A DNA stretch of 64,000 nt from contig VBGR01000041.1 of the NCBI GenBank assembly GCA_005880695.1, forward strand, positions 1 to 64,000, in the 5' to 3' direction. The notes under the pieces are model-generated. The model saw only the letters and a program-made list of their open reading frames with translations, was not told the DNA's origin and made no database searches. Position numbers and translations under genes: made by a program. This document shows positions 1 to 64,000 of this stretch, piece after piece. The first letter of the stretch is position 1; each line of letters begins with the position of its first letter. The DNA is from Chloroflexota bacterium (GTDB lineage: Bacteria; Chloroflexota; Dormibacteria; Dormibacterales; Dormibacteraceae).

Positions 1-743
1 ACGGCACGGGAGAGGATGCTCTCTCCGACGACGGGCGCCAGCCCCTGCAGCCGCGCCGCCGCCCTCACCGGCAGCTTGGCCACCATGACCTCCAGACGGT
101 TGCCCTTGATGGCTTTGACCACCGCGTCGGCGACGTCGACCGGGGTCACCTGGAAGATCGCGGGCGCCCGGCCGCCACCCTCCGCCCACATTCCGGCTTC
201 GGAAACGTAGGTCGGGCTCACCAGCGAGACGCCGACGCCGGCGCCGCGCAGCTCCATGCGGAGCGCCTGGGCGAAGCCGCGCAGTCCGAATTTGCCGGCG
301 TTGTAAAGCGAGTTCTTGGGCGCCGGCAGGTGGCCCGACATCGAGGCCATGAAGACGATGTGCCCCGCGCCACGCTCCACCATCGCCGGCACCAGGAGCC
401 TGGCCAGCATGATGCCGGCCCGAAGATTGACGCTGATCGCATTGTCGATCTGGTCGAGGCTGAAGCTCGTCAGTGGGCCGCTTGCCGGAATGCCGGCGTT
501 GGAAACCAGCACGTCGACCGCTCCCGCCTCCTGCGCCAGCCGCTCGAGGTCCGAGCGTTGGTTCAAGTCGGCCGCGATGACGCGGGCGTTGCCCAGCTCT
601 CTTGCCAGCTCGTCGAGGGCTGCTTGGTTTCGCGCCGACAGGGTGATTCCTGCACCTTCCGCCCGTAGCCGGCGAGCGATGTAGGGGCCGAGACCCGTTG
701 AGGCGCCTGTCAGAAGGACGGTCTTGGAGTCGAGATCCCTGAT
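1..743 (-). CDS. Short-chain dehydrogenase/reductase (SDR), 3' end beyond the window
   Basis: NAD(P)-dependent oxidoreductase of the classical SDR family; the substrate cannot be told. The reverse strand encodes TGASTGLG (cofactor glycine motif, residues 12-19), VSNAGIP (NAG motif), and S...YNAGK (catalytic Tyr-x3-Lys). The C-terminus runs off the left edge. No ATG, GTG or TTG lies in frame between the TGA at 771-773 and the cofactor motif. The best start is ATC at 743, with AGGA eight bases upstream. Alternatives are ATT at 770 or a sequencing error. The family is clear; the start is uncertain. Confidence 0.8.
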   Translation of the reverse strand, partial: MRDLDSKTVLLTGASTGLGPYIARRLRAEGAGITLSARNQAALDELARELGNARVIAADLNQRSDLERLAQEAGAVDVLVSNAGIPASGPLTSFSLDQIDNAISVNLRAGIMLARLLVPAMVERGAGHIVFMASMSGHLPAPKNSLYNAGKFGLRGFAQALRMELRGAGVGVSLVSPTYVSEAGMWAEGGGRAPAIFQVTPVDVADAVVKAIKGNRLEVMVAKLPVRAAARLQGLAPVVGESILSRA

Positions 744-773
744 CCAAAAAATCCTACGAGCTTGGTCAATTCA

Positions 774-1080
774 CCGCCGGCTCGCTCGTTAAGATGTCGC
801 CGCCGATGGTCCAGGAGGAGAGGAGAGCCCGACCGCGACGCCTGTCTGACATGCTCGACCAGCTGGTCGCGCTTGATCAGGCGCTTGGGCGCCGTCCGGG
901 ACCTCTACCAGGTTCGCCGCAGCCCGGAGCGACGGCACCAACACCGTCGCCGTGGAGACCCCACGCGGGCAATACTCGCTCCCCGCTTGCTGGGGAGGGT
1001 TAGGGAGGGGTCGCGAGGGCTCCGCCGGCCTGCCCCCACCCTGACCTTCCCCCTTGAATGGGGAGGGAAAACCGAAGCTC
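774..1080. other. Intergenic region between the SDR and clpX
   Basis: About 300 bases without a convincing gene. A 69-codon plus-strand frame at 794-1003 is proline- and arginine-rich and ends in the GC-rich repeat; I do not accept it as coding. The right part holds GC-rich palindromic repeats described separately. Confidence 0.5.
979..1010 (+). repeat. GC-rich palindromic intergenic repeat, copy 1
   Basis: CTCCCCGC..GGGGAG palindrome followed by GGGTTAGGGAGGGG. The same word with one indel recurs at 3215-3245. A diverged relative with the halves in another order (CCACCCTGACCTTCCCCC then GGGGAGGG) lies at about 1030-1070. Probably an interspersed extragenic repeat; no function can be read. 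Confidence 0.6.
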
Positions 1081-2370
1081 TTAGGCGGTTTCGCCGGCGA
1101 TCAGTTCCTCGGGCCCGTCGCTGTCGTCGGCCAGGACGAATTCGGGCTCGCGCGACTCGACTATCGACTCCTCGGTGATGATGCAGCGCTTGATGTCGTT
1201 GCGCGAAGGCACCTCGAACATCGAGTTCAGCAAGACCTCCTCGATGATCGACTTCAAGGCCCGGGCCCCGGTCCCGCGCAAGAGCGCCTTGGCCGCGATC
1301 GCCTCCAGCGAGCGGCCTTCGAAGACCAGCTCGACGTTGTCCAGCGCGAAGAACTTCTGGTACTGCTTGACCAGCGCGTTCTTGGGCTCGGTCAGGATCC
1401 GCACGATGTCCTGCTCGTCGAGGTAGTGCAGCGTCACGACGATAGGCAGCCGGCCGACAAACTCGGGGATGAAGCCGTACTTCAGCAGGTCCTGCGGCTG
1501 CAGGTGCTGGAGCTTGTCGGCGACCTCCTGCTCGCGGGTGACCTTGTCGCCGCCCACGTTCGACCCGAAGCCGATGCGGCGGTGGCCGATGCGCTGCTCG
1601 ATGATGCGCTCCAGGCCGTCGAAAGCACCCCCGCAGATGAAGAGGATGTTGGTGGTGTTGATCTGGATGAAGTCCTGGTGGGGATGTTTGCGCCCGCCCT
1701 GGGGCGGCACGTTGGCGACAGTTCCTTCGAGGATCTTCAGCAGCGCCTGCTGGACGCCTTCACCGGATACGTCGCGCGTGATCGACGGGTTGTCCGACTT
1801 GCGGGCGATCTTGTCGATCTCGTCGATGTAGATGATTCCCCGCTCGGCTCGGCTGATGTCGAAGTCAGCCGCCTGGATCAGCCGGAGGAGGATGTTCTCC
1901 ACGTCCTCGCCGACATAGCCCGCCTCGGTCAACGAGGTGGCGTCGGCGATGGCGAACGGGACGTCCAGGATCTTGGCCAATGTCTGCGCCAGGTAGGTCT
2001 TGCCGCAGCCGGTCGGGCCGACCAGCATCACGTTCGATTTCTGGAGCTCGACGTCGCCGACCATCTTCGACGCCTGGATCCGCTTGTAGTGGTTGTAAAC
2101 GGCGACTGAAAGGACCCGCTTGGCGTGGTCCTGCCCGATCACGTACTGGTCGAGCGCGGCGCAGATCGTCTTCGGGTTGGGGATGAAGCCGGTCTTCGCC
2201 TTCTTGGAGGTGGCGGTCCGGCTGTCCTCTTCGAGGACCTCCTGGCAGAGGTCGATGCACTGGTCGCAGATGTAGACGCCGGGTCCGGCTACGAGCTTGC
2301 GGACCTGGTCCTGTCCCTTCCCACAGAAGGAACACCTCGTGTAGCGGCGTCGGTCCTCGCGTTCGTTCAT
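1081..2370 (-). CDS. clpX: ATP-dependent Clp protease ATP-binding subunit ClpX
   Basis: Cytoplasmic AAA+ unfoldase that feeds tagged substrates into ClpP. 429 aa, normal length. The N-terminal C4 zinc-binding domain uses Cys13/16/35/38. Walker A is GPTGCGKT (118-125) and Walker B is [18 protein letters not shown] and the substrate-pore region follow, then the C-terminal small AAA+ domain. The ATG has AGGA seven bases upstream. It is the last gene of the tig-clpP-zinc finger-clpX run and begins 9 bases after the zinc-finger gene, so it is probably cotranscribed. The ClpP-docking loop is not obviously altered (RIGFG follows GHRR, the usual position for the IGF loop). Confidence 0.97.
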
Positions 2371-2379
2371 GACAGGTTC

Positions 2380-2580
2380 CTAAGCCGGCGCCGGCGAATT
2401 ATCACCGCGCAGGATGTCGTTTGCAAGAGAGATACAGTCGCTGCAGATATAGACTCCCGGTCCGGCTACCAGCCGCACCCGCCCGCCGCCGCCCGACTCG
2501 CCGTGCTGCTTCCCGCAGAAGCTGCACTTGGGCTTGTGCCGCTTCACTTCCGAGTCCTTTCCCCGGCGACGGAAGATCAA
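2380..2580 (-). CDS. Free-standing ClpX-type C4 zinc-finger protein
   Basis: 66-aa protein consisting almost only of a ClpX N-terminal zinc-binding domain: CSFCGKQ, a glycine-rich insert, then [14 protein letters not shown]. The core closely resembles the equivalent part of the ClpX encoded just downstream ([14 protein letters not shown]), but there is no AAA+ module. It starts with TTG two bases after the clpP stop; an internal GTG at codon 12 is an alternative. In ClpX this domain dimerises and binds adaptors and some substrates. A lone copy could compete for adaptors, pair with ClpX or recruit its own clients; this is inference. The conserved cysteines and tight operon placement argue that it is a real gene. 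Confidence 0.85.
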   Translation of the reverse strand: MIFRRRGKDSEVKRHKPKCSFCGKQHGESGGGGRVRLVAGPGVYICSDCISLANDILRGDNSPAPA

Positions 2581-2582
2581 GC

Positions 2583-3260
2583 TCAGCTCGCCTTCTTGGC
2601 TCCCGGCATGGCCTCCTTGATGGGAGCCTGGATGATGTCGTCGATGATGCCGTAGCCCTTGGCCTGTTCCGGCGTCATGAAGAAGTCGCGCTCGGTATCC
2701 TGCTGGACCCTCTCGATGGGCTGTCCGGAGTGCTTGGAGATGATCTGGTTCAGCAGCTCTCGCGTGCGCAGGATCTCCTTGGCGTGGATCTGGATGTCGG
2801 TGGCCTGGCCCTGCATTCCGCCCATCGGCTGGTGGATGAGGATGTTGGCGTGGGGCAGCGCGAAGCGGAAGCCCGGCGTGCCGCCGCAGAGCAGGACCGC
2901 GGCCATCGAGTAGGCCATCCCCACGCAGAGCGTGGAGACGTTCGGCTTGATGTACTGCATGGTGTCGTAGATGGCGAGCCCTGCCGAGACCACGCCGCCG
3001 GGGCTGTTGATGTAGAGATAAACGTCCCGCTCGGGGTCTTCGCTCTGTAAGTAGAGGAGCTGGGCGATGATCAGGTTCGCGACCTGGTCGTCGATGGGCG
3101 TTCCGATGAAGACGATCCGGTCTTTCAGCAGCCGCGAGTAGATGTCGAACGCGCGCTCGCCCCGGTTGGTGGTCTCCACCACCATCGGGACCAGGTAGTC
3201 GCGGGTCTGCTCGCCTCCCCGCTTGGCGGGGAGGGTAGGGAGGGGCTGCACGGGGTTCAT
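2583..3260 (-). CDS. clpP: ATP-dependent Clp protease proteolytic subunit ClpP
   Basis: Serine peptidase that assembles as a tetradecamer and degrades substrates delivered by ClpX. Numbered from the upstream start, the triad is Ser118 (GMAYSMAA), His143 (NILIHQP) and Asp192 ([11 protein letters not shown]). The first 25 codons encode [12 protein letters not shown], which is the translation of the GC-rich repeat at 3215-3245. The true start may therefore be ATG at 3185 ([14 protein letters not shown]), which gives 200 aa, the usual ClpP length. It sits 10 bases after tig and 2 bases before the zinc-finger gene. Confidence 0.96.
3215..3245 (+). repeat. GC-rich palindromic repeat, copy 2, at the 5' end of clpP
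   Basis: 31-bp near-identical copy of the word at 979-1010 (CTCCCCGC, four variable bases, GCGGGGAGGG, AGGGAGGGG). It lies between the tig stop and the likely clpP ATG at 3185 and reads through in the clpP frame, so it either extends the ClpP N-terminus or belongs to the 5' leader. Confidence 0.6.
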
Positions 3261-3270
3261 TGTAGGCAGC

Positions 3271-4602
3271 CTACCTCGGAGCGGCCTCTGCCGAACTGGT
3301 CGAAGCCAGCTCGGTCAGCCGTTCCACGGTGCGCAGCCGGGTCAGCCGGTGGCGGAAGTAGTCGAGCGCGACGCTCGAGCTCAAGAGCTCGTCCAGACGG
3401 CCCTTTACCTCCTCGTCCTTCTGGCCTTCCTCCCTGAGGTAGGTACGCACCTCCTCGTCTGTTGGAGCGATGCCGAGCTGCTTGGTCACCTGGCCCAGGA
3501 CCAGGTCGAGCTTGAGCCTGGCCTCGGCGTCGGGTCGCGCCTGGGCGGCCCACTCGCCGGCGCTGGTCCCCGTGTAGGAGAAGTAGCGGTCCAGCTTCAG
3601 CCCCTGCCGGCCGACCCGCTCCTCCAGGCTCTCCAGCTGGTGCTCGATCTCGTGGTCGACCAGGCTGGCGGGTACCTCAACGTCGGAAGCGTCCACGAGG
3701 GCTTTCAGCACGTCCTGCTCGAAGGCCAGCTTGTCCAGCTGCTGGGAGTACTCGTGGAGATCTTTGCGGACAGCGATCTTGAGCTCGAGGGCGGTCTGCT
3801 GCTCGCCGTTGGAAACCGTGGCAGCGATGCGGTCGTCCAGTCGCGGCAGGCGCTTCTCCTTGACTCCGTGCACGGTCATCGCCAGGCGCGCCAGCCTGCC
3901 CCGGAGCTCGGGCTCGGCGGCGTCGTCCGGCATCTTGACGTCGACCTCGACCCGGCCACCGATGGCGGTCCCCGGCAGCGCCGCCCGCAGCTCGGCGATC
4001 AGGACGCCTTCCTTGACCTCGACCTCCATCGCCTTGCGGCCGGCGGCCGCGACCGGCTTGCCATCGACGGAGACGTCGAGGTCGGCCACGAGCAGGTCGC
4101 CCTCGCGGACCTCCCGCTCTACCGGCTCGATCTGGGCCTGCGTCTCCAGGAGCTCTTCGATCCGCTTGTCGACCATCTCGTCGGTGACTTCCGTCTGGCG
4201 GCGCTCGACGGCCAGGCTCTCGAATTCGGGCAGCTTGACCTCGGGCATCACGCTGACCGTCGCCCGAAGCAGCGCCGGCTTGCCGCGCCCGAATTCCTGG
4301 ATGTCGACCCGCGGCCGGTCGATGGTCTCCAGCGACTGGTCGGCGATGGCCTTCCCAACCACCTCGGGAACCAGGGCTTCGATTGCTTCCTCGCGGATGG
4401 CCTCCTCGCCAAGCTTCGCCTCGACCAGGGCGCGCGGCGCCTTGCCCGGGCGGAAGCCCTGGATCTTGACTCGCTGGCTCAAGCGCCGGAGGACGCGCTC
4501 GTAGGCCGCGTCGACCGCGTCCTGGGGGACCTCGATGGTCAGGCCGACCTGGCTGCCGGGGAGCGTCTCCTTGTTGACGACTGTGAGCTGGGCGTCGGGC
4601 AC
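3271..4602 (-). CDS. tig: Trigger factor, ribosome-associated chaperone
   Basis: Peptidyl-prolyl isomerase and chaperone that docks at the ribosome exit tunnel. From GTG at 4602 the protein is 443 aa, the usual size. The N-terminal ribosome-binding domain carries the signature GFRPGKAP (ribosomal L23 contact, about residue 46). A central FKBP-like domain follows ([15 protein letters not shown]), then a long helical C-terminal domain. The open frame continues upstream to 4890, but that part is arginine- and proline-rich and antiparallel to the PBP tail coding, so it was rejected. tig-clpP-clpX is a widely conserved order. Confidence 0.93.
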
Positions 4603-4664
4603 GTTGAGAAGGTTACCCGCCGCACCTGGGCCGCCTAACTTAGCGTCCGGGGACCTGGGCTCCG

Positions 4665-6863
4665 TCAGCCGCGGCAGATCGGGATGGCGTGAGGCGTCGG
4701 GCAGGGAGCCGGCGGCGCGCCGTCCACCGGGACCGGCCCGGTGCCAGGGTCGGGCGGGACGGGGTCGGCCGTCGGCGTCGGTAGCGGGCTCGGGTGGTCC
4801 CCGGGAAGGCTGGGAACGCTGCGCTGGTCGGAGAGGAAATAGGTCCCGCCCCGACTCCCGCTGACCACATCGGCGGGCTGCGGGTACCACTTGTCGGGAA
4901 CGCCGGCCAGGGCTTCGGTCATGAACCGGTTCCAGGCCGGAGCCGCCACGTAAATGCCGTCCGAGTTGCGGCTCATGGTGTGCGTGATGCCTTTGACGTC
5001 CCCGATCCAGATCACTGCCGCCAGGTCCGGTGTGAATCCGATCGTGGTGGCGTCCTTGAAGTCGTCCGAGGTCCCCGTCTTGGCCGCTGAGGTGCGGTCG
5101 CGGAGATGCAGCTTGCTGTTGGGACCGAAGATCTTGTAGCGGTTGCGGTCGTCCTGCAGGATCTGCGCGGTCAGGAAGGTGACGCCCGGGTCGATGGCCT
5201 GCCGCCGGGTCGCGTTGGCATCCGTCTGGTAGAGGATCCTGCCCCGCGCGTCCCGGACCGAGAGGATCGCTTCGGGCTGGTGGTAGACGCCCATGTCGGC
5301 GATCGTGGCCAGGCCGTTCGCCTCCTCGAGGACGGTGATCGGGTAGCCGCCGAGCGTCAAGGCCGGCCCGTAAGCGGCCATCGGCGCGTTGGGGTTCAGG
5401 CTGCCGTCCCGGGGAAAGACGCCAATGTTGCGAGAGAAGTCGACGACTGTCGAGACCCCGACCGCCAGCTCGGTCTTGACCGCCGGGATGTTGAGCGAGT
5501 TGGAGAACGCCTCCCGCAGGGGCAGCGTGCCGTGGGTGCCGTGGTCGTAGTTGTAGACGAGGTAGTCGGGCGCGGCGGTCTGGGGCACCCGGAGCGGGCT
5601 CGGCCCGTCCACGATCTGCGTCTCCATAGTCACCTTGCGGGTGTTGAGCGCGGCCGTGTAGGTGAAGACTTTGTAAGAGGACCCGACGTTGCGGGGCGTC
5701 GTGGCCAGGTTGATCTGGCCGTCCCTCGTGTCGTTGTAGTCATGGCTGCCGACCATCACGAGGATCTGCGCCGTCTTCGGGTCCAGGGCCACCATCGCCG
5801 AGTCGAGGAGGCCGCCCGGGTCCTGGTCGCGCCAGAGGTTGGCATTCAGGTTGTCGGAGATGACGCGCTCGCCGATCTGCTGCTTGCCGAAATCCAGCGA
5901 GCTGGTGACGACCAGCTGCTGCTCGCCTGGCTTGAACCCGAGCGCGCGCAGCTCGTCCTGGACGTAGTCGACGAAGTGGGGCGCCCTGAAGGTGTTGGTA
6001 GGGGTGAAGACCTCCAGCTTCTCGGTCGCGGCCTGGTTGAACTGGAGGGCCGAGATCGACTGGAGATTGAGCATCGCCTGCAGGACCTCGAGCTGGCGCG
6101 CCTTGGCCGCCGCCGGGTGCACTATCGGATTCCAGCGGGTGGGAGCCTGCGGCAGGCCGGCGAGCATCGCCGACTGGGCGACGTCCAGGTCCTTGGCGTC
6201 CTTGTGGAAGAAGAGCCGAGCGGCCGCCTCCACGCCATAGGCTTGCTGGCCGTAGTAGCTGTGGTTCAGGTAAAGCTCGAGGATCTGGTCCTTGGAGTAC
6301 GTCTGGCTCAGCTGGTAGGCCAGGATGATCTCCTTCAGTTTTCGGGTGTAGCTCTGCTCCGGAGTTAAGAAGAGCTGCTTGGCCAGCTGCTGGGTGATGG
6401 TGCTGCCGCCACCCACGACCCGGCCGGCACGGAGGTTTTCGTATGCCGAGCGGGCGATGCCGGTGACGTCGAAGCCCTGGTTCCGATAGAAGTTCTTGTC
6501 TTCGATCGCGATCGTTGCCTTGGGCACCCAGGCCGAGACGTCCTTCAGGGTTGCGTACTGGCTGTGGTCTCCGTTTTCGCCGACGTCGGCCAGGAGGACC
6601 TGGCCGCTCCGGTCGTAAACGAGCGTGTCGCCCTTGAAGGCGGCGGCATCCAGGCCCTTGATGGCGGGCAGCGTGGAGAGGAATTGCTCGGCGTAGGCGT
6701 CCGCCACTCCGCCGGCCAGGAGCAGCACCACCAGGCAGACGGCCAGCAGGCGGAGCCTCGCGGCGCGCCGGGCCCGCTGGCCGATCGGGGCCCAGAAAGC
6801 ATGGATCCGGGCGCGGGTCCGATGCCCTCTCGAGGTCCTATAGGTTGCGAGACGCTTGGCCAA
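4665..6863 (-). CDS. Class A penicillin-binding protein (glycosyltransferase/transpeptidase)
   Basis: Bifunctional peptidoglycan synthase, 732 aa, anchored by one transmembrane segment (residues 37-57). The GT51 domain has the catalytic motif IAIEDKNFY (Glu121) and GGSTITQQLAKQLFL. The transpeptidase has SSYK (Ser395), SxN as SLN (456-458) and KTGT (595-598). The C-terminus is a proline-rich tail. It starts at TTG, 18 bases after the asparagine synthetase stop. The location after a flippase and an amidotransferase suggests an envelope-assembly operon. The SxxK context (NVGSSYKVF) lacks the common Pro-Gly before the serine, but all catalytic residues are present. Confidence 0.93.
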   Translation of the reverse strand: MAKRLATYRTSRGHRTRARIHAFWAPIGQRARRAARLRLLAVCLVVLLLAGGVADAYAEQFLSTLPAIKGLDAAAFKGDTLVYDRSGQVLLADVGENGDHSQYATLKDVSAWVPKATIAIEDKNFYRNQGFDVTGIARSAYENLRAGRVVGGGSTITQQLAKQLFLTPEQSYTRKLKEIILAYQLSQTYSKDQILELYLNHSYYGQQAYGVEAAARLFFHKDAKDLDVAQSAMLAGLPQAPTRWNPIVHPAAAKARQLEVLQAMLNLQSISALQFNQAATEKLEVFTPTNTFRAPHFVDYVQDELRALGFKPGEQQLVVTSSLDFGKQQIGERVISDNLNANLWRDQDPGGLLDSAMVALDPKTAQILVMVGSHDYNDTRDGQINLATTPRNVGSSYKVFTYTAALNTRKVTMETQIVDGPSPLRVPQTAAPDYLVYNYDHGTHGTLPLREAFSNSLNIPAVKTELAVGVSTVVDFSRNIGVFPRDGSLNPNAPMAAYGPALTLGGYPITVLEEANGLATIADMGVYHQPEAILSVRDARGRILYQTDANATRRQAIDPGVTFLTAQILQDDRNRYKIFGPNSKLHLRDRTSAAKTGTSDDFKDATTIGFTPDLAAVIWIGDVKGITHTMSRNSDGIYVAAPAWNRFMTEALAGVPDKWYPQPADVVSGSRGGTYFLSDQRSVPSLPGDHPSPLPTPTADPVPPDPGTGPVPVDGAPPAPCPTPHAIPICRG

Positions 6864-6881
6864 TCCCCGCCGGGATTCTAG

Positions 6882-9500
6882 CTACACGCCCCGCAATTCG
6901 CCGACACGGCGGAGAAGGGCGAAGGGTGTTTGCTCATCCTTCTGCCCTAACGGGTTATCCCGGAAAAGCGATACGACCAGCTCGCGATCCGCGCCCTGGC
7001 TGGCCCCCAGGACCGCACAGCCGATGTCGTTGGCGTCGATGATCGCGACGCCGCAACCAAAGGCTGCGGCGAGCCGCCTGGCCACGCCGTCCGGATCGGC
7101 GGGCGCCCGCTTGGCGTGCGTGTTCGAAGGCGGGATCGTGTAGGGCGTGGGCCCGTCGATCGCGGCCACCCGGGGACCGGCCACGCGGTAGAAGACGCCG
7201 CGCATCCCAAGCGGCTTGGTCACCACGGCAGCGCCGGCGGCGAGCAGGACCCGGCCGAGCCCGACCTCTTCGATCGCGAGCTGCATGGTCTCGGGCATGG
7301 CTATGCCGATGCCGACCGGGCTGCGCCGCACATAGCGGGAAAGGAGCTTGGCGGCCCGCCCGGGGTGCACCTCCTCGATTGGAAGGGAGCGGCCCTGGCT
7401 GACGGCGACAGCCTTCTCGCTGAGGGCGAGGACGTCGCCAGGCTCCAGCCCGGCCGAGCCCAGCGCCTCGCGAACGGCGGCCTCGAGATCGTCGCCCGGC
7501 GCCACCTTCCTCGATTTCAATGGGGCCCGCGCGAAGACGGCGCCGCCCCTGGCCGTTGCGAAGAGGTGGCGGCCGGGATTGGGCTGGAACCGCTCCAAAG
7601 CGGCCGACGCCGAGGCGGTTCCAAGCAGGCTTGGAGCCAGCTCATCGCCGATCCGGGCCAGGCCGGCCTCCGGAAGGCGACCGGTCCGCGCCCCGCCTTC
7701 CGGGCTGAAGAAGACCCGGAGCCAGGCTTCGGTGTTCAGCGCCCGCCAGACGAAGGGGTGTTCCTCGAGCCGGTCGTCGCAGACCCGGTCGAATGCGTCC
7801 GCCAGGGCGAGTCCGTCCCAGTAAGGGCGCGCGCAGAAGGCGGGCGAGCGGAGCAGGCCCTGCACCCAGGCCCGCTCGGCCCGGAGCCAGCGGAACTCGG
7901 GGGTTGTGAATCCGACCTTCCAGCGGCGGGTACGGATCTTCTCCGGCAGCACGCCGCGCAGGCCCTCGCGAAGGATGGCCCGGCTCCAGCCGGCGTCGAC
8001 GATGGCCGTCTCTGGGAGCCGCAGGATCCACTCCACCAGCTCCTGGTCGAGGTAAGGCGGGCGCGACTCCATCGAGAAGGCCATCGAGTTGCGGTCCTCG
8101 TAGCGAAGCAGGCTCGGCAGGCTGAACTCGGTCAGGTCCTGCAGCAAGCGCCGCTTCAAGTCGTCGCGTACGCGCGGGTCGCGCGCCGGCTGGACCGACG
8201 CCCGGAAGCCGTCGCGGATGAGGCGCGCGGTTGGAAAGCGCTTGCCGCGTTCGCCGAGCCGCCTGCGCAGAAGCGGCCAGAGCACGTCGCGCGCGGCCCA
8301 GGCCTCGGCCAGCAGCCGGCCGAATCGGCGTTCGCGGAGCAGCTGCCGCAGGTAGACGAACTGGTAGGGCACGTAGCCCGCCAGCAACTCGTCACCGCCC
8401 TGGCCGTCGAGCAGCACCGTGACCTCGCCCTGAGCCTTGCGCATGACGCACCACTGCGCGTAGGGGCCGGTCGAGACCATCGGCTCCTCCTGGTGCCAGA
8501 CGACGCGGTCCAGCTCCTCGAGAAAGCGCTCCGCAGTCGGATGGACGAAGTTCTTCTCCGCACCGGTCGCCTTCAGAACCAGGTCGATGTAGTCGCGCTC
8601 GTCGATCGGGTCGCCGTCGAAGACCGCGCTGAACGTCTTCAGGTGGTCGCCCATCGACGCGGCGTCGGGGACGTGCTTCTCGAGCAGCTCGGACATGAAA
8701 CAGACGATGGCGGAAGAGTCCAGGCCGCCCGAGAGGCAGGTGCCGACAGGCACCTCAGCAACGAGCCGGCGCTCGACGGCCTTCTCGAAGAGCCGCCGGA
8801 ACTCTTGCGGGTCGGCGCTGCCGTCGCTGGCCAGGACGGGCTGCCAGTAGCGCTCCTGCGTCATGCCGCCGGCATCGACGACCGCATAATGCGCGGCCGG
8901 GAGCTGGTGCACTCCCTTGAAGAAGCTCTCGTCCCGGCGGTCATGGAAGCCGAGCGTCAGGTAGTCATGGATCCGCTGCGGGTCCGGGTCGCTGCTGAAG
9001 GCGGGCTCCTGGAAGAAGGCCTTTATCTCTGACGCGAAGAGCAGGCGCCCTCCCGCGCGCGCCCAGTAAAGGGGCTTGATGCCGAAGTGGTCGCGGGCGA
9101 GGACCAGCTTGGGAGCGCCGTTGCGCCTGTCGACGATGGCCGCGGCCCACATCCCGTTGAAGCGGGAGAAACACTCCGGGCCCCACTCCTCGTAGCCGTG
9201 CACGATGACCTCGGTGTCGGAGTTGGTGCGGAACTCGTGGCCGGCGGACTTCAGCTCCTGGCGGAGCTCGCGGTAGTTGTAGATCTCGCCGTTGTAGACA
9301 GTGACTACGCGCGCGTCTTCGTTGGCTATCGGCTGCCGGCCGAGCTCGATGTCGATGATCGCCAGGCGGCGCATGCCGAGGGAGGCGTCCGGCGTTTCCA
9401 GGAAGCCGTCGTCGTCCGGCCCGCGGTGGCGGATACAGGCGGCCATGCCTTCCAGCACGCCTCGCTCGGGCGGCCCCCAGAAGCCGCAAATGCCGCACAT
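6882..9500 (-). CDS. asnB: Asparagine synthetase (glutamine-hydrolysing) fused to a CofE-like gamma-glutamyl ligase domain
   Basis: 872 aa from MCGICGF, which supplies the N-terminal nucleophile Cys2. An Ntn glutaminase domain fills residues 2 to about 205. The ATP-pyrophosphatase synthetase domain carries SGGLDSS at 257-263 and runs to about 615. After a linker, residues about 644-872 look like the F420-0:gamma-glutamyl ligase (CofE/FbiB) family: GDVLALSEKAVAVSQGR, PLGMRGVFYRVAG and IIDANDIGCAVLG. Ordinary AsnB ends near 620 aa, so this is a fusion in a single uninterrupted frame. It starts 2 bases after the flippase stop. Known AsnB relatives amidate aspartate or cell-wall carboxyls. The joined domain suggests modification of an exported glycan or peptide by amidation or glutamylation (inference). 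Confidence 0.9.
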   Translation of the reverse strand: MCGICGFWGPPERGVLEGMAACIRHRGPDDDGFLETPDASLGMRRLAIIDIELGRQPIANEDARVVTVYNGEIYNYRELRQELKSAGHEFRTNSDTEVIVHGYEEWGPECFSRFNGMWAAAIVDRRNGAPKLVLARDHFGIKPLYWARAGGRLLFASEIKAFFQEPAFSSDPDPQRIHDYLTLGFHDRRDESFFKGVHQLPAAHYAVVDAGGMTQERYWQPVLASDGSADPQEFRRLFEKAVERRLVAEVPVGTCLSGGLDSSAIVCFMSELLEKHVPDAASMGDHLKTFSAVFDGDPIDERDYIDLVLKATGAEKNFVHPTAERFLEELDRVVWHQEEPMVSTGPYAQWCVMRKAQGEVTVLLDGQGGDELLAGYVPYQFVYLRQLLRERRFGRLLAEAWAARDVLWPLLRRRLGERGKRFPTARLIRDGFRASVQPARDPRVRDDLKRRLLQDLTEFSLPSLLRYEDRNSMAFSMESRPPYLDQELVEWILRLPETAIVDAGWSRAILREGLRGVLPEKIRTRRWKVGFTTPEFRWLRAERAWVQGLLRSPAFCARPYWDGLALADAFDRVCDDRLEEHPFVWRALNTEAWLRVFFSPEGGARTGRLPEAGLARIGDELAPSLLGTASASAALERFQPNPGRHLFATARGGAVFARAPLKSRKVAPGDDLEAAVREALGSAGLEPGDVLALSEKAVAVSQGRSLPIEEVHPGRAAKLLSRYVRRSPVGIGIAMPETMQLAIEEVGLGRVLLAAGAAVVTKPLGMRGVFYRVAGPRVAAIDGPTPYTIPPSNTHAKRAPADPDGVARRLAAAFGCGVAIIDANDIGCAVLGASQGADRELVVSLFRDNPLGQKDEQTPFALLRRVGELRGV

Positions 9501-9502
9501 GG

Positions 9503-10978
9503 CTACCTGGCGCGCGAGGGCAGGGCCCTGCGCGCGATGGCGATCTCTTCGGCGTCGAACGCCCGGACCAGGACGAGGGCGACGCCGTAGACGAGCACTC
9601 CGACCAGTATCGCGCCCAGCACTTCGAGCCCGTGGGCGGAGCGGAAAGGCAGCAGGGCGGCGCCCATCACCGCCCCGGCGAGCGCGATCCGCCAGCTCAG
9701 TCGGAAGACCGGCACCCGGCCGATCTCCCGCGCCACGAAAGCCCAGCCCACGACCAGCAGGACGAGCTCGGTCAGGTTCGTGGCCCAGGCCGCACCGAGA
9801 TAGCCGAAGGACGGGATCAGGGCCAGGTTGAGCGCGACATTGGCGACCATGCTGGCCAGCGCGGTCCACATGAAGAGGTGCTGTCGGTCCGCGGCGTTGA
9901 GCGCGCCGATGAAAGCGTTGGTGATGAACATTAGAAAGATCCCGGAGCCGAGGATCTGGAGCGCGGGCGTGGCGGGTCCGAAGTGCCCCGTGCGGTCGAA
10001 GAGGGCGTTGATCCCCGGGGCGAGCAGGACGACACCGACGCTGGCCGGCCAGCCCACCGCGAAAAGCGCCTTGTAAAAGCGATTGATCGCCACCTGCAGC
10101 TGCGCTACCGAGGCTCTGAAGTAAACGCCGAGGACCGGAAAGACCACGTTCAGCATCGTCACCGGGATGAAGAGCAACGCCTCGAAGGGCTTGTACGCGA
10201 AGCCGTACCAGCCCACCTCCTGGTAGGGCCGGAAGAGCGGCAGGATCGTAAGGTCCGACTTGAAGTAGATGGTCGTAATCACGAAAGTGGCCGCGAAGGG
10301 CAGGCTGAGCCTCAGCCAGTGGAGCAGGAAGGCCGGCTCCAGCTGCCAGCCGAGACGGGCGATGCGCCTTGCGGCGATCACGATCGAGAAGAAGACGCAG
10401 CTGAAGGCGTAGCTGGCGGCGTAAGCCCAGAGGTAGTAGGCGACGCCCATGTGGAGCCGCACCCCGAGCAGCGTCAGGCTGACCAGGATGCCGGCCTCGA
10501 CGACTATCGCGATCGCCTCGTACCCGAGGCGCCCGGTCGCGTAGAACGTGCTTCGGAGGACGTTGGCGTAAGCGTTCAGGACCATGGTCGCGAAGGCCGC
10601 CGCGAGCAGGCTTTCGAGGCCGTAGATCGCAAGGACAGCGGCCAGCGCCAGGAACCCGGCGACGGCTAGCACGGCGCGCGAGCTGAGCACGTTGCGGAGG
10701 TAGCGCGAGAGTTCCTGCGGGTTGCGCGCGGCCTCCCGGACGTAGAGGTTGTTGAAGCCGAGGTCGACGACGACCGAGACCAGCGACATGAGCGTGATGC
10801 CCGTCTGGAAGCGGCCGGTGCCGGCGGCGCCGAGGCTGGCGGCCGCCCCAAAGAAGGTGACCAAGGCGAGGAGCCGGGAGACCACCCGGGCTCCCAGGAG
10901 CAGAGCCGTGTTACGCAGCGCCCGGCTGCCCAGCCCGCCCGGCACGGGAGTGACCGGGCTCTCGGCGTCGGCCTCCAT
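9503..10978 (-). CDS. Polysaccharide flippase, MOP/Wzx superfamily
   Basis: 491-aa integral membrane protein with about 12-14 hydrophobic segments from residue 25 on. It resembles polysaccharide biosynthesis (RfbX/Wzx-type) exporters: ALRNTALLLGARVVSRLLAL at the N-terminus, DLGFNNLYVREAAR in the first loop and a conserved FIPVTMLNVVFPVL stretch mid-protein. It would translocate a lipid-linked glycan across the membrane. It starts 2 bases after the coiled-coil gene and ends 2 bases before the asparagine synthetase gene, so the three are almost certainly cotranscribed. The substrate cannot be told, and no glycosyltransferase lies beside it. Confidence 0.87.
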   Translation of the reverse strand: MEADAESPVTPVPGGLGSRALRNTALLLGARVVSRLLALVTFFGAAASLGAAGTGRFQTGITLMSLVSVVVDLGFNNLYVREAARNPQELSRYLRNVLSSRAVLAVAGFLALAAVLAIYGLESLLAAAFATMVLNAYANVLRSTFYATGRLGYEAIAIVVEAGILVSLTLLGVRLHMGVAYYLWAYAASYAFSCVFFSIVIAARRIARLGWQLEPAFLLHWLRLSLPFAATFVITTIYFKSDLTILPLFRPYQEVGWYGFAYKPFEALLFIPVTMLNVVFPVLGVYFRASVAQLQVAINRFYKALFAVGWPASVGVVLLAPGINALFDRTGHFGPATPALQILGSGIFLMFITNAFIGALNAADRQHLFMWTALASMVANVALNLALIPSFGYLGAAWATNLTELVLLVVGWAFVAREIGRVPVFRLSWRIALAGAVMGAALLPFRSAHGLEVLGAILVGVLVYGVALVLVRAFDAEEIAIARRALPSRAR

Positions 10979-10980
10979 GC

Positions 10981-11490
10981 TCAGCCCTCTCGTGGCCGGG
11001 CGAACACGTCAGCCGGGTCGACCAGCCGCTCCAGGCGCGTCCCCGGAAAGTGGATCCGCACGCCCGGCCGCCCTGGCGCGCCGAAGTCCCAGCCTGCGGA
11101 GTAATAGCGCTGGGCCTCGGCCAGGTCCTTTGCCTGCGCGACCTGGCGGCCGTCGCTGAAGCCGATCGTCTGGGCGCGAGCGCCAGGGAAGCCGAGGCGG
11201 ACGACGCCGCCGGTGCGAAGGTTGTAGGTGTAGTCGTCGAGTACCCCGCTATCGCTGGCGGCGACGAGATCGACCAGGTTTGGAAAGGCGCCTTCCTTCA
11301 TGGCTGACTTGAGATCGGCCCGGGCCTTGACCTGCTCCAGGCGCTCGCGGCGGCGGAGCTCGGTCAGGAGGACGTCCCGTTCCGCCCGCAGCCCCGCCAG
11401 CTCCTGTTCGAGCGGCCGCATCCGCGCCCGGAGCTCCTCGATCCGGCGCCCGAGCTCGTCGGGGTCGAGCTGCACGAGATCCTCCGGCAT
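10981..11490 (-). CDS. Hypothetical coiled-coil protein, first gene of the flippase-asnB-PBP run
   Basis: 169 aa from ATG 11490. Residues about 10-65 form a charged heptad-rich helix (ELGRRIEELRARMRPLEQEL) typical of a coiled coil. The remainder looks beta-rich (TYNLRTGGVVRLGFPGARAQ, then GRPGVRIHFPGTRLERLVDP). No signal peptide or membrane segment is seen, and I do not recognise the family. The 2-base gap to the flippase implies translational coupling. The open frame extends to 11601, but that would overlap the divergent amidohydrolase. Confidence 0.75.
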   Translation of the reverse strand: MPEDLVQLDPDELGRRIEELRARMRPLEQELAGLRAERDVLLTELRRRERLEQVKARADLKSAMKEGAFPNLVDLVAASDSGVLDDYTYNLRTGGVVRLGFPGARAQTIGFSDGRQVAQAKDLAEAQRYYSAGWDFGAPGRPGVRIHFPGTRLERLVDPADVFARPREG

Positions 11491-11495
11491 CCCGG

Positions 11496-11508
11496 ATATT
11501 GTCGGCAG
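11496..11508 (+). promoter_or_regulatory. Compact divergent promoter region with TATTGT six bases before an ATG
   Basis: Only 18 bases separate two divergent ATGs (11490 minus, 11509 plus). TATTGT at 11497-11502 sits six bases before the plus-strand ATG, and its complement (GACAAT) sits at similar spacing before the minus-strand ATG. This fits leaderless transcripts in both directions; no ribosome binding site fits in the gap on the plus strand. Confidence 0.45.
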
Positions 11509-12354
11509 ATGCCGGTCCCTCTCGACTTTCACGTCCATCCGTCCACCTCTGAATATCTCGAAGGCTCGCTCGGGAGTTACTTGCCCGACCTCGAGCACCA
11601 CTTCCGGATGGAGATGCGCGTGCGCACCGTCGAGGAGATGGCGGCGGATTTCGAAGGCCTGCGCGGCGTGCTGCTGGCCTGGGATGCCGAAACCTTCAGC
11701 GGGCGCCCGGCGGTGACCAACGACTTCGTGGTCTCGGTCTGCCGCCGCTACCCGGACCGCTTCATCCCCTTCGGCTCGGTCGACCCCTTAAAGGGCGAGG
11801 CGGCGATCGCCGAGGCCCGCCGCGCGGTCCGCGAGCTGAGCGTCAAGGGCTTCAAGTTCCACCCTGCCGCCCAGGGCTTCCGGCCCTCCGACCCTCGCCA
11901 CTTCCCACTCTTCGAGGAGATCGCCGGTCTCCACGTGCCCTGCCTCTTCCACGCCGGCACGACGGGGCTGGGAGCAGGCACCCCTGGCGGCTCGGGGATC
12001 GCGCTGGCGCCGGTCCAGCCCATCCAGTTCGATACGCTGGCGGCCGCCTTCCCGACGTTGGTGATCGTCTGCGCCCACCCGGCCTGGCCCTGGCAGCTGG
12101 AGATGAACGCGGTCGCCGCCCATAAGGCCAACCTCTACATCGACCTCTCGGGCTGGGCGCCCAAGTACTTCCCTCCGGAGCTCACCCGCGAGCTCGGCCG
12201 CGGGCTCCAGGACAAGGCGCTCTTCGGGACCGACTACCCGTTCATCCTGCCCGAGCGCTGGCTCCGCGAGTTCGAGACCTTCGACCTGCCCCCTGACGTC
12301 AAAGAAAAGATCCTCTGGCGGAATGCGGAGCGCCTTCTCGATCTTGTTGACTGA
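11509..12354 (+). CDS. Amidohydrolase family protein (amidohydrolase_2 / ACMSD-like TIM barrel)
   Basis: 281-aa metal-dependent hydrolase or decarboxylase. Metal ligands are visible as HVH in LDFHVHPST (residues 7-9), KGFKFHPAAQGF, LFHAGTTG, CAHPAWPW and the barrel-end Asp in LFGTDYPF. The family includes 2-amino-3-carboxymuconate-semialdehyde decarboxylase and resorcylate decarboxylase-like enzymes; the substrate cannot be assigned. The LLM oxidoreductase gene begins one base after its stop, so the two probably act in one catabolic or detoxification step pair. Confidence 0.88.
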   Translation: MPVPLDFHVHPSTSEYLEGSLGSYLPDLEHHFRMEMRVRTVEEMAADFEGLRGVLLAWDAETFSGRPAVTNDFVVSVCRRYPDRFIPFGSVDPLKGEAAIAEARRAVRELSVKGFKFHPAAQGFRPSDPRHFPLFEEIAGLHVPCLFHAGTTGLGAGTPGGSGIALAPVQPIQFDTLAAAFPTLVIVCAHPAWPWQLEMNAVAAHKANLYIDLSGWAPKYFPPELTRELGRGLQDKALFGTDYPFILPERWLREFETFDLPPDVKEKILWRNAERLLDLVD

Positions 12355-12355
12355 G

Positions 12356-13231
12356 ATGGTCATGAAAATCGGGATCGGACTCCCCAACACCGTCCCGGAC
12401 ACCCCCGGCAAAGGCCTCCTGGAATGGGCTCGCCAGGCCGAGGCGGCCGGCTTCGCCTCGCTGGCCACGATCGGACGCGTGACCTTTCCGGGGTATGAAG
12501 AGCTCGTCGCACTTGCCGCCGCGGCCGGTGTCACAAGCAAGATCGGCCTCTTCACCAACGTCCTCCTCGCGGCCACGCGCGACCCGGTGCTGCTGGCGAA
12601 GGAGGCGGCCTCTCTCGACCAGCTCTCGGGAGGGCGGTTCGTGCTGGGTGTGGGCGCCGGAGGGCGTGAGGACGACTTCATCGCCACCGAGCGGAGCTTC
12701 CACGACCGCGGCCGCCGGCTCGACGCCGCGGTGGATCTCATGCACCGGGCCTGGAAAGGCGAGCCGGTGGCGGGCAGCCCGGTCGCGATCGGGCCGCGGC
12801 CGGTCAGCGGCGACGCGGTGCCTATGCTCTTCGGCGGCTACAAGCCTGCCGCCTTTCGGCGCTGCGCGCGCTGGGGCATTGGTTACACCCAGGGCGGGGG
12901 GACGGCCGAGTCCCTGCGCGAGCTCAAGCGACAGGTCGAGGAAGCCTGGAAAGAGGCCGCAAGGGAGGGCCGGCCCCAGATCCGGGCGCTGGTTTATTTC
13001 GCGCTCGGACCGGGGTCCGAGGAGAAGGCGCGAGCCTACCTGGACACCTACTACCAGCGTCCCCAGATCGCCGACTCCATTCCGAAGACATCAGAGGCGA
13101 TCCAGCAGACGATCGCGGCCTACGAGGCGGTCGGGTGCGACCTGCTGAGCTTTACTCCCACCAGCAGCGACCTCGACCAGGTCGAGCGTCTGCGTGACGC
13201 GGTCGGAGCGGAGGTCCTGGCGGCGGTCTAA
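12356..13231 (+). CDS. LLM-class flavin-dependent (probably F420-type) oxidoreductase
   Basis: Luciferase-like monooxygenase-fold enzyme, 291 aa from ATG 12356 (a second ATG two codons on gives MKIGIGLPNT). Family signs are the N-terminal beta-strand KIGIGLP, SLATIGRV, KIGLFTNVLLAATRDPVLLAKEAASL and the GGRFVLGVGAGGRED motif. In high-GC Gram-positives many such proteins use coenzyme F420; FMN cannot be excluded. It starts one base after the amidohydrolase stop. It ends convergently with the TetR gene, overlapping it by 4 bases. Confidence 0.88.
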   Translation: MVMKIGIGLPNTVPDTPGKGLLEWARQAEAAGFASLATIGRVTFPGYEELVALAAAAGVTSKIGLFTNVLLAATRDPVLLAKEAASLDQLSGGRFVLGVGAGGREDDFIATERSFHDRGRRLDAAVDLMHRAWKGEPVAGSPVAIGPRPVSGDAVPMLFGGYKPAAFRRCARWGIGYTQGGGTAESLRELKRQVEEAWKEAAREGRPQIRALVYFALGPGSEEKARAYLDTYYQRPQIADSIPKTSEAIQQTIAAYEAVGCDLLSFTPTSSDLDQVERLRDAVGAEVLAAV

Positions 13232-13947
13232 GTCCTTCCCGGCGCCCTACCTTGACCCTCCGGATCAAGTGGCGAAGGAGGACCTGGCTGGTCCTGCAGG
13301 AACGCCAGCAGGCGGTCCATCGGCGGTGGCTCCCCGGCGACGACGTAGGCCATCGCGGCGTGGGAGAGGACCAGGCCTTTGAGGGCGCGGAACGCCCCGT
13401 GGGGGTCCTCGCCTCGGATCAGGGCCTGGATCGCGATGCCATCGATCGCCCCGGCGACGGCGGCCGCCAGGTCCTTGGGATCGAACGGGCTCTGCGCCGG
13501 CAGCTGCTCGCTGACCTTGCGGGACTCTTCGGCCACGTCCGCCACGAACTCGTCCGACATGGCTCGCAGCCGCTTCAGGATCGCCGGGTTGCGCATGCCA
13601 ACCGAGTACATGTCGAACATCAGCCGGAAAAACTCGGGTCGCTCGCGGCACTTCGCCTCGGCCGCGTCGAGACCGGTGGCGATCCGCTCCAGCGGGTCAG
13701 ACAGGTCGTCGATGGCGGCCAGCCATTCGGCTTCTACCTCGCGGTGCAGCTGCTCGACCACTTCCGTCAGGAGCTCCTCCTTGGAGTCGAAGTAGTAGTG
13801 GAGCAGCCCGGGCGCCACGCCCACCTCCTGGGCGATCTCCTTCATCGAGGTGTTCTCATAGCCCTGCCTGCCCAGGACCGCGGCGGCCGCGTCCACGATC
13901 TGCACCCGGCGATCAGCCCTGGGTCGGGTCCGCTCGCGAGTCTTCAG
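13228..13947 (-). CDS. TetR/AcrR family transcriptional regulator
   Basis: About 239 aa. The N-terminal DNA-binding domain includes RRVQIVDAAAAVLGRQGYEN and the helix-turn-helix TSMKEIAQEVGVAPGLLHYY followed by FDSKEELL; the C-terminal ligand domain is helical. No ATG, GTG or TTG lies upstream of the HTH in frame before GTG in RRVQ. The natural start is CTG at 13947, whose CTGA overlaps the TGA of the upstream gene, with AGAGG about ten bases before. It probably represses its own two-gene unit through the palindromes at 14300-14338. Confidence 0.88.
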   Translation of the reverse strand: MKTRERTRPRADRRVQIVDAAAAVLGRQGYENTSMKEIAQEVGVAPGLLHYYFDSKEELLTEVVEQLHREVEAEWLAAIDDLSDPLERIATGLDAAEAKCRERPEFFRLMFDMYSVGMRNPAILKRLRAMSDEFVADVAEESRKVSEQLPAQSPFDPKDLAAAVAGAIDGIAIQALIRGEDPHGAFRALKGLVLSHAAMAYVVAGEPPPMDRLLAFLQDQPGPPSPLDPEGQGRAPGRT

Positions 13948-14279
13948 GAAGCCAGCACCTCTGCCTCGACGTTCAATAGTGTGGCGAACGGCCCGCAGAG
14001 GAGCTCGCAGGCCGCGGGGCTCAGCCGGGCGCCGGCATCTAGCGCCGCCGCGGCCCCGGCCGCCGCAGCCTGCGCCAGGACGCTGGCACCCCCTCGCCGG
14101 GCCACCTTGAGGGCGACCAGACCGGCCTCGAGGCCTCCCAGGTCCAGAGCTCTGTCCCAGGCCTCGTCCCAGGCTGCCAGCCCGACTCCGGCGTGGGCCA
14201 GGGATGCCTCGATCCGACGCCAGTCCTCCTCCCCGAACGCCTTCAGCGATTCCAGGAATGCCGCGCTGCGATCCACCAT
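13944..14279 (-). CDS. Small hypothetical protein cotranscribed with the TetR regulator
   Basis: 111 aa from ATG 14279, preceded by AGAGG at ten bases; a second in-frame ATG at 14297 is possible. The sequence is alpha-helical and alanine-rich in the middle (ASVLAQAAAAGAAAALDAG) and starts MVDRSAAFLESLKAFGEEDW. It has no signal peptide, and I recognise no family. Its stop overlaps the CTG start of the TetR gene, which ties the two translationally. It may be a helical partner of the regulated pathway or a non-enzymatic accessory protein. Confidence 0.65.
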   Translation of the reverse strand: MVDRSAAFLESLKAFGEEDWRRIEASLAHAGVGLAAWDEAWDRALDLGGLEAGLVALKVARRGGASVLAQAAAAGAAAALDAGARLSPAACELLCGPFATLLNVEAEVLAS

Positions 14280-14299
14280 GACTCCGAAACCTCTCATGT

Positions 14300-14338
14300 G
14301 ATTGGTTGACCAATCAATTTGACTGACTAACCAATCAA
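14300..14338. promoter_or_regulatory. Paired palindromic operators for the TetR unit
   Basis: A perfect 7+2+7 palindrome GATTGGTTGACCAATC (14300-14315) is followed by a near-palindrome TTGACTGACTAACCAATCAA (14319-14338; arms match 6 of 7). Both lie just upstream of the small-protein/TetR unit, in the 80 bases between the MFS stop and the ATG at 14279. Spacing and symmetry fit binding of TetR dimers and autorepression. Confidence 0.7.
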
Positions 14339-14359
14339 ACCACTTTTGAGACGCCGCGG

Positions 14360-15517
14360 TCAAGCCTCGTGCTCGCCTCTTCGGCTCCGGAAGCCCACGT
14401 AGAGTGCCACGTCGTATGCGATCTTGAGGCCGCCCCCCAAGTAGAAAGGCAGGCCGAATTGAGCCGCTTGGATGGCAAGACCGGCCAGGAAAGGTCCCGC
14501 AACGAGGCCGAGGCCGCGGACCGCGCCGGTCGTCGCCAGTGCCCCGGCGCGATGCGCCGGCGCGACGATGGACACCACATAGGCCTGGCGGGCCGGAACG
14601 TCCATCTGCGAGATTGCAAACCGGCAGAGCAGAAGCCCGATCGCCCAAGCCAGGGTTGGGCTCAACGGGATGGCCAGCAGCAGGAGGTTGCTCGGCAGGT
14701 GCGTGAAGACCATCGTGTTGACGAGACCGACCCGGCTCGCGAGCCGGCCGGAGAGCTCGTAGCCCGCCGCCTGCAACAGACCGATAGCCGCAAAGCTCGG
14801 TCCTAGCACGGAGCTCGGCGCCCCGAAACGGGCGTGGAGCCAGTAAGCGATGACGGCGTTGGCGACGAAGCCCCCGCCCAGCGCGTCGAGCCCGAAGAGA
14901 GCGGCCAGGCCCGACAAGCCCCTCAGGTCGAGACGGGTCGTGGGTGGGGTGGCGACCTCCACGGCCCGCGAAAGAAGGAGCGAGAGGACGGCCGTGACCA
15001 GCCCGGCCAGCCCGAAGACGATGAACAAGAGGCTGGAGCGATTGAGGTCGGCGGCGCCGCCCGCCGCCAGACCGCCCAAGGCTCCGCCCAGCGCGCCAAC
15101 CAGCGAGTAGCGGCCGAACGCGAGGTTGCGGGCGCGGGCGTCAACTGCCTCGGCCAGCATCGGCTGCTCCACGGCGAGGAAGGGGCCGACGTCGAGCCCC
15201 GCCCCGCCCAGCATCCCGGTGAGGCCGGCAGGGAGCAGCAGCCAAGGCGAGTGCGCGAAAGCCAGGTCGACGCCTGTCATCAGCATCAAGACCCCGGTCA
15301 GGGCCAGGACGGGCCGGCGTCCCAGCCGCCTGCTGAGCGGTGCCGCGACCAGCCCGGAAAGCGCGCCCGCGCCGAGCCCTATCGCGAGAGCGGCGCCGAT
15401 CTGGGCCGCTGCAAGGCCTTTCCTCTCCAGATGGAGGCCGAGGATCACGGTGCCGAGACCGAAACCGAAGGCACGGACCAAGCGGGCGCTCAGCAGGAGC
15501 AGGTAATCGCGTCGCAT
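14360..15517 (-). CDS. Major facilitator superfamily transporter
   Basis: 385-aa membrane protein with about 11-12 transmembrane helices. It shows an MFS-type loop after helix 2 (SRRLGRRPVLAL) and a second-half repeat. Substrate unknown; it looks like a sugar- or drug-exporter-type MFS. The gene faces away from sufR, and the 41 bases between the two start codons contain the SufR-type operator, so it may respond to iron-sulfur status as well. The TetR operators lie just after its stop and probably do not regulate it. Confidence 0.88.
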   Translation of the reverse strand: MRRDYLLLLSARLVRAFGFGLGTVILGLHLERKGLAAAQIGAALAIGLGAGALSGLVAAPLSRRLGRRPVLALTGVLMLMTGVDLAFAHSPWLLLPAGLTGMLGGAGLDVGPFLAVEQPMLAEAVDARARNLAFGRYSLVGALGGALGGLAAGGAADLNRSSLLFIVFGLAGLVTAVLSLLLSRAVEVATPPTTRLDLRGLSGLAALFGLDALGGGFVANAVIAYWLHARFGAPSSVLGPSFAAIGLLQAAGYELSGRLASRVGLVNTMVFTHLPSNLLLLAIPLSPTLAWAIGLLLCRFAISQMDVPARQAYVVSIVAPAHRAGALATTGAVRGLGLVAGPFLAGLAIQAAQFGLPFYLGGGLKIAYDVALYVGFRSRRGEHEA

Positions 15518-15520
15518 TTA

Positions 15521-15536
15521 TCAACGGTCATGTTGA
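15521..15536. promoter_or_regulatory. SufR-type operator in the sufR/MFS divergent region
   Basis: TCAACGGTCATGTTGA contains CAAC-N6-GTTG, which from memory is the motif described for cyanobacterial SufR. It lies 23 bases upstream of the sufR GTG and 4 bases upstream of the MFS ATG. It covers the region where the sufR -35 box would be, so it can repress both genes. Confidence 0.75.
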
Positions 15537-15545
15537 TTAATTGGG

Positions 15546-15551
15546 TAGAAT
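15546..15551 (+). promoter_or_regulatory. Probable -10 box of the suf operon
   Basis: TAGAAT ends seven bases before the sufR GTG at 15559. The spacing predicts transcription starting at or next to the start codon, that is a leaderless message. There is no ribosome binding site before the GTG. Confidence 0.5.
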
Positions 15552-15558
15552 TGCGGCC

Positions 15559-16185
15559 GTGGCGACGCTTCAGATGGACCGCCGGAAAGAGGCGGTCCTG
15601 ACCTTCCTGAAGGCTAGCGGCCCGACGGGCCTGGCCGAGGTCGCCGCACACCTGGAAGTCTCCAAGCAAGGTGCGCTGCGACACCTGGACGCCCTCCAGG
15701 CCGCGGGACTCGTCGAGCATGTGAGCGGCAGCCACGAGAGGCCCGGGCGACCAGGTCATGTCTACCGGCTCACCCCGGCCGCCGCCGAGCACTTCCCGCA
15801 CAGCCACCGCGAGCTGGCCGGAGAGCTGATCAGCTTCATGAGCCCGAGCGAGGTCGACCGCTTCTTCGCCGAGCGAGCCGCCCGCCTGGAGGCCGCTTAC
15901 GCGGCAGAGTTGGACGGCCTCAGCTTCGAAGACAGGGTCCGGCGCCTGGCCGAGCTGGCGTCCGGCGCCGGCCACATGTCCGAGTTCGTGGACAATGGGG
16001 ACGGCACCTTCGCGATCAGGCATCACAACTGTCCGATCGCCGACGTCGCCGCGGCCACCGGCCATCCGTGCCGGCGGGAGCAGTCGATGTACGAACGGCT
16101 CCTCGGAGCCGAGGCGACCCGGACCAGCTGGCTCGGCAACGCTGACAACGAATGCACTTATGTGGTCAGGGGGAGCAAGTCTTAG
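15559..16185 (+). CDS. sufR: SufR-like iron-sulfur-sensing transcriptional repressor of the suf operon
   Basis: About 208 aa from GTG 15559; TTG 15541 and ATG 15574 are other in-frame starts. The N-terminal winged helix-turn-helix is DeoR/ArsR-like ([20 protein letters not shown]). The C-terminal part has the cysteine set of Suf[18 protein letters not shown] then NECTYVV, which in relatives ligates an Fe-S cluster. With the cluster bound it represses suf; under iron limitation or oxidative stress the cluster is lost and the operon opens. It is the first gene of the operon and its stop TAG overlaps the sufC GTG by one base. Confidence 0.92.
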
Positions 16186-16949
16186 TGGCAGACCTGGAGA
16201 TCCGCGACCTGAGGGTCAGCGTGGAAGGAAGAGAGATCTTGAAGGGCGTCTCGCTGGATGTTTCCAAGGGCGAGGTGCACGCGGTCATGGGCCCGAACGG
16301 CTCCGGCAAGTCGACGCTGTCGCAGACCCTCCTCGGCCATCCCGGCTACAAGGTCGAGGGCGGCCGGGTCCGCTTCAAGGGCCAGGACATCCTGGAGCTG
16401 ACGCCCGACGCGCGGAGCCGCCTGGGACTCTTCCTGGCACTGCAGTACCCGATCGTCGTGCCAGGCATCACCATGAACAACTTCCTGCGCACGGCTCTCA
16501 ACGCGCACCGGGGCTACGACGGCAAGGACAAGTCGAAGAGTGTCTCGCCGAAGGAGTTCCGCACGCTGGTCGAGCCTTACCTGGAGACGCTTCGGATCGA
16601 CCGGACGTTCCTCTCGCGCTACATCAACGAGGGCTTCTCGGGCGGCGAAAAGAAGCGCGCGGAGATCCTGCAGATGGCGGTGTTGCAGCCCGAGGTCGCC
16701 GTGCTCGACGAGACCGACTCCGGTCTCGACATCGACTCGATCAAGTACGTCAGCGAAGCGATCAACAAGATGCGCGGGCCCGAGCTCGGCGTCCTGATGA
16801 TCACGCACTACACGCGAATCCTGCAGTTCATCAAGCCCGATTACGTGCACGTGATGGTGGCCGGCCAGGTCGTCGAATCCGGCGGCGCCGAGGTGGCCGA
16901 CCGGCTCGAGCGCGAAGGGTATGCCCAGTGGGGAGAGGAGGTGGCCTGA
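16185..16949 (+). CDS. sufC: SUF system ATPase SufC
   Basis: ABC-type ATPase of the SufBCD scaffold complex that builds Fe-S clusters in the cytoplasm. 254 aa from GTG 16185 ([11 protein letters not shown]), with GGGGGAG nine bases upstream. Walker A is GPNGSGKST, the signature is [15 protein letters not shown] and Walker B is [14 protein letters not shown], the D-E-T-D-S-G-L-D form typical of SufC. It overlaps sufR by 1 base and sufB by 1 base, so the genes are translationally coupled. Confidence 0.96.
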
Positions 16950-18358
16950 TGGCGGTCGCGCCAAAAATCTCTGTCGGCGACGATTACCGCGAGAAGTACG
17001 GCTTCTACGACCCGGAGAAGTTCATCTTCAAGGCCAAGAAAGGCCTTACCGAAGACGTGGTCCGGGAGATCTCCTGGATGAAATCCGAGCCGGAGTGGAT
17101 GACGAAGTTCCGTCTCCGCTCGCTCGAGATCTTCCGCAAGAAGTCGATGCCAAACTGGGGCGCCGACCTCTCGCACATCGACTTCGAGAACATCTTCTAT
17201 TTCCTGCGGGCGAGCGAGAAGCAGGGCAAGACCTGGGACGAGGTGCCGGCGGACGTCAAGCGCACTTTCGACAGGCTCGGCATCCCCGAGGCGGAGCGCA
17301 AGTTCCTGGCCGGCGTCAGCGCGCAGTATGAGTCCGAGGTCGTCTACCACTCGCTGCACAAAGAGCTGTCCGACAAGGGAGTCATCTTCCTGGACACCGA
17401 CAGCGGGCTGCGTGAGCACCCGGAACTCTTCAAGGAGTACTTCGGGACGGTCATCCCGCCCGCGGACAACAAGTTCTCCGCGCTGAACAGCGCCGTCTGG
17501 TCGGGTGGCTCCTTCATCTACGTTCCGAAAGGGGTTCGCGTCGACATTCCGCTGCAGGCTTACTTCCGGATCAACGCGGAGAACATGGGACAGTTCGAGC
17601 GCACGCTGATCATCTGCGACGAGGGGAGCTTCGTGCATTACATCGAGGGCTGCACGGCGCCGATGTACACGACCGACTCGCTCCACTCCGCGGTGGTCGA
17701 GATCATCGTCAAGAAGGGTGCCCGCTGCCGCTACACGACGATCCAGAACTGGTCGACGAACGTCTACAACCTCGTCACCAAGCGCGCCGTCGCCTACGCC
17801 GACGCGACCATGGAATGGGTCGACGGCAACCTCGGCTCACAGGTCACCATGAAGTACCCGTCCGTCTACATGATGGAGCCGGGCGCCAAGGGCGACGTGC
17901 TGAGCGTCGCTTTCGCCGGCAAGGGCCAGCACCAGGATGCGGGCGCCAAGATGGTGCACGTTGCGCCCAACACGACCTCGACCATTACTTCGAAGTCGAT
18001 CTCCAAGGCGGGTGGACGCACCACGTACCGCGGTCTCGTCAAGGTCTATCCGCAGGCTGAGAACTGCAAGTCGTTCGTCAAATGCGACGCGCTTCTGCTG
18101 GACGGCGAATCGCGCTCGGACACTTATCCCTACAACGAGGTCGAAGCGGAAAACGTGACCCTCGGCCACGAGGCCACAGTCAGCAAGGTGTCGGACGAGC
18201 AGCTCTTCTACCTGATGAGCCGGGGCATCCCGCTGGCCGAGGCCGAGACGATGATCGTGAACGGTTTCATCGAGCCTTTCACCAAGGAGCTTCCGCTCGA
18301 GTATGCGGTGGAGCTGAACCGGCTCATCCAGCTGGAGATGGAAGGCTCCGTCGGCTAG
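16949..18358 (+). CDS. sufB: Fe-S cluster assembly scaffold SufB
   Basis: Core scaffold subunit of SufBC2D, 469 aa, normal size. It starts at an ATG whose A is the last base of the sufC TGA. Family signs are [31 protein letters not shown], the central beta-helix and the C-terminal block [20 protein letters not shown] followed by [18 protein letters not shown]. Cys residues are kept in EGCTAP and in the late [14 protein letters not shown], positions linked to sulfur transfer in SufB. Confidence 0.96.
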
Positions 18359-18363
18359 GCCTC

Positions 18364-19632
18364 ATGCCCTTCACAAAGGAATCCGTGGAGGAGATCGCGA
18401 GCCTCCACGAGGAACCCGACTGGCTCCGTAAGCGCCGCCGCGAGGCGTTCGACGTCTATGAGCGTCTCGATCTGCCATCCAAGATCGACGAGGAGTGGCG
18501 GCGAGTCGACTTCAAGGGCTTGAAGCTCGACGGATTCCGGTCCTTCGAAGAACCAGATGGCGCCGCTCCTGGACTTCCGATCGAGGGCGCGGCGGGCGTG
18601 CTTCGCCAGCGGGGGTCAGCGCCCGGCAAGGTCGAGCTTGATCCTGAGCTGGCCGCCAAGGGTGTCGTCTTCCTGCCGCTGAGCCAGGGGGCCAGGGAGC
18701 ACCGCGACCTCGTCGAGAAGCGGCTCTTCAGCGAGGTGCGAGCCGACCGCGACAAGTTCGCTGCCGTCCACGCCGCACTCTTCAGCGGCGGCACTCTTCT
18801 GTATGTCCCCGACTTCGTCGAGATCGAAGAGCCTCTCGTCGGTCAGTACTGGTCGAGCGGAGGCGGCGCCGCCGTTCTCCCCCATACCCTGATCGTTGCC
18901 GGGAAGGGCGCCAAGTTCAACTACCTGGACGAGTTCCTCTCGCCCTCGCTCGACGAGCCGGCGCTGACGAGCGGGTCCGCCGAGATCTTCCTCGGCGAGG
19001 GGGCGCAGGTCGGCTACGTCGCCCTCCAAAAGTGGGGCCGCCACGCCTACCAGTTCGCCAACCAGCGCGTGCATGTGGGCAAGGAGGCGACCGCCCGGCT
19101 CTTCAACGTCACCCTCGGCTCGCGCTTTGCGAAGGTGCGCGTCGAGGCCAACCTACAGGGGCCGGGCGGCATGGCCGAGCTGAAAGGCATCTACTTCGCG
19201 TCCGAGGACCAGTTCTTCGACTTCCACACGCTGCAGGACCACCAGGTCGGCCAGACCACCTCCGACCTGCTCTTCAAGGGCGCCCTGCGCGGCACCTCGC
19301 GCACCGTCTATGCCGGTTTGATCCGGATCGAGAAGGACTCGGCCCGCTCGGATGCCTACCAGGCAAACCGCAACCTGCTGCTCTCAAAGCAGGCGAAGGC
19401 GTACTCGATCCCGATGCTGGAAATCATCAACAACGACGTGCGCTGCACGCACGGCGCCACAGTCGGCCCGATCGATGCCGAGCACCTCTTCTACCTGGAG
19501 AGTCGCGGCATCCCGAAGTCGGTGGCGCAGCGGATGATCGTGCAGGGCTTCTTCGGTGAGGTCGCCGACCGGATCCCGTTCGAGCAGGCGCGCCGCCTGG
19601 TCGCGGAGGAGCTGGAGGCCCGCCTTGGGTAG
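18364..19632 (+). CDS. sufD: Fe-S cluster assembly protein SufD
   Basis: Partner of SufB in the scaffold and needed for iron supply. 422 aa from ATG 18364, five bases after sufB. The N-terminal helical part (EPDWLRKRRREAFDVYERL, DEEWRRVDFKGLKLD) is typical of SufD. The beta-helix carries TLPHTL-type strands, and the C-terminal IINNDVRCTHGATVGPID holds the conserved Cys-Thr-His used at the SufB-SufD interface. It ends at 19632 within the Rieske gene start region. Confidence 0.95.
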   Translation: MPFTKESVEEIASLHEEPDWLRKRRREAFDVYERLDLPSKIDEEWRRVDFKGLKLDGFRSFEEPDGAAPGLPIEGAAGVLRQRGSAPGKVELDPELAAKGVVFLPLSQGAREHRDLVEKRLFSEVRADRDKFAAVHAALFSGGTLLYVPDFVEIEEPLVGQYWSSGGGAAVLPHTLIVAGKGAKFNYLDEFLSPSLDEPALTSGSAEIFLGEGAQVGYVALQKWGRHAYQFANQRVHVGKEATARLFNVTLGSRFAKVRVEANLQGPGGMAELKGIYFASEDQFFDFHTLQDHQVGQTTSDLLFKGALRGTSRTVYAGLIRIEKDSARSDAYQANRNLLLSKQAKAYSIPMLEIINNDVRCTHGATVGPIDAEHLFYLESRGIPKSVAQRMIVQGFFGEVADRIPFEQARRLVAEELEARLG

Positions 19633-19933
19633 GGAGCGCGTGGCCGGCACCGCCGAGATCCCGCCGGACACGCTGCGACGGGTGGAGGTCGACGGCGTCC
19701 CGGTCTGCCTCGCGCACACGCAGGATGGCGGCTTTTACGCGATCAACGACGTCTGCACGCATGAGGAGTATTCGCTCAGCGAAGGCGAGCTCTGGGAGTT
19801 CGAGGTCGAGTGCCCGCAGCACGGGTCCCGCTTCGACGTGCGGACCGGTGCTGTGAGGTTTCTGCCGGCCGTGATCCCGGCTCAGGTCTACGCGGTGGAG
19901 GTCGTGGATGGCGACGTTTACGTCAACGTCTAG
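19625..19933 (+). CDS. Rieske [2Fe-2S] ferredoxin-like protein of the suf operon
   Basis: About 102 aa, small soluble Rieske protein. Cluster ligands are CTH (VCTHEEY) and CPQH (VECPQHGSRFDV), the C-x-H...C-x2-H pattern of ferredoxin-type Rieske proteins of non-haem dioxygenase systems. The start is TTG 19625 (GGAGG six bases upstream) or GTG 19640. Its first codons overlap the sufD end and its end overlaps sufS by 26 bases. In suf operons such proteins are thought to donate electrons or act as a cluster-recipient partner; the exact role is not established. Confidence 0.9.
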   Translation: MGRERVAGTAEIPPDTLRRVEVDGVPVCLAHTQDGGFYAINDVCTHEEYSLSEGELWEFEVECPQHGSRFDVRTGAVRFLPAVIPAQVYAVEVVDGDVYVNV

Positions 19934-21143
19934 ACAGCCCTTCAACGCCGAGCATGTGCGCAAGGACTTTCCCTTCTTCGAGACAGGCGTCGCCTACCTG
20001 GACTCCGCCAACACCTCGCAGCGGCCGCGTCACGTGCTGTATGCGATGGACGAGTACTTCGAGCAGTTCAACTCGAACGTGCACCGCGCCGCTTACCACG
20101 TCTCCGAGGTGGCCACGGAACGATATGAAGGGACGCGCGAAGCGGTTCGCCGCTTCATCAACGCGCACTCCGCGAAGGAGGTCATCAACACCCGCGGCAC
20201 CACGGAAGGGATAAATCTGGTCGCCTATTCCTGGGGCCAGAAGAACATCAAGGCCGGCGACCTCATCGTGCTGACGATCCTGGAGCACCACTCGAACATC
20301 GTCCCCTGGCAGATCCTGGCCGCCAAGACGGGCGCCCGGCTGGAGTGGGTCGACGTGGACGAGCAGGGAGAGCTCCGCCTGGAGCAGTACCACGCGCTGC
20401 TCGAGCAGAAGCCGAAGCTGGTCACCTTGAGCCAGATCTCGAATGCGATCGGGACGATCAATCCAGCCAAGCAGATGGTGCACGACGCCAAGCGGGCCGG
20501 CGCCACAGTGCTGGTGGACGGCGCACAGGGCGCGCCCCACCAGGGCGTCGACGTGCGTGACCTCGGCTGCGACTTCTACGCCTTCAGCGGCCACAAGATG
20601 CTGGGGCCGACCGGCGCCGGCATTCTCTGGGGCAGGCGCGAGCTGCTGGAGGCGATGGACCCCTTCATGGCCGGTGGCGACATGATCAAAGCGGTCCGCC
20701 AGGAGGGCACGACGTACGCCGACCTGCCCCTGAAGTTCGAGGCCGGCACGCAGGCCGTCGCCGAGGTGATCGGCCTGGGCGCCGCGATCGAGTACCTGGA
20801 GGGCCTCGGCATGGAAAACATCACGAGGCACGAGCGGGAGATCACCGAATATGCGATGGAAGCGCTCTCGGAGCTACCCGGCCTGCGCATCTTCGGACCG
20901 CCTGTCGAGCGCCGCGCCGGGGTGGTCTCTTTCGAGGTCGAGGGCATCCACCCGCACGACCTCTCCACCATCGTCGACCGCCACGGAGTCGCGCTGCGCG
21001 CGGGACACCACTGCGCGATGCCGCTCATGATCCGGCTGGACGTTCCCGCCACCTCGCGGGCGTCGTTCTACGTCTACACGATCAAAGACGACGTCGACCG
21101 TCTCGTAGAAGCCGTTGCCGACGCGCAGAGGATCTTCGCCTGA
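19908..21143 (+). CDS. sufS: Cysteine desulfurase SufS (group II, PLP-dependent)
   Basis: Mobilises sulfur from cysteine for cluster assembly. 411 aa. The PLP lysine is in FSGHKMLGPTGAGILWG, the cofactor Asp/Gln in LVDGAQGAPHQGVD and the persulfide Cys in RAGHHCAMPLM. The N-terminal YLDSANTSQRPRHVL and INTRGTTEGINLVA motifs are typical of SufS. It overlaps the Rieske gene at its start and the SufU gene by ATGA at its end. Confidence 0.96.
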   Translation: MATFTSTSRQPFNAEHVRKDFPFFETGVAYLDSANTSQRPRHVLYAMDEYFEQFNSNVHRAAYHVSEVATERYEGTREAVRRFINAHSAKEVINTRGTTEGINLVAYSWGQKNIKAGDLIVLTILEHHSNIVPWQILAAKTGARLEWVDVDEQGELRLEQYHALLEQKPKLVTLSQISNAIGTINPAKQMVHDAKRAGATVLVDGAQGAPHQGVDVRDLGCDFYAFSGHKMLGPTGAGILWGRRELLEAMDPFMAGGDMIKAVRQEGTTYADLPLKFEAGTQAVAEVIGLGAAIEYLEGLGMENITRHEREITEYAMEALSELPGLRIFGPPVERRAGVVSFEVEGIHPHDLSTIVDRHGVALRAGHHCAMPLMIRLDVPATSRASFYVYTIKDDVDRLVEAVADAQRIFA

Positions 21144-21559
21144 TGCCCGGACAAGATCTAGGCGTTGATGAGCAGTTTTACCGGGAGTACATCCTCGACC
21201 ACTACAAGAACCCGCGAAACTTCGGCCACATCGAGCATCCGACGTACACGCACGAGGAGGACAACCCACTGTGCGGCGACGTCGTCGGCATCGACCTGCT
21301 GGTCAAGGACGGGGTGGTCGACGACATCAAGTTCCACGGCCGGGGGTGCGCGATCTCGCAGGCGTCGGCGTCGCTGCTGACCGAGCGGATCAAGGGCATG
21401 TCCCTCGACGAGGCGCGCACGATCGGCAAGGAAGATGTGCTCTCCGAGCTGGGTATAGACATATCGCCGGCCCGCATCAAATGCGCCCTGCTTTCCTTGA
21501 AAGTGCTGAAGGCGGGCGCTTGGGGGCTGGGCGAATGGCCTGGAGAAGAAGAGGGATGA
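21143..21559 (+). CDS. sufU: Sulfurtransferase/scaffold SufU
   Basis: Zinc-binding partner that takes the persulfide sulfur from SufS and passes it to SufB. 138 aa. The three conserved cysteines are in NPLCGD, RGCAISQASAS and RIKCALLSL, and the zinc-binding Asp is in LCGD. Start N-terminus FYREYILDHYKNPRNFG is diagnostic. Presence of SufU rather than SufE fits the Gram-positive/Terrabacteria type of SUF system. Confidence 0.95.
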   Translation: MPGQDLGVDEQFYREYILDHYKNPRNFGHIEHPTYTHEEDNPLCGDVVGIDLLVKDGVVDDIKFHGRGCAISQASASLLTERIKGMSLDEARTIGKEDVLSELGIDISPARIKCALLSLKVLKAGAWGLGEWPGEEEG

Positions 21560-21888
21560 GCGAGGAAGCTTTCAAGGAAGTCGACGTCAACACGGTCAAG
21601 AGCCTGCTCGAGGACGGCTACGAGATAGTCGACGTCCGCGAGGACTGGGAATGGAAGAAAGGCCACATCCCCGGCGCCAAGCACGTCGTGCTGAGCTCGA
21701 TCCTGGGCAACCCGCACGGGCAGTCCTTCCGTGACAAGACCATCTTTCAGTGCGCCGTCGGGGAACGCTCGGCCGTAGCCTCCGAGATGGCGGTCGCGCT
21801 CGGCGTGCGCGACGTGATCAACTTCCGAGGCGGATTCCAGGCCTGGAAGGCGGCCGGACTGCCGGTGGAGGAGGATCAGAAGGCATGA
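21556..21888 (+). CDS. Rhodanese-domain sulfurtransferase
   Basis: 110 aa single rhodanese domain. It starts with ATG 21556 overlapping the sufU TGA by ATGA. The active-site loop is FQCAVGERSAVAS, with the catalytic Cys followed by a five-residue turn and Arg. EIVDVREDWEWKKGHIPGA is the usual rhodanese N-terminal signature. Within this operon it may carry persulfide sulfur to or from SufS/SufU; that is inference from position. Confidence 0.92.
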   Translation: MSEEAFKEVDVNTVKSLLEDGYEIVDVREDWEWKKGHIPGAKHVVLSSILGNPHGQSFRDKTIFQCAVGERSAVASEMAVALGVRDVINFRGGFQAWKAAGLPVEEDQKA

Positions 21889-22199
21889 ACGCGACGCTCA
21901 CCGAGGGCGAGGTCCTGGAGAAGCTGCACGAGTGCTACGACCCGGAGATCCCGGTCAACATCGTCGACCTGGGCCTGGTCTACGAGATCAACATCCAGCC
22001 CGAGAAGGAGCGCGTTGACGTCAAGATGACGCTGACCGCGCTTGGCTGCCCGATGGCGGGCGAGGTCATGGACGACGTCCGCCAGCACCTGCTCGAACTG
22101 CCCGGTGTGAAGGACGCCGGCGTCGAGATCGTCTACGACCCACCGTGGTCCCCGGAGCGGATGTCCGAGGAAGCCCGGTGGGAGCTGGGGATGGCTTAG
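21885..22199 (+). CDS. sufT: SufT-like DUF59/MIP18-family iron-sulfur maturation protein
   Basis: 104 aa. The MIP18/DUF59 core shows YDPEIPVNIVDLGLVYEI and the loop LTALGCPMAGEVMDDV with its conserved Cys, then VYDPPWSPERMSEEARWELG at the C-terminus. In other bacteria SufT aids late maturation of Fe-S proteins. It overlaps the rhodanese gene by ATGA and is the last gene of the suf operon; its stop codon meets the end of the convergent lipoprotein gene. Confidence 0.93.
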   Translation: MNATLTEGEVLEKLHECYDPEIPVNIVDLGLVYEINIQPEKERVDVKMTLTALGCPMAGEVMDDVRQHLLELPGVKDAGVEIVYDPPWSPERMSEEARWELGMA

Positions 22200-23051
22200 C
22201 CGACGTGCGGCCAGGCGTCGAGCACGCTGGTCAGCCGCGAAGGTGACTCGGCGGCGCCGCCGATGTCGTAGATAAAGGTCTGGTCCGTGAGCACGTTGGC
22301 CCCGCCGAGCCCGCAGTGGTCGGCGTCAGTGCAGGGCCGCTCGCCCTGGTACCAGACAAGGTTGTTGTTCAGGAACCGCACGCCCGTCCGGCCTGGGGGA
22401 GACGTATTGGAGATGCTGTTTCCCTGCACGCTGTAGAAGCCGATGCCGCCGATGCCGCTCGAGCTTCGAAAGTAGTAAGCGATCCAGCGCCCGTCCGGCG
22501 AGGACTTCGGACGGATCCAGTGGATCGCGAGCAGGTCGGACTGCCCCGTGCTCGGGTCCCAGCGCTTGATCGCCCCGAGGCTGTCGCGGTAGAAGAGCCG
22601 GCTCGGCTGGGAAGCCCAGACGCCCATCGTCACGTCGCTCGTGGAGTAGGCCAGGGAGCCGTCCGAGGCCCGGCGGACCTGGTCCGCGGCGGTCGACTCG
22701 CTGCCGCCGGTCTGAAACGTCTGCACCAATCCGATGTACTGCCCGTCGGTTGAGAAACTCAAGAAGTAGTCGTCCTCGTCGGGGTTGCCGCCCCGGGCCG
22801 GAACCCGCGGAAGTGTGGTGAGGACGTGGTCCCCGGCCGCCGACTTCAAGTGCCAGCCGTCAGAGCCCAGGTAGGTTACCTGGTCCGGATTGTTCGGCTG
22901 CCACGAATAGCTTCCGACTGCGAATCCGGTACCGGGGCTAGCGACCAGGGTCGTCGCACCGCTATTGAGGTCGGCTTTACCAGCTGCCCCGCGGCGTTGG
23001 CGTCGTGCAGCCGACCAGCACCAGCACCAGGGCCAGGGCCACCCTCCTCAT
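22196..23051 (-). pseudogene. Frameshifted lipoprotein with beta-propeller-like domain
   Basis: Two frames together make one gene. From ATG 23051 the reading MRRVALALVLVLVGC is a lipoprotein signal peptide with a lipobox, then TTPTPRGSW and TAA at 22977-22979. The next frame continues without gap as AADLNSGATTLVASPGTG into a 217-codon stretch with propeller-like blades (YFLSFSTDGQYIGLV, SSPDGRWIAYYF). Removing one G from the four-G run (22987-22990 on the plus strand as CCCC) restores a single frame of about 285 aa. Either a real recent mutation or a sequence error. The family is like TolB/WD40-type surface lipoproteins. Confidence 0.7.
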
Positions 23052-23113
23052 CTCGAACGCGAACCGTATCCGAAACGCGGCGTCCTCGCTGAGCCGACCG
23101 GACAATTAGCGAA

Positions 23114-24025
23114 ATGGGCGGAGGACACACTCACGCGCAGCCGGGCGCCTACGACGATCGCGATGCTGTGAAAGCCGTCGTCGTGAGCGCTGTCGCGCTC
23201 GGAGCGGCCGCTGTGGTCGAAGCGGTGGCGGCGCTGGTGGGCCATTCGGCGGGCGTGCTCGCCGACAGCCTCCACAACTTCGGGGACGTCCTGACGACGG
23301 CCATCCTGCTGGCATCGTTCTGGCTGGCGCGGCGGCCGGCCACCCGCCGCTTCCCGGCCGGGTTCGGCCGGATCGAAGACGTGGCGACGCTCCTGATCAT
23401 CGTCGTGATCGTGCTCACCGCCGCCCTGGCGGCAGCCGAGTCGATTCGCAAGCTCTATTCGCCCGATCCGGTCGGCAGCGTCGGCTGGAACCTCATCGCC
23501 GCGGCCGCCGGGGTGGTTGCCAACCTGGGGGTTTCGGAATACAAGATCAGGGTCGGCCGCGGGCTCAAGAGCCCGGCTCTCGAGGCCGACGGCGTGCACT
23601 CGCGCATCGACGCGCTGGTCTCGGCGGGAGCTTTCCTGGGGGTGCTCGCGAGCTGGCGCGGCCTCCAGCTCGCCGACCCCATCGCCGGACTGCTGATCAC
23701 GGCGATGATCCTTTACATCCTGGCCGGCACCATCCGCCAGCTCTTCTACCGGATGATGGATGCGGTCGACCCCGAGCTGCTCGACGAGATCGAAGCCCAC
23801 GCCCGGGCCGTGCCGGGCGTGCTGGGCATCCACGACGTGAACGCACGCTGGGTCGGCCGCGAACTGGCCATCGTCATGCACGTCGACGTGGACCCGAAAC
23901 TGAGCTTGAAGGAAGCTCACGCCCTGGCCAGCAAGGTTGAGAAGGAGGTCGGAGAGGCGGTGCCGGCGGGTCGCCTCGACGTCCACATGGACCCCGGGAC
24001 CGGCCGTCACCAGCACGGCCCTTAA
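23114..24025 (+). CDS. Cation diffusion facilitator family metal transporter
   Basis: 303-aa membrane protein that exports divalent metal (zinc, iron, manganese or cobalt class) in exchange for protons. Five to six transmembrane helices lie between residues 20 and 215. The two metal-binding pairs are visible as ADSLHNFGD in helix 2 and EADGVHSRID in helix 5. The C-terminal cytoplasmic ferredoxin-like domain carries several His residues, and the N- and C-termini are His-rich (GGGHTHAQ, GRHQHGP). GACAAT lies seven bases before the ATG, which suits a leaderless start. Confidence 0.92.
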   Translation: MGGGHTHAQPGAYDDRDAVKAVVVSAVALGAAAVVEAVAALVGHSAGVLADSLHNFGDVLTTAILLASFWLARRPATRRFPAGFGRIEDVATLLIIVVIVLTAALAAAESIRKLYSPDPVGSVGWNLIAAAAGVVANLGVSEYKIRVGRGLKSPALEADGVHSRIDALVSAGAFLGVLASWRGLQLADPIAGLLITAMILYILAGTIRQLFYRMMDAVDPELLDEIEAHARAVPGVLGIHDVNARWVGRELAIVMHVDVDPKLSLKEAHALASKVEKEVGEAVPAGRLDVHMDPGTGRHQHGP

Positions 24026-24293
24026 GCAAGCTACCGAAAAGGGTTCCCCGGCCCTGCCGGGCCGTGCGTCGGCCCTGAGTCGCCCTGACGGCCGATCCGT
24101 CAGTCGGCTCGCCGGCATTCCCCAGCCGTTCGGGCTGGGGACCCCAATCCCAAGGGTCCTCAGTCAGGCAGCTTCGGCTGCGATCCTTCCGGTCCTCCGT
24201 CGCCTTTGCCGGCTCGGCTCGCCAGGATCGGGCTCAGGGCTCGACGCCGCTTTCAGCAGCTTGCTTTGGGGCGGGCGCCGATAATCTGAATTG
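24026..24293. other. Intergenic region between CDF transporter and citrate synthase, with hairpins
   Basis: Non-coding, hairpin-rich. It contains an 8-bp perfect stem CCCCAGCC/GGCTGGGG (24120-24127 with 24133-24140, loop GTTCG) shortly after the CDF stop. Near its end AGCTTGCTTTGGGG matches part of the tandem repeat after citrate synthase. No poly-T tract follows the stem, so a classic terminator is not shown. Confidence 0.5.
24280..24285 (+). promoter_or_regulatory. Probable -10 box before citrate synthase
   Basis: GATAAT ends eight bases before the ATG at 24294, and no ribosome binding site is present in between. This fits the leaderless pattern seen elsewhere in the window. Confidence 0.35.
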
Positions 24294-25427
24294 ATGAGCG
24301 AATTCAGTCCCGGTCTCGAGGGAGTCCTCGCCGCGAGGACCCAGATCAGCATGGTCGACGGCCAGAACGGCCGCCTCATCTATCGAGGCTACGTAATCGC
24401 CGACCTGGCCGAGACGATGAGCTACGAGGAGGTCGCCTACCTGCTCTGGTACGGCGATCTGCCGACCCGAGAGGAGCTGGACCAGCTCTCCAAGAAGATC
24501 GCCGGCAAGCGCCAGCTGGCGGCGCCGGCCGCGGCGGCGCTCAAGGCTGCCACGGACGACAGCAACCCGATGGACGTCCTCCGCACCGTGGTTTCCGCGC
24601 AAGGCACAACGCCAAAGCTCCAGAAGCCCGACATCGAGCAGGCGATCGCGTATACGGCGGTCTTCCCGACGATCCTGGCGGGCTTCGACCGCCAGCGCCG
24701 CGGCGAGCCCTGGATCGAGCCGCGGGCCGACCTCGGGCAGGCGGCCAACTACCTTTACATGCTGACCGGCAAGGAACCGCGGGCGGAGACGGTGCAGGCG
24801 CTCAACTCCTACCTCGTGCTTCTCGCCGACCACGGGATGAACGCCTCCACCTTTACGGCCCGGGTGATCGCCTCGACCGACTCCGACCTGGCTTCCTGCC
24901 TGGTGGGCGCGATCGGCGCCCTGAAGGGGCCCGCCCACGGCGGCGCTCCCTCGCTGGTCCTCGACCAGCTGGAGAAGATCGGCAAGCCGGACAACGCTGA
25001 GAAGTGGATGCACGAGGCGCTTGACCGCCACGAGCGATTCATGGGCTTCGGGCATCGCGTTTACCGGACCTACGACCCGCGCGCGAAGATCTTGAAAGCG
25101 ATGTGCGAGCGGCTCAACCCGGAGTTCTATGCGCTCGCCTCGAAAGTCGAAGACGTTGCGCTCCGCCTGCTCATGGAACGGCACCCGGAGCGGCCGCAGG
25201 CCACGAACGTCGAGTTCTACTCGGCGGGGGTCCTGCAGTCGGTGGGCCTGCCCAAGGACCTCTTCCCCTGCACCTTTGCGGTGTCCCGAGCCGCCGGCTG
25301 GACGGCGCACGTGCTGGAGCAGGTGGGCGACAATCGGCTGATCCGGCCCCAGTCCGAGTACGTCGGCCCCGAACCGAAGAAGCCACTGCCGATCGGCGAA
25401 CGCTCTAAAGCCCCCGCTCGCACCTAA
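24294..25427 (+). CDS. gltA: Citrate synthase (or 2-methylcitrate synthase), short type
   Basis: Condenses oxaloacetate with acetyl-CoA (or propionyl-CoA). 377 aa from ATG 24294, the length of the short Gram-positive/archaeal type. Catalytic residues are His in LADHGMNAST, His in GFGHRVYRTYDPRA and Asp/Glu in NVEFYSAGVL. The N-terminal IDGENGRLIYRGY-like block is seen as VDGQNGRLIYRGYVI. The methylcitrate role cannot be separated from the citrate role by sequence alone; no prpB/prpD lies nearby. Confidence 0.93.
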   Translation: MSEFSPGLEGVLAARTQISMVDGQNGRLIYRGYVIADLAETMSYEEVAYLLWYGDLPTREELDQLSKKIAGKRQLAAPAAAALKAATDDSNPMDVLRTVVSAQGTTPKLQKPDIEQAIAYTAVFPTILAGFDRQRRGEPWIEPRADLGQAANYLYMLTGKEPRAETVQALNSYLVLLADHGMNASTFTARVIASTDSDLASCLVGAIGALKGPAHGGAPSLVLDQLEKIGKPDNAEKWMHEALDRHERFMGFGHRVYRTYDPRAKILKAMCERLNPEFYALASKVEDVALRLLMERHPERPQATNVEFYSAGVLQSVGLPKDLFPCTFAVSRAAGWTAHVLEQVGDNRLIRPQSEYVGPEPKKPLPIGERSKAPART

Positions 25428-25490
25428 ACCCTTCGTGCTTCGGACGGGCACCACCCTTACGGGACTGGAAATTAAGACGTGCAAGCCTTG

Positions 25491-25790
25491 TTTCGGGTTG
25501 GGGGCGGCATGATCTTTCTTTACTGGAGCGGGCCACGAGCTTGTCTTTGGGGTCCCCATGCCGGCTGACCGGCATGGGGAATGGCCCCCCGCCGCGCGCT
25601 GCGGCGCGCGAGCCTGTAAGGAAGGGCCTTTACGCCCCTTTTCGGATTGGAGGCGGCTTGATCTTTCTTAGTCTGGAGCGGGCCACGAGCTTGCTTTGGG
25701 GTCCCCATGCCGGGTGACCGGCATGGGGAATGGCCCCCCGCCGCGCGCTGCGGCGCGCGAGCCTGTAAGGAAGGGCCTTTACGCCTTTAA
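25491..25790 (+). repeat. Tandem duplication of a ~150-bp hairpin-bearing unit
   Basis: Two adjacent, highly similar units (about 25491-25639 and 25640-25790). Each contains a perfect 11-bp stem CCCCATGCCGG / CCGGCATGGGG with a four-base loop (CTGA in copy 1, 25554-25579; GTGA in copy 2, 25703-25728). Each also contains a second stem CGCGCGC-TGCG-GCGCGCG and the shared tail GAGCCTGTAAGGAAGGGCC. Loop variation with stem identity suggests the stems matter. Confidence 0.75.
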
Positions 25791-25850
25791 ACCAGGCCCG
25801 ACGCCTTACGCCTCTGCGAAGAGAGTGAGTCAGTCCGGCTACAGCAGACA

Positions 25851-25998
25851 GGTTGGCTGCGAACTGACTTTTGGGCTTGCAACCGTTGAGGCCCAAGGCG
25901 TAAGGTTCGTTACGGCCCCGAGGGAAACGTTCAAAGGAGCCGGATGCAGCCGCAAGGCTGGTGCCGGAGCTGGAGAGGCGGTCCGTTGGGGTCATTTC
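25851..25998 (+). ncRNA. Conserved structured element, copy A (tad leader)
   Basis: 148 nt alignable along its whole length with the reverse strand of 38849-38995. Shared blocks: GCGAACTGA, GGGCTTGC, ACGGCCCCGAG, GAAACGTTC, GGAGAGGCGGTC and GGGGTCATTTC. GGCCCC near 25914 can pair with GGGGTC near 25988, closing a domain that contains an inner hairpin AGCC-GCAA-GGCT. In copy B the inner hairpin has a different GNRA loop (GCGA) and altered flanking pairs. It lies about 150 nt upstream of the first tadE, suggesting a leader RNA; the strand and function are inferred. Confidence 0.5.
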
Positions 25999-26146
25999 TT
26001 TTCCCCCTCCTTCTCCAACCGGTTCGATTCGCGCATCCCCCAAAAATCTTCGTAAGGATTCCTCGGGTGAAACGCTCCTCGGTCGCGTTATCCTTCCGAT
26101 CCCGGCGCACTCGGATCCCGGAACCCCCAGGCGCCCGGCCGCGGAG

Positions 26147-26773
26147 ATGGCAAAGACCTCCTCGACCCGCAAGCTTCACTTGCGAGGGCCGGCCTGCAAT
26201 GGGGAAGCAGGCCAGGCCCTCGTCGAATTTGCCGTTTCGGTCGTTTTCCTGACAATCCTCCTGGCCGGCCTGCTCGACATCACGCGCGCCTTCCACTACA
26301 CGGTCGGGCTGCAGGGCGCCGTGCGCGCCGGTGCCCGTCATGGCGCCTACTACTCATCCACGCAGGGTCGGACGCCCTACCTCGACGATGCCGACATCAA
26401 GGCTGCGGTGGACCAGGTCCTGAGCGGGGATGGCCTGCCCCCGTCAACGTTCCGAGCCTCAACCACCTGCCTGGCGCCAATTGACGGCAACTCCTGGGTC
26501 AACCCGCGCTACGGGAGCTCGGCCTATCCGCCCGCCGCCAACACGCCGTGGCTCTACATCTGCTACGACACGCAGGGTTCGCAGAAGACGGGCACGCTGG
26601 CCACCCCGCCAGGAGCGGGAACCGCCAGCCCGTACACCAGCACCGACCTGGTCGTGATCCTGCTCGATCGTTACGGCCTGATCGGAGGGCTGAGCACCGA
26701 GTACCTGAAGTCAGGCTCCAGCCTCACCAGCATCCAGCTCACCGCGTTCCAGCACTTTTCGGTGCAGGGCTAG
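26147..26773 (+). CDS. TadE-like pilus assembly protein, first copy
   Basis: 208 aa from ATG 26147. After a basic N-terminus, the TadE motif GQALVEFAVSVVFLTILLAG (about residues 25-45) forms the single membrane segment with the Glu at +5-like position of pseudopilins. DITRAFHYTVGLQGAVRAGARHGAYY follows, as usual for TadE. The rest is an extracytoplasmic domain with two Cys pairs (TTCLAP, ICYD). TadE/TadF are pseudopilins of the Tad system. The next tadE gene begins seven bases after its stop. Confidence 0.85.
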   Translation: MAKTSSTRKLHLRGPACNGEAGQALVEFAVSVVFLTILLAGLLDITRAFHYTVGLQGAVRAGARHGAYYSSTQGRTPYLDDADIKAAVDQVLSGDGLPPSTFRASTTCLAPIDGNSWVNPRYGSSAYPPAANTPWLYICYDTQGSQKTGTLATPPGAGTASPYTSTDLVVILLDRYGLIGGLSTEYLKSGSSLTSIQLTAFQHFSVQG

Positions 26774-26779
26774 GCAGGC

Positions 26780-27340
26780 GTGGGCCGCTACCTGGCATCA
26801 CAACGCAGCCAGTCGATGACCGAGTTCGCAATCGTGGCGCCCGTCCTGCTGCTGGTTCTCTTCGGGATCATCGACTTCGGCCGCACGCTCTACATCTACG
26901 GCACGCTCGTGCAAGCGGCGAACGAAGGGGTGCGCACCGCGGTCCGCGCCTCTTCACCGCTGCCGAGGGACAGCGACATTCTCTACGCAGCGCGCCGGGG
27001 CTCGCAGTCGCTGCTCCTCGCCAATCCGTGCCCCAACGGGCCGCTGCCACCCACGACCGGTGCGGGCGCCGCCAACCCCAACCCGGACTCCGGCTGGATC
27101 TTCATCACTGAGCCGAACCCACCTGCGACCGTGGAGTCGACACCGCCGCTGGACGCACCGGGCGGCGACGTGCCGACAGGCGCCACGGCTTCCTGCAGCG
27201 CGATCAACCCCCGCTCGTCCGGCAACTACCCGCTGCAGGTGACGATCCGTTACAACTACGCCTTCTTCACGCCCCTCCTCGAGCAGTTGGCCCCGTACCT
27301 GATCCTCCAGGCCTATGCCACGGACTACACGGAATACTGA
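26780..27340 (+). CDS. TadE-like pilus assembly protein, second copy
   Basis: 186 aa from GTG 26780. It has the same design as its neighbour: QSMTEFAIVAPVLLLVLFGI at residues 11-30 is the pseudopilin-like segment, followed by IDFGRTLYIYGTLVQAANEG. The exported part is proline-rich. It overlaps tadG by 26 bases. It is likely the TadF-like partner of the first copy, as Tad loci usually encode two such minor pseudopilins. Confidence 0.87.
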   Translation: MGRYLASQRSQSMTEFAIVAPVLLLVLFGIIDFGRTLYIYGTLVQAANEGVRTAVRASSPLPRDSDILYAARRGSQSLLLANPCPNGPLPPTTGAGAANPNPDSGWIFITEPNPPATVESTPPLDAPGGDVPTGATASCSAINPRSSGNYPLQVTIRYNYAFFTPLLEQLAPYLILQAYATDYTEY

Positions 27341-29246
27341 GCGCGGCCAGACACTGGTTCTGGTCGCCTTCTCGCTGATCGTCCTGATCGGTCTCGTCGG
27401 CCTGGCGGTCGACGGCGGGCGCCTTTTCTGGGAGCGCCGCACTCTCCAGAACGCGGTCGACTCGGCCGCGCTGGCCGCGTCAGACAACTACCAGGACAGC
27501 CAGTCGATCTCCTCCTCACTCCAAGCCGCGGCTCGGGAGTACGCGGCCAACGAGAGCATCTACGGCGCTTCCAGCGCCAGCCCTTCCTGGTCGGCTACGA
27601 CCGTCGACGTGACCTGGGTCGGTGCGCCGGACGACATGCACGTCGTATACACCTCCGCCGGCTCTGTGTCCGCCTTCGACGTCAGCTCCACGCACCGCGT
27701 CGGGCTGGCTTTCATGGTCGTATTGGGGGCCGGAGCGACCGCCGGTGTTTCAGCTACCGCCCAGGGCCATGCCAAGACGGGGGGCACCATCAACGCGGCG
27801 CTGGCGACCCTCTCGCAGGGCAATTGCAGAGGTGGCGGCGACTCCCTGTCGGTCGTCGGCAACGGGGACATCCTGGTCCCCGGCGGCAGCGTTCAGAGCA
27901 GCGGCTCGGTGTCTCTTGGCGGCCGGCGCGCGGCCATCAGCGCAGGGTCCTTCTCCGTCAACTGCACGAGCCCGGTGCCGTCTGGCATCACGGCGTCGAA
28001 CGGCACTTTTACCGGCATCGCTCCACTTTCCGATCCGGCCTTCTCGCCGGGACCGTTGGGCAGTTACAGCAGCGCCCAATCCGCGAGCAGCAACATCGTG
28101 CTGCAGCCGGGCGTCTACGCCGGCGACCCGAGCAGTGGACCGGCTGGATGCTATTTCCTGGCCGGAGGGGTTTACACGCTCCAGGCCGGCCTCGGCGGCG
28201 GCAACTTCATCTCCAACGAGCTGCGTCCGCCCGACGAACCCGACACCTCTTCGGGCACACCCAACTACGACAATCGCGTGGCCAACCCGCAGGAATGGAG
28301 CGCTTCCGGATGCAGCGGCAGCTTCATTCTCAGCACGCAGATTTCCGGGCTGGGCCTCACGGGTGGCGTGTTCGGGATAGTGGTGACCAGCACCAGGACC
28401 GACTATTACCCGCCGCAAGCGCAAGGCGGCACCGCATATCCGCGGGAGAGCGCTCCCTCGACCTGCCATCCGATAGTCGTGGCGGCCGGGCGCGCGATCA
28501 ACATGGTGATCAACAACGTGCCCGGGGCGCAGGGCTACAACATCTACGCGTCTTACGTGGCCTCGGGCGACCCCTGCGCGACCGGACCCTGGGGGTTCGT
28601 CGCGAGTGTCCCCAACACCTTCATCGAGATCGCCGGGAGCCTCGGCACGACGCTGGCCTCGATCAACTCGAGCAGCCTCGCAACGCTGCCCACGCCGGCA
28701 AACATCGGGCGCGCCTGCACAGTCGGCTCGCCGTATCCACCACTTTGCTCAGCCGCCACGGGGCTCACCGGTAGCGCCAACCCGCCCGGTAACGGGGGAG
28801 AAACCGCCCCCTACGTGTCCGGCCTGGCGCCAAGTGTCCCGTCCAAAGACACAGCCGCCAATGGCGGCGGAGACCGCGCGGATGAGCACTACAACGACCC
28901 GGCGGTGTCGCCCGGCGCGGTGCAGCTCTACTTCCCCAACACCGCCTGCATCAGCATGACCCAGGGCACCGTTGCCGTCTTCGGCGGTCCCCAGTACAAC
29001 TGGATCGTGATCTTCTCCCCGCCCAGCAACAACTGCAGCCCGTCCTTTTCGGGACACGCCGTGCTGGCCTCCGTGGGGACCGTCTACTGGCCGGCCGGGA
29101 ACATGTCGATCACCGGCAATGGTGGCGCACCCGTCGCCAGCCAGGTGATCGTCAACACCTTCTCCGCCGCCGGCAACGGCGATCTGACGATCTTCTACGA
29201 CCCGGGCAGCGCCCCTCAGCAGGGGTACTCGCAAATCTCGATGTGA
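27315..29246 (+). CDS. TadG-like Flp pilus assembly protein, long form
   Basis: 643 aa. The N-terminal TadG (Flp-assembly) segment RGQTLVLVAFSLIVLIGLVG followed by LAVDGGRLFWERRTLQNAVD is clear. The remaining 550 residues are glycine-, serine- and cysteine-rich, beta-type and extracytoplasmic, without the von Willebrand A motif DxSxS seen in many TadG proteins. It may act as a surface-exposed minor component or adhesin. It overlaps the second tadE gene by 26 bases. A -10-like TACAAT (29274-29279) follows, so cpaB may also have its own promoter. Confidence 0.82.
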   Translation: MPRTTRNTERGQTLVLVAFSLIVLIGLVGLAVDGGRLFWERRTLQNAVDSAALAASDNYQDSQSISSSLQAAAREYAANESIYGASSASPSWSATTVDVTWVGAPDDMHVVYTSAGSVSAFDVSSTHRVGLAFMVVLGAGATAGVSATAQGHAKTGGTINAALATLSQGNCRGGGDSLSVVGNGDILVPGGSVQSSGSVSLGGRRAAISAGSFSVNCTSPVPSGITASNGTFTGIAPLSDPAFSPGPLGSYSSAQSASSNIVLQPGVYAGDPSSGPAGCYFLAGGVYTLQAGLGGGNFISNELRPPDEPDTSSGTPNYDNRVANPQEWSASGCSGSFILSTQISGLGLTGGVFGIVVTSTRTDYYPPQAQGGTAYPRESAPSTCHPIVVAAGRAINMVINNVPGAQGYNIYASYVASGDPCATGPWGFVASVPNTFIEIAGSLGTTLASINSSSLATLPTPANIGRACTVGSPYPPLCSAATGLTGSANPPGNGGETAPYVSGLAPSVPSKDTAANGGGDRADEHYNDPAVSPGAVQLYFPNTACISMTQGTVAVFGGPQYNWIVIFSPPSNNCSPSFSGHAVLASVGTVYWPAGNMSITGNGGAPVASQVIVNTFSAAGNGDLTIFYDPGSAPQQGYSQISM

Positions 29247-29273
29247 GGTGTCAAGAAATCGTGAAGCAGCGAT

Positions 29274-29279
29274 TACAAT
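29274..29279 (+). promoter_or_regulatory. Possible internal promoter before cpaB
   Basis: TACAAT lies 12 bases before the cpaB ATG, in the 45-base gap after tadG. No clear -35 box is seen (TGTCAA with a 19-base spacer is the best). Confidence 0.3.
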
Positions 29280-29291
29280 CCGCAGGCGCTT

Positions 29292-30095
29292 ATGGTCGCC
29301 AGTAGGCCGTTCACTATCGTCGGGGCGGTGATCGCGGTGCTCGCCCTCGGCGCCTTCATCCTCTTCGGAGGCAAGGGCGGCGGCGCCGTGCCCACGGCCG
29401 GCACCGGCATCCAGGCCTCGATAGTGGTCGCCGCGCACGACCTGCCCTTGCGCGTCGCGTTGACGCCTACCGACGTCACCGTCGTCAAGATGCCGAGCAC
29501 CTCAGTGCCGCCGCACCACTTCGACAAGGTCGAGCAGGTGAAGAACCTGATCCCGATCGCGACGATCCTGAAAGACCAGGCCCTCACCTCCAACCTGCTG
29601 GTCAGCTCGCCAGACGAGGTAAGCGGCGCCCAGGCGGCGTTCCTGCCAATTCCAAAGGGATTCGTAGGGACGACGATTCCGACCGGTGAGCAGCAGGGGG
29701 TCGCGGGCAACATTCAGGCCGGCGACTACATCTCGATCGTGGTCGTGATGGTCACCCAAACGGGCAGGTTCTCGAATGTCCGCACGGTTTTCACAAACAT
29801 CCACGTCCTGCGCGTGGGACCCGCCAACCTCGACGTGCAGGCGGCGCAGAACAAGGGCAGCGCGCCCGCCAAGCAAACCAGCGGAGCGGCCAGCTTGACG
29901 GTCGTGGTCACACAATGCCAGGCCGAGTTCATCAACTGGTTCATCGCCAACGGGACGATCAAGTACACGCTGGAGTCATACAAGGATTACGCGCCGCGCG
30001 ACACGACCGCCGACGTCAACTGCCCCAACGCGGACGCGGCCAAGGGCGTCACCGCCGGCGACGTTTCCCGGACCTGGCCCGGCCTCATCAACTAG
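29292..30095 (+). CDS. cpaB: CpaB/RcpC-like Flp pilus assembly protein (SAF domain)
   Basis: 267 aa, periplasmic/exported accessory protein of Tad pili. An N-terminal membrane anchor (residues 8-27, VGAVIAVLALGAFILFGG) is followed by a SAF domain (ASIVVAAHDLPLRVALTPTD, TILKDQALTSNLL) and an RcpC-type domain (AGDYISIVVVM). In proteobacteria it stabilises the secretin. The locus shows no secretin gene, which fits a monoderm or an unusual envelope. tadB starts 8 bases after its stop, leaving no room for cpaE or cpaF. Confidence 0.88.
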   Translation: MVASRPFTIVGAVIAVLALGAFILFGGKGGGAVPTAGTGIQASIVVAAHDLPLRVALTPTDVTVVKMPSTSVPPHHFDKVEQVKNLIPIATILKDQALTSNLLVSSPDEVSGAQAAFLPIPKGFVGTTIPTGEQQGVAGNIQAGDYISIVVVMVTQTGRFSNVRTVFTNIHVLRVGPANLDVQAAQNKGSAPAKQTSGAASLTVVVTQCQAEFINWFIANGTIKYTLESYKDYAPRDTTADVNCPNADAAKGVTAGDVSRTWPGLIN

Positions 30096-30103
30096 CAAGT
30101 CTC

Positions 30104-31066
30104 GTGGCGATCCCGCTCATCACCGGCGTCCTCTTCGCGATCGGCGTCATCCTCGTCGCGGTCAACCTCGACGGCGCTCGCCTGGCCGCCGCCAGCTCGG
30201 TGGCGCCGGCGAGCCTGCCCGTCCCGGGGGCTCCGAAGCGCCCGATCGGCTCCATCCGCGATCGCATCGATCGCATCTTCGAGCCCGCTCCGGACGGGCC
30301 GGTCGTCAACCAGAGGCGGTCGGCCAAGGCGTCGCTCAGCGAGCAGCTCTCCCGGGCCGACTTGAGGCTCCGCACTTCCGAGTTCCTTGGGATCCGGCTC
30401 GGCTCTGCGTTGCTCCTGGCCCTGGTCGGAGTAATCCGCTTCGGCATCGGATGGCAGATGCTGGTGACCGGCGCTTTCGGCTGGTTCATCCCACGCTTCT
30501 ACCTCCGGTTCCGGCGCCGACGCCGCCTCAAGGCATTCAACGACCAGCTCGGCGACACGCTGATCTTGATGTCGAACGCGCTGAAGACCGGTTACTCGCT
30601 CGCCCAGGCGATTGACGTCGTCGCCAACAAGGCCAGTCCGCCCATCTCCAAGGAGTTCGACCGCGTCGTGAAGGAGGTCAACCTGGGAGCCAACATCGAG
30701 GACTCGCTGACCCGGCTGGTGCGGCGGACAGAGAGCTCCGACCTGGACATGGTCGTGACCGCCGTCGCCATCAACCGTAAGATCGGCGGCAACCTGAGCG
30801 AGATCCTGGAGAACATCGCCGAGACGATCCGGGAGCGGGTCCGGATCAAGGGCGAGATGTCGACCCTGACGGCGCAGGCGCGCGGATCTGGCTACATGAT
30901 CACGGGCTTGCCCATCGTCCTGGGCATCTTCATGTACTTCGTGACGCCGCAGTACTTCGCGCCGATGGTCGCCAACCCGATCGGCATCGGGATGCTGGTC
31001 GCGGCGGGAATTTTCATGGGCCTCGGCCAGCTGATCATGAGCCGCATCGCCACGGTAGACGTCTAA
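30104..31066 (+). CDS. tadB: TadB-like inner-membrane platform protein
   Basis: 320 aa from GTG 30104. The type II secretion F-domain shows DTLILMSNALKTGYSLAQAI, then KEVNLGANIEDSLTRLVRRT and DMVVTAVAINRKIGGNLSEI, with three to four membrane helices at the N- and C-terminal ends. With TadC it forms the platform on which the ATPase TadA drives pilus assembly. It lies between cpaB (8 bases upstream) and tadC, with a 107-base gap carrying an inverted repeat. Confidence 0.92.
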   Translation: MAIPLITGVLFAIGVILVAVNLDGARLAAASSVAPASLPVPGAPKRPIGSIRDRIDRIFEPAPDGPVVNQRRSAKASLSEQLSRADLRLRTSEFLGIRLGSALLLALVGVIRFGIGWQMLVTGAFGWFIPRFYLRFRRRRRLKAFNDQLGDTLILMSNALKTGYSLAQAIDVVANKASPPISKEFDRVVKEVNLGANIEDSLTRLVRRTESSDLDMVVTAVAINRKIGGNLSEILENIAETIRERVRIKGEMSTLTAQARGSGYMITGLPIVLGIFMYFVTPQYFAPMVANPIGIGMLVAAGIFMGLGQLIMSRIATVDV

Positions 31067-31162
31067 GTGTCCCGACCCAGAAATTCGCGGACATCTCATC
31101 GGTGCTGGAGCCCTAGCGGTCGCCTGCCGCGATCTGCAGCCCGAACCTCTGGGTCGGGACAC
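31067..31162. mobile_element. 96-bp element with perfect 15-bp terminal inverted repeats
   Basis: GTGTCCCGACCCAGA (31067-31081) and its exact complement TCTGGGTCGGGACAC (31148-31162) flank 66 bases. The left end begins directly after the tadB stop. Past the right end, TCGGGACACTG repeats part of the end. The form suits a tiny MITE or a long transcriptional hairpin between tadB and tadC; no transposase and no clear target duplication are visible. Confidence 0.6.
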
Positions 31163-31173
31163 TCGGGACACTG

Positions 31174-32100
31174 ATGGCTTACACCCTGGTCTTCGGGGCC
31201 GCCTTCGCGATCGGGCTCTTTCTGATCTTTCTGGACTTCGACCGCACCCGGGCCGCAGCCGATCCGACCGAGATCGAAGAGCGCCTGAAGGGCTACGGCG
31301 AGATCGACGCGACCACGCTCGACAAGATCGAGCTGGACAAGCCCTTCCAGGAGCGTGTGTTGCGCCCGGGGCTGGAGCGGCTGGGCCGCCTCCTGAGCGA
31401 TCGCACGCCCGAAAAGGCCCGGCTCGCCATGGCCGCCAAGCTGAGCCTGGCCGGCCGGCCGGGCGGCCTCAGCGTGGCCGGCTTCACCGCCCTCCGGGAC
31501 GTCATGGCCGCCTTCGGCGTGCCCCTGGGCGCGGGCGTCGGGATCTTCGCGCACCACGACCTCCCCGGCGCGCTGATCGGCGCAGTCGTCGGGGCCCTGC
31601 TCGGCTACTACGGGCCGATCTTCTGGCTCAGCTCCGCCGCCGGGCGCCGCCGCAAACAGATCCAGAAGGCGCTCCCCGACGCGATGGACCTCCTCACCAT
31701 CTCGGCCGAGGCCGGGCAGTCATTTGACGCGGCAGTGCAGAACGTCGTCGAGAAGTTCCACAACGCGCTGACCGACGAGCTGGCGATCGTGATCCGAGAG
31801 GTGCAGCTCGGGCGGCCTCGCCTGGACGCCCTCGAAGACATGGGCCGGCGCAGCGGCGTCGAAGACGTGAACAACTTTGTCCAAGCGGTCGTCCAGTCCG
31901 AGCAGATGGGGGTTGGGATCTCCAAGATCCTGCGCATCCAGGCCGCCGAGCTGAGGCGCCGGCGGCGGCAGAGGGCCCAGGAGCAGGCCGCCCAGGCCTC
32001 TCTCAAGATGATGCTGCCGATGGTCGGCTGCATCTTCCCGACCCTATGGATCATCCTGCTGGGGCCGGCGGTCCTGGTGGTTCTGAAGGCCCGCGGCTAA
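31174..32100 (+). CDS. tadC: TadC-like inner-membrane platform protein
   Basis: 308 aa, the second F-domain platform protein of the Tad system. MDLLTISAEAGQSFDAAVQ, IREVQLGRPRLDALEDMGRR and FVQAVVQSEQMGVGISKILR are the core motifs. Membrane helices sit at residues 3-22, about 110-150 and 275-305. The end overlaps the convergent GT87 gene by 57 bases. No tadA/cpaF follows within the window, so the motor ATPase is encoded elsewhere or the locus is split. Confidence 0.92.
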   Translation: MAYTLVFGAAFAIGLFLIFLDFDRTRAAADPTEIEERLKGYGEIDATTLDKIELDKPFQERVLRPGLERLGRLLSDRTPEKARLAMAAKLSLAGRPGGLSVAGFTALRDVMAAFGVPLGAGVGIFAHHDLPGALIGAVVGALLGYYGPIFWLSSAAGRRRKQIQKALPDAMDLLTISAEAGQSFDAAVQNVVEKFHNALTDELAIVIREVQLGRPRLDALEDMGRRSGVEDVNNFVQAVVQSEQMGVGISKILRIQAAELRRRRRQRAQEQAAQASLKMMLPMVGCIFPTLWIILLGPAVLVVLKARG

Positions 32101-33021
32101 GGCAGCCAACCAGGCGACCTCGACCACCAGCAGCGGAGCCCCGCCGATCGGGATGGCGAACACCGCCAGCGCATAGCCGGTGAGCAGGAAAAAGCGGAAC
32201 CACAAGGGTGGCGCCGTGCGCAGCATGAGCCACGCGGCCACGATGAGCACCGTGAAGTCCTGCAGGCTCAGGTGCGGCGTGAGCAGGAAGGAGCCGAGCA
32301 GGCCCGCACAGATGACCATCTCGACCGAGGCACGCCGCCGCCAGGCGGCGTAGAGCGCTCCCAGCCCCAACAGCGCCTGGAGGCCGAGAACCCAGGGGGC
32401 CTGCCCCAGCGTGCCGCTCACGGCGTAGCGATGGTTGAGCGCCACTCCCTCCAGCGCAGCCAGGTCGCGGAGCATCTCCTGCAGGCCGTGGGCGCCGAGG
32501 GTCAGAGCGGCGATTGCGGCCACGAGGCCCGCGGCCAGAGCCCAGCCGGCAAAGGCGCGGACCCGGCCGGCCACGAGCAAAGCGATCGGCACCAGGAAGG
32601 CGTCCTGGGGCTTCAAAAGGATGACCGTCAGGACCAACCCCGCCTCCACGTCACGGCCGCGGCGGAGCAGCCACCAGGCGACTGCCACCGCCGCCGCAAC
32701 CAGAACGCAGGCCTGCCCGAGCCAGAGGGCGAGCACGACTGCGATCAGGGACAGGGCAGCGGTCAGGTGAGCGAGCTTCGTCCAACCGGCACCCGGCGCG
32801 GCCAGGCGCCAGGCCAGCAGCAGGGCCGCCACTACCAGCACCTCCCATGCCAGATAGGCGGCCCAGAACGGCAGGAGCGTGAAGGGCGCCACCAGCCAGG
32901 CCAGGGGCGGCGGGTTGGCGAAGGGCTGCCAGGAGGTATCGATGCTCGCCGCGGCCGCCTGCACCGCGGCGACGCCGGTCCCGACCAGCGCAACCGCGGT
33001 CGGGAGGGGCGGTCTGCGCAC
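32044..33021 (-). CDS. Glycosyltransferase family 87-like integral membrane protein
   Basis: 325 aa with about 9-10 membrane helices. Motifs fit GT87/DUF2029 polyprenyl-phosphate-sugar dependent mannosyltransferases: FANPPPLAWLVAPFTLLPF after the first helix, WLGQACVLVAAAV and LTVILLKPQDAFLVP. It probably adds a sugar outside the membrane to lipid- or protein-linked glycans. It starts at GTG 33021 and its last 57 bases overlap the tadC end on the opposite strand. Possible glycosylation of pilus or envelope is only suggested by position. Confidence 0.8.
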   Translation of the reverse strand: MRRPPLPTAVALVGTGVAAVQAAAASIDTSWQPFANPPPLAWLVAPFTLLPFWAAYLAWEVLVVAALLLAWRLAAPGAGWTKLAHLTAALSLIAVVLALWLGQACVLVAAAVAVAWWLLRRGRDVEAGLVLTVILLKPQDAFLVPIALLVAGRVRAFAGWALAAGLVAAIAALTLGAHGLQEMLRDLAALEGVALNHRYAVSGTLGQAPWVLGLQALLGLGALYAAWRRRASVEMVICAGLLGSFLLTPHLSLQDFTVLIVAAWLMLRTAPPLWFRFFLLTGYALAVFAIPIGGAPLLVVEVAWLAALAAGLQNHQDRRPQQDDP

Positions 33022-33099
33022 TGCGGCGGGAATTTATCAGCCCGAGCCGGGTAAGAAATAGACTTGAAATGCGTATGAATCCCCCGCCGAGATGGCGCT

Positions 33100-34476
33100 T
33101 TGCCCGGCGATAGCTACGACGTCGCGGTCCTGGGCGGGGGTTTCGGTGGCTACACGGCTGCGATCCGGGCGACGCAACTCGGCCTGAAGACCGCGATCGT
33201 GGAGGCCGACAAGCTGGGTGGGACGTGTCTCCATGTCGGCTGCATCCCGACGAAAGCCCTGCTGGAATCCTCGGCTCTGATCGCTCGAGTGCGCGACCGG
33301 GGCGAGAGCTTCGGCCTCAAGGTGAGCGACGTCGGTTATGAGTACGGCAGCATCGCCAAACGCCGGGACGCGGTCGTGGACCAGCTCTATCGAGGCGTGC
33401 AGGGCCTCATGCGCAAGAACAAGATCGAGGTCATCAGCGGTCGCGGTCTGCTGCGCGACAAGAACACTATCGAGGTCGGCGGCCGCCGCCTGGAAGCCCG
33501 CCATCTGCTGGTCGGCACGGGGTCGGCGCCCCGATCGCTGCCCGGCCTGGAGATCGACGGGACGCGGATCATTACGTCGGACCACGCGGTCCGGGCTAGC
33601 GCGCTCCCGGCCAGCGTCTGCATCATCGGCGCGGGCGCCGTCGGCGTCGAGTTCGCCACCTTCTACCGACAGATGGGCGCCCAGGTGACGGTCGTCGAGG
33701 CCCTGGATCGTCTGGTGCCGCTGGAGGATGAGGAGGTCTCGGGCGTGCTGCTCAAGGCTTTCGAGAAGGCGGGCATAGCCTGCAAGCTGGGCGCGAAGTT
33801 GCAGGAGGCGAAGGCGGGCAAAGACGGGGTCACGGTCAAGCTGGATACCGACGAATTCAAGTCCGACATCCTGCTGGTGGCGGTCGGACGAGCACCCAAC
33901 TCCCGTGACATCGGGCTCGAGGCGGCCGGAGTGAAGCTCGACGAGAAGGGATTCGTGAAGGTCGACGAGTGGATGCGGACCAACGTCGGGTCCGTGCACG
34001 CGATCGGCGACGTCGTGGGCGGCTACCAGCTGGCGCACGCGGCGGTCCACGAAGGGATCACCGCGGTCGAAGACATGGCCGGCAAACGACTCGAGCCGGT
34101 GCGCCAGGAGCTGATCACGCGCTGCACCTACTCGCATCCCCAGGTGGCCTCGGTCGGCCTTACAGAAGCACAGGCGAAAGAGAAGGGCCGCAAGGTCAAG
34201 ACGGGCAAGTTTCCCTTCCTGGCCATCGGTCGCGCGATCATCCACGGCGAAACAGACGGCTTTGTGAAGATGGTCGCCGACGCCGAAAGCGGGGAGCTCT
34301 TGGGCACGCACATCGTGGGCGGTGACGCGACCGAGTTGATCTCCGAGCCGGCGCTCGGCCAACTCTTCCAGGGCGTGGCGTGGGAAGTCGGCCGCAACGT
34401 CCATCCCCATCCGACGTTGAGCGAAGCGGTCGGTGAAGCTGCGCTCGCGGTCGACGGCGCCGCCCTCAACATTTAA
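33100..34476 (+). CDS. lpdA: Dihydrolipoamide dehydrogenase (E3)
   Basis: Re-oxidises dihydrolipoamide of the 2-oxoacid dehydrogenase complex with NAD. 458 aa from TTG 33100. FAD motif GGGFGG (residues 12-17), redox disulfide GGTCLHVGCIPTK, NAD motif GAGAVGVEF and the C-terminal catalytic His-Glu HPHPTLSEA are all present. E1 begins 6 bases after its stop, so E3-E1-E2 form one locus. There is no lipoyl domain fused at the N-terminus. Confidence 0.95.
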   Translation: MPGDSYDVAVLGGGFGGYTAAIRATQLGLKTAIVEADKLGGTCLHVGCIPTKALLESSALIARVRDRGESFGLKVSDVGYEYGSIAKRRDAVVDQLYRGVQGLMRKNKIEVISGRGLLRDKNTIEVGGRRLEARHLLVGTGSAPRSLPGLEIDGTRIITSDHAVRASALPASVCIIGAGAVGVEFATFYRQMGAQVTVVEALDRLVPLEDEEVSGVLLKAFEKAGIACKLGAKLQEAKAGKDGVTVKLDTDEFKSDILLVAVGRAPNSRDIGLEAAGVKLDEKGFVKVDEWMRTNVGSVHAIGDVVGGYQLAHAAVHEGITAVEDMAGKRLEPVRQELITRCTYSHPQVASVGLTEAQAKEKGRKVKTGKFPFLAIGRAIIHGETDGFVKMVADAESGELLGTHIVGGDATELISEPALGQLFQGVAWEVGRNVHPHPTLSEAVGEAALAVDGAALNI

Positions 34477-34482
34477 GAAGCC

Positions 34483-36543
34483 ATGAAAACGCAACCCCAA
34501 ACGGGCACCGGCTTCGAAGCCGACTGGCACTTCCAGGAACCCGTCGACTGGCGCGACACCGACATCGACGAGGCGACCTTGAAGGAGTGGTTCCACACCA
34601 TGCTCCTGGGCCGCCAGATCGACTACCGCTGCCAGGTCCTGAATCGCCAGGGCCGCGCCCCCTTCATCATCTCCTGCGCGGGTCACGAGGCTGCTCAAAT
34701 CGGGGTCGCCTGGCCACTCAAGCCCAAGCACGACTGGATCGCGCCGTACTACCGCGACATCGTGCTCTGTTTCCGCATCGGCCTGACGCCGTTAGACCTC
34801 ATGCTCTCCGTGCTCGCCAAGCCCGATGACCCGGCATCAGGCGGCAAGCAGACGCCGGGTCACTTTTCGGATACACGGCTCAACATCATCTCGGGTGGGT
34901 CGCCCGTCGCCTGCCAGCTCGTGCACGGAACCGGCGCCGCATACGTCCTGAAGATGGACGCAACAGACCGCATCGTCATGAGCAACTACGGCGAAGGCGC
35001 GGGGGCCGAAGGCGACACGCACGAGGCCTTCAACTTCGCCGCGATCCACAAGCTGCCCATCGTTTTCGTCTGCGAGAACAACGGCTTCGCGATCTCGGTG
35101 CCGTTCCGCAAGGAGTACGCGATCGAGCACGCCGCGCAGCGGGCGGCCGGCTACGGCTTCCCGGGCGTGACAGTTGACGGCCGCGACCCCGTCACCTGTT
35201 ACCACGTGTCCAAGCAGGCGGTCGCGCGCGCCCGCGCGGGCGAAGGGCCGACGCTCATCGAGGCGTTGGTCGACCGCCTTGGTGCTCATTCGTCCGAAGA
35301 CGACCAGCGCCGCTACCGCTCGCAGGAAGAGCTGGAGCACCTGACCGAAAACGACTGCCTGCAGCGCTACCGGCGCCGCCTCCTCGAGGAAAAGATCCTG
35401 AGCGAGAAAGAAGCCGTTGAGTATGAGGAGAGCGTCAAAGACGAGGTCAACAGGGCCACTCGGGAGGCGCTCGATGCACGCGACGCCCGGCCCGAGGAGG
35501 CTCTGACGCATGTCTACGGAATGGCCGTCCCCGACGCCATCGACCCAGCGACCGACGCGCCGAGCGAGGAGCTCAACATGGTCCAGGCGGTGCGCGAATG
35601 CCTGCTCGAGGAGATGGAGCGCGACCCGCACGTAATGGTTCTCGGCGAGGACGTCGGCCCCAAGGGAGGTGTCTTCCTGGTCACCGACGGCCTCTTCCAA
35701 AAATTCGGCGAAGCTCGCGTCATCGACACTCCGCTGGCAGAGTCGTCGATCGCCGGCCTGGCGCTCGGCCTGGCATTGGGCGGCAAGCGGCCGGTGGCCG
35801 AGATCCAGTTCACCGACTTCGCCCACATGGCCTTCAACCAGATCACCAACGAGATCGCGAAGTTCCGCTACCGCTCGAACGGCGACTGGGAGGTCCCACT
35901 GGTGATCCGCGCACCGATGGGCGGCCACGTGCACGGCGCCCTCTACCACTCGCAGTCGATCGAGGCGCGCTTCGCGACTCCGGGCTTGAAGATCGTGATC
36001 CCCTCCTCCCCCTATGAGGCGAAAGGCCTGCTCCTGGCCGCCATCCGGGACCCCGACCCGGTGCTCTTCTTCGAGCACAAGCGGCTCTACCGGATGTTCA
36101 AGGAGGCCGTGCCCAAAGGGGAGTACCTGATCCCACTCGGAAAGGCGCGGACCGTGCGCGAAGGCGGGGACATCTCGATCTTCTGCTACGGGTTGATGGT
36201 CCATTACGCGGTGGAGGCCGCCAAACGGCTGGAGTCCGACGGCGTCGGCGTCGAGGTCGTCGATCTGCGCACCGTCTATCCGCTGGATCGCGAATCGATC
36301 CTGTCCTCGGCGAAGAAGACGGGCAAGGTGCTGGTCCTCTATGAGGACAACTACAGCGTGGCCGTCGGGTCGGAGGTGGCGGCTCTCATCGCCGACGAGG
36401 CGTTCCGCTACCTTGACGCGCCGGTCAAGCGGCTGGGCGGTCTGGATGTCCCGGCCATGCCCTATGCGCCCCCGATGGAGGACTTCTTCATGCCCAACCC
36501 GGACAAGGTCGAGAAGGCTCTGCGCGAGCTGGCGGACTACTAG
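34483..36543 (+). CDS. Branched-chain 2-oxoacid dehydrogenase E1, alpha and beta subunits fused
   Basis: 686 aa. Residues 1 to about 350 are the alpha (TPP-binding) part: GQTPGHFSD-like KQTPGHFSDTRLNI, HGTGAAYVLKM and GEGAGAEGDTHEAFNFAA...CENN, the TPP-Mg motif with GEG in place of GDG. After a linker, residues about 365-686 are the beta part: VMVLGEDVGPKGGVF, PLAESSIAGLALGLALGG and YHSQSIEARFATPGLKIVIP. It decarboxylates branched-chain 2-oxoacids or related substrates. Fused E1 occurs in several phyla; an acetoin or pyruvate role is not excluded. Confidence 0.9.
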   Translation: MKTQPQTGTGFEADWHFQEPVDWRDTDIDEATLKEWFHTMLLGRQIDYRCQVLNRQGRAPFIISCAGHEAAQIGVAWPLKPKHDWIAPYYRDIVLCFRIGLTPLDLMLSVLAKPDDPASGGKQTPGHFSDTRLNIISGGSPVACQLVHGTGAAYVLKMDATDRIVMSNYGEGAGAEGDTHEAFNFAAIHKLPIVFVCENNGFAISVPFRKEYAIEHAAQRAAGYGFPGVTVDGRDPVTCYHVSKQAVARARAGEGPTLIEALVDRLGAHSSEDDQRRYRSQEELEHLTENDCLQRYRRRLLEEKILSEKEAVEYEESVKDEVNRATREALDARDARPEEALTHVYGMAVPDAIDPATDAPSEELNMVQAVRECLLEEMERDPHVMVLGEDVGPKGGVFLVTDGLFQKFGEARVIDTPLAESSIAGLALGLALGGKRPVAEIQFTDFAHMAFNQITNEIAKFRYRSNGDWEVPLVIRAPMGGHVHGALYHSQSIEARFATPGLKIVIPSSPYEAKGLLLAAIRDPDPVLFFEHKRLYRMFKEAVPKGEYLIPLGKARTVREGGDISIFCYGLMVHYAVEAAKRLESDGVGVEVVDLRTVYPLDRESILSSAKKTGKVLVLYEDNYSVAVGSEVAALIADEAFRYLDAPVKRLGGLDVPAMPYAPPMEDFFMPNPDKVEKALRELADY

Positions 36544-36545
36544 TT

Positions 36546-36754
36546 GTGGACTATCACGGCCATTTGACGTGCATCCGACGTCCCCGGCCGCCGGGCGCCC
36601 TCTGGGCGCTGATGCCGGTGTTGCGGGGCCCGGCGCTAGACGTCACGCATCTTTGGATGCGCTCGTCGTCGCGCCACCCGCGCCTTGGCACCGACGGCCT
36701 GGAACGCCGGTCATGAGCCTGCGGCCTGCTACGCAAATGGCCGTTACAGTCCAC
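36546..36754 (-). mobile_element. MITE-like element, copy 1 (209 bp)
   Basis: The reverse strand aligns over its length with 59245-59490, with one deletion of about 37 bp. Ends are inverted repeats: outward CAAATGGCCGTTACAGTCC then AC at the right, and CACGGCCATTTG following GTGGACTAT at the left. It has no coding capacity and carries an internal stem GCGCATC-NNNN-GATGCG. The right end supplies TACAGT six bases before the E2 ATG at 36757, so the insertion may provide the promoter. Confidence 0.8.
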
Positions 36755-36756
36755 TG

Positions 36757-38106
36757 ATGGCCGAGACGGTCCGCGTCACGATGCCGCAGCTGGGCGAGTC
36801 GGTCCACGAAGGGACGATCGCGAAATGGCTCGTCAAGCCAGGCGACAAGGTGGTCGAGTTCGAGCCGATGCTGGAGGTCGAGACCGACAAGGTCGCGACC
36901 GAGGTGCCCTCGCCGGTCACGGGAGTCCTCAAAGAGATAGTCGCCCAGGAGGGGGCAACGGTGCCGTCGGGTGGCGAGATCGCCGTGGTCGAGCTGGAAT
37001 CCGATGGCAAGGCCGCAACGGCAGAAAAGCCGCCGGCTCAAGAACCGTCGAAGCAGGCAGAACAGCCTACGGAGCAGGCCGGAGAGCCGGCCAAGCAGGC
37101 AGAAGAACCGCCGCCTCGGGAGCAACCGGCGCCTGCACCGGCCGCCGCGGCCCAAGCGCCGCCCCAGGCCACGCCCGCGGCGCCCGAGCGCGAGGCTGCC
37201 TCCGACCGGCTCCCTTCCGGTGAGCTCCGCTACTCGCCCGCGGTCAGGCTCCTGGCCGAGGAGAAGAAGGTCGACCTGGAATCACTGGTGGGCACGGGCC
37301 TGGCCGGGCGCGTCACGAAAAAGGATGTCCTCGCCGCGGCCGAGCAGAAAGGCCAGCCCGCGCCAGCCGCGGCCCAACCACCCGCCGCGCCCGCCGGCGA
37401 ACCCGCGGAGGGTGATGAGCGCATCCCGCTCTCGCGCATCAAGCGCCTCGTCGGCGAGAACATGCTCAAGTCCAAGACGACGATCCCTCATGCCTGGCAG
37501 ACCCAGGAGGTGGACATGAGCGGAGTGGTCGCCAACCGCGACGCCGGCAAGGCCCGCTTCCAGAAGGAGGAGGGCTTCTCTCTGACCTACTTGCCGTACG
37601 TCGTCATGGCCGCGACCGTAGCGCTGCGCGAGCACCGCGAGGTCAACGCGACCTTCGCGGGAGACGCCATCCTCGTGCACCGCGACATCAACGTCGGCAT
37701 TTCGGTCGGGATGGAGGACGCGCTCGTGGTGCCGGTGATCAAGCGCGCCGACGGACTCTCGATCGCCGGCGTCGCCCGCGCCATCAACGATCTTGCAACC
37801 CGGGCTCGCGACGGCAAGCTGAAGCCGGACGACCTCCAGGGCGGGACCTTCACGGTCAACAACTCGGGGACGTTCGGAACGCTCTTCAGCTACTCCGTGA
37901 TCGCGCCCGGCCAGGCCGGCATCCTGACCATGGAGGCGATTCAGGAGCGGCCGGTCGCGGTCGACGGGATGATCGGCGTGAAGCCCATGATGTACGCCTG
38001 CTTCAGCTTCGACCACCGGGTGCTGGACGGTCTCCAGGCTGCTAGATTCCTGGTCTCATGTCGGAAGTGGCTGGAGGCGGTGACGGCGGAGACTCCCATC
38101 TACTAG
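36757..38106 (+). CDS. 2-oxoacid dehydrogenase dihydrolipoamide acyltransferase (E2)
   Basis: 449 aa from ATG 36757. The lipoyl domain (residues 1-77) has Lys45 in VETDKVAT. A long Pro/Ala/Glu linker follows, then a peripheral subunit-binding domain (RYSPAVRLLAEEKKVDLESL, GTGLAGRVTKKDVLAA), a second linker and the catalytic domain with FDHRVLDG at the end. It transfers the acyl group from E1 to CoA. The message may be leaderless, starting from the MITE end. The ACT-domain gene overlaps its last 49 bases. Confidence 0.94.
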   Translation: MAETVRVTMPQLGESVHEGTIAKWLVKPGDKVVEFEPMLEVETDKVATEVPSPVTGVLKEIVAQEGATVPSGGEIAVVELESDGKAATAEKPPAQEPSKQAEQPTEQAGEPAKQAEEPPPREQPAPAPAAAAQAPPQATPAAPEREAASDRLPSGELRYSPAVRLLAEEKKVDLESLVGTGLAGRVTKKDVLAAAEQKGQPAPAAAQPPAAPAGEPAEGDERIPLSRIKRLVGENMLKSKTTIPHAWQTQEVDMSGVVANRDAGKARFQKEEGFSLTYLPYVVMAATVALREHREVNATFAGDAILVHRDINVGISVGMEDALVVPVIKRADGLSIAGVARAINDLATRARDGKLKPDDLQGGTFTVNNSGTFGTLFSYSVIAPGQAGILTMEAIQERPVAVDGMIGVKPMMYACFSFDHRVLDGLQAARFLVSCRKWLEAVTAETPIY

Positions 38107-38735
38107 CGCTGCTCGTCAAGTCGCGCGACGAGCCCGGCGTGCTCTACCGCGTGTCGGAGGTGATGTACAGGCACAGCGCGAACATCAGCTACGTCTCCAC
38201 CATCGGCGGCGGCGAGATCCAGTTCGAGCTCGAAGGCGTCGCCGACCACGCCGCTCTGGTCGACGAGCTGCGGCGGCTGGACCCGGTCCGGAGCGTCGAG
38301 ATCGTCCCCTCCTTCGGTGAGATCTTCGGCAAGCGCGTGATCGTGATCGGAGGCGGCGCCCAGGTTGCGCAAGTGGCGCAAGGCGCGGTCACCGAGGCCG
38401 ACCGCCACAACATCCGAGGTGAGCGGATCTCGGTCGACACGATGGCGATCGTGGGCGAAGACAAGCTGGCAGCCGCCGTGCGGGCGGTGGCGCGACTGCA
38501 CCGAGCCAGGATCTTGGTCCTGGCCGGGGCTCTGATGGGCGGCGATATCAGCAATGCGGTGCAGGAGATCCGCGCCCAGGGGATCATCGTGATCTGCACC
38601 AGCATGGCCGGCTCTGTGCCCGAGGCTTGCGATCTGGTCGTGACCGATTCGCTCGAAGCGGGCGTCATGGCCGTGATGCTGATCGCCGACACGGCGAAAT
38701 TCTCGATCGACGAGATCAGGGGCCGGCGCTACTAG
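38058..38735 (+). CDS. ACT domain protein with DUF5612-like C-terminal domain
   Basis: 225 aa. The N-terminal ACT domain (residues 14-85: LLALLVKSRDEPGVLYRVSE, ANISYVSTIGGGEIQFELEG) is a regulatory amino-acid-binding fold. The C-terminal part (GKRVIVIGGGAQVAQVAQGA, AVARLHRARILVLAGALMGG, GIIVICTSMAGSVPEACDLV) matches my memory of the DUF5612 domain of archaeal ACT proteins. It overlaps the E2 gene by 49 bases, so it is likely expressed with the complex and could sense branched-chain amino acids; role inferred. Confidence 0.75.
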   Translation: MSEVAGGGDGGDSHLLALLVKSRDEPGVLYRVSEVMYRHSANISYVSTIGGGEIQFELEGVADHAALVDELRRLDPVRSVEIVPSFGEIFGKRVIVIGGGAQVAQVAQGAVTEADRHNIRGERISVDTMAIVGEDKLAAAVRAVARLHRARILVLAGALMGGDISNAVQEIRAQGIIVICTSMAGSVPEACDLVVTDSLEAGVMAVMLIADTAKFSIDEIRGRRY

Positions 38736-38797
38736 CGGCCTGCTAGGGGGAAAGCGGTCGCTGGCAAGCCAAAGTCACCGCTTGAGATTTGATCCGT

Positions 38798-38825
38798 GGT
38801 CGGCGCTACTGACGGAGCGCCGACC
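38798..38825. terminator. Strong symmetrical hairpin between convergent genes
   Basis: Perfect 10-bp GC-rich stem with the eight-base loop ACTGACGG. It lies 63 bases after the ACT gene stop and, on the minus strand, directly after copy B of the structured element. No T-run follows, so an intrinsic terminator is plausible but not proven. Confidence 0.45.
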
Positions 38826-38848
38826 GCGGCGGGGTAACTGGCGATAGG

Positions 38849-38995
38849 GAAATGACCCCGACCGACCGCCTCTCCGAACCAGGTACCAAGCCTCGCGGCT
38901 CAGTTCCAGGCCTTCGAACGTTTCGCTCGGGGCCGTGGCATATGTTCGCGTAAGCACCCCTGGCAAGCAAGCCCGAAATTCAGTTCGCCGCCAAG
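38849..38995 (-). ncRNA. Conserved structured element, copy B
   Basis: 147 nt; the reverse strand matches 25851-25998 along its whole length. Shared blocks are GCGAACTGA, GGGCTTGC, ACGGCCCCGAG, GAAACGTTC, GGAGAGGCGGTC and GGGGTCATTTC. The inner hairpin is GAGCC-GCGA-GGCTT in place of AGCC-GCAA-GGCT, so the GNRA loop type is kept while bases differ. No gene follows on the same strand; a strong hairpin does. Either a stand-alone small RNA or a mobile repeat. Confidence 0.5.
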
Positions 38996-39020
38996 CTACG
39001 GATGGTCAGCCTGCCTACTA

Positions 39021-39791
39021 CTATTCGCCGCGGCCCAGGCGGCCGCCGTCGACGACGAGGTGCTGGCCGGTCGCGAAGTCGCCGGCGAGGAAGCCCATGA
39101 CGGCCTGGGAGATGTGCTCGGGCGCTGCGATGTCCGCGAGCGGGGTCTGCTGCGCGACATGCTTCTCGGCGGCGATCGCGGCCTCCTCCCCGAGACCCTC
39201 TCGGAACCAGCGTGTCCGGACGAGCCCTGGGCAGACGGCATTGACCCGGACCTCAGGCGCCAGCGCCGCGGCCAGCCCTCGTGTGAGCTGCAGCAGCGCC
39301 GCCTTCGAGCAGGCGTAAGGCAGCGACGAATAACCGGACATCACGAAGGCCGCCACCGAGGCAACGTTCACGATCGCGCCGCGCGAACGCTTCAGGTGAG
39401 GCGCCGCGGCCCGGCAGCAGTAGAAGGCGCCGCGCAGGTTGGTGGCGAAGATCGAGTCCCAGACCTCGTCCGTCAACGCATCCAGATCGGAGAGCGGGAT
39501 ATGGCGCGTGGTGCCGGCGTTGTTGACGAGGACGTCGAGGCGGCCGAAGTGACCGACCGCCTGGTCGACCATGCCCAGGACCTCGGCTTCGCTGGCTACG
39601 TTGGCCTTGATCGGCAGCGCCTCGGCGCCGAGCGCGCCGACTTCTTGCGCGGTCGACTCGGCGTCCGCCCTGGAGCGCGAGTAGTTGATGACGACCCCTT
39701 TGGCGCCGGCACGCGCCAGGTCCAGCGAAACGGCTCGGCCGACGCCGGTGCCGCCGCCCGTGACGAGCGCCACCGCGCCTTTCAGCTGCAC
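39021..39791 (-). CDS. SDR family oxidoreductase (FabG-like)
   Basis: 256 aa. Classical SDR: TGGGTGVGRAV cofactor motif (residues 11-21), NNAG, ASVAAF with the catalytic Ser and YACSK (Tyr-x3-Lys), and PGLVRT. INYSRSRADAE after beta2 suggests NADP preference. Substrate unknown. It overlaps nothing; ThpR ends one base before its start, so thpR and this gene form a pair. Confidence 0.9.
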   Translation of the reverse strand: MQLKGAVALVTGGGTGVGRAVSLDLARAGAKGVVINYSRSRADAESTAQEVGALGAEALPIKANVASEAEVLGMVDQAVGHFGRLDVLVNNAGTTRHIPLSDLDALTDEVWDSIFATNLRGAFYCCRAAAPHLKRSRGAIVNVASVAAFVMSGYSSLPYACSKAALLQLTRGLAAALAPEVRVNAVCPGLVRTRWFREGLGEEAAIAAEKHVAQQTPLADIAAPEHISQAVMGFLAGDFATGQHLVVDGGRLGRGE

Positions 39792-39792
39792 C

Positions 39793-40332
39793 TCACCCGG
39801 AAGGATAGGCGCGGACCACCGAGTAGATCGCGCCGGTCGGTGCGAGCCGGCTCTGGTAGAGGCCGAAAGAATTGACGAGCCAGGCGGGCAGCTCTGGCGC
39901 CGGCGGCAGCTCGGGGAGCGGTGCGGGCCGCCCGCCGGCGGCGCGGGCTAAGGTCAGGTGCGGGTTGTAGAGGCGCTCCTCGGCCGGGAGGCCCGCTGCC
40001 AGGCAGGCGGAGTCGACCCCCGCGGCCAGCCCCCGCAGCTCCTCTTCCCCTTCACCGGTCCCGATCCAGACGACCCGAGCTCGCGGTCCGCGGCCGAAGA
40101 CGCCGAGGCGTGACAGCGCCAGCTGGAACGGCCGGAAGGTGACCTGTTCGAGGGAACGCTCAACCTCAGCGGCCACCTCTTCCCGGACGTTGCCGATGAA
40201 GCGCAAGGTCAGGTGGAGGTTTTCGGCCGAAACCCAGCGAAAACCAGGCGCCGCGGTCCGGCAACGCTCGACGTAAGCGGCCAGCGCCCGCAGCTGGATG
40301 TCAGGAAGCCCGACCGCCACGAAAAGCCGGAT
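39793..40332 (-). CDS. thpR: RNA 2',3'-cyclic phosphodiesterase ThpR (2H family)
   Basis: Opens 2',3'-cyclic phosphate ends of RNA; the 2H phosphoesterase family. Two HxTx motifs are seen, HLTLRFIG and HLTLARA. The usual N-terminus RLFVA-(I/V)-LP is encoded as IRLFVAVGLP, where the expected ATG position is ATC (40330-40332), with AGG nine bases upstream. The first canonical start is GTG 40320, which would remove part of beta-strand 1. The stop of the NmrA-like gene lies ten bases upstream of the ATC. About 179 aa. Confidence 0.85.
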   Translation of the reverse strand: MRLFVAVGLPDIQLRALAAYVERCRTAAPGFRWVSAENLHLTLRFIGNVREEVAAEVERSLEQVTFRPFQLALSRLGVFGRGPRARVVWIGTGEGEEELRGLAAGVDSACLAAGLPAEERLYNPHLTLARAAGGRPAPLPELPPAPELPAWLVNSFGLYQSRLAPTGAIYSVVRAYPSG

Positions 40333-40342
40333 TGTCGCCGGC

Positions 40343-41251
40343 CTACTTGACTGTGCGATCCCGCCAGTGCGTGGTCGCCCACTGCGACGGCGAGTGGGCG
40401 CGGAAGTTGAAGTTGACCAGGACGGTGTCCAGGCTCGGGGCCACGTTGTCCTCGACGATCGCTTTCAGCTCCGTCGGTGTGGCTACGGGGTTGTTCATGA
40501 AGATCTCGAGAATGGCCGCGCCCGGCATCAAGAGCGCCGCCGGCAGCGGTATCCGGGGCTTTTTGATCCCCCGCGCCTGGCAGAAGAAGCCGAAAAGCTG
40601 CGAGTAGGTGAGGATCTCGGGGCCGCCCAGCTCCAGGGTCTGGCCGTAGAGGTCGGCGCGACCGATCGCCTCCACGACGCAGCGGGCGGCGTCCTCCCGG
40701 ATGATCGGCTGCAGGTGCTGCTCGCCGCTGCCGGGGATGACGATGATCGGCCCCAAGTGGACGGCTCGCTCGAAGTCGTCGACCACGCCTCCGTCCTCGC
40801 CCAGGATGAAGCTGAAGCGGAGGATGACGTAGGGAGCGCCCGTCCGCTTGAGGGCCTCCTCCCCGGCCCAGCGGGACACCAGGTACTCGTACTTGGGGTC
40901 GGGGCGGGCTCCGATCGCGCTCACGAAGACGACCTTCTTGACGTTGTTGGCCTGAGCAGCCTCGCCCACGAGGCGCGGAGACTCCATGTTGACGGCAAGG
41001 AACGTCTGGGGGCGGTTGCGGCGGACGGCGACCAGGTCGACGATGGCGTCCACCCCGGCCGCGGCGGCGTGGAGCGAAGGGGCGTGAGTGGCGTCGCCCA
41101 CGACCAGCTCGGCTCCGCGCACCCGCAGCGCCCCGGCGCGGCCGACATCGCGAACCAGGGCTCTGACCTGGTATCCGGCGTCGAGGATGGCGTGAGCGAC
41201 GGCCCGCCCGAAAAAGCCCGTCGAGCCGAGGATCAGGACCTTGGCGGCCAA
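40343..41251 (-). CDS. NmrA-like / complex I NDUFA9-type NAD(P)-binding protein
   Basis: Atypical SDR of about 302 aa from TTG 41251. Rossmann motif GSTGFFGRAV at the N-terminus, VVGDATHAPSL, DAIVDLVAV and VFVSAIGA match NmrA and NDUFA9-like proteins. The C-terminal part is hydrophobic (LPAALLMPGAAILEIFM). A GTG at 41290 is an alternative start, but it would leave only two bases to the divergent small gene. Role unknown: such proteins bind nucleotide and quinone-biosynthesis or respiratory complex partners. ThpR follows closely. Confidence 0.85.
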   Translation of the reverse strand: MAAKVLILGSTGFFGRAVAHAILDAGYQVRALVRDVGRAGALRVRGAELVVGDATHAPSLHAAAAGVDAIVDLVAVRRNRPQTFLAVNMESPRLVGEAAQANNVKKVVFVSAIGARPDPKYEYLVSRWAGEEALKRTGAPYVILRFSFILGEDGGVVDDFERAVHLGPIIVIPGSGEQHLQPIIREDAARCVVEAIGRADLYGQTLELGGPEILTYSQLFGFFCQARGIKKPRIPLPAALLMPGAAILEIFMNNPVATPTELKAIVEDNVAPSLDTVLVNFNFRAHSPSQWATTHWRDRTVK

Positions 41252-41292
41252 GTCACCGGAATGGTACCGGGACGGGATACTTAGGGTCACCA

Positions 41293-41520
41293 GTGACTGC
41301 CAGCGTCCTGTTCGGGCTGCTCGTGGGCCTGGCGGCCATTGCGGCGGGCGGGGTCACGATCGTCACCGCGGTGCTGACCCGGCGCCGGCGCGCCCAGATC
41401 CAGACCACGTACATCAAGACCGGCGGCGTCGTCTACACGGTGGTCCAGTACGGCTGCGCGGGGACGCTGATCCTGGCTGGGCTGCTAGTGATCGCGCTGG
41501 TGCTGATCGTCAGACGATAG
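41293..41520 (+). CDS. Small membrane protein of unknown function
   Basis: 75 aa from GTG 41293. Two transmembrane helices (residues 4-26 and 51-73) with a short polar loop containing RRRRAQIQTTYIKTGG. The basic cluster after the first helix places that loop in the cytoplasm. I do not recognise a family. Another small membrane-protein gene follows 20 bases later, and the two may be partners. Confidence 0.6.
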   Translation: MTASVLFGLLVGLAAIAAGGVTIVTAVLTRRRRAQIQTTYIKTGGVVYTVVQYGCAGTLILAGLLVIALVLIVRR

Positions 41521-41540
41521 CCGTAGGCTTTGCCTTAGCC

Positions 41541-41885
41541 GTGATCACACAGGAGCGACCCAAGACTGCCCCGGGTGGCGGTGGCCGGAAGCCACCCGCG
41601 CGGCCCTCGGGCGGGGACGGCTGGTGGCGCAACTGGCCGGGGCCGCCGAACCGGCCCCGGCCAGTCACGCTGCGCAGCTTCCTCTTCGGCTCCGCGATCG
41701 CGGTCCCCGCGCTGATCCTGGTCGATGGGTTGCTGGGAACAATGGCCTGGTACGCGACGGGCAACGTGCTGGCGGGCGTCGGCGTCTTCGGGGTGATGCT
41801 GGTGCTGACCTCGCTCGAGCTGGGGTTGGTGGCCTGGGCGGCTCGCTCCAAGCAGGAGCAGGAGCGGCGCCGAACCCGCGAATAA
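41541..41885 (+). CDS. Small membrane protein of unknown function
   Basis: 114 aa from GTG 41541. A proline- and glycine-rich basic N-terminus (residues 1-45, PPNRPRPVTLRS) is followed by two transmembrane helices (about 47-67 and 75-98) and a charged end SKQEQERRRTRE. No recognised domain. It lies 20 bases after the other small membrane-protein gene on the same strand. Confidence 0.55.
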   Translation: MITQERPKTAPGGGGRKPPARPSGGDGWWRNWPGPPNRPRPVTLRSFLFGSAIAVPALILVDGLLGTMAWYATGNVLAGVGVFGVMLVLTSLELGLVAWAARSKQEQERRRTRE

Positions 41886-42115
41886 CTGGAGCTCGCTGAG
41901 AAGGGATCAGGGCCCCGGCCGAAGGCCAGGGGCGGCGCCGAGTGGCGCCGAAGGGGGGCAGCGGCGTGCGGAGCGCGCCGCGCCGACGGGGTCAAGACCA
42001 CCGAAGGTGGGCGAGCGCAGGCGAGCCTTCAGTCTTGACGCCGTCGTTGTCGGGGGGACAAAGCCCCCCAGGTAAGGGGGGCCAGGCCGCGGCCAGCGCG
42101 CGGGGAAATGCCTGC
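41886..42115. repeat. Hairpin-rich GC repeat between convergent genes
   Basis: Non-coding. GTCAAGAC (41991-41998) and GTCTTGAC (42032-42039) form an outer stem, with CACC-GAA-GGTG inside. Further on GGGGGG (42052-42057), CCCCCC (42064-42069) and GGGGGG (42076-42081) can form two mutually exclusive hairpins. It may terminate transcription from both sides. Confidence 0.5.
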
Positions 42116-43258
42116 CTAAATTACGTTTTTTTCGGCCAGCAACGCGCCAGCCCTGAACCGCCCCGGGCGGAGCGCGGAGAGATCGACGTCGGCGCGACCC
42201 TCCACCAGCTGCTGGGCCAGCAGTAGCCCGGCCGCCGGTGCCTGCATGAACCCGTGGCCCGAGAAGCCACAGGCGCACCAGAAGCCAGGCACTTCCTCGA
42301 CAGGCCCGAGGATCGCCTGGTGGTCGGGCGTTGTCTCGTAGAGGCCCGCCCAGCCAGTCTTGATCCCCGCCAGCTCCAGGGCTGGCAGCCGCCGCATGGC
42401 GACCTCGATCGCCCGCTCCAGGGCGCGCTCGTCGACAGCCGTCTCGAACGTCGGATCGTCGTCGCGCTCGCCGATCCCAAAGAGGACGCCATCGCCCTCC
42501 GGATGGAAGTAGAAGGTGGTCGCGAAGTCGACCGTCATCGGCGTCTCCCGGGTCACCTCCGGAACCGGTCCGGTGACCCAGATGTGCCGCCGGTGCGGCT
42601 CGACCGGGATGACTGCTCCCACCATCTCCCCGAGCGCTTTCGACCACGGCCCGGCGCAGTTGAAAACGACGCGCGTCGAGAACTCGCCCGCGCTGGTTTT
42701 GACGCCGCTGACACGGCCGGCCGCAACCTCGATGCCGGTCACCTCGACGCCCTCCCGGAGCCTGGCTCCCAGCCGCCGGGCGGCGCTCGCATACCCCTGC
42801 GTCACCGCGTCTGGGCTGGCGATCCCGTCCGTCGGGCAGAAGGTGCAGCCGAGGACGTCATCGATTCCGAGCCCCGGCACCAGCTCGCGCGCCTGCTCGG
42901 GCGCGAGCCAGCGGGCTTCCCTCAGCCCGACTTGGTGCCACATCTCGACCAGCTGCCTGAAGTCCTCCACGTCCTGCGGCCGGGTTAACGCGAAGAGGTA
43001 GCCGATCTGATGGAAGTCGGCCGGCACCCCGATCTCTTGCTCGAAGTCCCGCAAGAGCCGGACCGCGAGCATCTGGATCTGCACGTTGACCTCGTTGGAG
43101 AACTGCTGGCGGACGCCGCCGGCGTTCTTGCCGGTGGAGCCACCTCCGAGCTGGCCGCGCTCGAGGAGCAACACGTCGACCTTTCGCGCGGCGAGGTGGT
43201 AGGCGAGGGCGCAGCCCATGACCCCGCCGCCCACGATGGCTACATCCGCGGTTTCCAT
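42116..43258 (-). CDS. FAD-dependent oxidoreductase (DadA / sarcosine oxidase beta-like)
   Basis: 380 aa amine oxidase of the DAO family. FAD motif VAIVGGGVMGCALAYHLA (residues 6-23), the GGGSTGKNAGGVRQQ covalent/FAD loop region, and the C-terminal GFSGHGFMQAPAAGLLLAQ. It probably oxidises an N-methyl or D-amino acid, such as sarcosine or a related compound. Its first 19 bases overlap the end of the agmatinase-like gene, so the two form an amine-degradation pair. Confidence 0.9.
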   Translation of the reverse strand: METADVAIVGGGVMGCALAYHLAARKVDVLLLERGQLGGGSTGKNAGGVRQQFSNEVNVQIQMLAVRLLRDFEQEIGVPADFHQIGYLFALTRPQDVEDFRQLVEMWHQVGLREARWLAPEQARELVPGLGIDDVLGCTFCPTDGIASPDAVTQGYASAARRLGARLREGVEVTGIEVAAGRVSGVKTSAGEFSTRVVFNCAGPWSKALGEMVGAVIPVEPHRRHIWVTGPVPEVTRETPMTVDFATTFYFHPEGDGVLFGIGERDDDPTFETAVDERALERAIEVAMRRLPALELAGIKTGWAGLYETTPDHQAILGPVEEVPGFWCACGFSGHGFMQAPAAGLLLAQQLVEGRADVDLSALRPGRFRAGALLAEKNVI

Positions 43259-44124
43259 GCTCGCCCCCAGAACTCGAAAATCAGCTTGAGCGCCGCAAGG
43301 CTCGTGATGTCATTTTGATCGAGGTTGGGGGCGACCTCGGCCACATCGAGTCCGACCAGGCGGCTGCCTTCCGCCAGTCCGGCCAGAAAGTCCAGCGCCT
43401 GCCTTGTGCTGATCCCGCCGCCCGACGGGATCTCGGTGCCGGGCGCGAACGCGGGGTCGAGGACGTCGATGTCGAAGGAGATGTGAAGCGGGTGCCCGCC
43501 GGCCACCTCGCCCAACCGCCGGCCGGCGGCGATGGGATCACGCGCCAGCTCGGCCGACCAGATCCGAGTCAGGTCCTGGCCGCTGGCGTAATCCACCTCT
43601 TCCGGATCGAAATCTCGCGGCCCCGCCAGCATGAGGTCGGCCGGGCTGAGTTGAGCCGCCTCCAGTCCGCGCCGGAGCGCGCAGCCGCAGGTCCAGCTGC
43701 CGCCCCGGCTGAAGTTGCAGAGGTCGGGGTGGGCGTCGACCCAGACCAGGCGCAACCCGGGGTGGCGCCGGGCCTGGGCGGCGAGCACGGGGATCATCGC
43801 GCAGTGGTCGCCGCCGACCACAGTCAGGATCGCGCCCGGCGGCAAAGCCGCGAGTCGCTCGGCCACCCCCTGCCAGCCGTGCTCGATCTCCGGTCCGGGG
43901 TCGAGGTTGCCGAGGTCGTGGACCTTCAGCTCGCGAAGGCTGCGGCCGTCCTCGGTCATCGGCGGCATGACGGCGCTCAGCCGGCGAACGCGTTCCGGCG
44001 CCAGCGCGGCGCCCTTGCGGTAGGTGGCGGAGCCGTCGTAGGGGATCCCCGCGACGACCACGTCAGCCTCCTCCAGCGCAGCGCCGGCCAGGCCGCCCCA
44101 GGGCCGGAGACCCTCAAGGTTCAC
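43240..44124 (-). CDS. Agmatinase/arginase family ureohydrolase
   Basis: 294 aa. Binuclear manganese motifs are VGGDHCAMIP, WVDAHPDL and SFDIDVLDPAFAPGTE, all complete. It would hydrolyse a guanidino compound (agmatine, guanidinobutyrate or similar) to urea and an amine. It overlaps the FAD oxidoreductase by 19 bases, and the pair suggests use of a guanidino or amine compound as a nitrogen source. A urease is not in the window. Confidence 0.92.
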   Translation of the reverse strand: MNLEGLRPWGGLAGAALEEADVVVAGIPYDGSATYRKGAALAPERVRRLSAVMPPMTEDGRSLRELKVHDLGNLDPGPEIEHGWQGVAERLAALPPGAILTVVGGDHCAMIPVLAAQARRHPGLRLVWVDAHPDLCNFSRGGSWTCGCALRRGLEAAQLSPADLMLAGPRDFDPEEVDYASGQDLTRIWSAELARDPIAAGRRLGEVAGGHPLHISFDIDVLDPAFAPGTEIPSGGGISTRQALDFLAGLAEGSRLVGLDVAEVAPNLDQNDITSLAALKLIFEFWGRAWKPRM

Positions 44125-44131
44125 AGGATGT

Positions 44132-44893
44132 CTACTTCGGGAGGTCGTTCGACCCGTAGTGGCCCAGGAGCGGGATGCGCTGGCCGACTCGCATCACGTA
44201 CGGCGCCACCTTGGACGACTTCAGCTGGGGCCGGATGAAATCCTCGTAAAAGCTCTTCAGGTTGTTCAGCTCGGTGACGCTGTCGAGGCTCGCCTGCTGG
44301 CCCTTTTTGGCCTGGTCCTGGAGCTTCTTCAAGTCGTTCGGGTCGATCAGCGCGACCGCGAGCGGGTTGGACTGGATCACCTTGTTGAGGGTGGTCACCT
44401 GCGCCTGCGTGAGCTTGGCGCTGTTGAGGATCGGCGTGAAAGCCTTGTCCAGCGTGATCAGCCCGGAGAGGACGAAGTAGATCGCCGCCAGGGAGATGGC
44501 GACGTTGAGGAAGATGCCAAGGAAGCCGTCGATGCCGCGCGCGATCGGCATCCGGTGCAGGGCCTGCCCGACGATGCTGCCGATGTACCCGGCCACCACC
44601 CCGATCAGGAGCGCGAAGAAGATCGCCAGGACGATGTTCAGGTGAAGGTACTTCTCGAGGCCGTTCAGGTACGCGGTGCGGTCGCGGTAGATCAGGAAGA
44701 GCGAACCGAAGAAGAAGACGTAGGTCATGAGCGGGGTGATGATTCCCTTCTGGTAGCCGATCACCAGGGCGACCAGGAGGGCGAGCACGATCACGGCGTC
44801 GAGAACTGGCAGCGGCGAAGAGCCGGCGGTCGCCGCCGGGGTGGGGCTGGCGCCAGGCGAGACCGCCGTCGCCAGGAACATCAGGGCCTGCAC
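44132..44893 (-). CDS. CvpA-family membrane protein
   Basis: 253 aa from GTG 44893. Four transmembrane helices lie within residues 29-170 and the segment VLDAVIVLALLVALVIGYQKG matches the start of CvpA-family proteins. A soluble C-terminal helical domain follows. CvpA relatives affect envelope integrity and colicin V production, biochemical role unknown. TACAAT lies ten bases before the start. The gene is divergent from parA with a 71-base gap and 7 bases from the agmatinase-like gene downstream. Confidence 0.82.
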   Translation of the reverse strand: MQALMFLATAVSPGASPTPAATAGSSPLPVLDAVIVLALLVALVIGYQKGIITPLMTYVFFFGSLFLIYRDRTAYLNGLEKYLHLNIVLAIFFALLIGVVAGYIGSIVGQALHRMPIARGIDGFLGIFLNVAISLAAIYFVLSGLITLDKAFTPILNSAKLTQAQVTTLNKVIQSNPLAVALIDPNDLKKLQDQAKKGQQASLDSVTELNNLKSFYEDFIRPQLKSSKVAPYVMRVGQRIPLLGHYGSNDLPK

Positions 44894-44903
44894 AGCGCGC
44901 CGT

Positions 44904-44955
44904 ATTGTATGGGAGGCGTCGCCGGCTTCCGCCCGAACTTACCATCGGGTAGACT
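44904..44955. promoter_or_regulatory. Divergent cvpA/parA promoter region
   Basis: TACAAT on the minus strand (44909-44904) lies ten bases before the CvpA GTG. On the plus strand TAGACT (44950-44955) lies nine bases before the ParA ATG 44965. Neither has a good -35 box. Confidence 0.35.
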
Positions 44956-44964
44956 CGCGTGCGA

Positions 44965-45735
44965 ATGGCGCGGACCATCTCTATCGCGAACCAGAAGGGA
45001 GGCGTCGGCAAAACCACCACAGCCGTCAATCTGGGAGCCGCGCTGGCAGAGGCCGAGCAGAGGGTCCTTCTAATCGATCTCGACGCCCAGGCCCACCTCA
45101 CGATCAACATGGGCGTCAAGACCCCCGACGACATCCACCAGACCATCTACCACCTGTTGGTCGACCCGGAGACAACGATCAACGACGTGGTCCAGGTCAA
45201 CGAGTCGATGGGCGTGCACTACGTTCCCGCCAACATCGAGCTGGCTGGCGCCGAGGGGCAGCTCTTCAACGAGATCGGCCGCGAGGGAGTGCTGAAGGAG
45301 AAGCTGCTGCCGGCCCGACGCCGCTACGACTTCATCGTGATCGACTGCCCGCCCTCGCTCTCGCTGCTGACGATCAACGCTTTCGTGGCCTCCGACGAGG
45401 TCATCATCCCGCTGCAGTGCGAGTACTTCGGCATGAAGGGGATGCAGCAGCTCCTCAACACGATCGACCGGGTGCGCGCGAAGCTCAACCCGCAGCTTCG
45501 GGTGGACGGCATCCTGCCGACCATCTTCAAAGGCCGCACCCTCCATTCCCAGGAGGTCCTGGGGCTTGTTCGCGAGCACTTCGGGGACGCCGTCTACCCT
45601 TTCGCGATCAAAGATTCGATCCGTTTCGCGGAGTCCCCCCTGGCGGGGGCTTCGATCCTCCAGTACGCTGGCACTTCCGACGGCGCGAAGGGCTACCGCG
45701 AGCTGGCACAGGCGGTGATCGGAAACCACAAATGA
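44965..45735 (+). CDS. ParA/Soj-family chromosome-partition ATPase
   Basis: 256 aa from ATG 44965 (GTG 44959 is possible). Deviant Walker A KGGVGKTTTAVNLG, ParA-type Walker A' IDLDAQAHLT and Walker B DFIVIDCPPSLSLLTINAF. It binds nucleoid DNA and positions a cargo, usually with ParB at parS. No parB follows; a 93-aa protein is encoded one base after. So it may be an orphan ParA that places other structures (for example a polar or envelope complex). The adjacent CvpA gene is divergent. Confidence 0.92.
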   Translation: MARTISIANQKGGVGKTTTAVNLGAALAEAEQRVLLIDLDAQAHLTINMGVKTPDDIHQTIYHLLVDPETTINDVVQVNESMGVHYVPANIELAGAEGQLFNEIGREGVLKEKLLPARRRYDFIVIDCPPSLSLLTINAFVASDEVIIPLQCEYFGMKGMQQLLNTIDRVRAKLNPQLRVDGILPTIFKGRTLHSQEVLGLVREHFGDAVYPFAIKDSIRFAESPLAGASILQYAGTSDGAKGYRELAQAVIGNHK

Positions 45736-45736
45736 A

Positions 45737-46018
45737 ATGAGCAAATTCAAGAGAGTTTCACTGGTCGGTTCCGAGGAGATCTTCCGGCCCACCAAGCTGG
45801 AGGTCGCCGAGACCGAGAACATCATCGCCGAGGCCCTCGAGCGGCGGCCGCCCACGGAAAAGCTGCTGCGGGTGGTCAACCTGACTCCGGATGAGATCGA
45901 GCTTCTCCTCGACGCAATCCAGGTCGCCAAGTACCCGGACAAAGCGCGGAAGCTCCCGCTCGACAAGTTCGAGAGGTACGACGGCCTCCGCGACAAGCTC
46001 CGGAGCGCGGAAGACTAG
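45737..46018 (+). CDS. Small hypothetical protein directly after parA
   Basis: 93 aa from ATG 45737. It has charged helical content (RPTKLEVAETENIIAEALER, LTPDEIELLLDAIQVAKYPD) without membrane segments or a ParB fold that I can see. It starts one base after the parA stop, so the two are probably translationally coupled and functionally paired, as with the small partner proteins of orphan ParA ATPases. Family unknown to me. Confidence 0.7.
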   Translation: MSKFKRVSLVGSEEIFRPTKLEVAETENIIAEALERRPPTEKLLRVVNLTPDEIELLLDAIQVAKYPDKARKLPLDKFERYDGLRDKLRSAED

Positions 46019-46037
46019 CAGGCAGGACGAGGCGCCC

Positions 46038-47033
46038 CTGGTCGCCCTGGTCGGGGCGACCGGCTTCACTGGCGGCCTCACCCTGGCGGCTCTGTGGCGG
46101 CGCGGCCTTCGCGTCCGGCCGATCGGGCGCAATCCCGCCAAGCTGGCGAAGCTGAGAGGCGATCCGCAAGCGGTTCCAGCCTGGGATGCCGCTCACCTCT
46201 CCGATGCGCTCGAGGGGTGCGCCGCTGTAGTGTCCTGCGCCGGCCCCTTCTTGGAAGCCGGGCGCCCGGTGGTCGAGGCGGTGCTCGCCCTGGGCCTGCC
46301 CTACTGCGATTCGACCGGCGAGCAGGACTTCATCCGCTGGGTTTTCGAGCAGGACGCGGAGGCGCGGCGGTCCGGTGCCCTGCTGGTGCCCGCCTTCGGC
46401 TTCGACTACGTGCCCGGCGACCTCGGCGCGGCGCTTGCGGCGCGGGGCCTCGGGCCTCTGCGCCGGGTCGACGTGGTCTACGCGAGCCGGTCGCTCGCCA
46501 CCTCCCGCGGCACGCGCCGGACGATCGCGGCGGGGCAGGCAAGCGGAATTGTAGGGACGGAGGTCCGTGCAGTAGAGGTGCCCTGGGGACGGGTCCGCGC
46601 ACTCAGCATCGCCGGAGGCGAGGCTGTGACGGTGCCTCGCCACCTCGAGGTTGGCGAGGTCCGGACCTACCTGGCCATCAACGTGCCGCCCGCGCTTATC
46701 GCGGCCGCACGCGCGGCGGCCCGCCTGCCTGTAGTGGGCAGCCTGCTGCGATCAGCTTTTGAGCGCGGGCCGGCAGGGCCGAGCGGCACGGACAGGGAAG
46801 CCCCATTCGCCTGCCGGGTGGACGTGGAGTCGCAGACCGGCGAGCGGCGGGCGATGCTCGGCGAGGGCCGCGGCCCCTACCTCTTCACCGCGGAGGCCCT
46901 GGCGGAGCTGGCGGCGCGCATGGGCCGGGGCAAGGTCGACGCAACCGGCGCCCGTGCTGCCGCCGAGCTCGTCGAGCCGGAGGAGTTCGGCGCCGCGACC
47001 GGGCTTACCTGGCGGAGGGTCGAACCCGGCTAG
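46038..47033 (+). CDS. Saccharopine dehydrogenase-like NAD(P)-binding protein
   Basis: About 331 aa. Rossmann motif GATGFTGGLTLAAL at the N-terminus, VVSCAGPFLEAGRPVVEAVL and YCDSTGEQDFI are typical of the trans-acting enoyl reductase/saccharopine-dehydrogenase-like group. No ATG, GTG or TTG precedes the Rossmann motif in frame except one deep in the upstream gene (45891). The best start is CTG 46038 with GAGG five bases upstream. The end overlaps the convergent glucosaminidase gene by 29 bases. Substrate unknown. Confidence 0.82.
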   Translation: MVALVGATGFTGGLTLAALWRRGLRVRPIGRNPAKLAKLRGDPQAVPAWDAAHLSDALEGCAAVVSCAGPFLEAGRPVVEAVLALGLPYCDSTGEQDFIRWVFEQDAEARRSGALLVPAFGFDYVPGDLGAALAARGLGPLRRVDVVYASRSLATSRGTRRTIAAGQASGIVGTEVRAVEVPWGRVRALSIAGGEAVTVPRHLEVGEVRTYLAINVPPALIAAARAAARLPVVGSLLRSAFERGPAGPSGTDREAPFACRVDVESQTGERRAMLGEGRGPYLFTAEALAELAARMGRGKVDATGARAAAELVEPEEFGAATGLTWRRVEPG

Positions 47034-47961
47034 TCAGGCCAAGCGAGGCCTGGTCGTCGCCGAAGTTGACGCGCAGGCTGGCGTGGGCATCCCCGCCCAA
47101 AGAGGTCACCCATCCGTCACCGGCCAGCTCAGCGGTCACCTGCAAGTTCCAGCTGCCGAGGTCGGGCGGGCTCGTAGACAACGTGACTTCGGTAACGCCG
47201 CCGGAGCGGAGCGCCGGCGCGGGCAGCGTCGCATCGCCGGTGGTCGAGGCGCGGCCTCGCGACCAGCGGTAGTGGAGCAGAAGGCTCTTCGCTCCGGCCA
47301 GGTCCCAGGCCGCGTAGCCCTCGTTCGTGACCGCAAGAGTGACCTTGTCCGCCTCCTGGCCCTGGATTGCGATTGCTCCGGCGTAGGCGGGCCCGGCGCT
47401 GGGCCCGATCGAGTTGGCGGCTTTCGCCACCCGAGTCGCCCAGTTCGGATCCTCGGCATAGACGTGACCGATCGCTGCCAGGGTCCCGCCGTGGAAGAAC
47501 TTCCCACCCGGGCGGGCGTACTCCTTGCCGATGAAGTCGGACGACTGGCGGATGCTGTCTTCCGAGCTCGAGTAGGCGAGCCAGCCGCCCGGCCCGTCCC
47601 CCTTGAAGCTGAACAGGTTGTGCTGGGTCTGGGCCAGGTAGGAGGCGCCGGAGTTGTTCTCGACCCAGGTGATGCCGACCAGGAAGCGCGCGTTGACCCC
47701 GGTTCGAGCCTCGGCGCGGATGAACTCCGCGCCCATCCCATGGAGCGGAGTCGGGGCCAGGAAGCGGTCCACGTCGGCGACCGTCTCCAGGCTTGGAATC
47801 AGCGCGCTGCTGTCCGCCGCCAGGGGCTCGTAGGCAGGCTGCGGAGGGCCGGCTGGGGGTGGTGGCGCATCCGCCACGTCATCCGCGGGCGCGGCAAAAG
47901 CCGGGACCGAGAGCAATGCAAAAGCGGCCGTCGCCACCAACGAGGTTTTGAGAAAGGCCAT
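47005..47961 (-). CDS. Secreted glucosaminidase-like (lysozyme-fold) protein
   Basis: 318 aa from ATG 47961 (MAFLKTSLVATAAF); an earlier ATG at 48021 would put the signal peptide 20 residues in. A Sec signal peptide ends near AFA-AP. After a Pro-rich linker comes a mannosyl-glycoprotein endo-beta-N-acetylglucosaminidase-like domain: FLVGITWVENNSGASYLAQ, NLFSFKGDGPGGWLAY, EDSIRQSSDFIGKEY and GTLAAIGHVYAEDPNWA. The catalytic Glu is probably in WVEN. A C-terminal immunoglobulin-like beta domain follows. It probably cleaves peptidoglycan. Confidence 0.85.
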   Translation of the reverse strand: MAFLKTSLVATAAFALLSVPAFAAPADDVADAPPPPAGPPQPAYEPLAADSSALIPSLETVADVDRFLAPTPLHGMGAEFIRAEARTGVNARFLVGITWVENNSGASYLAQTQHNLFSFKGDGPGGWLAYSSSEDSIRQSSDFIGKEYARPGGKFFHGGTLAAIGHVYAEDPNWATRVAKAANSIGPSAGPAYAGAIAIQGQEADKVTLAVTNEGYAAWDLAGAKSLLLHYRWSRGRASTTGDATLPAPALRSGGVTEVTLSTSPPDLGSWNLQVTAELAGDGWVTSLGGDAHASLRVNFGDDQASLGLTSRVRPSAR

Positions 47962-48042
47962 ACCCGCCCACCCCCGCAGGCAGGCAGTTCCAGGTAACCA
48001 CACCTGCGCCTTTTGAGTCAAATCACGCGCGAAACTTGCGGT

Positions 48043-48138
48043 TCAGCGTCCTCGCGTGCGGCGGCGGAAGTAAGCGAACGTCCAGTAGAGGCAGACCGCC
48101 GTGACGGCGATCCCGAAGATGACCGCCCAGGCCCTCAT
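48043..48138 (-). CDS. 31-aa single-pass membrane protein
   Basis: 31 codons from ATG 48138 to TGA 48043-48045: MRAWAVIFGIAVTAVCLYWT then a basic end FAYFRRRTRGR. The hydrophobic segment with an arginine-rich tail suggests N-out/C-in insertion in the membrane. Its ATG overlaps the TGA of the Hint-domain gene (ATGA, 48135-48138), the coupling used throughout this genome. It is too short for ordinary gene callers, and family unknown. Coupled position suggests a partner of the Hint lipoprotein. Confidence 0.6.
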   Translation of the reverse strand: MRAWAVIFGIAVTAVCLYWTFAYFRRRTRGR

Positions 48139-48998
48139 GACCCCTGCATTGTGGAGCCGAGGAGAACGCCGTCGGCCCAGTAGTCGCCCGTGGGCCCCGC
48201 CGGGAGCAGGTCGTAGGTGCCGCCATCATCCAGGTGGATCTGAGTTGCAGCGATCACCGCGCTGCCATCGAGCGAGCTGCCCACGCCCAGCTCGCCCAGC
48301 CGGCGGCCGTCGGCCGTGGGATGCGCTGCCGAGCCGCTGATCGAACGGCCGTCCGCGAGGTCCAGCCGCACCGCGTCGTGTCCGAACGGCATCGGCACGC
48401 TCCCGAGCCGGAGAACCGGGGCGGCGACACGCGCACCATCCGAACCGAGCGTCCAGACGAGCTCGCCGAGCTGGAGCCGGCTGACCGCGACCGGTCCGGC
48501 GGGCGTGGCGATCGCCGCCGCCGCGGGAAGGCAGATCGGGCACATGATCACCGACGGCTGCTTCTTGACGTTGGTGATGTTGCCGGTGCTGTCGATATTG
48601 CCGGTGACGAGCGTTGCCTGCCTGCCGGATGGCGCGACCTGAAGGCTGAACTGGTAGGCGTCGCCAGACGGTGTCAAACGGACGGCCTGGAGCTTCTGCC
48701 ACTCGCGATAGACCGCCAAGCGGAACCCGGGCTGGGAAGGATCGCCGGCCGGATGAGCATGCGCAAGGATTGCCTGGTAGGTGGCCTGGTCGGCCTGGAT
48801 GGTGGGAAACGCCTGGTCGGCCTCGACCTGCGGCTCCCGAGCCACCGGGGGCCCGCAGGCGAAGGGTGTGCCCTCGGCGGCGATGATGCGGTACTTCAAC
48901 TCCACCTGGTTGAGGGGCTGGCCGGGCAGGCTGCCCGGCACGTAGCCGCAAGCAGCCATCAGCAGCAGCAGCAGGCCCACGACTAACCGGAGAATCAT
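48135..48998 (-). CDS. Lipoprotein with C-terminal Hint (hedgehog/intein-type) domain
   Basis: 287 aa from ATG 48998. Lipoprotein signal MILRLVVGLLLLLMAAC with the lipobox Cys at 17. The middle part (residues 30-150) has no family I know. From CPICLPAAAAIATPAGPVAV to the end it reads like Hint domains: LQLGELVWTLG, AVRLDLADGRSISGSAAHPT, ADGRRLGELGVGSSLDG and YDLLPAGPTGDYWADGVLLG. Inteins and hedgehog use such a fold for self-cleavage, with a Cys nucleophile at the domain start. The function here (self-processing, crosslinking or none) is open. The gene is divergent from the MBL gene. Confidence 0.8.
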   Translation of the reverse strand: MILRLVVGLLLLLMAACGYVPGSLPGQPLNQVELKYRIIAAEGTPFACGPPVAREPQVEADQAFPTIQADQATYQAILAHAHPAGDPSQPGFRLAVYREWQKLQAVRLTPSGDAYQFSLQVAPSGRQATLVTGNIDSTGNITNVKKQPSVIMCPICLPAAAAIATPAGPVAVSRLQLGELVWTLGSDGARVAAPVLRLGSVPMPFGHDAVRLDLADGRSISGSAAHPTADGRRLGELGVGSSLDGSAVIAATQIHLDDGGTYDLLPAGPTGDYWADGVLLGSTMQGS

Positions 48999-49040
48999 TC
49001 TTCGGTAGACAGAACAGTCGAGGAGAGCCCAGGTAACGCG

Positions 49041-49610
49041 ATGTCGAAGCTGTCGATCGTGAAGGTGCGGACGGACAAGGACGTCAACTCGTTTGTGCTC
49101 CTGGCGGGCGGCGAGGCGGCGGTCATCGACCCGGGCGAGCCGGCGGCTAAGCTGGTCGGCCAGCTCGACAAGTCGAAGCTTCGCTACATCCTCATCACGC
49201 ACGGGCATCCCGGGCATCTGGCCGGCAAGGATGCGCTCAAGGCAGCCACGGCCGCCGAGACGGGCATGCACGTCGCCGACGCCAAGGCGTTTCTCAGGTC
49301 GGCGGACATTTACCTCAAGGACGGCGACGAGCTCGAGCTCGGCGGTTTTCAGCTGCGGGTGATCCACACGCCGGGCCACACGCCCGGCAGCCTCTGCTTC
49401 CTGCTCGGAAACCACCTCTTCACAGGCGACACCCTGCTCGCCGGCAGCCTAGGCAAACAGGCGCCCGAGACCGACGTCCGCCAGCAGCTCTACAACGTCC
49501 TGAGCAAGCTCCTGGTGCTGCCGCTCAACACCGCCGTCTACCCGGGTCACGGGTCCGCCACGAGCCTGGAGGCCGAGGTTCGTACGAACCCTTATCTCAG
49601 ACCCCGTTAG
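49041..49610 (+). CDS. Metallo-beta-lactamase-fold protein with altered metal motif
   Basis: 189 aa. MBL-fold signs: VIDPGEPA, THGHPGHLAG, HTPGHTPGSLCFLL, FTGDTLLAG and YPGHGSATS. The usual HxHxDH reads HGHPGH, so the Asp is Gly, and one of the two metal sites may be weak or absent. It belongs to the glyoxalase II-like group; substrate unknown. The end overlaps the convergent pyrC by 14 bases. The ATG is preceded by AGGAG at a usual distance (GAGGAGAGCCC). Confidence 0.85.
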   Translation: MSKLSIVKVRTDKDVNSFVLLAGGEAAVIDPGEPAAKLVGQLDKSKLRYILITHGHPGHLAGKDALKAATAAETGMHVADAKAFLRSADIYLKDGDELELGGFQLRVIHTPGHTPGSLCFLLGNHLFTGDTLLAGSLGKQAPETDVRQQLYNVLSKLLVLPLNTAVYPGHGSATSLEAEVRTNPYLRPR

Positions 49611-50994
49611 GGGAAGGCCGGGGCGACAGCGCCCGGCCGTCTGGGGCGTCGGATGCGGGCGATGCAGCCGCTGTCGGTGCCAAGAAACGCCCCTGCCGTT
49701 CGGCGGGCGGAGCGCCTCGCAGGTAGACCGACCGGATCGCGTAGTCGAACTCCTGGCCGTCGAGCGCCGCGAGGCGCTGCTTCGAGCGCTGCCACTCCGG
49801 GGTAACCAGGGTTTTTGCGCTCGGGTCCACCAGCACCAGGTCGGCGTCCTTTCCGGGCTCGAGTCGACCTTTGGCGGCGAGGCCGAAGATGCGGGCCGGA
49901 TTCTCGGCGGTCCAGCGCGCCGCCTGCTCAGGACCGCCCAGCTGGAGGCAGCTGAGCAGCAGCGTCTGCACACCGGGACTACCGGCATGGGCCTCGGCGA
50001 GCGTCTGGTGGAGCTTCTCGTCGTAGGTGTGCGGCGCGTGGTCGCTGCCGACCGTGTCGATCTCGCCCGCCTTGAGCGCTTTGACCAGCGCCTCGCGGTC
50101 GGCCGCGCCGCGCACGAGGGGGTACATCTTCATGACCGGTCCGAGCCGGGCATAGTCGGCATCGCTGAGGTAGAGGTACTGCGGGCAGGTTTCGGCGCTC
50201 AGCTCGGCGAACGCTCCCCGCAATCTGCGGAGCGCTTCGAGCCCGGCCCGGCTGGCGAGGTGGACGACGTGGAGGCGCAGGCCGAGGCGCCCGGCGAGCT
50301 CGCCGACTGCTGCAACCGCCACTCCCTCCGCGAGGTCGGGCCTGGACTCGAGCAGGTCGGCGTAGGTCTCGATCCGGGTCATGGTCGAGAGCAGGATCGA
50401 AGGGTCCTCCGCGTGGACCGCGAGAGGCCGGCCGGCGGCCCGCAGCGCCGGCGCCAGCCTGGCGATCGTTCCGTAGCTGGCCGGCGGCTCCAGATCGGGA
50501 TCCAGCGTGGCCGGCGAGTAGAGGACCTGGCCAGTGCTGCGGCGGACTGCATAGCCGAGGTATGCCTTGAAGCCGGTTGCGCCCGCCGCCGCCAGCTCTC
50601 GGACCTCGTCGCCGGTCGAGGAGCTGCGGAGCAAAGCCCAGAGACCGAAGTCGACCACGGCCTTGACCTCGACCGCCACGCGTTTGGCTTCGAAGATTTC
50701 GCGGCTCGCAACCCCGGGCAGCGTGTTCGGCATGTCGAGCACCGTGGTGACGCCGCCGGCGGCCGCTGCGGCGGTCAAGGTCTGAAAAGTCTCCTTCTCG
50801 GGGAAGCCCGGGTCCCGCCCGTGGACGTGGGCGTCGATGGCGCCGGGGAGCACCCAGAGCCCATTGGCGTCCACCACGTTCGGGCCGGTCGGGTTCGACC
50901 AGGGCTGGAGGCGGGCGATGCGCTCGCCTTCGACGTGGATGTCGACCTCTTGCGGTCCGTCCGGCGTGTACACCCTCCCGCCGGCGATGATCAT
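49597..50994 (-). CDS. pyrC: Dihydroorotase (class I type; allantoinase-like)
   Basis: Ring-closes carbamoyl-aspartate in pyrimidine synthesis. 465 aa from ATG 50994. Metal ligands are HVHGRDPG, the carbamylated Lys lies in GFKAYLGY, and further ligands are in AVHAED, VVHLAS and GSDHAPHT. It overlaps pyrE by ATGA (50991-50994), and this partner supports dihydroorotase over allantoinase. The start was chosen from that overlap and from MIIAGGRVYTPDG. Confidence 0.9.
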   Translation of the reverse strand: MIIAGGRVYTPDGPQEVDIHVEGERIARLQPWSNPTGPNVVDANGLWVLPGAIDAHVHGRDPGFPEKETFQTLTAAAAAGGVTTVLDMPNTLPGVASREIFEAKRVAVEVKAVVDFGLWALLRSSSTGDEVRELAAAGATGFKAYLGYAVRRSTGQVLYSPATLDPDLEPPASYGTIARLAPALRAAGRPLAVHAEDPSILLSTMTRIETYADLLESRPDLAEGVAVAAVGELAGRLGLRLHVVHLASRAGLEALRRLRGAFAELSAETCPQYLYLSDADYARLGPVMKMYPLVRGAADREALVKALKAGEIDTVGSDHAPHTYDEKLHQTLAEAHAGSPGVQTLLLSCLQLGGPEQAARWTAENPARIFGLAAKGRLEPGKDADLVLVDPSAKTLVTPEWQRSKQRLAALDGQEFDYAIRSVYLRGAPPAERQGRFLAPTAAASPASDAPDGRALSPRPSPNGV

Positions 50995-51530
50995 TCGGGG
51001 ACGGGGATGTCGCTCTTTCTCAGCAAGGGGTGGAAGGGGATGCGCGCCGCCGCCAGCGCTTCGGCGGCGCCTTCTTCGCGGTCCAGCACCCCGACCAGGC
51101 CGATCACCTCGGCGCCCGCGGCCCGGACCTTCTCGGCGGCCGCCAGCGCGGCGCCGCCGGTCGTGAGCACGTCCTCGACCAGGGTCACCCGATCGCGAGG
51201 CTCGAGCTTGCCTTCGATGGCCCGCGAGGTCCCGTACTCCTTGACCTCCTTGCGCACGATGCACATCGGCAGCCCTGTCTCCATGGAGACGGCGCCACCC
51301 AGCAGCACCGCCCCCAACTCCGGGCACGCCAGGCGCTGGGTTCCCAACGGGACAAGAGCCGCCAGGTGCCGGCCGAGCCGGCGCAGGATGCCGGGCTCGG
51401 TCTCGAATAGGTACTTGTCGAAGTAGTAGTTGGAGTGACGGCCGGACCGGAGGACGAAGTCGCCCTTCAGATAGGCGACCGCCACCATGTCCTGAGCCAG
51501 CTCGCGAAGCTCCGAGCTAACTGGCGGCAA
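50991..51530 (-). CDS. pyrE: Orotate phosphoribosyltransferase
   Basis: Makes orotidine 5'-phosphate from orotate and PRPP. 179 aa from TTG 51530 (an ATG at 51488 is possible). The PRPP motif is RVTLVEDVLTTGGAALAAAE, and SGRHSNYYFDKYLFE and VRKEVKEYGTSRAIEG are OPRTase signatures. It overlaps the upstream M20 peptidase gene by 14 bases and the downstream pyrC by 4 bases. No pyrB, carA or pyrF lies in the window. Confidence 0.92.
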   Translation of the reverse strand: MPPVSSELRELAQDMVAVAYLKGDFVLRSGRHSNYYFDKYLFETEPGILRRLGRHLAALVPLGTQRLACPELGAVLLGGAVSMETGLPMCIVRKEVKEYGTSRAIEGKLEPRDRVTLVEDVLTTGGAALAAAEKVRAAGAEVIGLVGVLDREEGAAEALAAARIPFHPLLRKSDIPVPE

Positions 51531-52890
51531 CCAGCTCGTCCAGGAGGTAGAGAACCATCTCGGTGCCCCGGTGGTACTGCTCCAGATCCATCTTCTCGTT
51601 GGGCGAGTGCAGCGCGTCGTCGGGGAGGCCGAAGCCCGTCACGAGCAGGTTGGGATTCAAGGCCTCCTTGAAGGCGATCGTGACCGGCACCGAGCCGCCT
51701 TCGCGCACAAGGACCGGCTCCGCCCCGAAAGCCTGCTTGAAGGACCGCGAGGCGGCGCCGATGCCTGGATGCTCGACGCCGCAGACGACGGGCGACGCCG
51801 AGTTGAGCTTTTCCAGCGTGAGCCGCACGCCAGGCGTCGTCAGCTGTGGCAGATAAGCCTCCAGCGCCCTGAAAACGGCCTCCGGGTCCTGATCGGGCAC
51901 CAGACGCAAGCTGACCTTCGCGGTGGCCCGCGCCGGAATGACCGTCTTGGAGCCTTCCTCGATGAACCCCCCGATGACACCGTGAACGTCAAGGGTCGGC
52001 CGGGCCCAGGTTCGCTCGACGGGCGAGAATTCAGCTTCGCCCTCGAGCGCTGTCACGCCCATGAGCTGCTTCAGCGTCGCCTCGTCTTTGGGCAGGCGCT
52101 GCCAGCCTTCGACCTCCTCAGGCGCGGGGGGCACGACCGGGTCGTAGAAGCCGGGGATCGTGATGCGCCCGTCCCGGCCCTTGAGCGCGCTGATCACGTG
52201 GGCCAGCGTGTTCAGCGGGTTGGGTGCGACTCCGCCGAAGATGCCCGAATGGAGGTCAGCCGTGGATCCCACGGCGTGGATCTCCGTGTAGAGCAATCCG
52301 CGCAGCGCTGTCAGCAGGTTGGGCAAGCCCGGGGCGGTGAACTCGCCGTCGGCGAGGAACAGGTAGTCGGTTTTGAGGCGGGCCGCGTTTTCGCGCACGA
52401 AGCGGGGAAGTGAGTCGCCGGAGATCTCCTCCTCACCCTCGATCAGGAAGCGGAGGTTGACCGGCGGACCGCCTGTGGCGAAAGCGTGCTCGGCAGCCTT
52501 GATCCCGGCCAGCACCTGGCCCTTGTTGTCACAGGCGCCGCGGGCGAAGACGCGACCGTCGCGAACCGTTGGGGTGAAGGGCGGCGTGACCCACTCGTCG
52601 ACCGGGTCGACTGGCTGGACGTCGTAATGGCCGTAGATCGCCACGGTCGGCGCGCCGGGCTGACCGAGCCACTCGGCGGCGATCACTGGATGGCGGCCGC
52701 CGGGCATCTCCGCGACCTCGACCTTCATCCCCATCCGCGTCAATCTCTCGGCAACCCAGCCGCAGGCACGGCGAGTGTCGTCATCGTGCCGCCGGAGCGA
52801 GCTGACGCTGGGGATGGCGAGGAACTCGAAGAAGTCGCTCTCGGCCTCTTTCCGACCGGCGCGGGCGCGTTCGAGTGCCTGCTGGAGCAT
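51517..52890 (-). CDS. M20 family zinc dipeptidase/deacylase, copy 1
   Basis: 457 aa. Zinc ligands and catalytic residues: YGHYDVQPVDP, GACDNKGQVLAG (Asp ligand), FLIEGEEEISGDSL (catalytic Glu plus ligand), LADGEFTAPGLPNL and the C-terminal HSPNEKMDLEQY. It belongs to the dipeptidase M20 group with an inserted dimerisation domain, and cleaves dipeptides or N-acyl amino acids. It is 60% or so similar by eye to the gene directly upstream; a tandem duplicate. Confidence 0.92.
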   Translation of the reverse strand: MLQQALERARAGRKEAESDFFEFLAIPSVSSLRRHDDDTRRACGWVAERLTRMGMKVEVAEMPGGRHPVIAAEWLGQPGAPTVAIYGHYDVQPVDPVDEWVTPPFTPTVRDGRVFARGACDNKGQVLAGIKAAEHAFATGGPPVNLRFLIEGEEEISGDSLPRFVRENAARLKTDYLFLADGEFTAPGLPNLLTALRGLLYTEIHAVGSTADLHSGIFGGVAPNPLNTLAHVISALKGRDGRITIPGFYDPVVPPAPEEVEGWQRLPKDEATLKQLMGVTALEGEAEFSPVERTWARPTLDVHGVIGGFIEEGSKTVIPARATAKVSLRLVPDQDPEAVFRALEAYLPQLTTPGVRLTLEKLNSASPVVCGVEHPGIGAASRSFKQAFGAEPVLVREGGSVPVTIAFKEALNPNLLVTGFGLPDDALHSPNEKMDLEQYHRGTEMVLYLLDELVAAS

Positions 52891-52904
52891 TCCCTAGGGA
52901 GAGG

Positions 52905-54269
52905 TTAGAGCTTCCCCAGCTCGTCGAGCAGGTGGAGCACCAGCACTGTCCCGCCGTGAAATTGCTCCAGGCTCATGTGCTCGTTGGGCGAGTGGGCGCC
53001 GTCGCCGGGCAGCCCGAAGCCGGTGAGAAGCCAGTTCGGATGCAGGATCTCATCGACCTCGCTCATCACCGGCAGCGTGCCGCCCGCCCGAGTGATGCCC
53101 GGCTCGGCTCCGAAGGCTGCCAGGCACGCCCGCCGAAAGGCGGGTACGCCTGGATGCTTCAGGTCGCAGGAAAGCGCCTTCGAGGACTCTGGGATCTCGC
53201 GCACCTCGACCCTGGTGCCGGGGGTGGCCAGCTCCTCCACGTAGCGCCCGTAAGCGGCGAAGACCTTCGCCGGGTCCTGGTCCGGGACCAGGCGCATCGA
53301 CACCTTGGCCACCGCCGCGGCGGGAATCACGGTCTTCGTGCCTTCGCCGGTGAATCCGCCCCGAACGCCGTGGACGTCAAGCGTGGGACGGGACTGACGG
53401 CGCTCGGCCAGGCTGAACTCGGGCTCGCCTTCCAACGCCGGCGCGCCGGTCTGCCGGAGCACGTCCTCCTCCTGGATGGGCACCCAGAGCTTCACCTCGT
53501 CAGAATCAGGCGGCCGGACGTCGTCGTAGAACCCCGGTATCAGGACCCGCCCGTCGCGCCCCTTGAGCCCGGCGATGATGTGTCCCACCGTGTTCAAGGG
53601 ATTTGGCGCCAGTCCCCCGAACTGGCCCGAATGGAGATCGTGGGTGCCGCCCCTGACCTCGATCTCGGTGTAGAGGATGCCGCGCAGGCCGGCTTCCAGG
53701 CTGGGCAGACCCTCGCGAATGAACTCACCATCCGCGACGAAGAGGTAGTCGGTCTGGAGCTGGTCCGCGTTCTCTCGCACGAAAGTTGGCAGGACCGGGC
53801 CTCCCCCCTCCTCCTCGCCTTCGATCCAGACCCGGACGTTGAGCGGCGGACCTCCGGCGGCAAAGGCGTACTCGAGCGCCTTCAAGTCAGCGACGTGCTG
53901 GCCTTTGTTGTCGACCGATCCACGAGCATAGACGCGGCCCTCGCGAACGGCCGGCTCGAACGGCGGCGTGACCCAGAGCTCGAGCGGATCCGGCGGCTGC
54001 ACGTCGTAATGACCGTAGATCGTGAGGACCGGCTTGCCGGGCCGGCCCAGCCATTCGGCGAAGACGAGAGGGTGGCCGTCGCCCTCGACGAGGCGGGCGT
54101 CCATCCCCATCCGCTGGAGGCGCTGCAGCAGCCAGCCGGCCGCCTTCCGGCAATCCGCGGCGTGCTCGCTGAGCGCGCTCACGCTGGGCGTGCGAAGGTG
54201 CTCGAAGAGGTCTTTCTCGGCCTGCTCGCGACCAGCCCGGGCAAGCTCGACTGCGTGTGTGATGTTCAC
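52905..54269 (-). CDS. M20 family zinc dipeptidase/deacylase, copy 2
   Basis: 454 aa from GTG 54269. It has the same motifs as copy 1: YGHYDVQPPDP, GSVDNKGQHVADL, WIEGEEEGGGPVL, VADGEFIREGLPSL and HSPNEHMSLEQF. Fourteen bases separate it from copy 1. The two differ in the lid region and substrate loops, which suggests distinct specificities. DUF503 runs divergently 33 bases away. Confidence 0.92.
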   Translation of the reverse strand: MNITHAVELARAGREQAEKDLFEHLRTPSVSALSEHAADCRKAAGWLLQRLQRMGMDARLVEGDGHPLVFAEWLGRPGKPVLTIYGHYDVQPPDPLELWVTPPFEPAVREGRVYARGSVDNKGQHVADLKALEYAFAAGGPPLNVRVWIEGEEEGGGPVLPTFVRENADQLQTDYLFVADGEFIREGLPSLEAGLRGILYTEIEVRGGTHDLHSGQFGGLAPNPLNTVGHIIAGLKGRDGRVLIPGFYDDVRPPDSDEVKLWVPIQEEDVLRQTGAPALEGEPEFSLAERRQSRPTLDVHGVRGGFTGEGTKTVIPAAAVAKVSMRLVPDQDPAKVFAAYGRYVEELATPGTRVEVREIPESSKALSCDLKHPGVPAFRRACLAAFGAEPGITRAGGTLPVMSEVDEILHPNWLLTGFGLPGDGAHSPNEHMSLEQFHGGTVLVLHLLDELGKL

Positions 54270-54302
54270 TGAATTGATGATGGCAGGCAGAGTGAGGCGA
54301 CC

Positions 54303-54596
54303 ATGAACGTCGGCATCCTCCGGATCCAGCTCCACCTGCCCGACAACGGCTCGCTGAAAGGCAAGCGCCAGGTCGTGAGCGGTCTCCTCCGCCAGGTTCG
54401 CAGCCAGTTCGGCGTGGCCGCCGCCGAGGTCGGTGACGGCGACCTCTGGCAGCTGGCCGACCTCGCCATCGCCTGCGTCAGCAACGACGCCCGGCACACC
54501 GACCAGGTCATGGCCGGCGTGGCCCGGTTCGTCGAGCAGCGAGCCGGTGACGCCATGGTGGCGAGCGTCAGGACGGAGATCTTGAAGCTCCCGTGA
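54303..54596 (+). CDS. DUF503 (YlxP-like) protein
   Basis: 97 aa. Family signs are N-terminal VGILRIQLHLPDNGSLKGKR followed by QVVSGLLRQVRSQFGVAAAE and CVSNDARHTDQVM. Members often lie near ribosome-binding or translation genes, role unsettled. It overlaps the acyl-CoA ligase gene by GTGA. Confidence 0.9.
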   Translation: MNVGILRIQLHLPDNGSLKGKRQVVSGLLRQVRSQFGVAAAEVGDGDLWQLADLAIACVSNDARHTDQVMAGVARFVEQRAGDAMVASVRTEILKLP

Positions 54597-56026
54597 TCGC
54601 CGACCTCGAGGAGACGCGCCGCCGGCTGCGCAGCGGCACCCTGCCGGGAGCCCTGCTCCGGCCGGGCCTGGGGGCGGTCCTGTCGGAAGGCGATCGCTCC
54701 CTCACGCGGGCGGCTCTCGGCCAGCGAACCGACCGCGTCGCCGGCGGCCTGGCGCGGCTGGGGCTACGGCAGGGCGATCGGGTCGCGATCTACGCCCCGA
54801 ACTCGCTCGAGTGGATCCTGGCTTACCTGGCGGCCGAGCGATTGGGGGCGGTCGTCGTGCCTTTCAACCCGGCTTACCGGGCGGCCGAAGCGGAGCACAT
54901 CCTGAACGACTCCGACCCCGCGCTGGTGGTCACCGATCGCGAGCGGCGGGCACTCGTTGAGTCGCTCGGGCGCCGTGTCGTCCCGATCCAGGACCTGCCC
55001 GAGGAGGCAAAGGCACCGCCGGCGCCCGAGCTGACACCCGAGAGCCCCGCGGTGATCATCTACACGTCGGGCACGACCGGCCGTCCCAAAGGCGCGCTGC
55101 TCGACCACGGCAACCTGCTGGCTCAGACCCGGGGCGCGATCGAGGCCTGGCGCTGGACAGGAGCCGACCGCCTCGTGCACGCCCTGCCCCTGTTCCACCT
55201 GCACGGCCTCGCGATGGGCCTCAACGGGACGCTCCTGAGCGGTGGCAGCTTGACGCTCATCCAGTTCACGCCGGCGGCGGTGGTGGCCGAGCTGCAGGCG
55301 GGCGGAAGCATGCTCTTCGGGGTTCCTTCGATGTACCAGCGGCTCTGCGATCACTTGGAGGAGCATCCAGCCGACCTCTCCCGGGTCCGCCTCTTCGTGT
55401 CCGGCTCGGCGCCGCTACCGCCCGCGCTCTTCGAGCGCTGCGAGCGCCTTCTCGGCCAGGGGCCCGTCGAGCGCTACGGCATCACCGAGGGTGGGATCGT
55501 GGTGAGCAACCCGTACGACGGGCCGCGCCGGCCGGGGCGGGTCGGGTTCCCCTTCAGCGGCGTCGAGGTCCGGCTCGGTGAGAGCGACGAGGTGCAGCTG
55601 AAAGGCGGCCAGGTGTTCGCGGGGTACTGGCGCAACCCGATCGCGACCCGCGAGGCCTTCACTCCGGACGGCTGGTTCCGGACCGGCGACGTCGGCGAAA
55701 TCGAAACGGACGGCAGCCTGGCGATCCGCGGCCGCCTGAAGGAGCTGATCATCTCCGGCGGCTTCAACGTCTACCCTCGCGAGGTGGAGCTGGTCCTGGA
55801 AGAGCACCCCCGCGTGGCCGAGGTGGCCGTCGTCGGGCTGCCGTCCGACCGCTGGGGCGAAGAGGTCACCGCCTTTGTCGTGCCCGCGGGCGAGGTAACC
55901 GAGCTGGAGCTGATCGCCTTCGCCCGCGAGCGCCTGGCGACCTTCAAGTGCCCGCACACCGTGCGCTTTGTCGAATACCTGCCCCGCAACGCGATGGGCA
56001 AGCTCGAAAGGTCAAAGCTCGTTTGA
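54593..56026 (+). CDS. Acyl-CoA ligase (AMP-forming)
   Basis: 477 aa from GTG 54593, overlapping the DUF503 stop. ANL-family motifs: YTSGTTGRPKGALL (P-loop), VERYGITEGG (A5), WFRTGDVGEIETDGSLAIRGRLKE (A7/A8) and the C-terminal Lys in NAMGKLERSKL. It activates a fatty or short-chain carboxylate; it resembles malonyl-CoA or long-chain acyl ligases. The enoyl-CoA hydratase gene overlaps its stop by TTGA, so the two form a small fatty-acid or acyl-degradation operon. Confidence 0.92.
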   Translation: MIADLEETRRRLRSGTLPGALLRPGLGAVLSEGDRSLTRAALGQRTDRVAGGLARLGLRQGDRVAIYAPNSLEWILAYLAAERLGAVVVPFNPAYRAAEAEHILNDSDPALVVTDRERRALVESLGRRVVPIQDLPEEAKAPPAPELTPESPAVIIYTSGTTGRPKGALLDHGNLLAQTRGAIEAWRWTGADRLVHALPLFHLHGLAMGLNGTLLSGGSLTLIQFTPAAVVAELQAGGSMLFGVPSMYQRLCDHLEEHPADLSRVRLFVSGSAPLPPALFERCERLLGQGPVERYGITEGGIVVSNPYDGPRRPGRVGFPFSGVEVRLGESDEVQLKGGQVFAGYWRNPIATREAFTPDGWFRTGDVGEIETDGSLAIRGRLKELIISGGFNVYPREVELVLEEHPRVAEVAVVGLPSDRWGEEVTAFVVPAGEVTELELIAFARERLATFKCPHTVRFVEYLPRNAMGKLERSKLV

Positions 56027-56811
56027 GCGAAGGCGAGGTCCTGACCCGGCGCCAGGGACCGGTTCTCTGGGTCACCTTCAACCGGCCCGAGCAGCGCAAC
56101 GCGATGACCTTTGAGATGTACGACCGCCTCGGCGAGATCTGCCACGAGGCGGCCGCCGATGAAGAGGTTCGCTGCCTCGTCCTGGAGGGCGCCGGCGAGA
56201 AGGCCTTCGTGGCCGGAACGGACATCTCGCTCTTCCGCTCCTTCGCCACGGCTGAGGACGCGCTCGAATACGAGGGCCGGATGGAGCGCAACATCGGCGC
56301 CCTGGCCGGCCTCCAGATCCCGGTGATCGCCGCCCTGCGGGGCGCCTGCACCGGCGGCGGCTTCGCCATCGCGGCGGCCTGCGACCTCCGGCTCGGCGGT
56401 CCCTCCGCCAAGTTCGGGATCCCGATCGCGCGCACCCTCGGCAACACCCTCTCGATGGCCTCGTTGAACCTGCTCGTCGACCTCCTCGGCGTCGCCCGGG
56501 CCAAAGAGCTGCTCTTCACCGCCCGGCTGGTGGAGGCGCCGGAGGCCCTGAGCTGGGGGCTTCTCAACGAGCTGCTGCCGTCCGACGCGGAGGTGGCGCC
56601 GCGAGCCCAGGCGCTGGCCGAGCAGATCGCCGCCAACGCACCGCTCACCCTCCGGTCGGTGAAGGAGGGCATCCGGCGGATCATGGAGGCGCGGCATCTG
56701 CCCGGGACGGACGCCGCTGACCTCATCACGATGGCCTACCTGAGCGAAGACTTCAAAGAGGGGATGAGCGCATTTCTGGAGAAGCGCAAGCCACAGTGGC
56801 GCGGACGCTAG
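56023..56811 (+). CDS. Enoyl-CoA hydratase/isomerase family protein
   Basis: 262 aa from TTG 56023. Crotonase-fold motifs: WVTFNRPEQRNAM, AFVAGTDISLF (oxyanion hole), ALRGACTGGGFAIAAACDLR and the LTLRSVKEGIRRI tail. Hydrates or isomerises enoyl-CoA thioesters. The catalytic Glu pair is not certain by eye, as the second position reads NTLSMASLN. It overlaps the ligase by 4 bases and the helicase by 16. Confidence 0.9.
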   Translation: MSEGEVLTRRQGPVLWVTFNRPEQRNAMTFEMYDRLGEICHEAAADEEVRCLVLEGAGEKAFVAGTDISLFRSFATAEDALEYEGRMERNIGALAGLQIPVIAALRGACTGGGFAIAAACDLRLGGPSAKFGIPIARTLGNTLSMASLNLLVDLLGVARAKELLFTARLVEAPEALSWGLLNELLPSDAEVAPRAQALAEQIAANAPLTLRSVKEGIRRIMEARHLPGTDAADLITMAYLSEDFKEGMSAFLEKRKPQWRGR

Positions 56812-59222
56812 AGTCCTCGCTCCGCGCCGAGTTCGAGGCCACCTTGCCGTGGCCGCTCGACGCCTTCCAGGCCGAGTCCATCGACAAGCTGGACGGCAGC
56901 CGCGGCGTGCTCGTCTGCGCGCCCACCTCGAGCGGCAAGACCGTGGTCGCCGAATACGCCATCCACCGCGCGCTGCGGGAGAACGTGAAGGTCATCTACA
57001 CGACGCCGCTCAAGGCGCTCAGCAACCAGAAGTTCAGAGACTTCCAGCGTTCCTACGGCGAAGGCGAGACCGGTCTCGTCACCGGCGAGAACACCATCAA
57101 CGAGCTGGCGCCCATCGTGGTGATGACGACCGAGATCCTGCGCAACCTGATCTACGAGGACCCAGAACGGCTCCGCGAGGTGCGGTATGTGGTCCTCGAC
57201 GAGGTCCACTACATCGACGACTTCCCGCGTGGCTCGGTCTGGGAGGAGATCGTCATCCAGGCGCCGGTCCACATCAAGTTCGTTGGGCTCTCGGCGACCG
57301 TCGGCAATTACCAGGAGCTGGCCGAATGGATGTCCGAGAACCGGGGACCCGTCGAGACGATCTATACGGATCGGCGGCCGGTCGAGCTGCGCCTCTGGCT
57401 GGCCATGCAGAACAGCTTCCTGCCGCTCTTCGCGCCCGACGGCGGCATCGACCAGAAGACCTGGGCCAAGGCCAGCCAGGACGAGGAGGCGGCCTACCAC
57501 GTCCAACGTTTCCGGAGCCTGCCGTCCAACGACCTGCTCCAGGTGATCGGCGAGCTGGAGCGGCTCAAGATGCTCCCGGCGATCTACTTCATCTTCTCCC
57601 GCCGCGGCTGCCGGGAGGCGCTCCAGCGCTGCGCCTACCACTCGCTGGACCTGACCACGCCGGAGGAAAAGGCCGCCATCGAGGCGATTTCGGCCGACCG
57701 CCTGCGGCACCTGCGTGACCCGGACGAGCTGGCCCTTTACAAGCGCATGGTCGACGCGGGGATGCTGCGACGCGGCCTGGCGGTGCACCACGCGGGCCTG
57801 CTGCCCTACCACAAGGAGCTCGTCGAAGAGCTCTTCCAGGCCGGCTTGATCAAAGTGGTTTTCGCCACCGAGACGCTCTCGCTTGGCATCAACATGCCGG
57901 CTCGCGCGGTGGTGGTCTCCTCCTTCACGAAGTTCGACGGGGTCAACTTCTCCACGCTCACGACAGGCGAGCTCACGCAGCTCATGGGGCGAGCCGGCAG
58001 GCGCGGGATCGACACCCTGGGTCACGGGATCATCCTGAAAGAGTCGGACGTCCAGATCGGGACGATCTACGAGGTCGCGATGGGTGAAGGGCTGGTCATC
58101 GAGTCCAAGTTCCTGCCCAACTACAACATGGTCTTGAACCTGCTTCGCATCCACCCGCCGGAAGAGGCGGAGAAGCTGATGGCGCGCTCCTTCGGCCAGT
58201 TCCAGAAGCAGCTGGCAGCGACCCGGACCACCGACCGGCTGGCGAACGTTCGCCAGCGGCTGGGAGACATGACGCAGACCTGGGAGTGCGAGAACAACTG
58301 CACGCTCGCGGACCTGGAGGCGTACTACAAGATCGAGGATAGGCGGCGGGTGATCCGGATCGAGCTCCGGCGCCTGCGGCGGGAGGCGTTCCCGACCGGT
58401 GAGCCCAGAGGCCGGACGCGAGGCCGCGGACGCGGCCGGGGTCCTCGCCCGAAGCCGGGGGGACGCGTCGGCCGCGAGATCAACCGGCTCGAAGAGGAAG
58501 CCCGCGAGCTCCTGCACAACCAGCGGAAGCTGGCGGTCACGCGCTGCTGGCGCTTTGGCGAGCACGTCCACGAATACGGCGAGATCCGAGCCCTGAACCA
58601 GGAGATGCAGCAGGGCGAGCGGGAGCTTAAGGAGGGCGCCGACGAGTACGCGCGCAAGTTCCGGCGGCTGCGCCGAGTCCTCACCGAATCGGGGTTCCTC
58701 TACGACGACAAGCCGTCGGAGAAAGGCACCCTGGCGTCGCGCATCTACGGCGAGAACACGCTGGTCGTGACCGAGTCGACCTGGCTCGGCCACTTCGACG
58801 GGCTCGCCCCGGAGGAGCTCTGCGCGGTGCTGGTCATGCTGACAGCTGAGGACCGCATGCGCGATCGCGGGCCTCGGCCGGCGCGCCGCTACCCGACCCC
58901 CAACGTGGCGCAGGTGGGCCGGCTCGTTCGCTCCGCCTACTTCCGCTTCGCCGACCTCGAGCGTGAGCTCGACGAGCCCAACCTGCGACCGCCCTCCCAC
59001 GACTACATCGACTTCGCCTATCGCTGGGCGGCGCGCGAGCCACTCGATACGATCCCGCTGCCTCCCAACGTCGACATCGGCGACGCCATCAAGGCCATGA
59101 AGGGCCTCTACTCGCTACTGCGTCAGCTCGAATGGGCGTTGAAAGAACAGGGCTGGCCGCTCTACGACGTGGTCCGCCAGGCCAACCTGGCGATGGAGCG
59201 GGACGTCATCAAGCGGACCTGA
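56796..59222 (+). CDS. DEVH-box Ski2/Mtr4-like helicase (HelY type)
   Basis: 808 aa from GTG 56796. RNA/DNA helicase motifs: CAPTSSGKT (Walker A), TTPLKALSNQKFRDF, VLDEVHYI (DEVH box), GLSATVGN, AVHHAGLLPYHKELVEELF and MGRAGRRGIDTLG. The C-terminal arch and helical parts are kept, and GRTRGRGRGRGPRPKPGG (about residues 537-557) is an RG-rich insert that could bind RNA. It overlaps the hydratase by 16 bases. Likely involved in RNA turnover or repair. Confidence 0.92.
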   Translation: MARTLESSLRAEFEATLPWPLDAFQAESIDKLDGSRGVLVCAPTSSGKTVVAEYAIHRALRENVKVIYTTPLKALSNQKFRDFQRSYGEGETGLVTGENTINELAPIVVMTTEILRNLIYEDPERLREVRYVVLDEVHYIDDFPRGSVWEEIVIQAPVHIKFVGLSATVGNYQELAEWMSENRGPVETIYTDRRPVELRLWLAMQNSFLPLFAPDGGIDQKTWAKASQDEEAAYHVQRFRSLPSNDLLQVIGELERLKMLPAIYFIFSRRGCREALQRCAYHSLDLTTPEEKAAIEAISADRLRHLRDPDELALYKRMVDAGMLRRGLAVHHAGLLPYHKELVEELFQAGLIKVVFATETLSLGINMPARAVVVSSFTKFDGVNFSTLTTGELTQLMGRAGRRGIDTLGHGIILKESDVQIGTIYEVAMGEGLVIESKFLPNYNMVLNLLRIHPPEEAEKLMARSFGQFQKQLAATRTTDRLANVRQRLGDMTQTWECENNCTLADLEAYYKIEDRRRVIRIELRRLRREAFPTGEPRGRTRGRGRGRGPRPKPGGRVGREINRLEEEARELLHNQRKLAVTRCWRFGEHVHEYGEIRALNQEMQQGERELKEGADEYARKFRRLRRVLTESGFLYDDKPSEKGTLASRIYGENTLVVTESTWLGHFDGLAPEELCAVLVMLTAEDRMRDRGPRPARRYPTPNVAQVGRLVRSAYFRFADLERELDEPNLRPPSHDYIDFAYRWAAREPLDTIPLPPNVDIGDAIKAMKGLYSLLRQLEWALKEQGWPLYDVVRQANLAMERDVIKRT

Positions 59223-59244
59223 CGGCGACGGATACACTCGAACA

Positions 59245-59490
59245 GTGGACTGCAACGGCCATTTGCGTGGCAGGCCGAAGGCTCCTAGACCGGCGTTCCA
59301 GGCCGTCGGTGCCAAGGCGCGGGTGGCGCGACGAGGAGCGCATCCGAAGATGCGCGACGACGAGCGCCGGGCCCCGCAACACCCTTGGATTGGGGGCCCC
59401 GCCCGCAGGGTGGGGAATGCGGCTCAGCGCCCGCAGGGCGCCCGGTGGCCCGGGACGTCGGATGCACGTCAAATGGCCGTTACAGTCCAC
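59245..59490 (+). mobile_element. MITE-like element, copy 2 (246 bp)
   Basis: Aligns with the reverse strand of 36546-36754 almost base for base, apart from one 37-bp insertion (CCTTGGATTGGGGGCCCC and following). Terminal inverted repeats: GTGGACTGCAACGGCCATTTG at the left pairs with CAAATGGCCGTTACAGTCC then AC at the right, one mismatch. The right end supplies TACAGT seven bases before the epimerase ATG 59494. There is no coding capacity. Confidence 0.8.
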
Positions 59491-59493
59491 TAG

Positions 59494-60621
59494 ATGGCCG
59501 GGAGGAAGCGCCGGGTCCTGATCACCGGCGTCTCTCGCTGGTGGGGGGCACTGCTGGCACAGCGCCTGATCCAGGACGAAGGTATCGCTGAGGTCATCGG
59601 TGTCGATACCGAGGATCCGCATTACGACCTCGGCGACGCCGACTTCCTGAAGGTCGACGTCCGCCACTCGCTGATCGGCAAGCTGGTTCGTTCGGTCGGC
59701 ATCGACACGGTTGTCCACACCGACACCACGATCGACTCCTTCAGCGATGACGCGCGCACCGCCCACGAGACCAACGTCGTCGGGACGCTCAACCTGCTGG
59801 CGGGCTGTGCTGGCGACGACAGCCCGGTGAGAAGGCTGGTGCTGAAGTCGTCCGCGCACGTCTACGGATCCCGGCACGACCTTCCGATGCACGTGCGCGA
59901 GGACTACCGGCTCGCCTCCAGCTCGCCGCACCCGTTCGTGCGCGACATCGTGGAGGTGGAGAGCAACTTCTTCGACTTCGCGATCCGCAACCCGAAGGCC
60001 GAGACGGTCGTCCTCCGGTTCGCGAACAGCTTGAACGCCGACGAGCCGGCCCCGCTGGCCCGCTACTTCGACCTTCCGGTCGTCCCGACGGTGCTCGGCT
60101 TCGACCCTGTGCTGCAGCTGGTGCACCGCGACGACTGCATCGAGGCCCTGCGCAAGGCGACGCACGGCGGCGGCTCGGGCGCCTACAACATCGCAGGCGA
60201 ACATCCGCTGCCGCTGAGCGTCCTGCTGTCCGAGGTCGGCAAAGTGCCGGCTCCCGTCCTGCCACCGGCCGGGCTCGGCCTCGTTTCCGCCGCACTCAAG
60301 GCCATGAACGTTGCGTTTCTTTCACCCCAGCTCATCGACCTTTTGCGCTGGGGTCGCACCGTGAGCACGGCCAAGGCCGCCGCCGAGCTCGATTTCCGGG
60401 CTGCGCGGGACACGCTCACAGCGCTCGACGACTACATCCAGCAACGGAGAGTCCTCGACTTCCTGCCCAGCCACCGCGCCTACCAGTACGACCGCGAGCT
60501 GGAGGAATACATCCACGCCAGGCGGACCCGCCAGGCGCAGGAGGAAGCCGCCTCGAAAGTCGTGGCGCCCGCAGGAGGGGCTGCGGGATCTAGTGGATCG
60601 CCCCCCCGCCGCCGTCGATGA
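59494..60621 (+). CDS. NAD-dependent epimerase/dehydratase family protein
   Basis: 375 aa from ATG 59494. Extended [20 protein letters not shown] (an altered glycine motif with W-W), [20 protein letters not shown] and the [13 protein letters not shown] block where Tyr-x3-Lys would be, which is not obvious. Related actinobacterial proteins are annotated as nucleoside-diphosphate sugar epimerases; substrate unknown. Transcription may start from the MITE end directly upstream. The C-terminal 20 residues are basic. It overlaps the convergent SDR gene by 32 bases. Confidence 0.8.
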
Positions 60622-61357
60622 CTATCGTCTCGCCGTTGATGTAGGAGGCCGCGTCGGAGGCCAGGAACACAACCGCTTCGGCCACCTCGGGCGGCTGGCC
60701 GATCCGGTGCAGCGGGTTGGAGTCGACGACCCGGCGGTTGATCTCCTCGTTCTGCCAGAGCGCTGACGCGAAGCGCGTCTGGATCACGCCGGGCGCGACG
60801 GCGTTGACCCGGATCCCGCTCGGGCCTAGCTCCAGCGCCAGCTGACGCGTGAGATGGATGACCGCCGCTTTGGTCACGTTGTAGGTGCCGAGCCCGAATG
60901 CCGGCCGGATCCCGCCCACGCTGGCGACGTTGACGATGGCGCCGCCGTGAGCAGCCATCCACTTGTGGACGGCCAGCTGCGTGAGCGCGAAGACGCCGCG
61001 CACGTTCACTTCGAAGGTCTTGTCCCAAGCGCCCAGCTCGGTGTCGACGATGGCGCCGAAATAGGGATTGGTTGCGGCGTTGTTGACCAGGATGTCGACC
61101 TTTTGGAAGCGCTCCAGCGTCTGGTCCACGAGACGCGCCAGGTCATCCGGCCGGCCCGCATGGGCGGCGATGGGAATGGCGCGGCCGGGAGTCCTGGAGT
61201 TGATCGCGGCGGCCGCCTCATCGAGGTCTTCCTGCTTCCGGCTGGAGAGCACCACGCTGGCGCCGCGCACGGCGAGAAGCTCCGCAACTGCGCCCCCGAT
61301 GCCGCGACTGGCCCCCGTAACAATGGCCACCCGGCCCGCAAGGTCGTTTTCGGACAT
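60590..61357 (-). CDS. SDR family oxidoreductase
   Basis: 255 aa classical [33 protein letters not shown] with the catalytic Ser, YNVTK (Tyr-x3-Lys) and the C-terminal [19 protein letters not shown]. Substrate unknown; it resembles 3-oxoacyl-ACP reductases and glucose dehydrogenases. Divergent from the deoxyribosyltransferase-like gene (23 bases). Confidence 0.92.
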
Positions 61358-61380
61358 CGCTGGTAGGATAGGTCGGTCTC

Positions 61381-61833
61381 ATGGAGATCGTCTCGGGGAC
61401 GGCTGCCGACGAGATCCTCGAGCGAATCTTCCAGCCAACGGCGAAGCCGAGCGCGCTGGACCAGGCCGAGGACACGCTGCGCCATCCCAAAAAGCTTGTC
61501 TATGCGGCCATGTCGAATCGCAATTTCTACTGGCGCCACCACATCCAGAAGTTCGTGCTCGACTCCGGGATGGTGCCAATCAGCCCGTTCATGCTTTTCG
61601 ACTACTACCTGCTCCACACCGTCCCCAAGCAAACCGTGCGGGAAGCGATGAACAACCTGCTCTCGCGTTCCGACGAGGTCTGGGTTTTCGGCAAGCTGTC
61701 GCTTGGCGTGAAGGTCCAGATCGGGATCGCCAAGCGCCTCAACAAACGGATCCGTTACTTCGACATCTCGGAGTTGCCCGTAGCTGTGATGCCGATCTCA
61801 GAAGAGACTGCGGAGGAGGAGTTTCGGGACTGA
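61381..61833 (+). CDS. Nucleoside 2-deoxyribosyltransferase-like protein
   Basis: 150 aa. Fold signs: LVYAAMSNRNFYWRHHIQKF, PISPFMLFDYYLL, DEVWVFGKLSLGVKVQIGIA and IRYFDISELP, like DUF4406/DUF7768-type proteins of the deoxyribosyltransferase superfamily. The usual catalytic Glu near the S-x-G-V motif appears as Gln (KVQIG), so classic transferase activity is doubtful. Role unknown. Divergent from the SDR. Confidence 0.6.
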   Translation: MEIVSGTAADEILERIFQPTAKPSALDQAEDTLRHPKKLVYAAMSNRNFYWRHHIQKFVLDSGMVPISPFMLFDYYLLHTVPKQTVREAMNNLLSRSDEVWVFGKLSLGVKVQIGIAKRLNKRIRYFDISELPVAVMPISEETAEEEFRD

Positions 61834-61958
61834 GCGACCTGGCGGGCGGCTGGCGGGCGCCTGACCTCTCCGACCTGCCGTGTCCTGGCCGACCCTGACC
61901 TGATGCAGCTCAGCGGGAGAAGGGATGCAGGCGGCGGAGCTGGCCGAGCGCTACGGGT

Positions 61959-63134
61959 TCAACGACGCTGACGGCCGCCGGATCGCGCCTTTCCGGCTCC
62001 CTGACGAGCTCCGTTTGTAGTCTCGATCAGGGCCGGATCCGGGAGCCCCATCCGGCGCGCCCAACGCTCAGGGTCGCGCAGCTCCTCCATGGTGGGCAGG
62101 CTCTCAGGCCCTTCCCAGGCCCGGTTCAGGGCAGGCATCCCGTAGCGATCGTGGATGGCGCGCGAGAACTGCTCGCCGACGACGTACTGCTGCAGCTTCA
62201 GCTCGAGCCCGGTGAGGCGCCAGAAGAGCCGCTCGAAGATGGACTTCTCATTGGTACGAGCACGGTGGGCGGCTTCCAGCCGCTCGAACTCGGGGAGTTC
62301 CTTGCGACCGACCTCGTCCATCACCAGGTTCGAGTAACCCTCGACCAGTGACATGGTGGCCTGGACCTTGCCCAGCACCGACAGCTGCCGACCCATGCCG
62401 ATGGTCATGGTCAGCACGCGCTCGAGCGTGCCCTGCCCGTCGACCAGGGCAGCCCCGAGGACTTCCTGCAGCATCCCGTTCAGATGGTCGCGCAGCCAGG
62501 GATGGGCGGTGAACTGCCAGGCGTGCGTCAGCTCGTGGAGGATGAGCCAGCGCCGGAGGGGCTCGGCCGGCAACTCGGCCTCCTCCTCCCAATCCGCGAT
62601 GTTGGGCTCGACGAGGTACAGACCCGGGGTGACCGCGGGCTCGCGGCCGAGGAGCTGGGGATCGTACTGGCCGAGCACGCGCCGGCCCAGGAAGCTGAGC
62701 AGGACCCCCACGTACTGATCCATGGCCGTCCGGCCGAGCCCCAGGAGGCGGGTGTTGGGCAGCCGCGACTGGACGGCCAGGATGGGCTCCATGGCGTCCG
62801 CCAGGATGGCGACGTTGAGGTCGACCCAGGAGTGGCGGTCGAGCGCCTGGAATGGTGGCAGCGTGGCGCCTTTTGGCAGGCCGCCGACGGCGGCCAGCAG
62901 AGGACCCTCGACCTCGGTGGCCAGGCGGGCGTAGTGGTCTTCCAGGCGCCGGCGAGTGCGCGGATTGAGCAGGTCGCCGGGAAGGCGGTCCTTGGCCCGG
63001 TCGCGGATCTCGTCCCAGTCGAGCAGGCGGGCCGGACCAGGGAGCGGGCGGAGGACGTCGGCGACAACGAAGGCCACGGCGCTGAATGCCACGCCGGTAA
63101 CGACTCCCTTGAAAACGCGCCGGCCGGATGGCAT
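61959..63134 (-). CDS. F420-biosynthesis-associated zinc metalloprotease-like protein
   Basis: 391 aa. Gluzincin-type motif LHELTHAWQF (HExxH) after residue 190, with an N-terminal membrane anchor (residues 10-27) and EGYSNLVMDEV later as a candidate third ligand. This matches the family called coenzyme F420 biosynthesis-associated protein/zinc-dependent metalloprotease in Actinobacteria and Chloroflexota. It is not known to act in F420 synthesis itself; the name comes from co-occurrence. It strengthens the view that this organism uses F420. Confidence 0.85.
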   Translation of the reverse strand: MPSGRRVFKGVVTGVAFSAVAFVVADVLRPLPGPARLLDWDEIRDRAKDRLPGDLLNPRTRRRLEDHYARLATEVEGPLLAAVGGLPKGATLPPFQALDRHSWVDLNVAILADAMEPILAVQSRLPNTRLLGLGRTAMDQYVGVLLSFLGRRVLGQYDPQLLGREPAVTPGLYLVEPNIADWEEEAELPAEPLRRWLILHELTHAWQFTAHPWLRDHLNGMLQEVLGAALVDGQGTLERVLTMTIGMGRQLSVLGKVQATMSLVEGYSNLVMDEVGRKELPEFERLEAAHRARTNEKSIFERLFWRLTGLELKLQQYVVGEQFSRAIHDRYGMPALNRAWEGPESLPTMEELRDPERWARRMGLPDPALIETTNGARQGAGKARSGGRQRR

Positions 63135-63171
63135 GAGCGTCAGCCTACCCGGTCGGTGACGCAGACGTTGT

Positions 63172-63537
63172 TTAGACGTCTAGGAGCGTGACGTCGAGAT
63201 CCTTGAGCGCGTCAGGTGGCTTCAGCCCGGCGAGCTGGAGCTGCTTCAAGAGCGCCAGGATGTAGCGCACGCCCGCCAGGTTGACGCCGTGCTTGCGCGT
63301 CAGGGTCTGGATGGCCTGGAGCTTCATCAGGTCGCGCTGCGAATAGCGGCGCCGGTTGGTGGCGGTCCGCTTCGGCTTGATCATGTTGAGGTGCTCGTAC
63401 ATCATCAGCGTCCGCGGATGAGTCGCCAGGATCTCGGAGGCGACGCTCAGCGTGTAGATGGGCTTGTCCAGATGAATGCTGGGATCCCGGGGAGAAGGCA
63501 GGGTCACTGCCACTGAAGCGTCGTCCTTTCTTTTCAT
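63172..63537 (-). CDS. HspR-like MerR-family regulator
   Basis: 121 aa. MerR helix-turn-helix: YTLSVASEILATHPRTLMMY then EHLNMIKPKRTATNRRRYSQ and RDLMKLQAIQTLTRKHGVNL. The short C-terminus lacks Cys residues, as in HspR. SD AAGGAAAGG precedes the ATG. HspR represses dnaK/clpB heat-shock genes in Actinobacteria; the HspR box CTTGAGT-N7-ACTCAAG was not found here. An inverted repeat near its promoter may be an autoregulatory site. Confidence 0.85.
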   Translation of the reverse strand: MKRKDDASVAVTLPSPRDPSIHLDKPIYTLSVASEILATHPRTLMMYEHLNMIKPKRTATNRRRYSQRDLMKLQAIQTLTRKHGVNLAGVRYILALLKQLQLAGLKPPDALKDLDVTLLDV

Positions 63538-63572
63538 ACGTCCTTTCCTTAGGCGCCCTGGCGGGCAAGTGA

Positions 63573-63602
63573 GCAGTAACCTTCGGTTACAGCGGTTACT
63601 GC
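63573..63602. promoter_or_regulatory. GTAACC inverted repeats upstream of the HspR-like gene
   Basis: GCAGTAACC (63573-63581) and GGTTACTGC (63594-63602) are an exact 9-bp inverted repeat with 12 bases between. An inner GTAACC-TTC-GGTTAC (63576-63590) overlaps it. They lie 36-65 bases before the HspR-like ATG, where a -35/-10 region would be, so they are a good operator candidate. Confidence 0.5.
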
Positions 63603-63749
63603 CCTATGGTGGCTGGATTATGCGCTCAGAATCCCGGCCCCACCAATTCTTTTTGTTAAGAAGCAGAGACAAAGCCACCGTGGCTTAGGTGGGAGAGGCG
63701 GATCAGCCTTACTTGAGCGCCGCTCTGTCAACCAAGCTACGCGACCGCT
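63603..63749. other. Intergenic region with a tRNA-like 3' fragment
   Basis: GAATCCCGGCCCCACCA (63629-63645) followed by ATTCTTTTT resembles the last 17 bases and terminator of a tRNA, but no matching 5' arm (GGGGCC) lies at the right distance. The rest holds an AAGCCAC-C-GTGGCTT palindrome (about 63673-63687). No gene seen. Confidence 0.35.
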
Positions 63750-64000
63750 TTACCCACTACCGCCGCCACGGCCGCCACCGCCGCCCCTGTCGCTGGGCGG
63801 TGCCGGAGGGGCCGGAGCCGGCGCAGGCGGCGGAGCCGGCTGCGTAGCCCACCAGCCGTTCGAGGGATTGGCGGAGGTGGGCAGCCTCGGCGCCTGGGTG
63901 GAAGGGCTGGTGCCGGGCATGAACCATTGCAGCTTGCCGTTCACGTTCGCGTGGCCCAGGCCGGCCGGCTCGTTGAACCACTCGTTGGGCCGGCGCAGGA
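63750..64000 (-). CDS. C-terminal end of a protein resembling a class A penicillin-binding protein, 5' end outside the window
   Basis: The frame is open from the right edge to TAA 63750-63752. Sequence LRRPNEWFNEPAGLGHAN and VNGKLQWFMPGTSPSTQ then a Pro/Ala/Gly-rich tail ending GGGRGGGSG. The W-F/Y-x-x-P-A motif compares with KWYPQPADV near the end of the PBP at 4665-6863, and the Pro-rich tail is similar, so it may be a second class A PBP. Partial; confident only as the end of a coding region. Confidence 0.55.
   Translation of the reverse strand, partial: LRRPNEWFNEPAGLGHANVNGKLQWFMPGTSPSTQAPRLPTSANPSNGWWATQPAPPPAPAPAPPAPPSDRGGGGGRGGGSG

Follow-up and report, generated by a model that had tools for sequence, protein, structure and literature searches.

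A fused amidotransferase and CofE-like protein in the window

The window analysed here is a 64,000-nucleotide stretch of DNA from a Chloroflexota bacterium; the host is a soil organism. A gene on the minus strand (6882..9500; ATG at 9500, TAG at 6882) encodes an 872-aa protein in which an AsnB-type enzyme is fused to a CofE-like domain. The uninterrupted frame of 872 codons had been recognized in the original prediction, which was silent on the strand: the plus-strand frame across 6882-9500 contains stops, and the open frame is that of the minus strand. Directly upstream is the gene for a 491-aa MOP-family flippase (PF01943; 9503..10978, minus strand) and directly downstream that for a 732-aa class A penicillin-binding protein (PBP) with Transgly and Transpeptidase domains (4665..6863, minus strand), separated from the fusion gene by the 2 bp and 18 bp, respectively, that had been reported. 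Trigger factor, ClpP and ClpX are encoded downstream of the PBP.

Residues 1-595 of the fusion form a complete AsnB-type amidotransferase, as proposed earlier on the strength of Cys2 and the SGGLDSS motif. The class II glutamine amidotransferase domain (8991..9500, minus strand; residues 1-170) has the Cys2 nucleophile, NGE at residues 70-72 and NSD at 93-95, and is followed by an Asn_synthase (acyl-adenylate) domain (7716..8804, minus strand; residues 233-595) with SGGLDSS at 257-263. The homologues compared here stop at about 572-611 aa, rather than near the 620 aa previously given for a plain AsnB. A helical connector (7536..7715, minus strand; residues ~596-655), predicted to be ordered in the full-length AlphaFold2 model, leads to the CofE-like domain (6894..7535, minus strand; residues ~656-869), in which the motifs SEKxVxxSQGR (694-704), AIDGP (780-784, including D782), IIDAND (820-825, including D822 and N824), DNPLGQ (848-853) and EQTP (856-859) can be recognized. 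The three Pfam families expected from the original prediction were each matched: GATase_7 at residues 44-163 (E 3.6e-47), Asn_synthase (PF00733) at 233-595 (E 1.9e-72) and F420_ligase (PF01996) at 662-812 (E 8.5e-10), the last with 38.9 bits against a curated cut-off of 25. Hydropathy analysis revealed neither a signal peptide nor a transmembrane-like segment in the fusion protein. The AlphaFold2 model of the whole protein was of high confidence (mean pLDDT 91.5, pTM 0.91), and such confident packing fits a two-site enzyme.

The C-terminal domain is related to CofE

The C-terminal domain is a relative of CofE, and not CofE itself. When a profile of eight sequences was compared with the PDB, CofE alone was significant (E 4e-8). 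Alignment to ten bona fide CofE proteins with hhalign (98.4%, E 8.7e-15) spanned 194 columns, so the homology covers the whole domain, beyond Pfam's 130 positions. Structure prediction agreed: all five significant PDB matches to the AlphaFold2 model of the domain (pLDDT 93.3) in Foldseek were A. fulgidus CofE, among them 2phn (E 2.8e-9, TM 0.58). The domain thus shares both its fold and full-length profile homology with CofE and the N-terminal domain of FbiB (PF01996; PDB 2phn, 7uld). Its C-terminal GQxxEQTP...R corresponds to MGQxxEGTPxxxxRG of CofE, and the conserved D822 aligns with the invariant CofE D158. Nine positions were invariant across 92 sequences of the family and include D782, D822, N824, N849, P850 and P859 of the fusion; hhalign places D782, beside D822 the other candidate for a metal-binding aspartate, a few residues off CofE D116.

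The CofE-like nature of the C-terminus, postulated at the outset, therefore stands, but IIDANDIGCAVLG, cited in its favor, is the counterpart of the DTFGRPWR-type motif of CofE and not a CofE motif. The CofE signatures K51, E53, NAGIDxSN and DxxGRxxR are absent, and SEKAVAVSQGR, AIDGPTPYTIPPSN and IIDANDIG are found instead. AIDGPxxxTIPPxN takes the place of NAGIDxSN and IIDANDIG that of DxxGRxWR, with an insert rich in hydrophobic helix replacing the region of CofE between strands. Since K51, E53 and R162 (L206 numbering), invariant in F420 ligases, are all altered, it cannot be taken for granted that the domain is catalytically active.

The fusion protein also fails the CofE equivalog model TIGR01916, with 18.1 bits against a cut-off of 180.65. 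The host genome encodes its own CofE (287.4 bits to TIGR01916, 250 bits to PF01996) in an FGD-CofC-CofE-CofD cluster on another contig, and makes F420. The earlier statement that the fusion gene does not lie among F420 genes was correct.

The two parts form a functional unit

The fusion recurs at full length in a Dormibacteraeota MAG (L003/G001, 95% identity), a Chloroflexi MAG (L004/G006, 75%), a Symbiobacterium MAG (L005, 59%) and a Firmicutes MAG (L006, 57%), as well as in L026, L027, L080 and L081, with a contig-edge piece in L028; the genomes that carry it include G329 and G354. About 10 assemblies carry the fusion, belonging to Dormibacteria (Chloroflexota), where it occurs in two families, and to Symbiobacterium-like Bacillota; L012, which has apparently the same fusion broken by frame changes, was excluded from the counts. 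Because the same full-length fusion is seen in other assemblies, the missing stop codon or assembly artefact that had been considered initially is ruled out. The fused CofE-like domains formed one clade (support 0.95) in a phylogenetic tree, and the occurrence of the fusion in both Dormibacteria and Symbiobacterium-like Bacillota suggests interphylum transfer.

The two parts also exist as separate genes. In L029, L072 and L074, asnB and the CofE-like gene downstream of it share a few bases at the stop of the first and the start of the second. Within one genus, the fusion (G041) and a split pair (G414) occupy the same slot, GroES-GroEL-[ ]-alanine racemase-CN hydrolase-PcrA-LigA-UvrC. The flanking GroEL, PcrA and LigA are 81-89% identical between the two genomes and alanine racemase 65%, vs. 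42% for AsnB and 37% for the CofE-like part. Judged from these identities, this is an in-place exchange of equivalent units, a split pair of other ancestry occupying the site of the fusion. Of all the evidence gathered, this swap argues most strongly that the AsnB and CofE-like parts work together as one functional unit.

The flippase and PBP on which the original prediction drew are not conserved around the fusion. Outside the family represented in the window, the flippase/PBP arrangement is absent and GroEL or GltX contexts are found instead: the order is GroES-GroEL-[fusion]-alanine racemase-nitrilase-PcrA-LigA-UvrC in other Dormibacteria, while the Symbiobacterium fusion adjoins GltX. In L004/L015 and L025, too, the fusion is followed by a class A PBP, and the neighbors are otherwise mostly housekeeping genes (GroEL, PcrA, LigA, GltX).

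Association of the wider CofE-like family with peptidoglycan genes in three phyla

A search with the domain profile (E <= 1e-8) in genomes of three phyla identified relatives in 30 of 400 Chloroflexota genomes (20 strong, the weak ones being true CofE), in 160 of 399 genomes of Bacillota, to which the Symbiobacterium MAG belongs, and in 132 of 149 genomes from the phylum that includes isolate SZAS-1, taken as putative Eremiobacterota by contig name only. Most family members stand alone as proteins of about 230-260 aa, and a plasmid search for CofE-like relatives found none.

In 18 of 20 sampled loci of the SZAS-1 phylum, the CofE-like gene lies within the dcw cluster, between murF and mraY (MraZ-RsmH-SpoVD-MurE-MurF-[CofE-like]-MraY-MurD-FtsW-MurG-MurC-MurB; mostly NCBIfam-confirmed in L177, with MurG and MurB assigned by position only). 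In 12 Bacillota loci, the CofE-like domain is fused to the C-terminus of Amidase_3 (N-acetylmuramoyl-L-alanine amidase), and at 10 of these a MurJ/Polysacc_synt-type flippase comes next. Further Bacillota have Amidase_3 as an adjoining gene, which in L214 overlaps the CofE-like gene. By hydropathy the Amidase_3 partners lack both a signal peptide and a membrane segment, as would fit a reaction in the cytosol. GatD-MurT-MurJ lies about 5 kb from the CofE-like gene in L214-L218, and BlaI and BlaR1 follow it in four Bacillota loci. A PF01943/MurJ-type flippase adjoins the CofE-like gene in 19 loci besides that of the fusion; in four loci a divergent flippase is the sole neighbor of this kind.

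Globally, a peptidoglycan-type gene was present within five genes at 56 of 99 CofE-like loci, which are not phylogenetically independent within phyla, vs. none of 10 bona fide CofE loci; the remaining 43 of the 99 had no peptidoglycan gene within that distance. The 'Mur ligase' next to the L133 gene lacks an N-terminal Mur domain, is FolC-like and was not counted as peptidoglycan evidence, the locus being retained in the count through its flippase. As the contexts differ by lineage, a single ancestral arrangement does not explain them. The wider family is tied to peptidoglycan genes in all three phyla, which points to an undescribed step in the synthesis or trimming of the cell-wall precursor. 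To this extent the envelope role put forward originally was upheld; the flippase/PBP clue, the exported-glycan substrate and the proposed glutamylation were not.

Replacement of MurT/GatD is not supported as a general rule. MurT was found in 52 of 160 Bacillota genomes with a CofE-like gene vs. 83 of 239 without one, and no anti-correlation was detected among these 399 genomes (odds ratio 0.90, p 0.67); no MurT was found in the host genome. The independent occurrence of the two proteins indicates that the CofE-like family does not simply take over D-Glu amidation.

The AsnB half and asparagine supply

The AsnB half has a fold like those of TsnB9 and AsnB (Foldseek matches 7ylz and 1ct9). Alignment to 1ct9 puts Q367 at the position of E. 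coli AsnB Glu348, the proposed general base of that enzyme; every fusion examined has Gln at this position, and the three split AsnBs have Asn. None of 10 Dormibacteria with the fusion or the pair has an AsnRS over cut-off, and all 10 have GatB, so that protein asparagine in these bacteria is probably made on tRNA. The lack of AsnRS in Dormibacteria and the replacement of Glu348 by Gln or Asn both disfavor simple asparagine supply as the role of the AsnB half.

AsnB-family enzymes are known to act on peptidoglycan. The AsnB/LtsA amidotransferases of B. subtilis, L. monocytogenes and C. glutamicum, which share the GATase plus Asn_synthase architecture and are annotated as asparagine synthases, amidate mDAP in several Gram-positives; their marks are loss of the Asp-binding D and R and an extra substrate loop (PMC8554201). 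Unlike the fusion, they have no ligase domain. In the peptidoglycan of lactic acid bacteria, AsnH amidates D-Asp after its ligation by AslA (PMC4155827).

Proposed role and alternative explanations

We propose, with about even confidence, that the fusion is a two-step cytosolic enzyme modifying carboxylates in peptidoglycan precursor metabolism. CofE phosphorylates the phospholactyl carboxylate with GTP and two metals, after which the amine of glutamate attacks, a mechanism that its authors liken to that of MurD (PMC10861534). By analogy, the CofE-like half would use a nucleoside triphosphate and two metal ions to turn a carboxylate into an acyl phosphate and join an amine to it, the chemistry that CofE performs at the lactyl carboxylate of F420-0. 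Ammonia freed from glutamine by the AsnB half would amidate a nearby carboxylate via an acyl-adenylate. Ligation followed by amidation would be the likeliest order: a nucleotide- or lipid-linked precursor would receive an amide branch on its muropeptide, and the AsnB half would neutralize the carboxylate that remains on the product or on the same stem. The target carboxylate may be that of the muropeptide or of the muramyl-lactyl group, whose lactyl moiety corresponds naturally to the phospholactyl substrate of CofE. We infer the catalytic activity, nucleotide, substrate and step order from these analogies. The coupling of the two parts, the CofE fold, the peptidoglycan neighbors, the AsnB relatives that amidate mDAP or D-Asp, the Dormibacteria that have the pair but no AsnRS over cut-off and the alanine racemase gene that follows the fusion are in favor of the proposal. 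Against it stand the 43 loci without a peptidoglycan neighbor, the non-independence of loci within a phylum, the mostly housekeeping surroundings of the fusion, the independence from MurT and the altered CofE residues; the flippase neighbors, too, may serve other lipid-linked glycans. Our working analogy is the D-aspartate ligase AslA/Aslfm and AsnH of lactic acid bacteria and enterococci, in which the precursor receives an acidic amino acid from a ligase before an AsnB-family enzyme amidates that residue (PMC4155827). The genes of that system are separate, however, and its ligase is unrelated to CofE. AslA is an ATP-grasp ligase.

For the wider family, our proposal is more tentative and we hold it at somewhat less than even: the CofE-like ligases would be a widespread family mislabelled as F420 enzymes, and would act on the peptidoglycan precursor in the cytosol, at an unrecognized step that lies between MurF and MraY/MurJ. 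This step would add an amine to the muropeptide or muramyl-lactyl carboxylate. The fusion partner is an amidotransferase in Dormibacteria and Symbiobacterium-like bacteria, and in other Bacillota a muramoyl-alanine amidase that has no signal peptide.

The family might instead modify another exported lipid-linked glycan or peptide, such as a capsule, teichoic-like polymer or S-layer glycan, its peptidoglycan neighbors reflecting general clustering of envelope genes. Polysacc_synt-family MOP flippases do recur as neighbors, the flippase of the window is of the same type, and the CofE-like QimC belongs to the S. pyogenes qim operon, which is responsible for a teichoic acid-like modification of the wall (PMC13059722). 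We nonetheless consider this unlikely: the murF-mraY position in dcw, the Amidase_3 fusion and the proximity of MurJ-MurT-GatD are peptidoglycan-specific, and no glycosyltransferase cluster lay beside the CofE-like gene in the loci read. A reading of the AsnB half as a plain asparagine synthetase, with a regulatory or relic domain as its partner, is also rather improbable. Such an enzyme would account for the match to the asparagine synthase model TIGR01536, well over cut-off (429.6 vs. 267.1 bits), for the frequent location of fused genes among housekeeping genes and for the AsnRS of Symbiobacterium-like genomes, but not for the Dormibacteria that have the pair without AsnRS or for the altered Glu348 position. 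A relic, moreover, would hardly be expected to keep its invariant polar residues in 92 diverse sequences, or to be replaced together with AsnB as in G041/G414.

Two alternatives are set by the known functions of CofE homologs. Chlamydia CT611 (FolC2, COG1478), a CofE homolog recruited outside F420 metabolism, can stand in for folC in an E. coli mutant (PMC1971073), and the FolC-type gene near the CofE-like gene in L133 might hint at a similar folate gamma-glutamyl ligase here. FolC2, however, has a folate gene context and folC is absent there, whereas the context here is one of peptidoglycan and FolC scored over cut-off in 19 of 19 genomes tested, so that a FolC2-type role is not needed. Replacement of FolC is rejected on these grounds; the fusion protein has no match to the folate-associated CofE family TIGR04132, the surroundings of the CofE-like family showed no folate gene cluster, and we regard a folate function as very unlikely. 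Glutamylation of F420, finally, has in its favor the homology to CofE and an F420-producing host, yet it is the least credible reading by far and we reject it: the TIGR01916 score is a tenth of the cut-off, the genome's own CofE sits in the F420 cluster, and the family is common in Bacillota beside peptidoglycan rather than F420 genes. The CofE-like domain differs from CofE in its partners too, which by fusion are AsnB or Amidase_3. The preferred reading remains a ligase and amidotransferase of peptidoglycan precursor metabolism.

Significance

CofE homologs outside F420 metabolism are already known, namely FolC2 (PMC1971073) and QimC (PMC13059722). QimC, which we liken to the present family by description only, is also CofE-like and encoded in a cell-wall modification operon, but one concerned with a teichoic acid-like glycan, unlike the peptidoglycan context seen here (PMC13059722). 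In a partial coverage of the literature, we found no published description of the AsnB-CofE fusion, the Amidase_3-CofE fusion or a CofE-like gene in dcw. Our data show known families in a new combination, which probably has a new role.

The occurrence of the ligase and the amidotransferase in fused, split and swapped-in-place forms shows that they act as one unit. Through their match to PF01996, CofE-like proteins of bacteria are probably annotated as coenzyme F420 ligases although unrelated to F420. If peptidoglycan is what they modify, the stand-alone gene in Bacillota would offer a route to the substrate, and the family would bring a new enzyme into a pathway regarded as complete and would supply candidates for stem-peptide substitutions that are still without assigned enzymes.

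In the window, a gene for a 206-aa coiled-coil protein (10981-11601, - strand) adjoins the flippase gene, lying 2 bp upstream of it, and the two apparently form one operon. Searches of Pfam and NCBIfam gave no match for this protein, which is kept (94%) in L025, a relative's locus carrying the AsnB-CofE-like fusion. Elsewhere in the same genome, contig C54 carries what looks like a complete F420 cluster (L030:8106-11333, + strand), with genes for F420-dependent G6P dehydrogenase, CofC, CofE and CofD. The AsnB-CofE-like fusion of Bacillota SURF_36 (L012:9980-11385) is interrupted by frame changes, reflecting either sequence error or a pseudogene.

The CofE-like domain has a second fusion partner, Amidase_3 (N-acetylmuramoyl-L-alanine amidase; L143-L159, e.g. 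L145:7310-8965, - strand), which looks cytosolic. A flippase gene adjoins this fusion, and aldehyde ferredoxin oxidoreductase and ThiS-like genes are often close by. A conserved block (L214-L218) comprises histone-deacetylase-like, hydantoinase, Amidase_3, CofE-like, isopropylmalate-dehydrogenase-like, phosphoesterase, NAGPA, GatD, MurT and MurJ genes.

In the phylum of SZAS-1, which is probably Eremiobacterota, almost every genome sampled has the order murF-[CofE-like]-mraY, a stand-alone CofE-like gene being inserted in the dcw cluster (L163-L180, e.g. L177:6773-7489, + strand). Located outside this cluster, the CofE-like genes of L181 and L182 (L182:6265-7467, + strand) encode a longer region N-terminal to the domain, which in L182 includes a TM helix plus another ~170 aa. 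At four loci (L123, L126, L127 and L128), the CofE-like gene is followed by genes for a BlaI repressor and a BlaR1-type M56 peptidase, which suggests that it is under cell-wall stress control.
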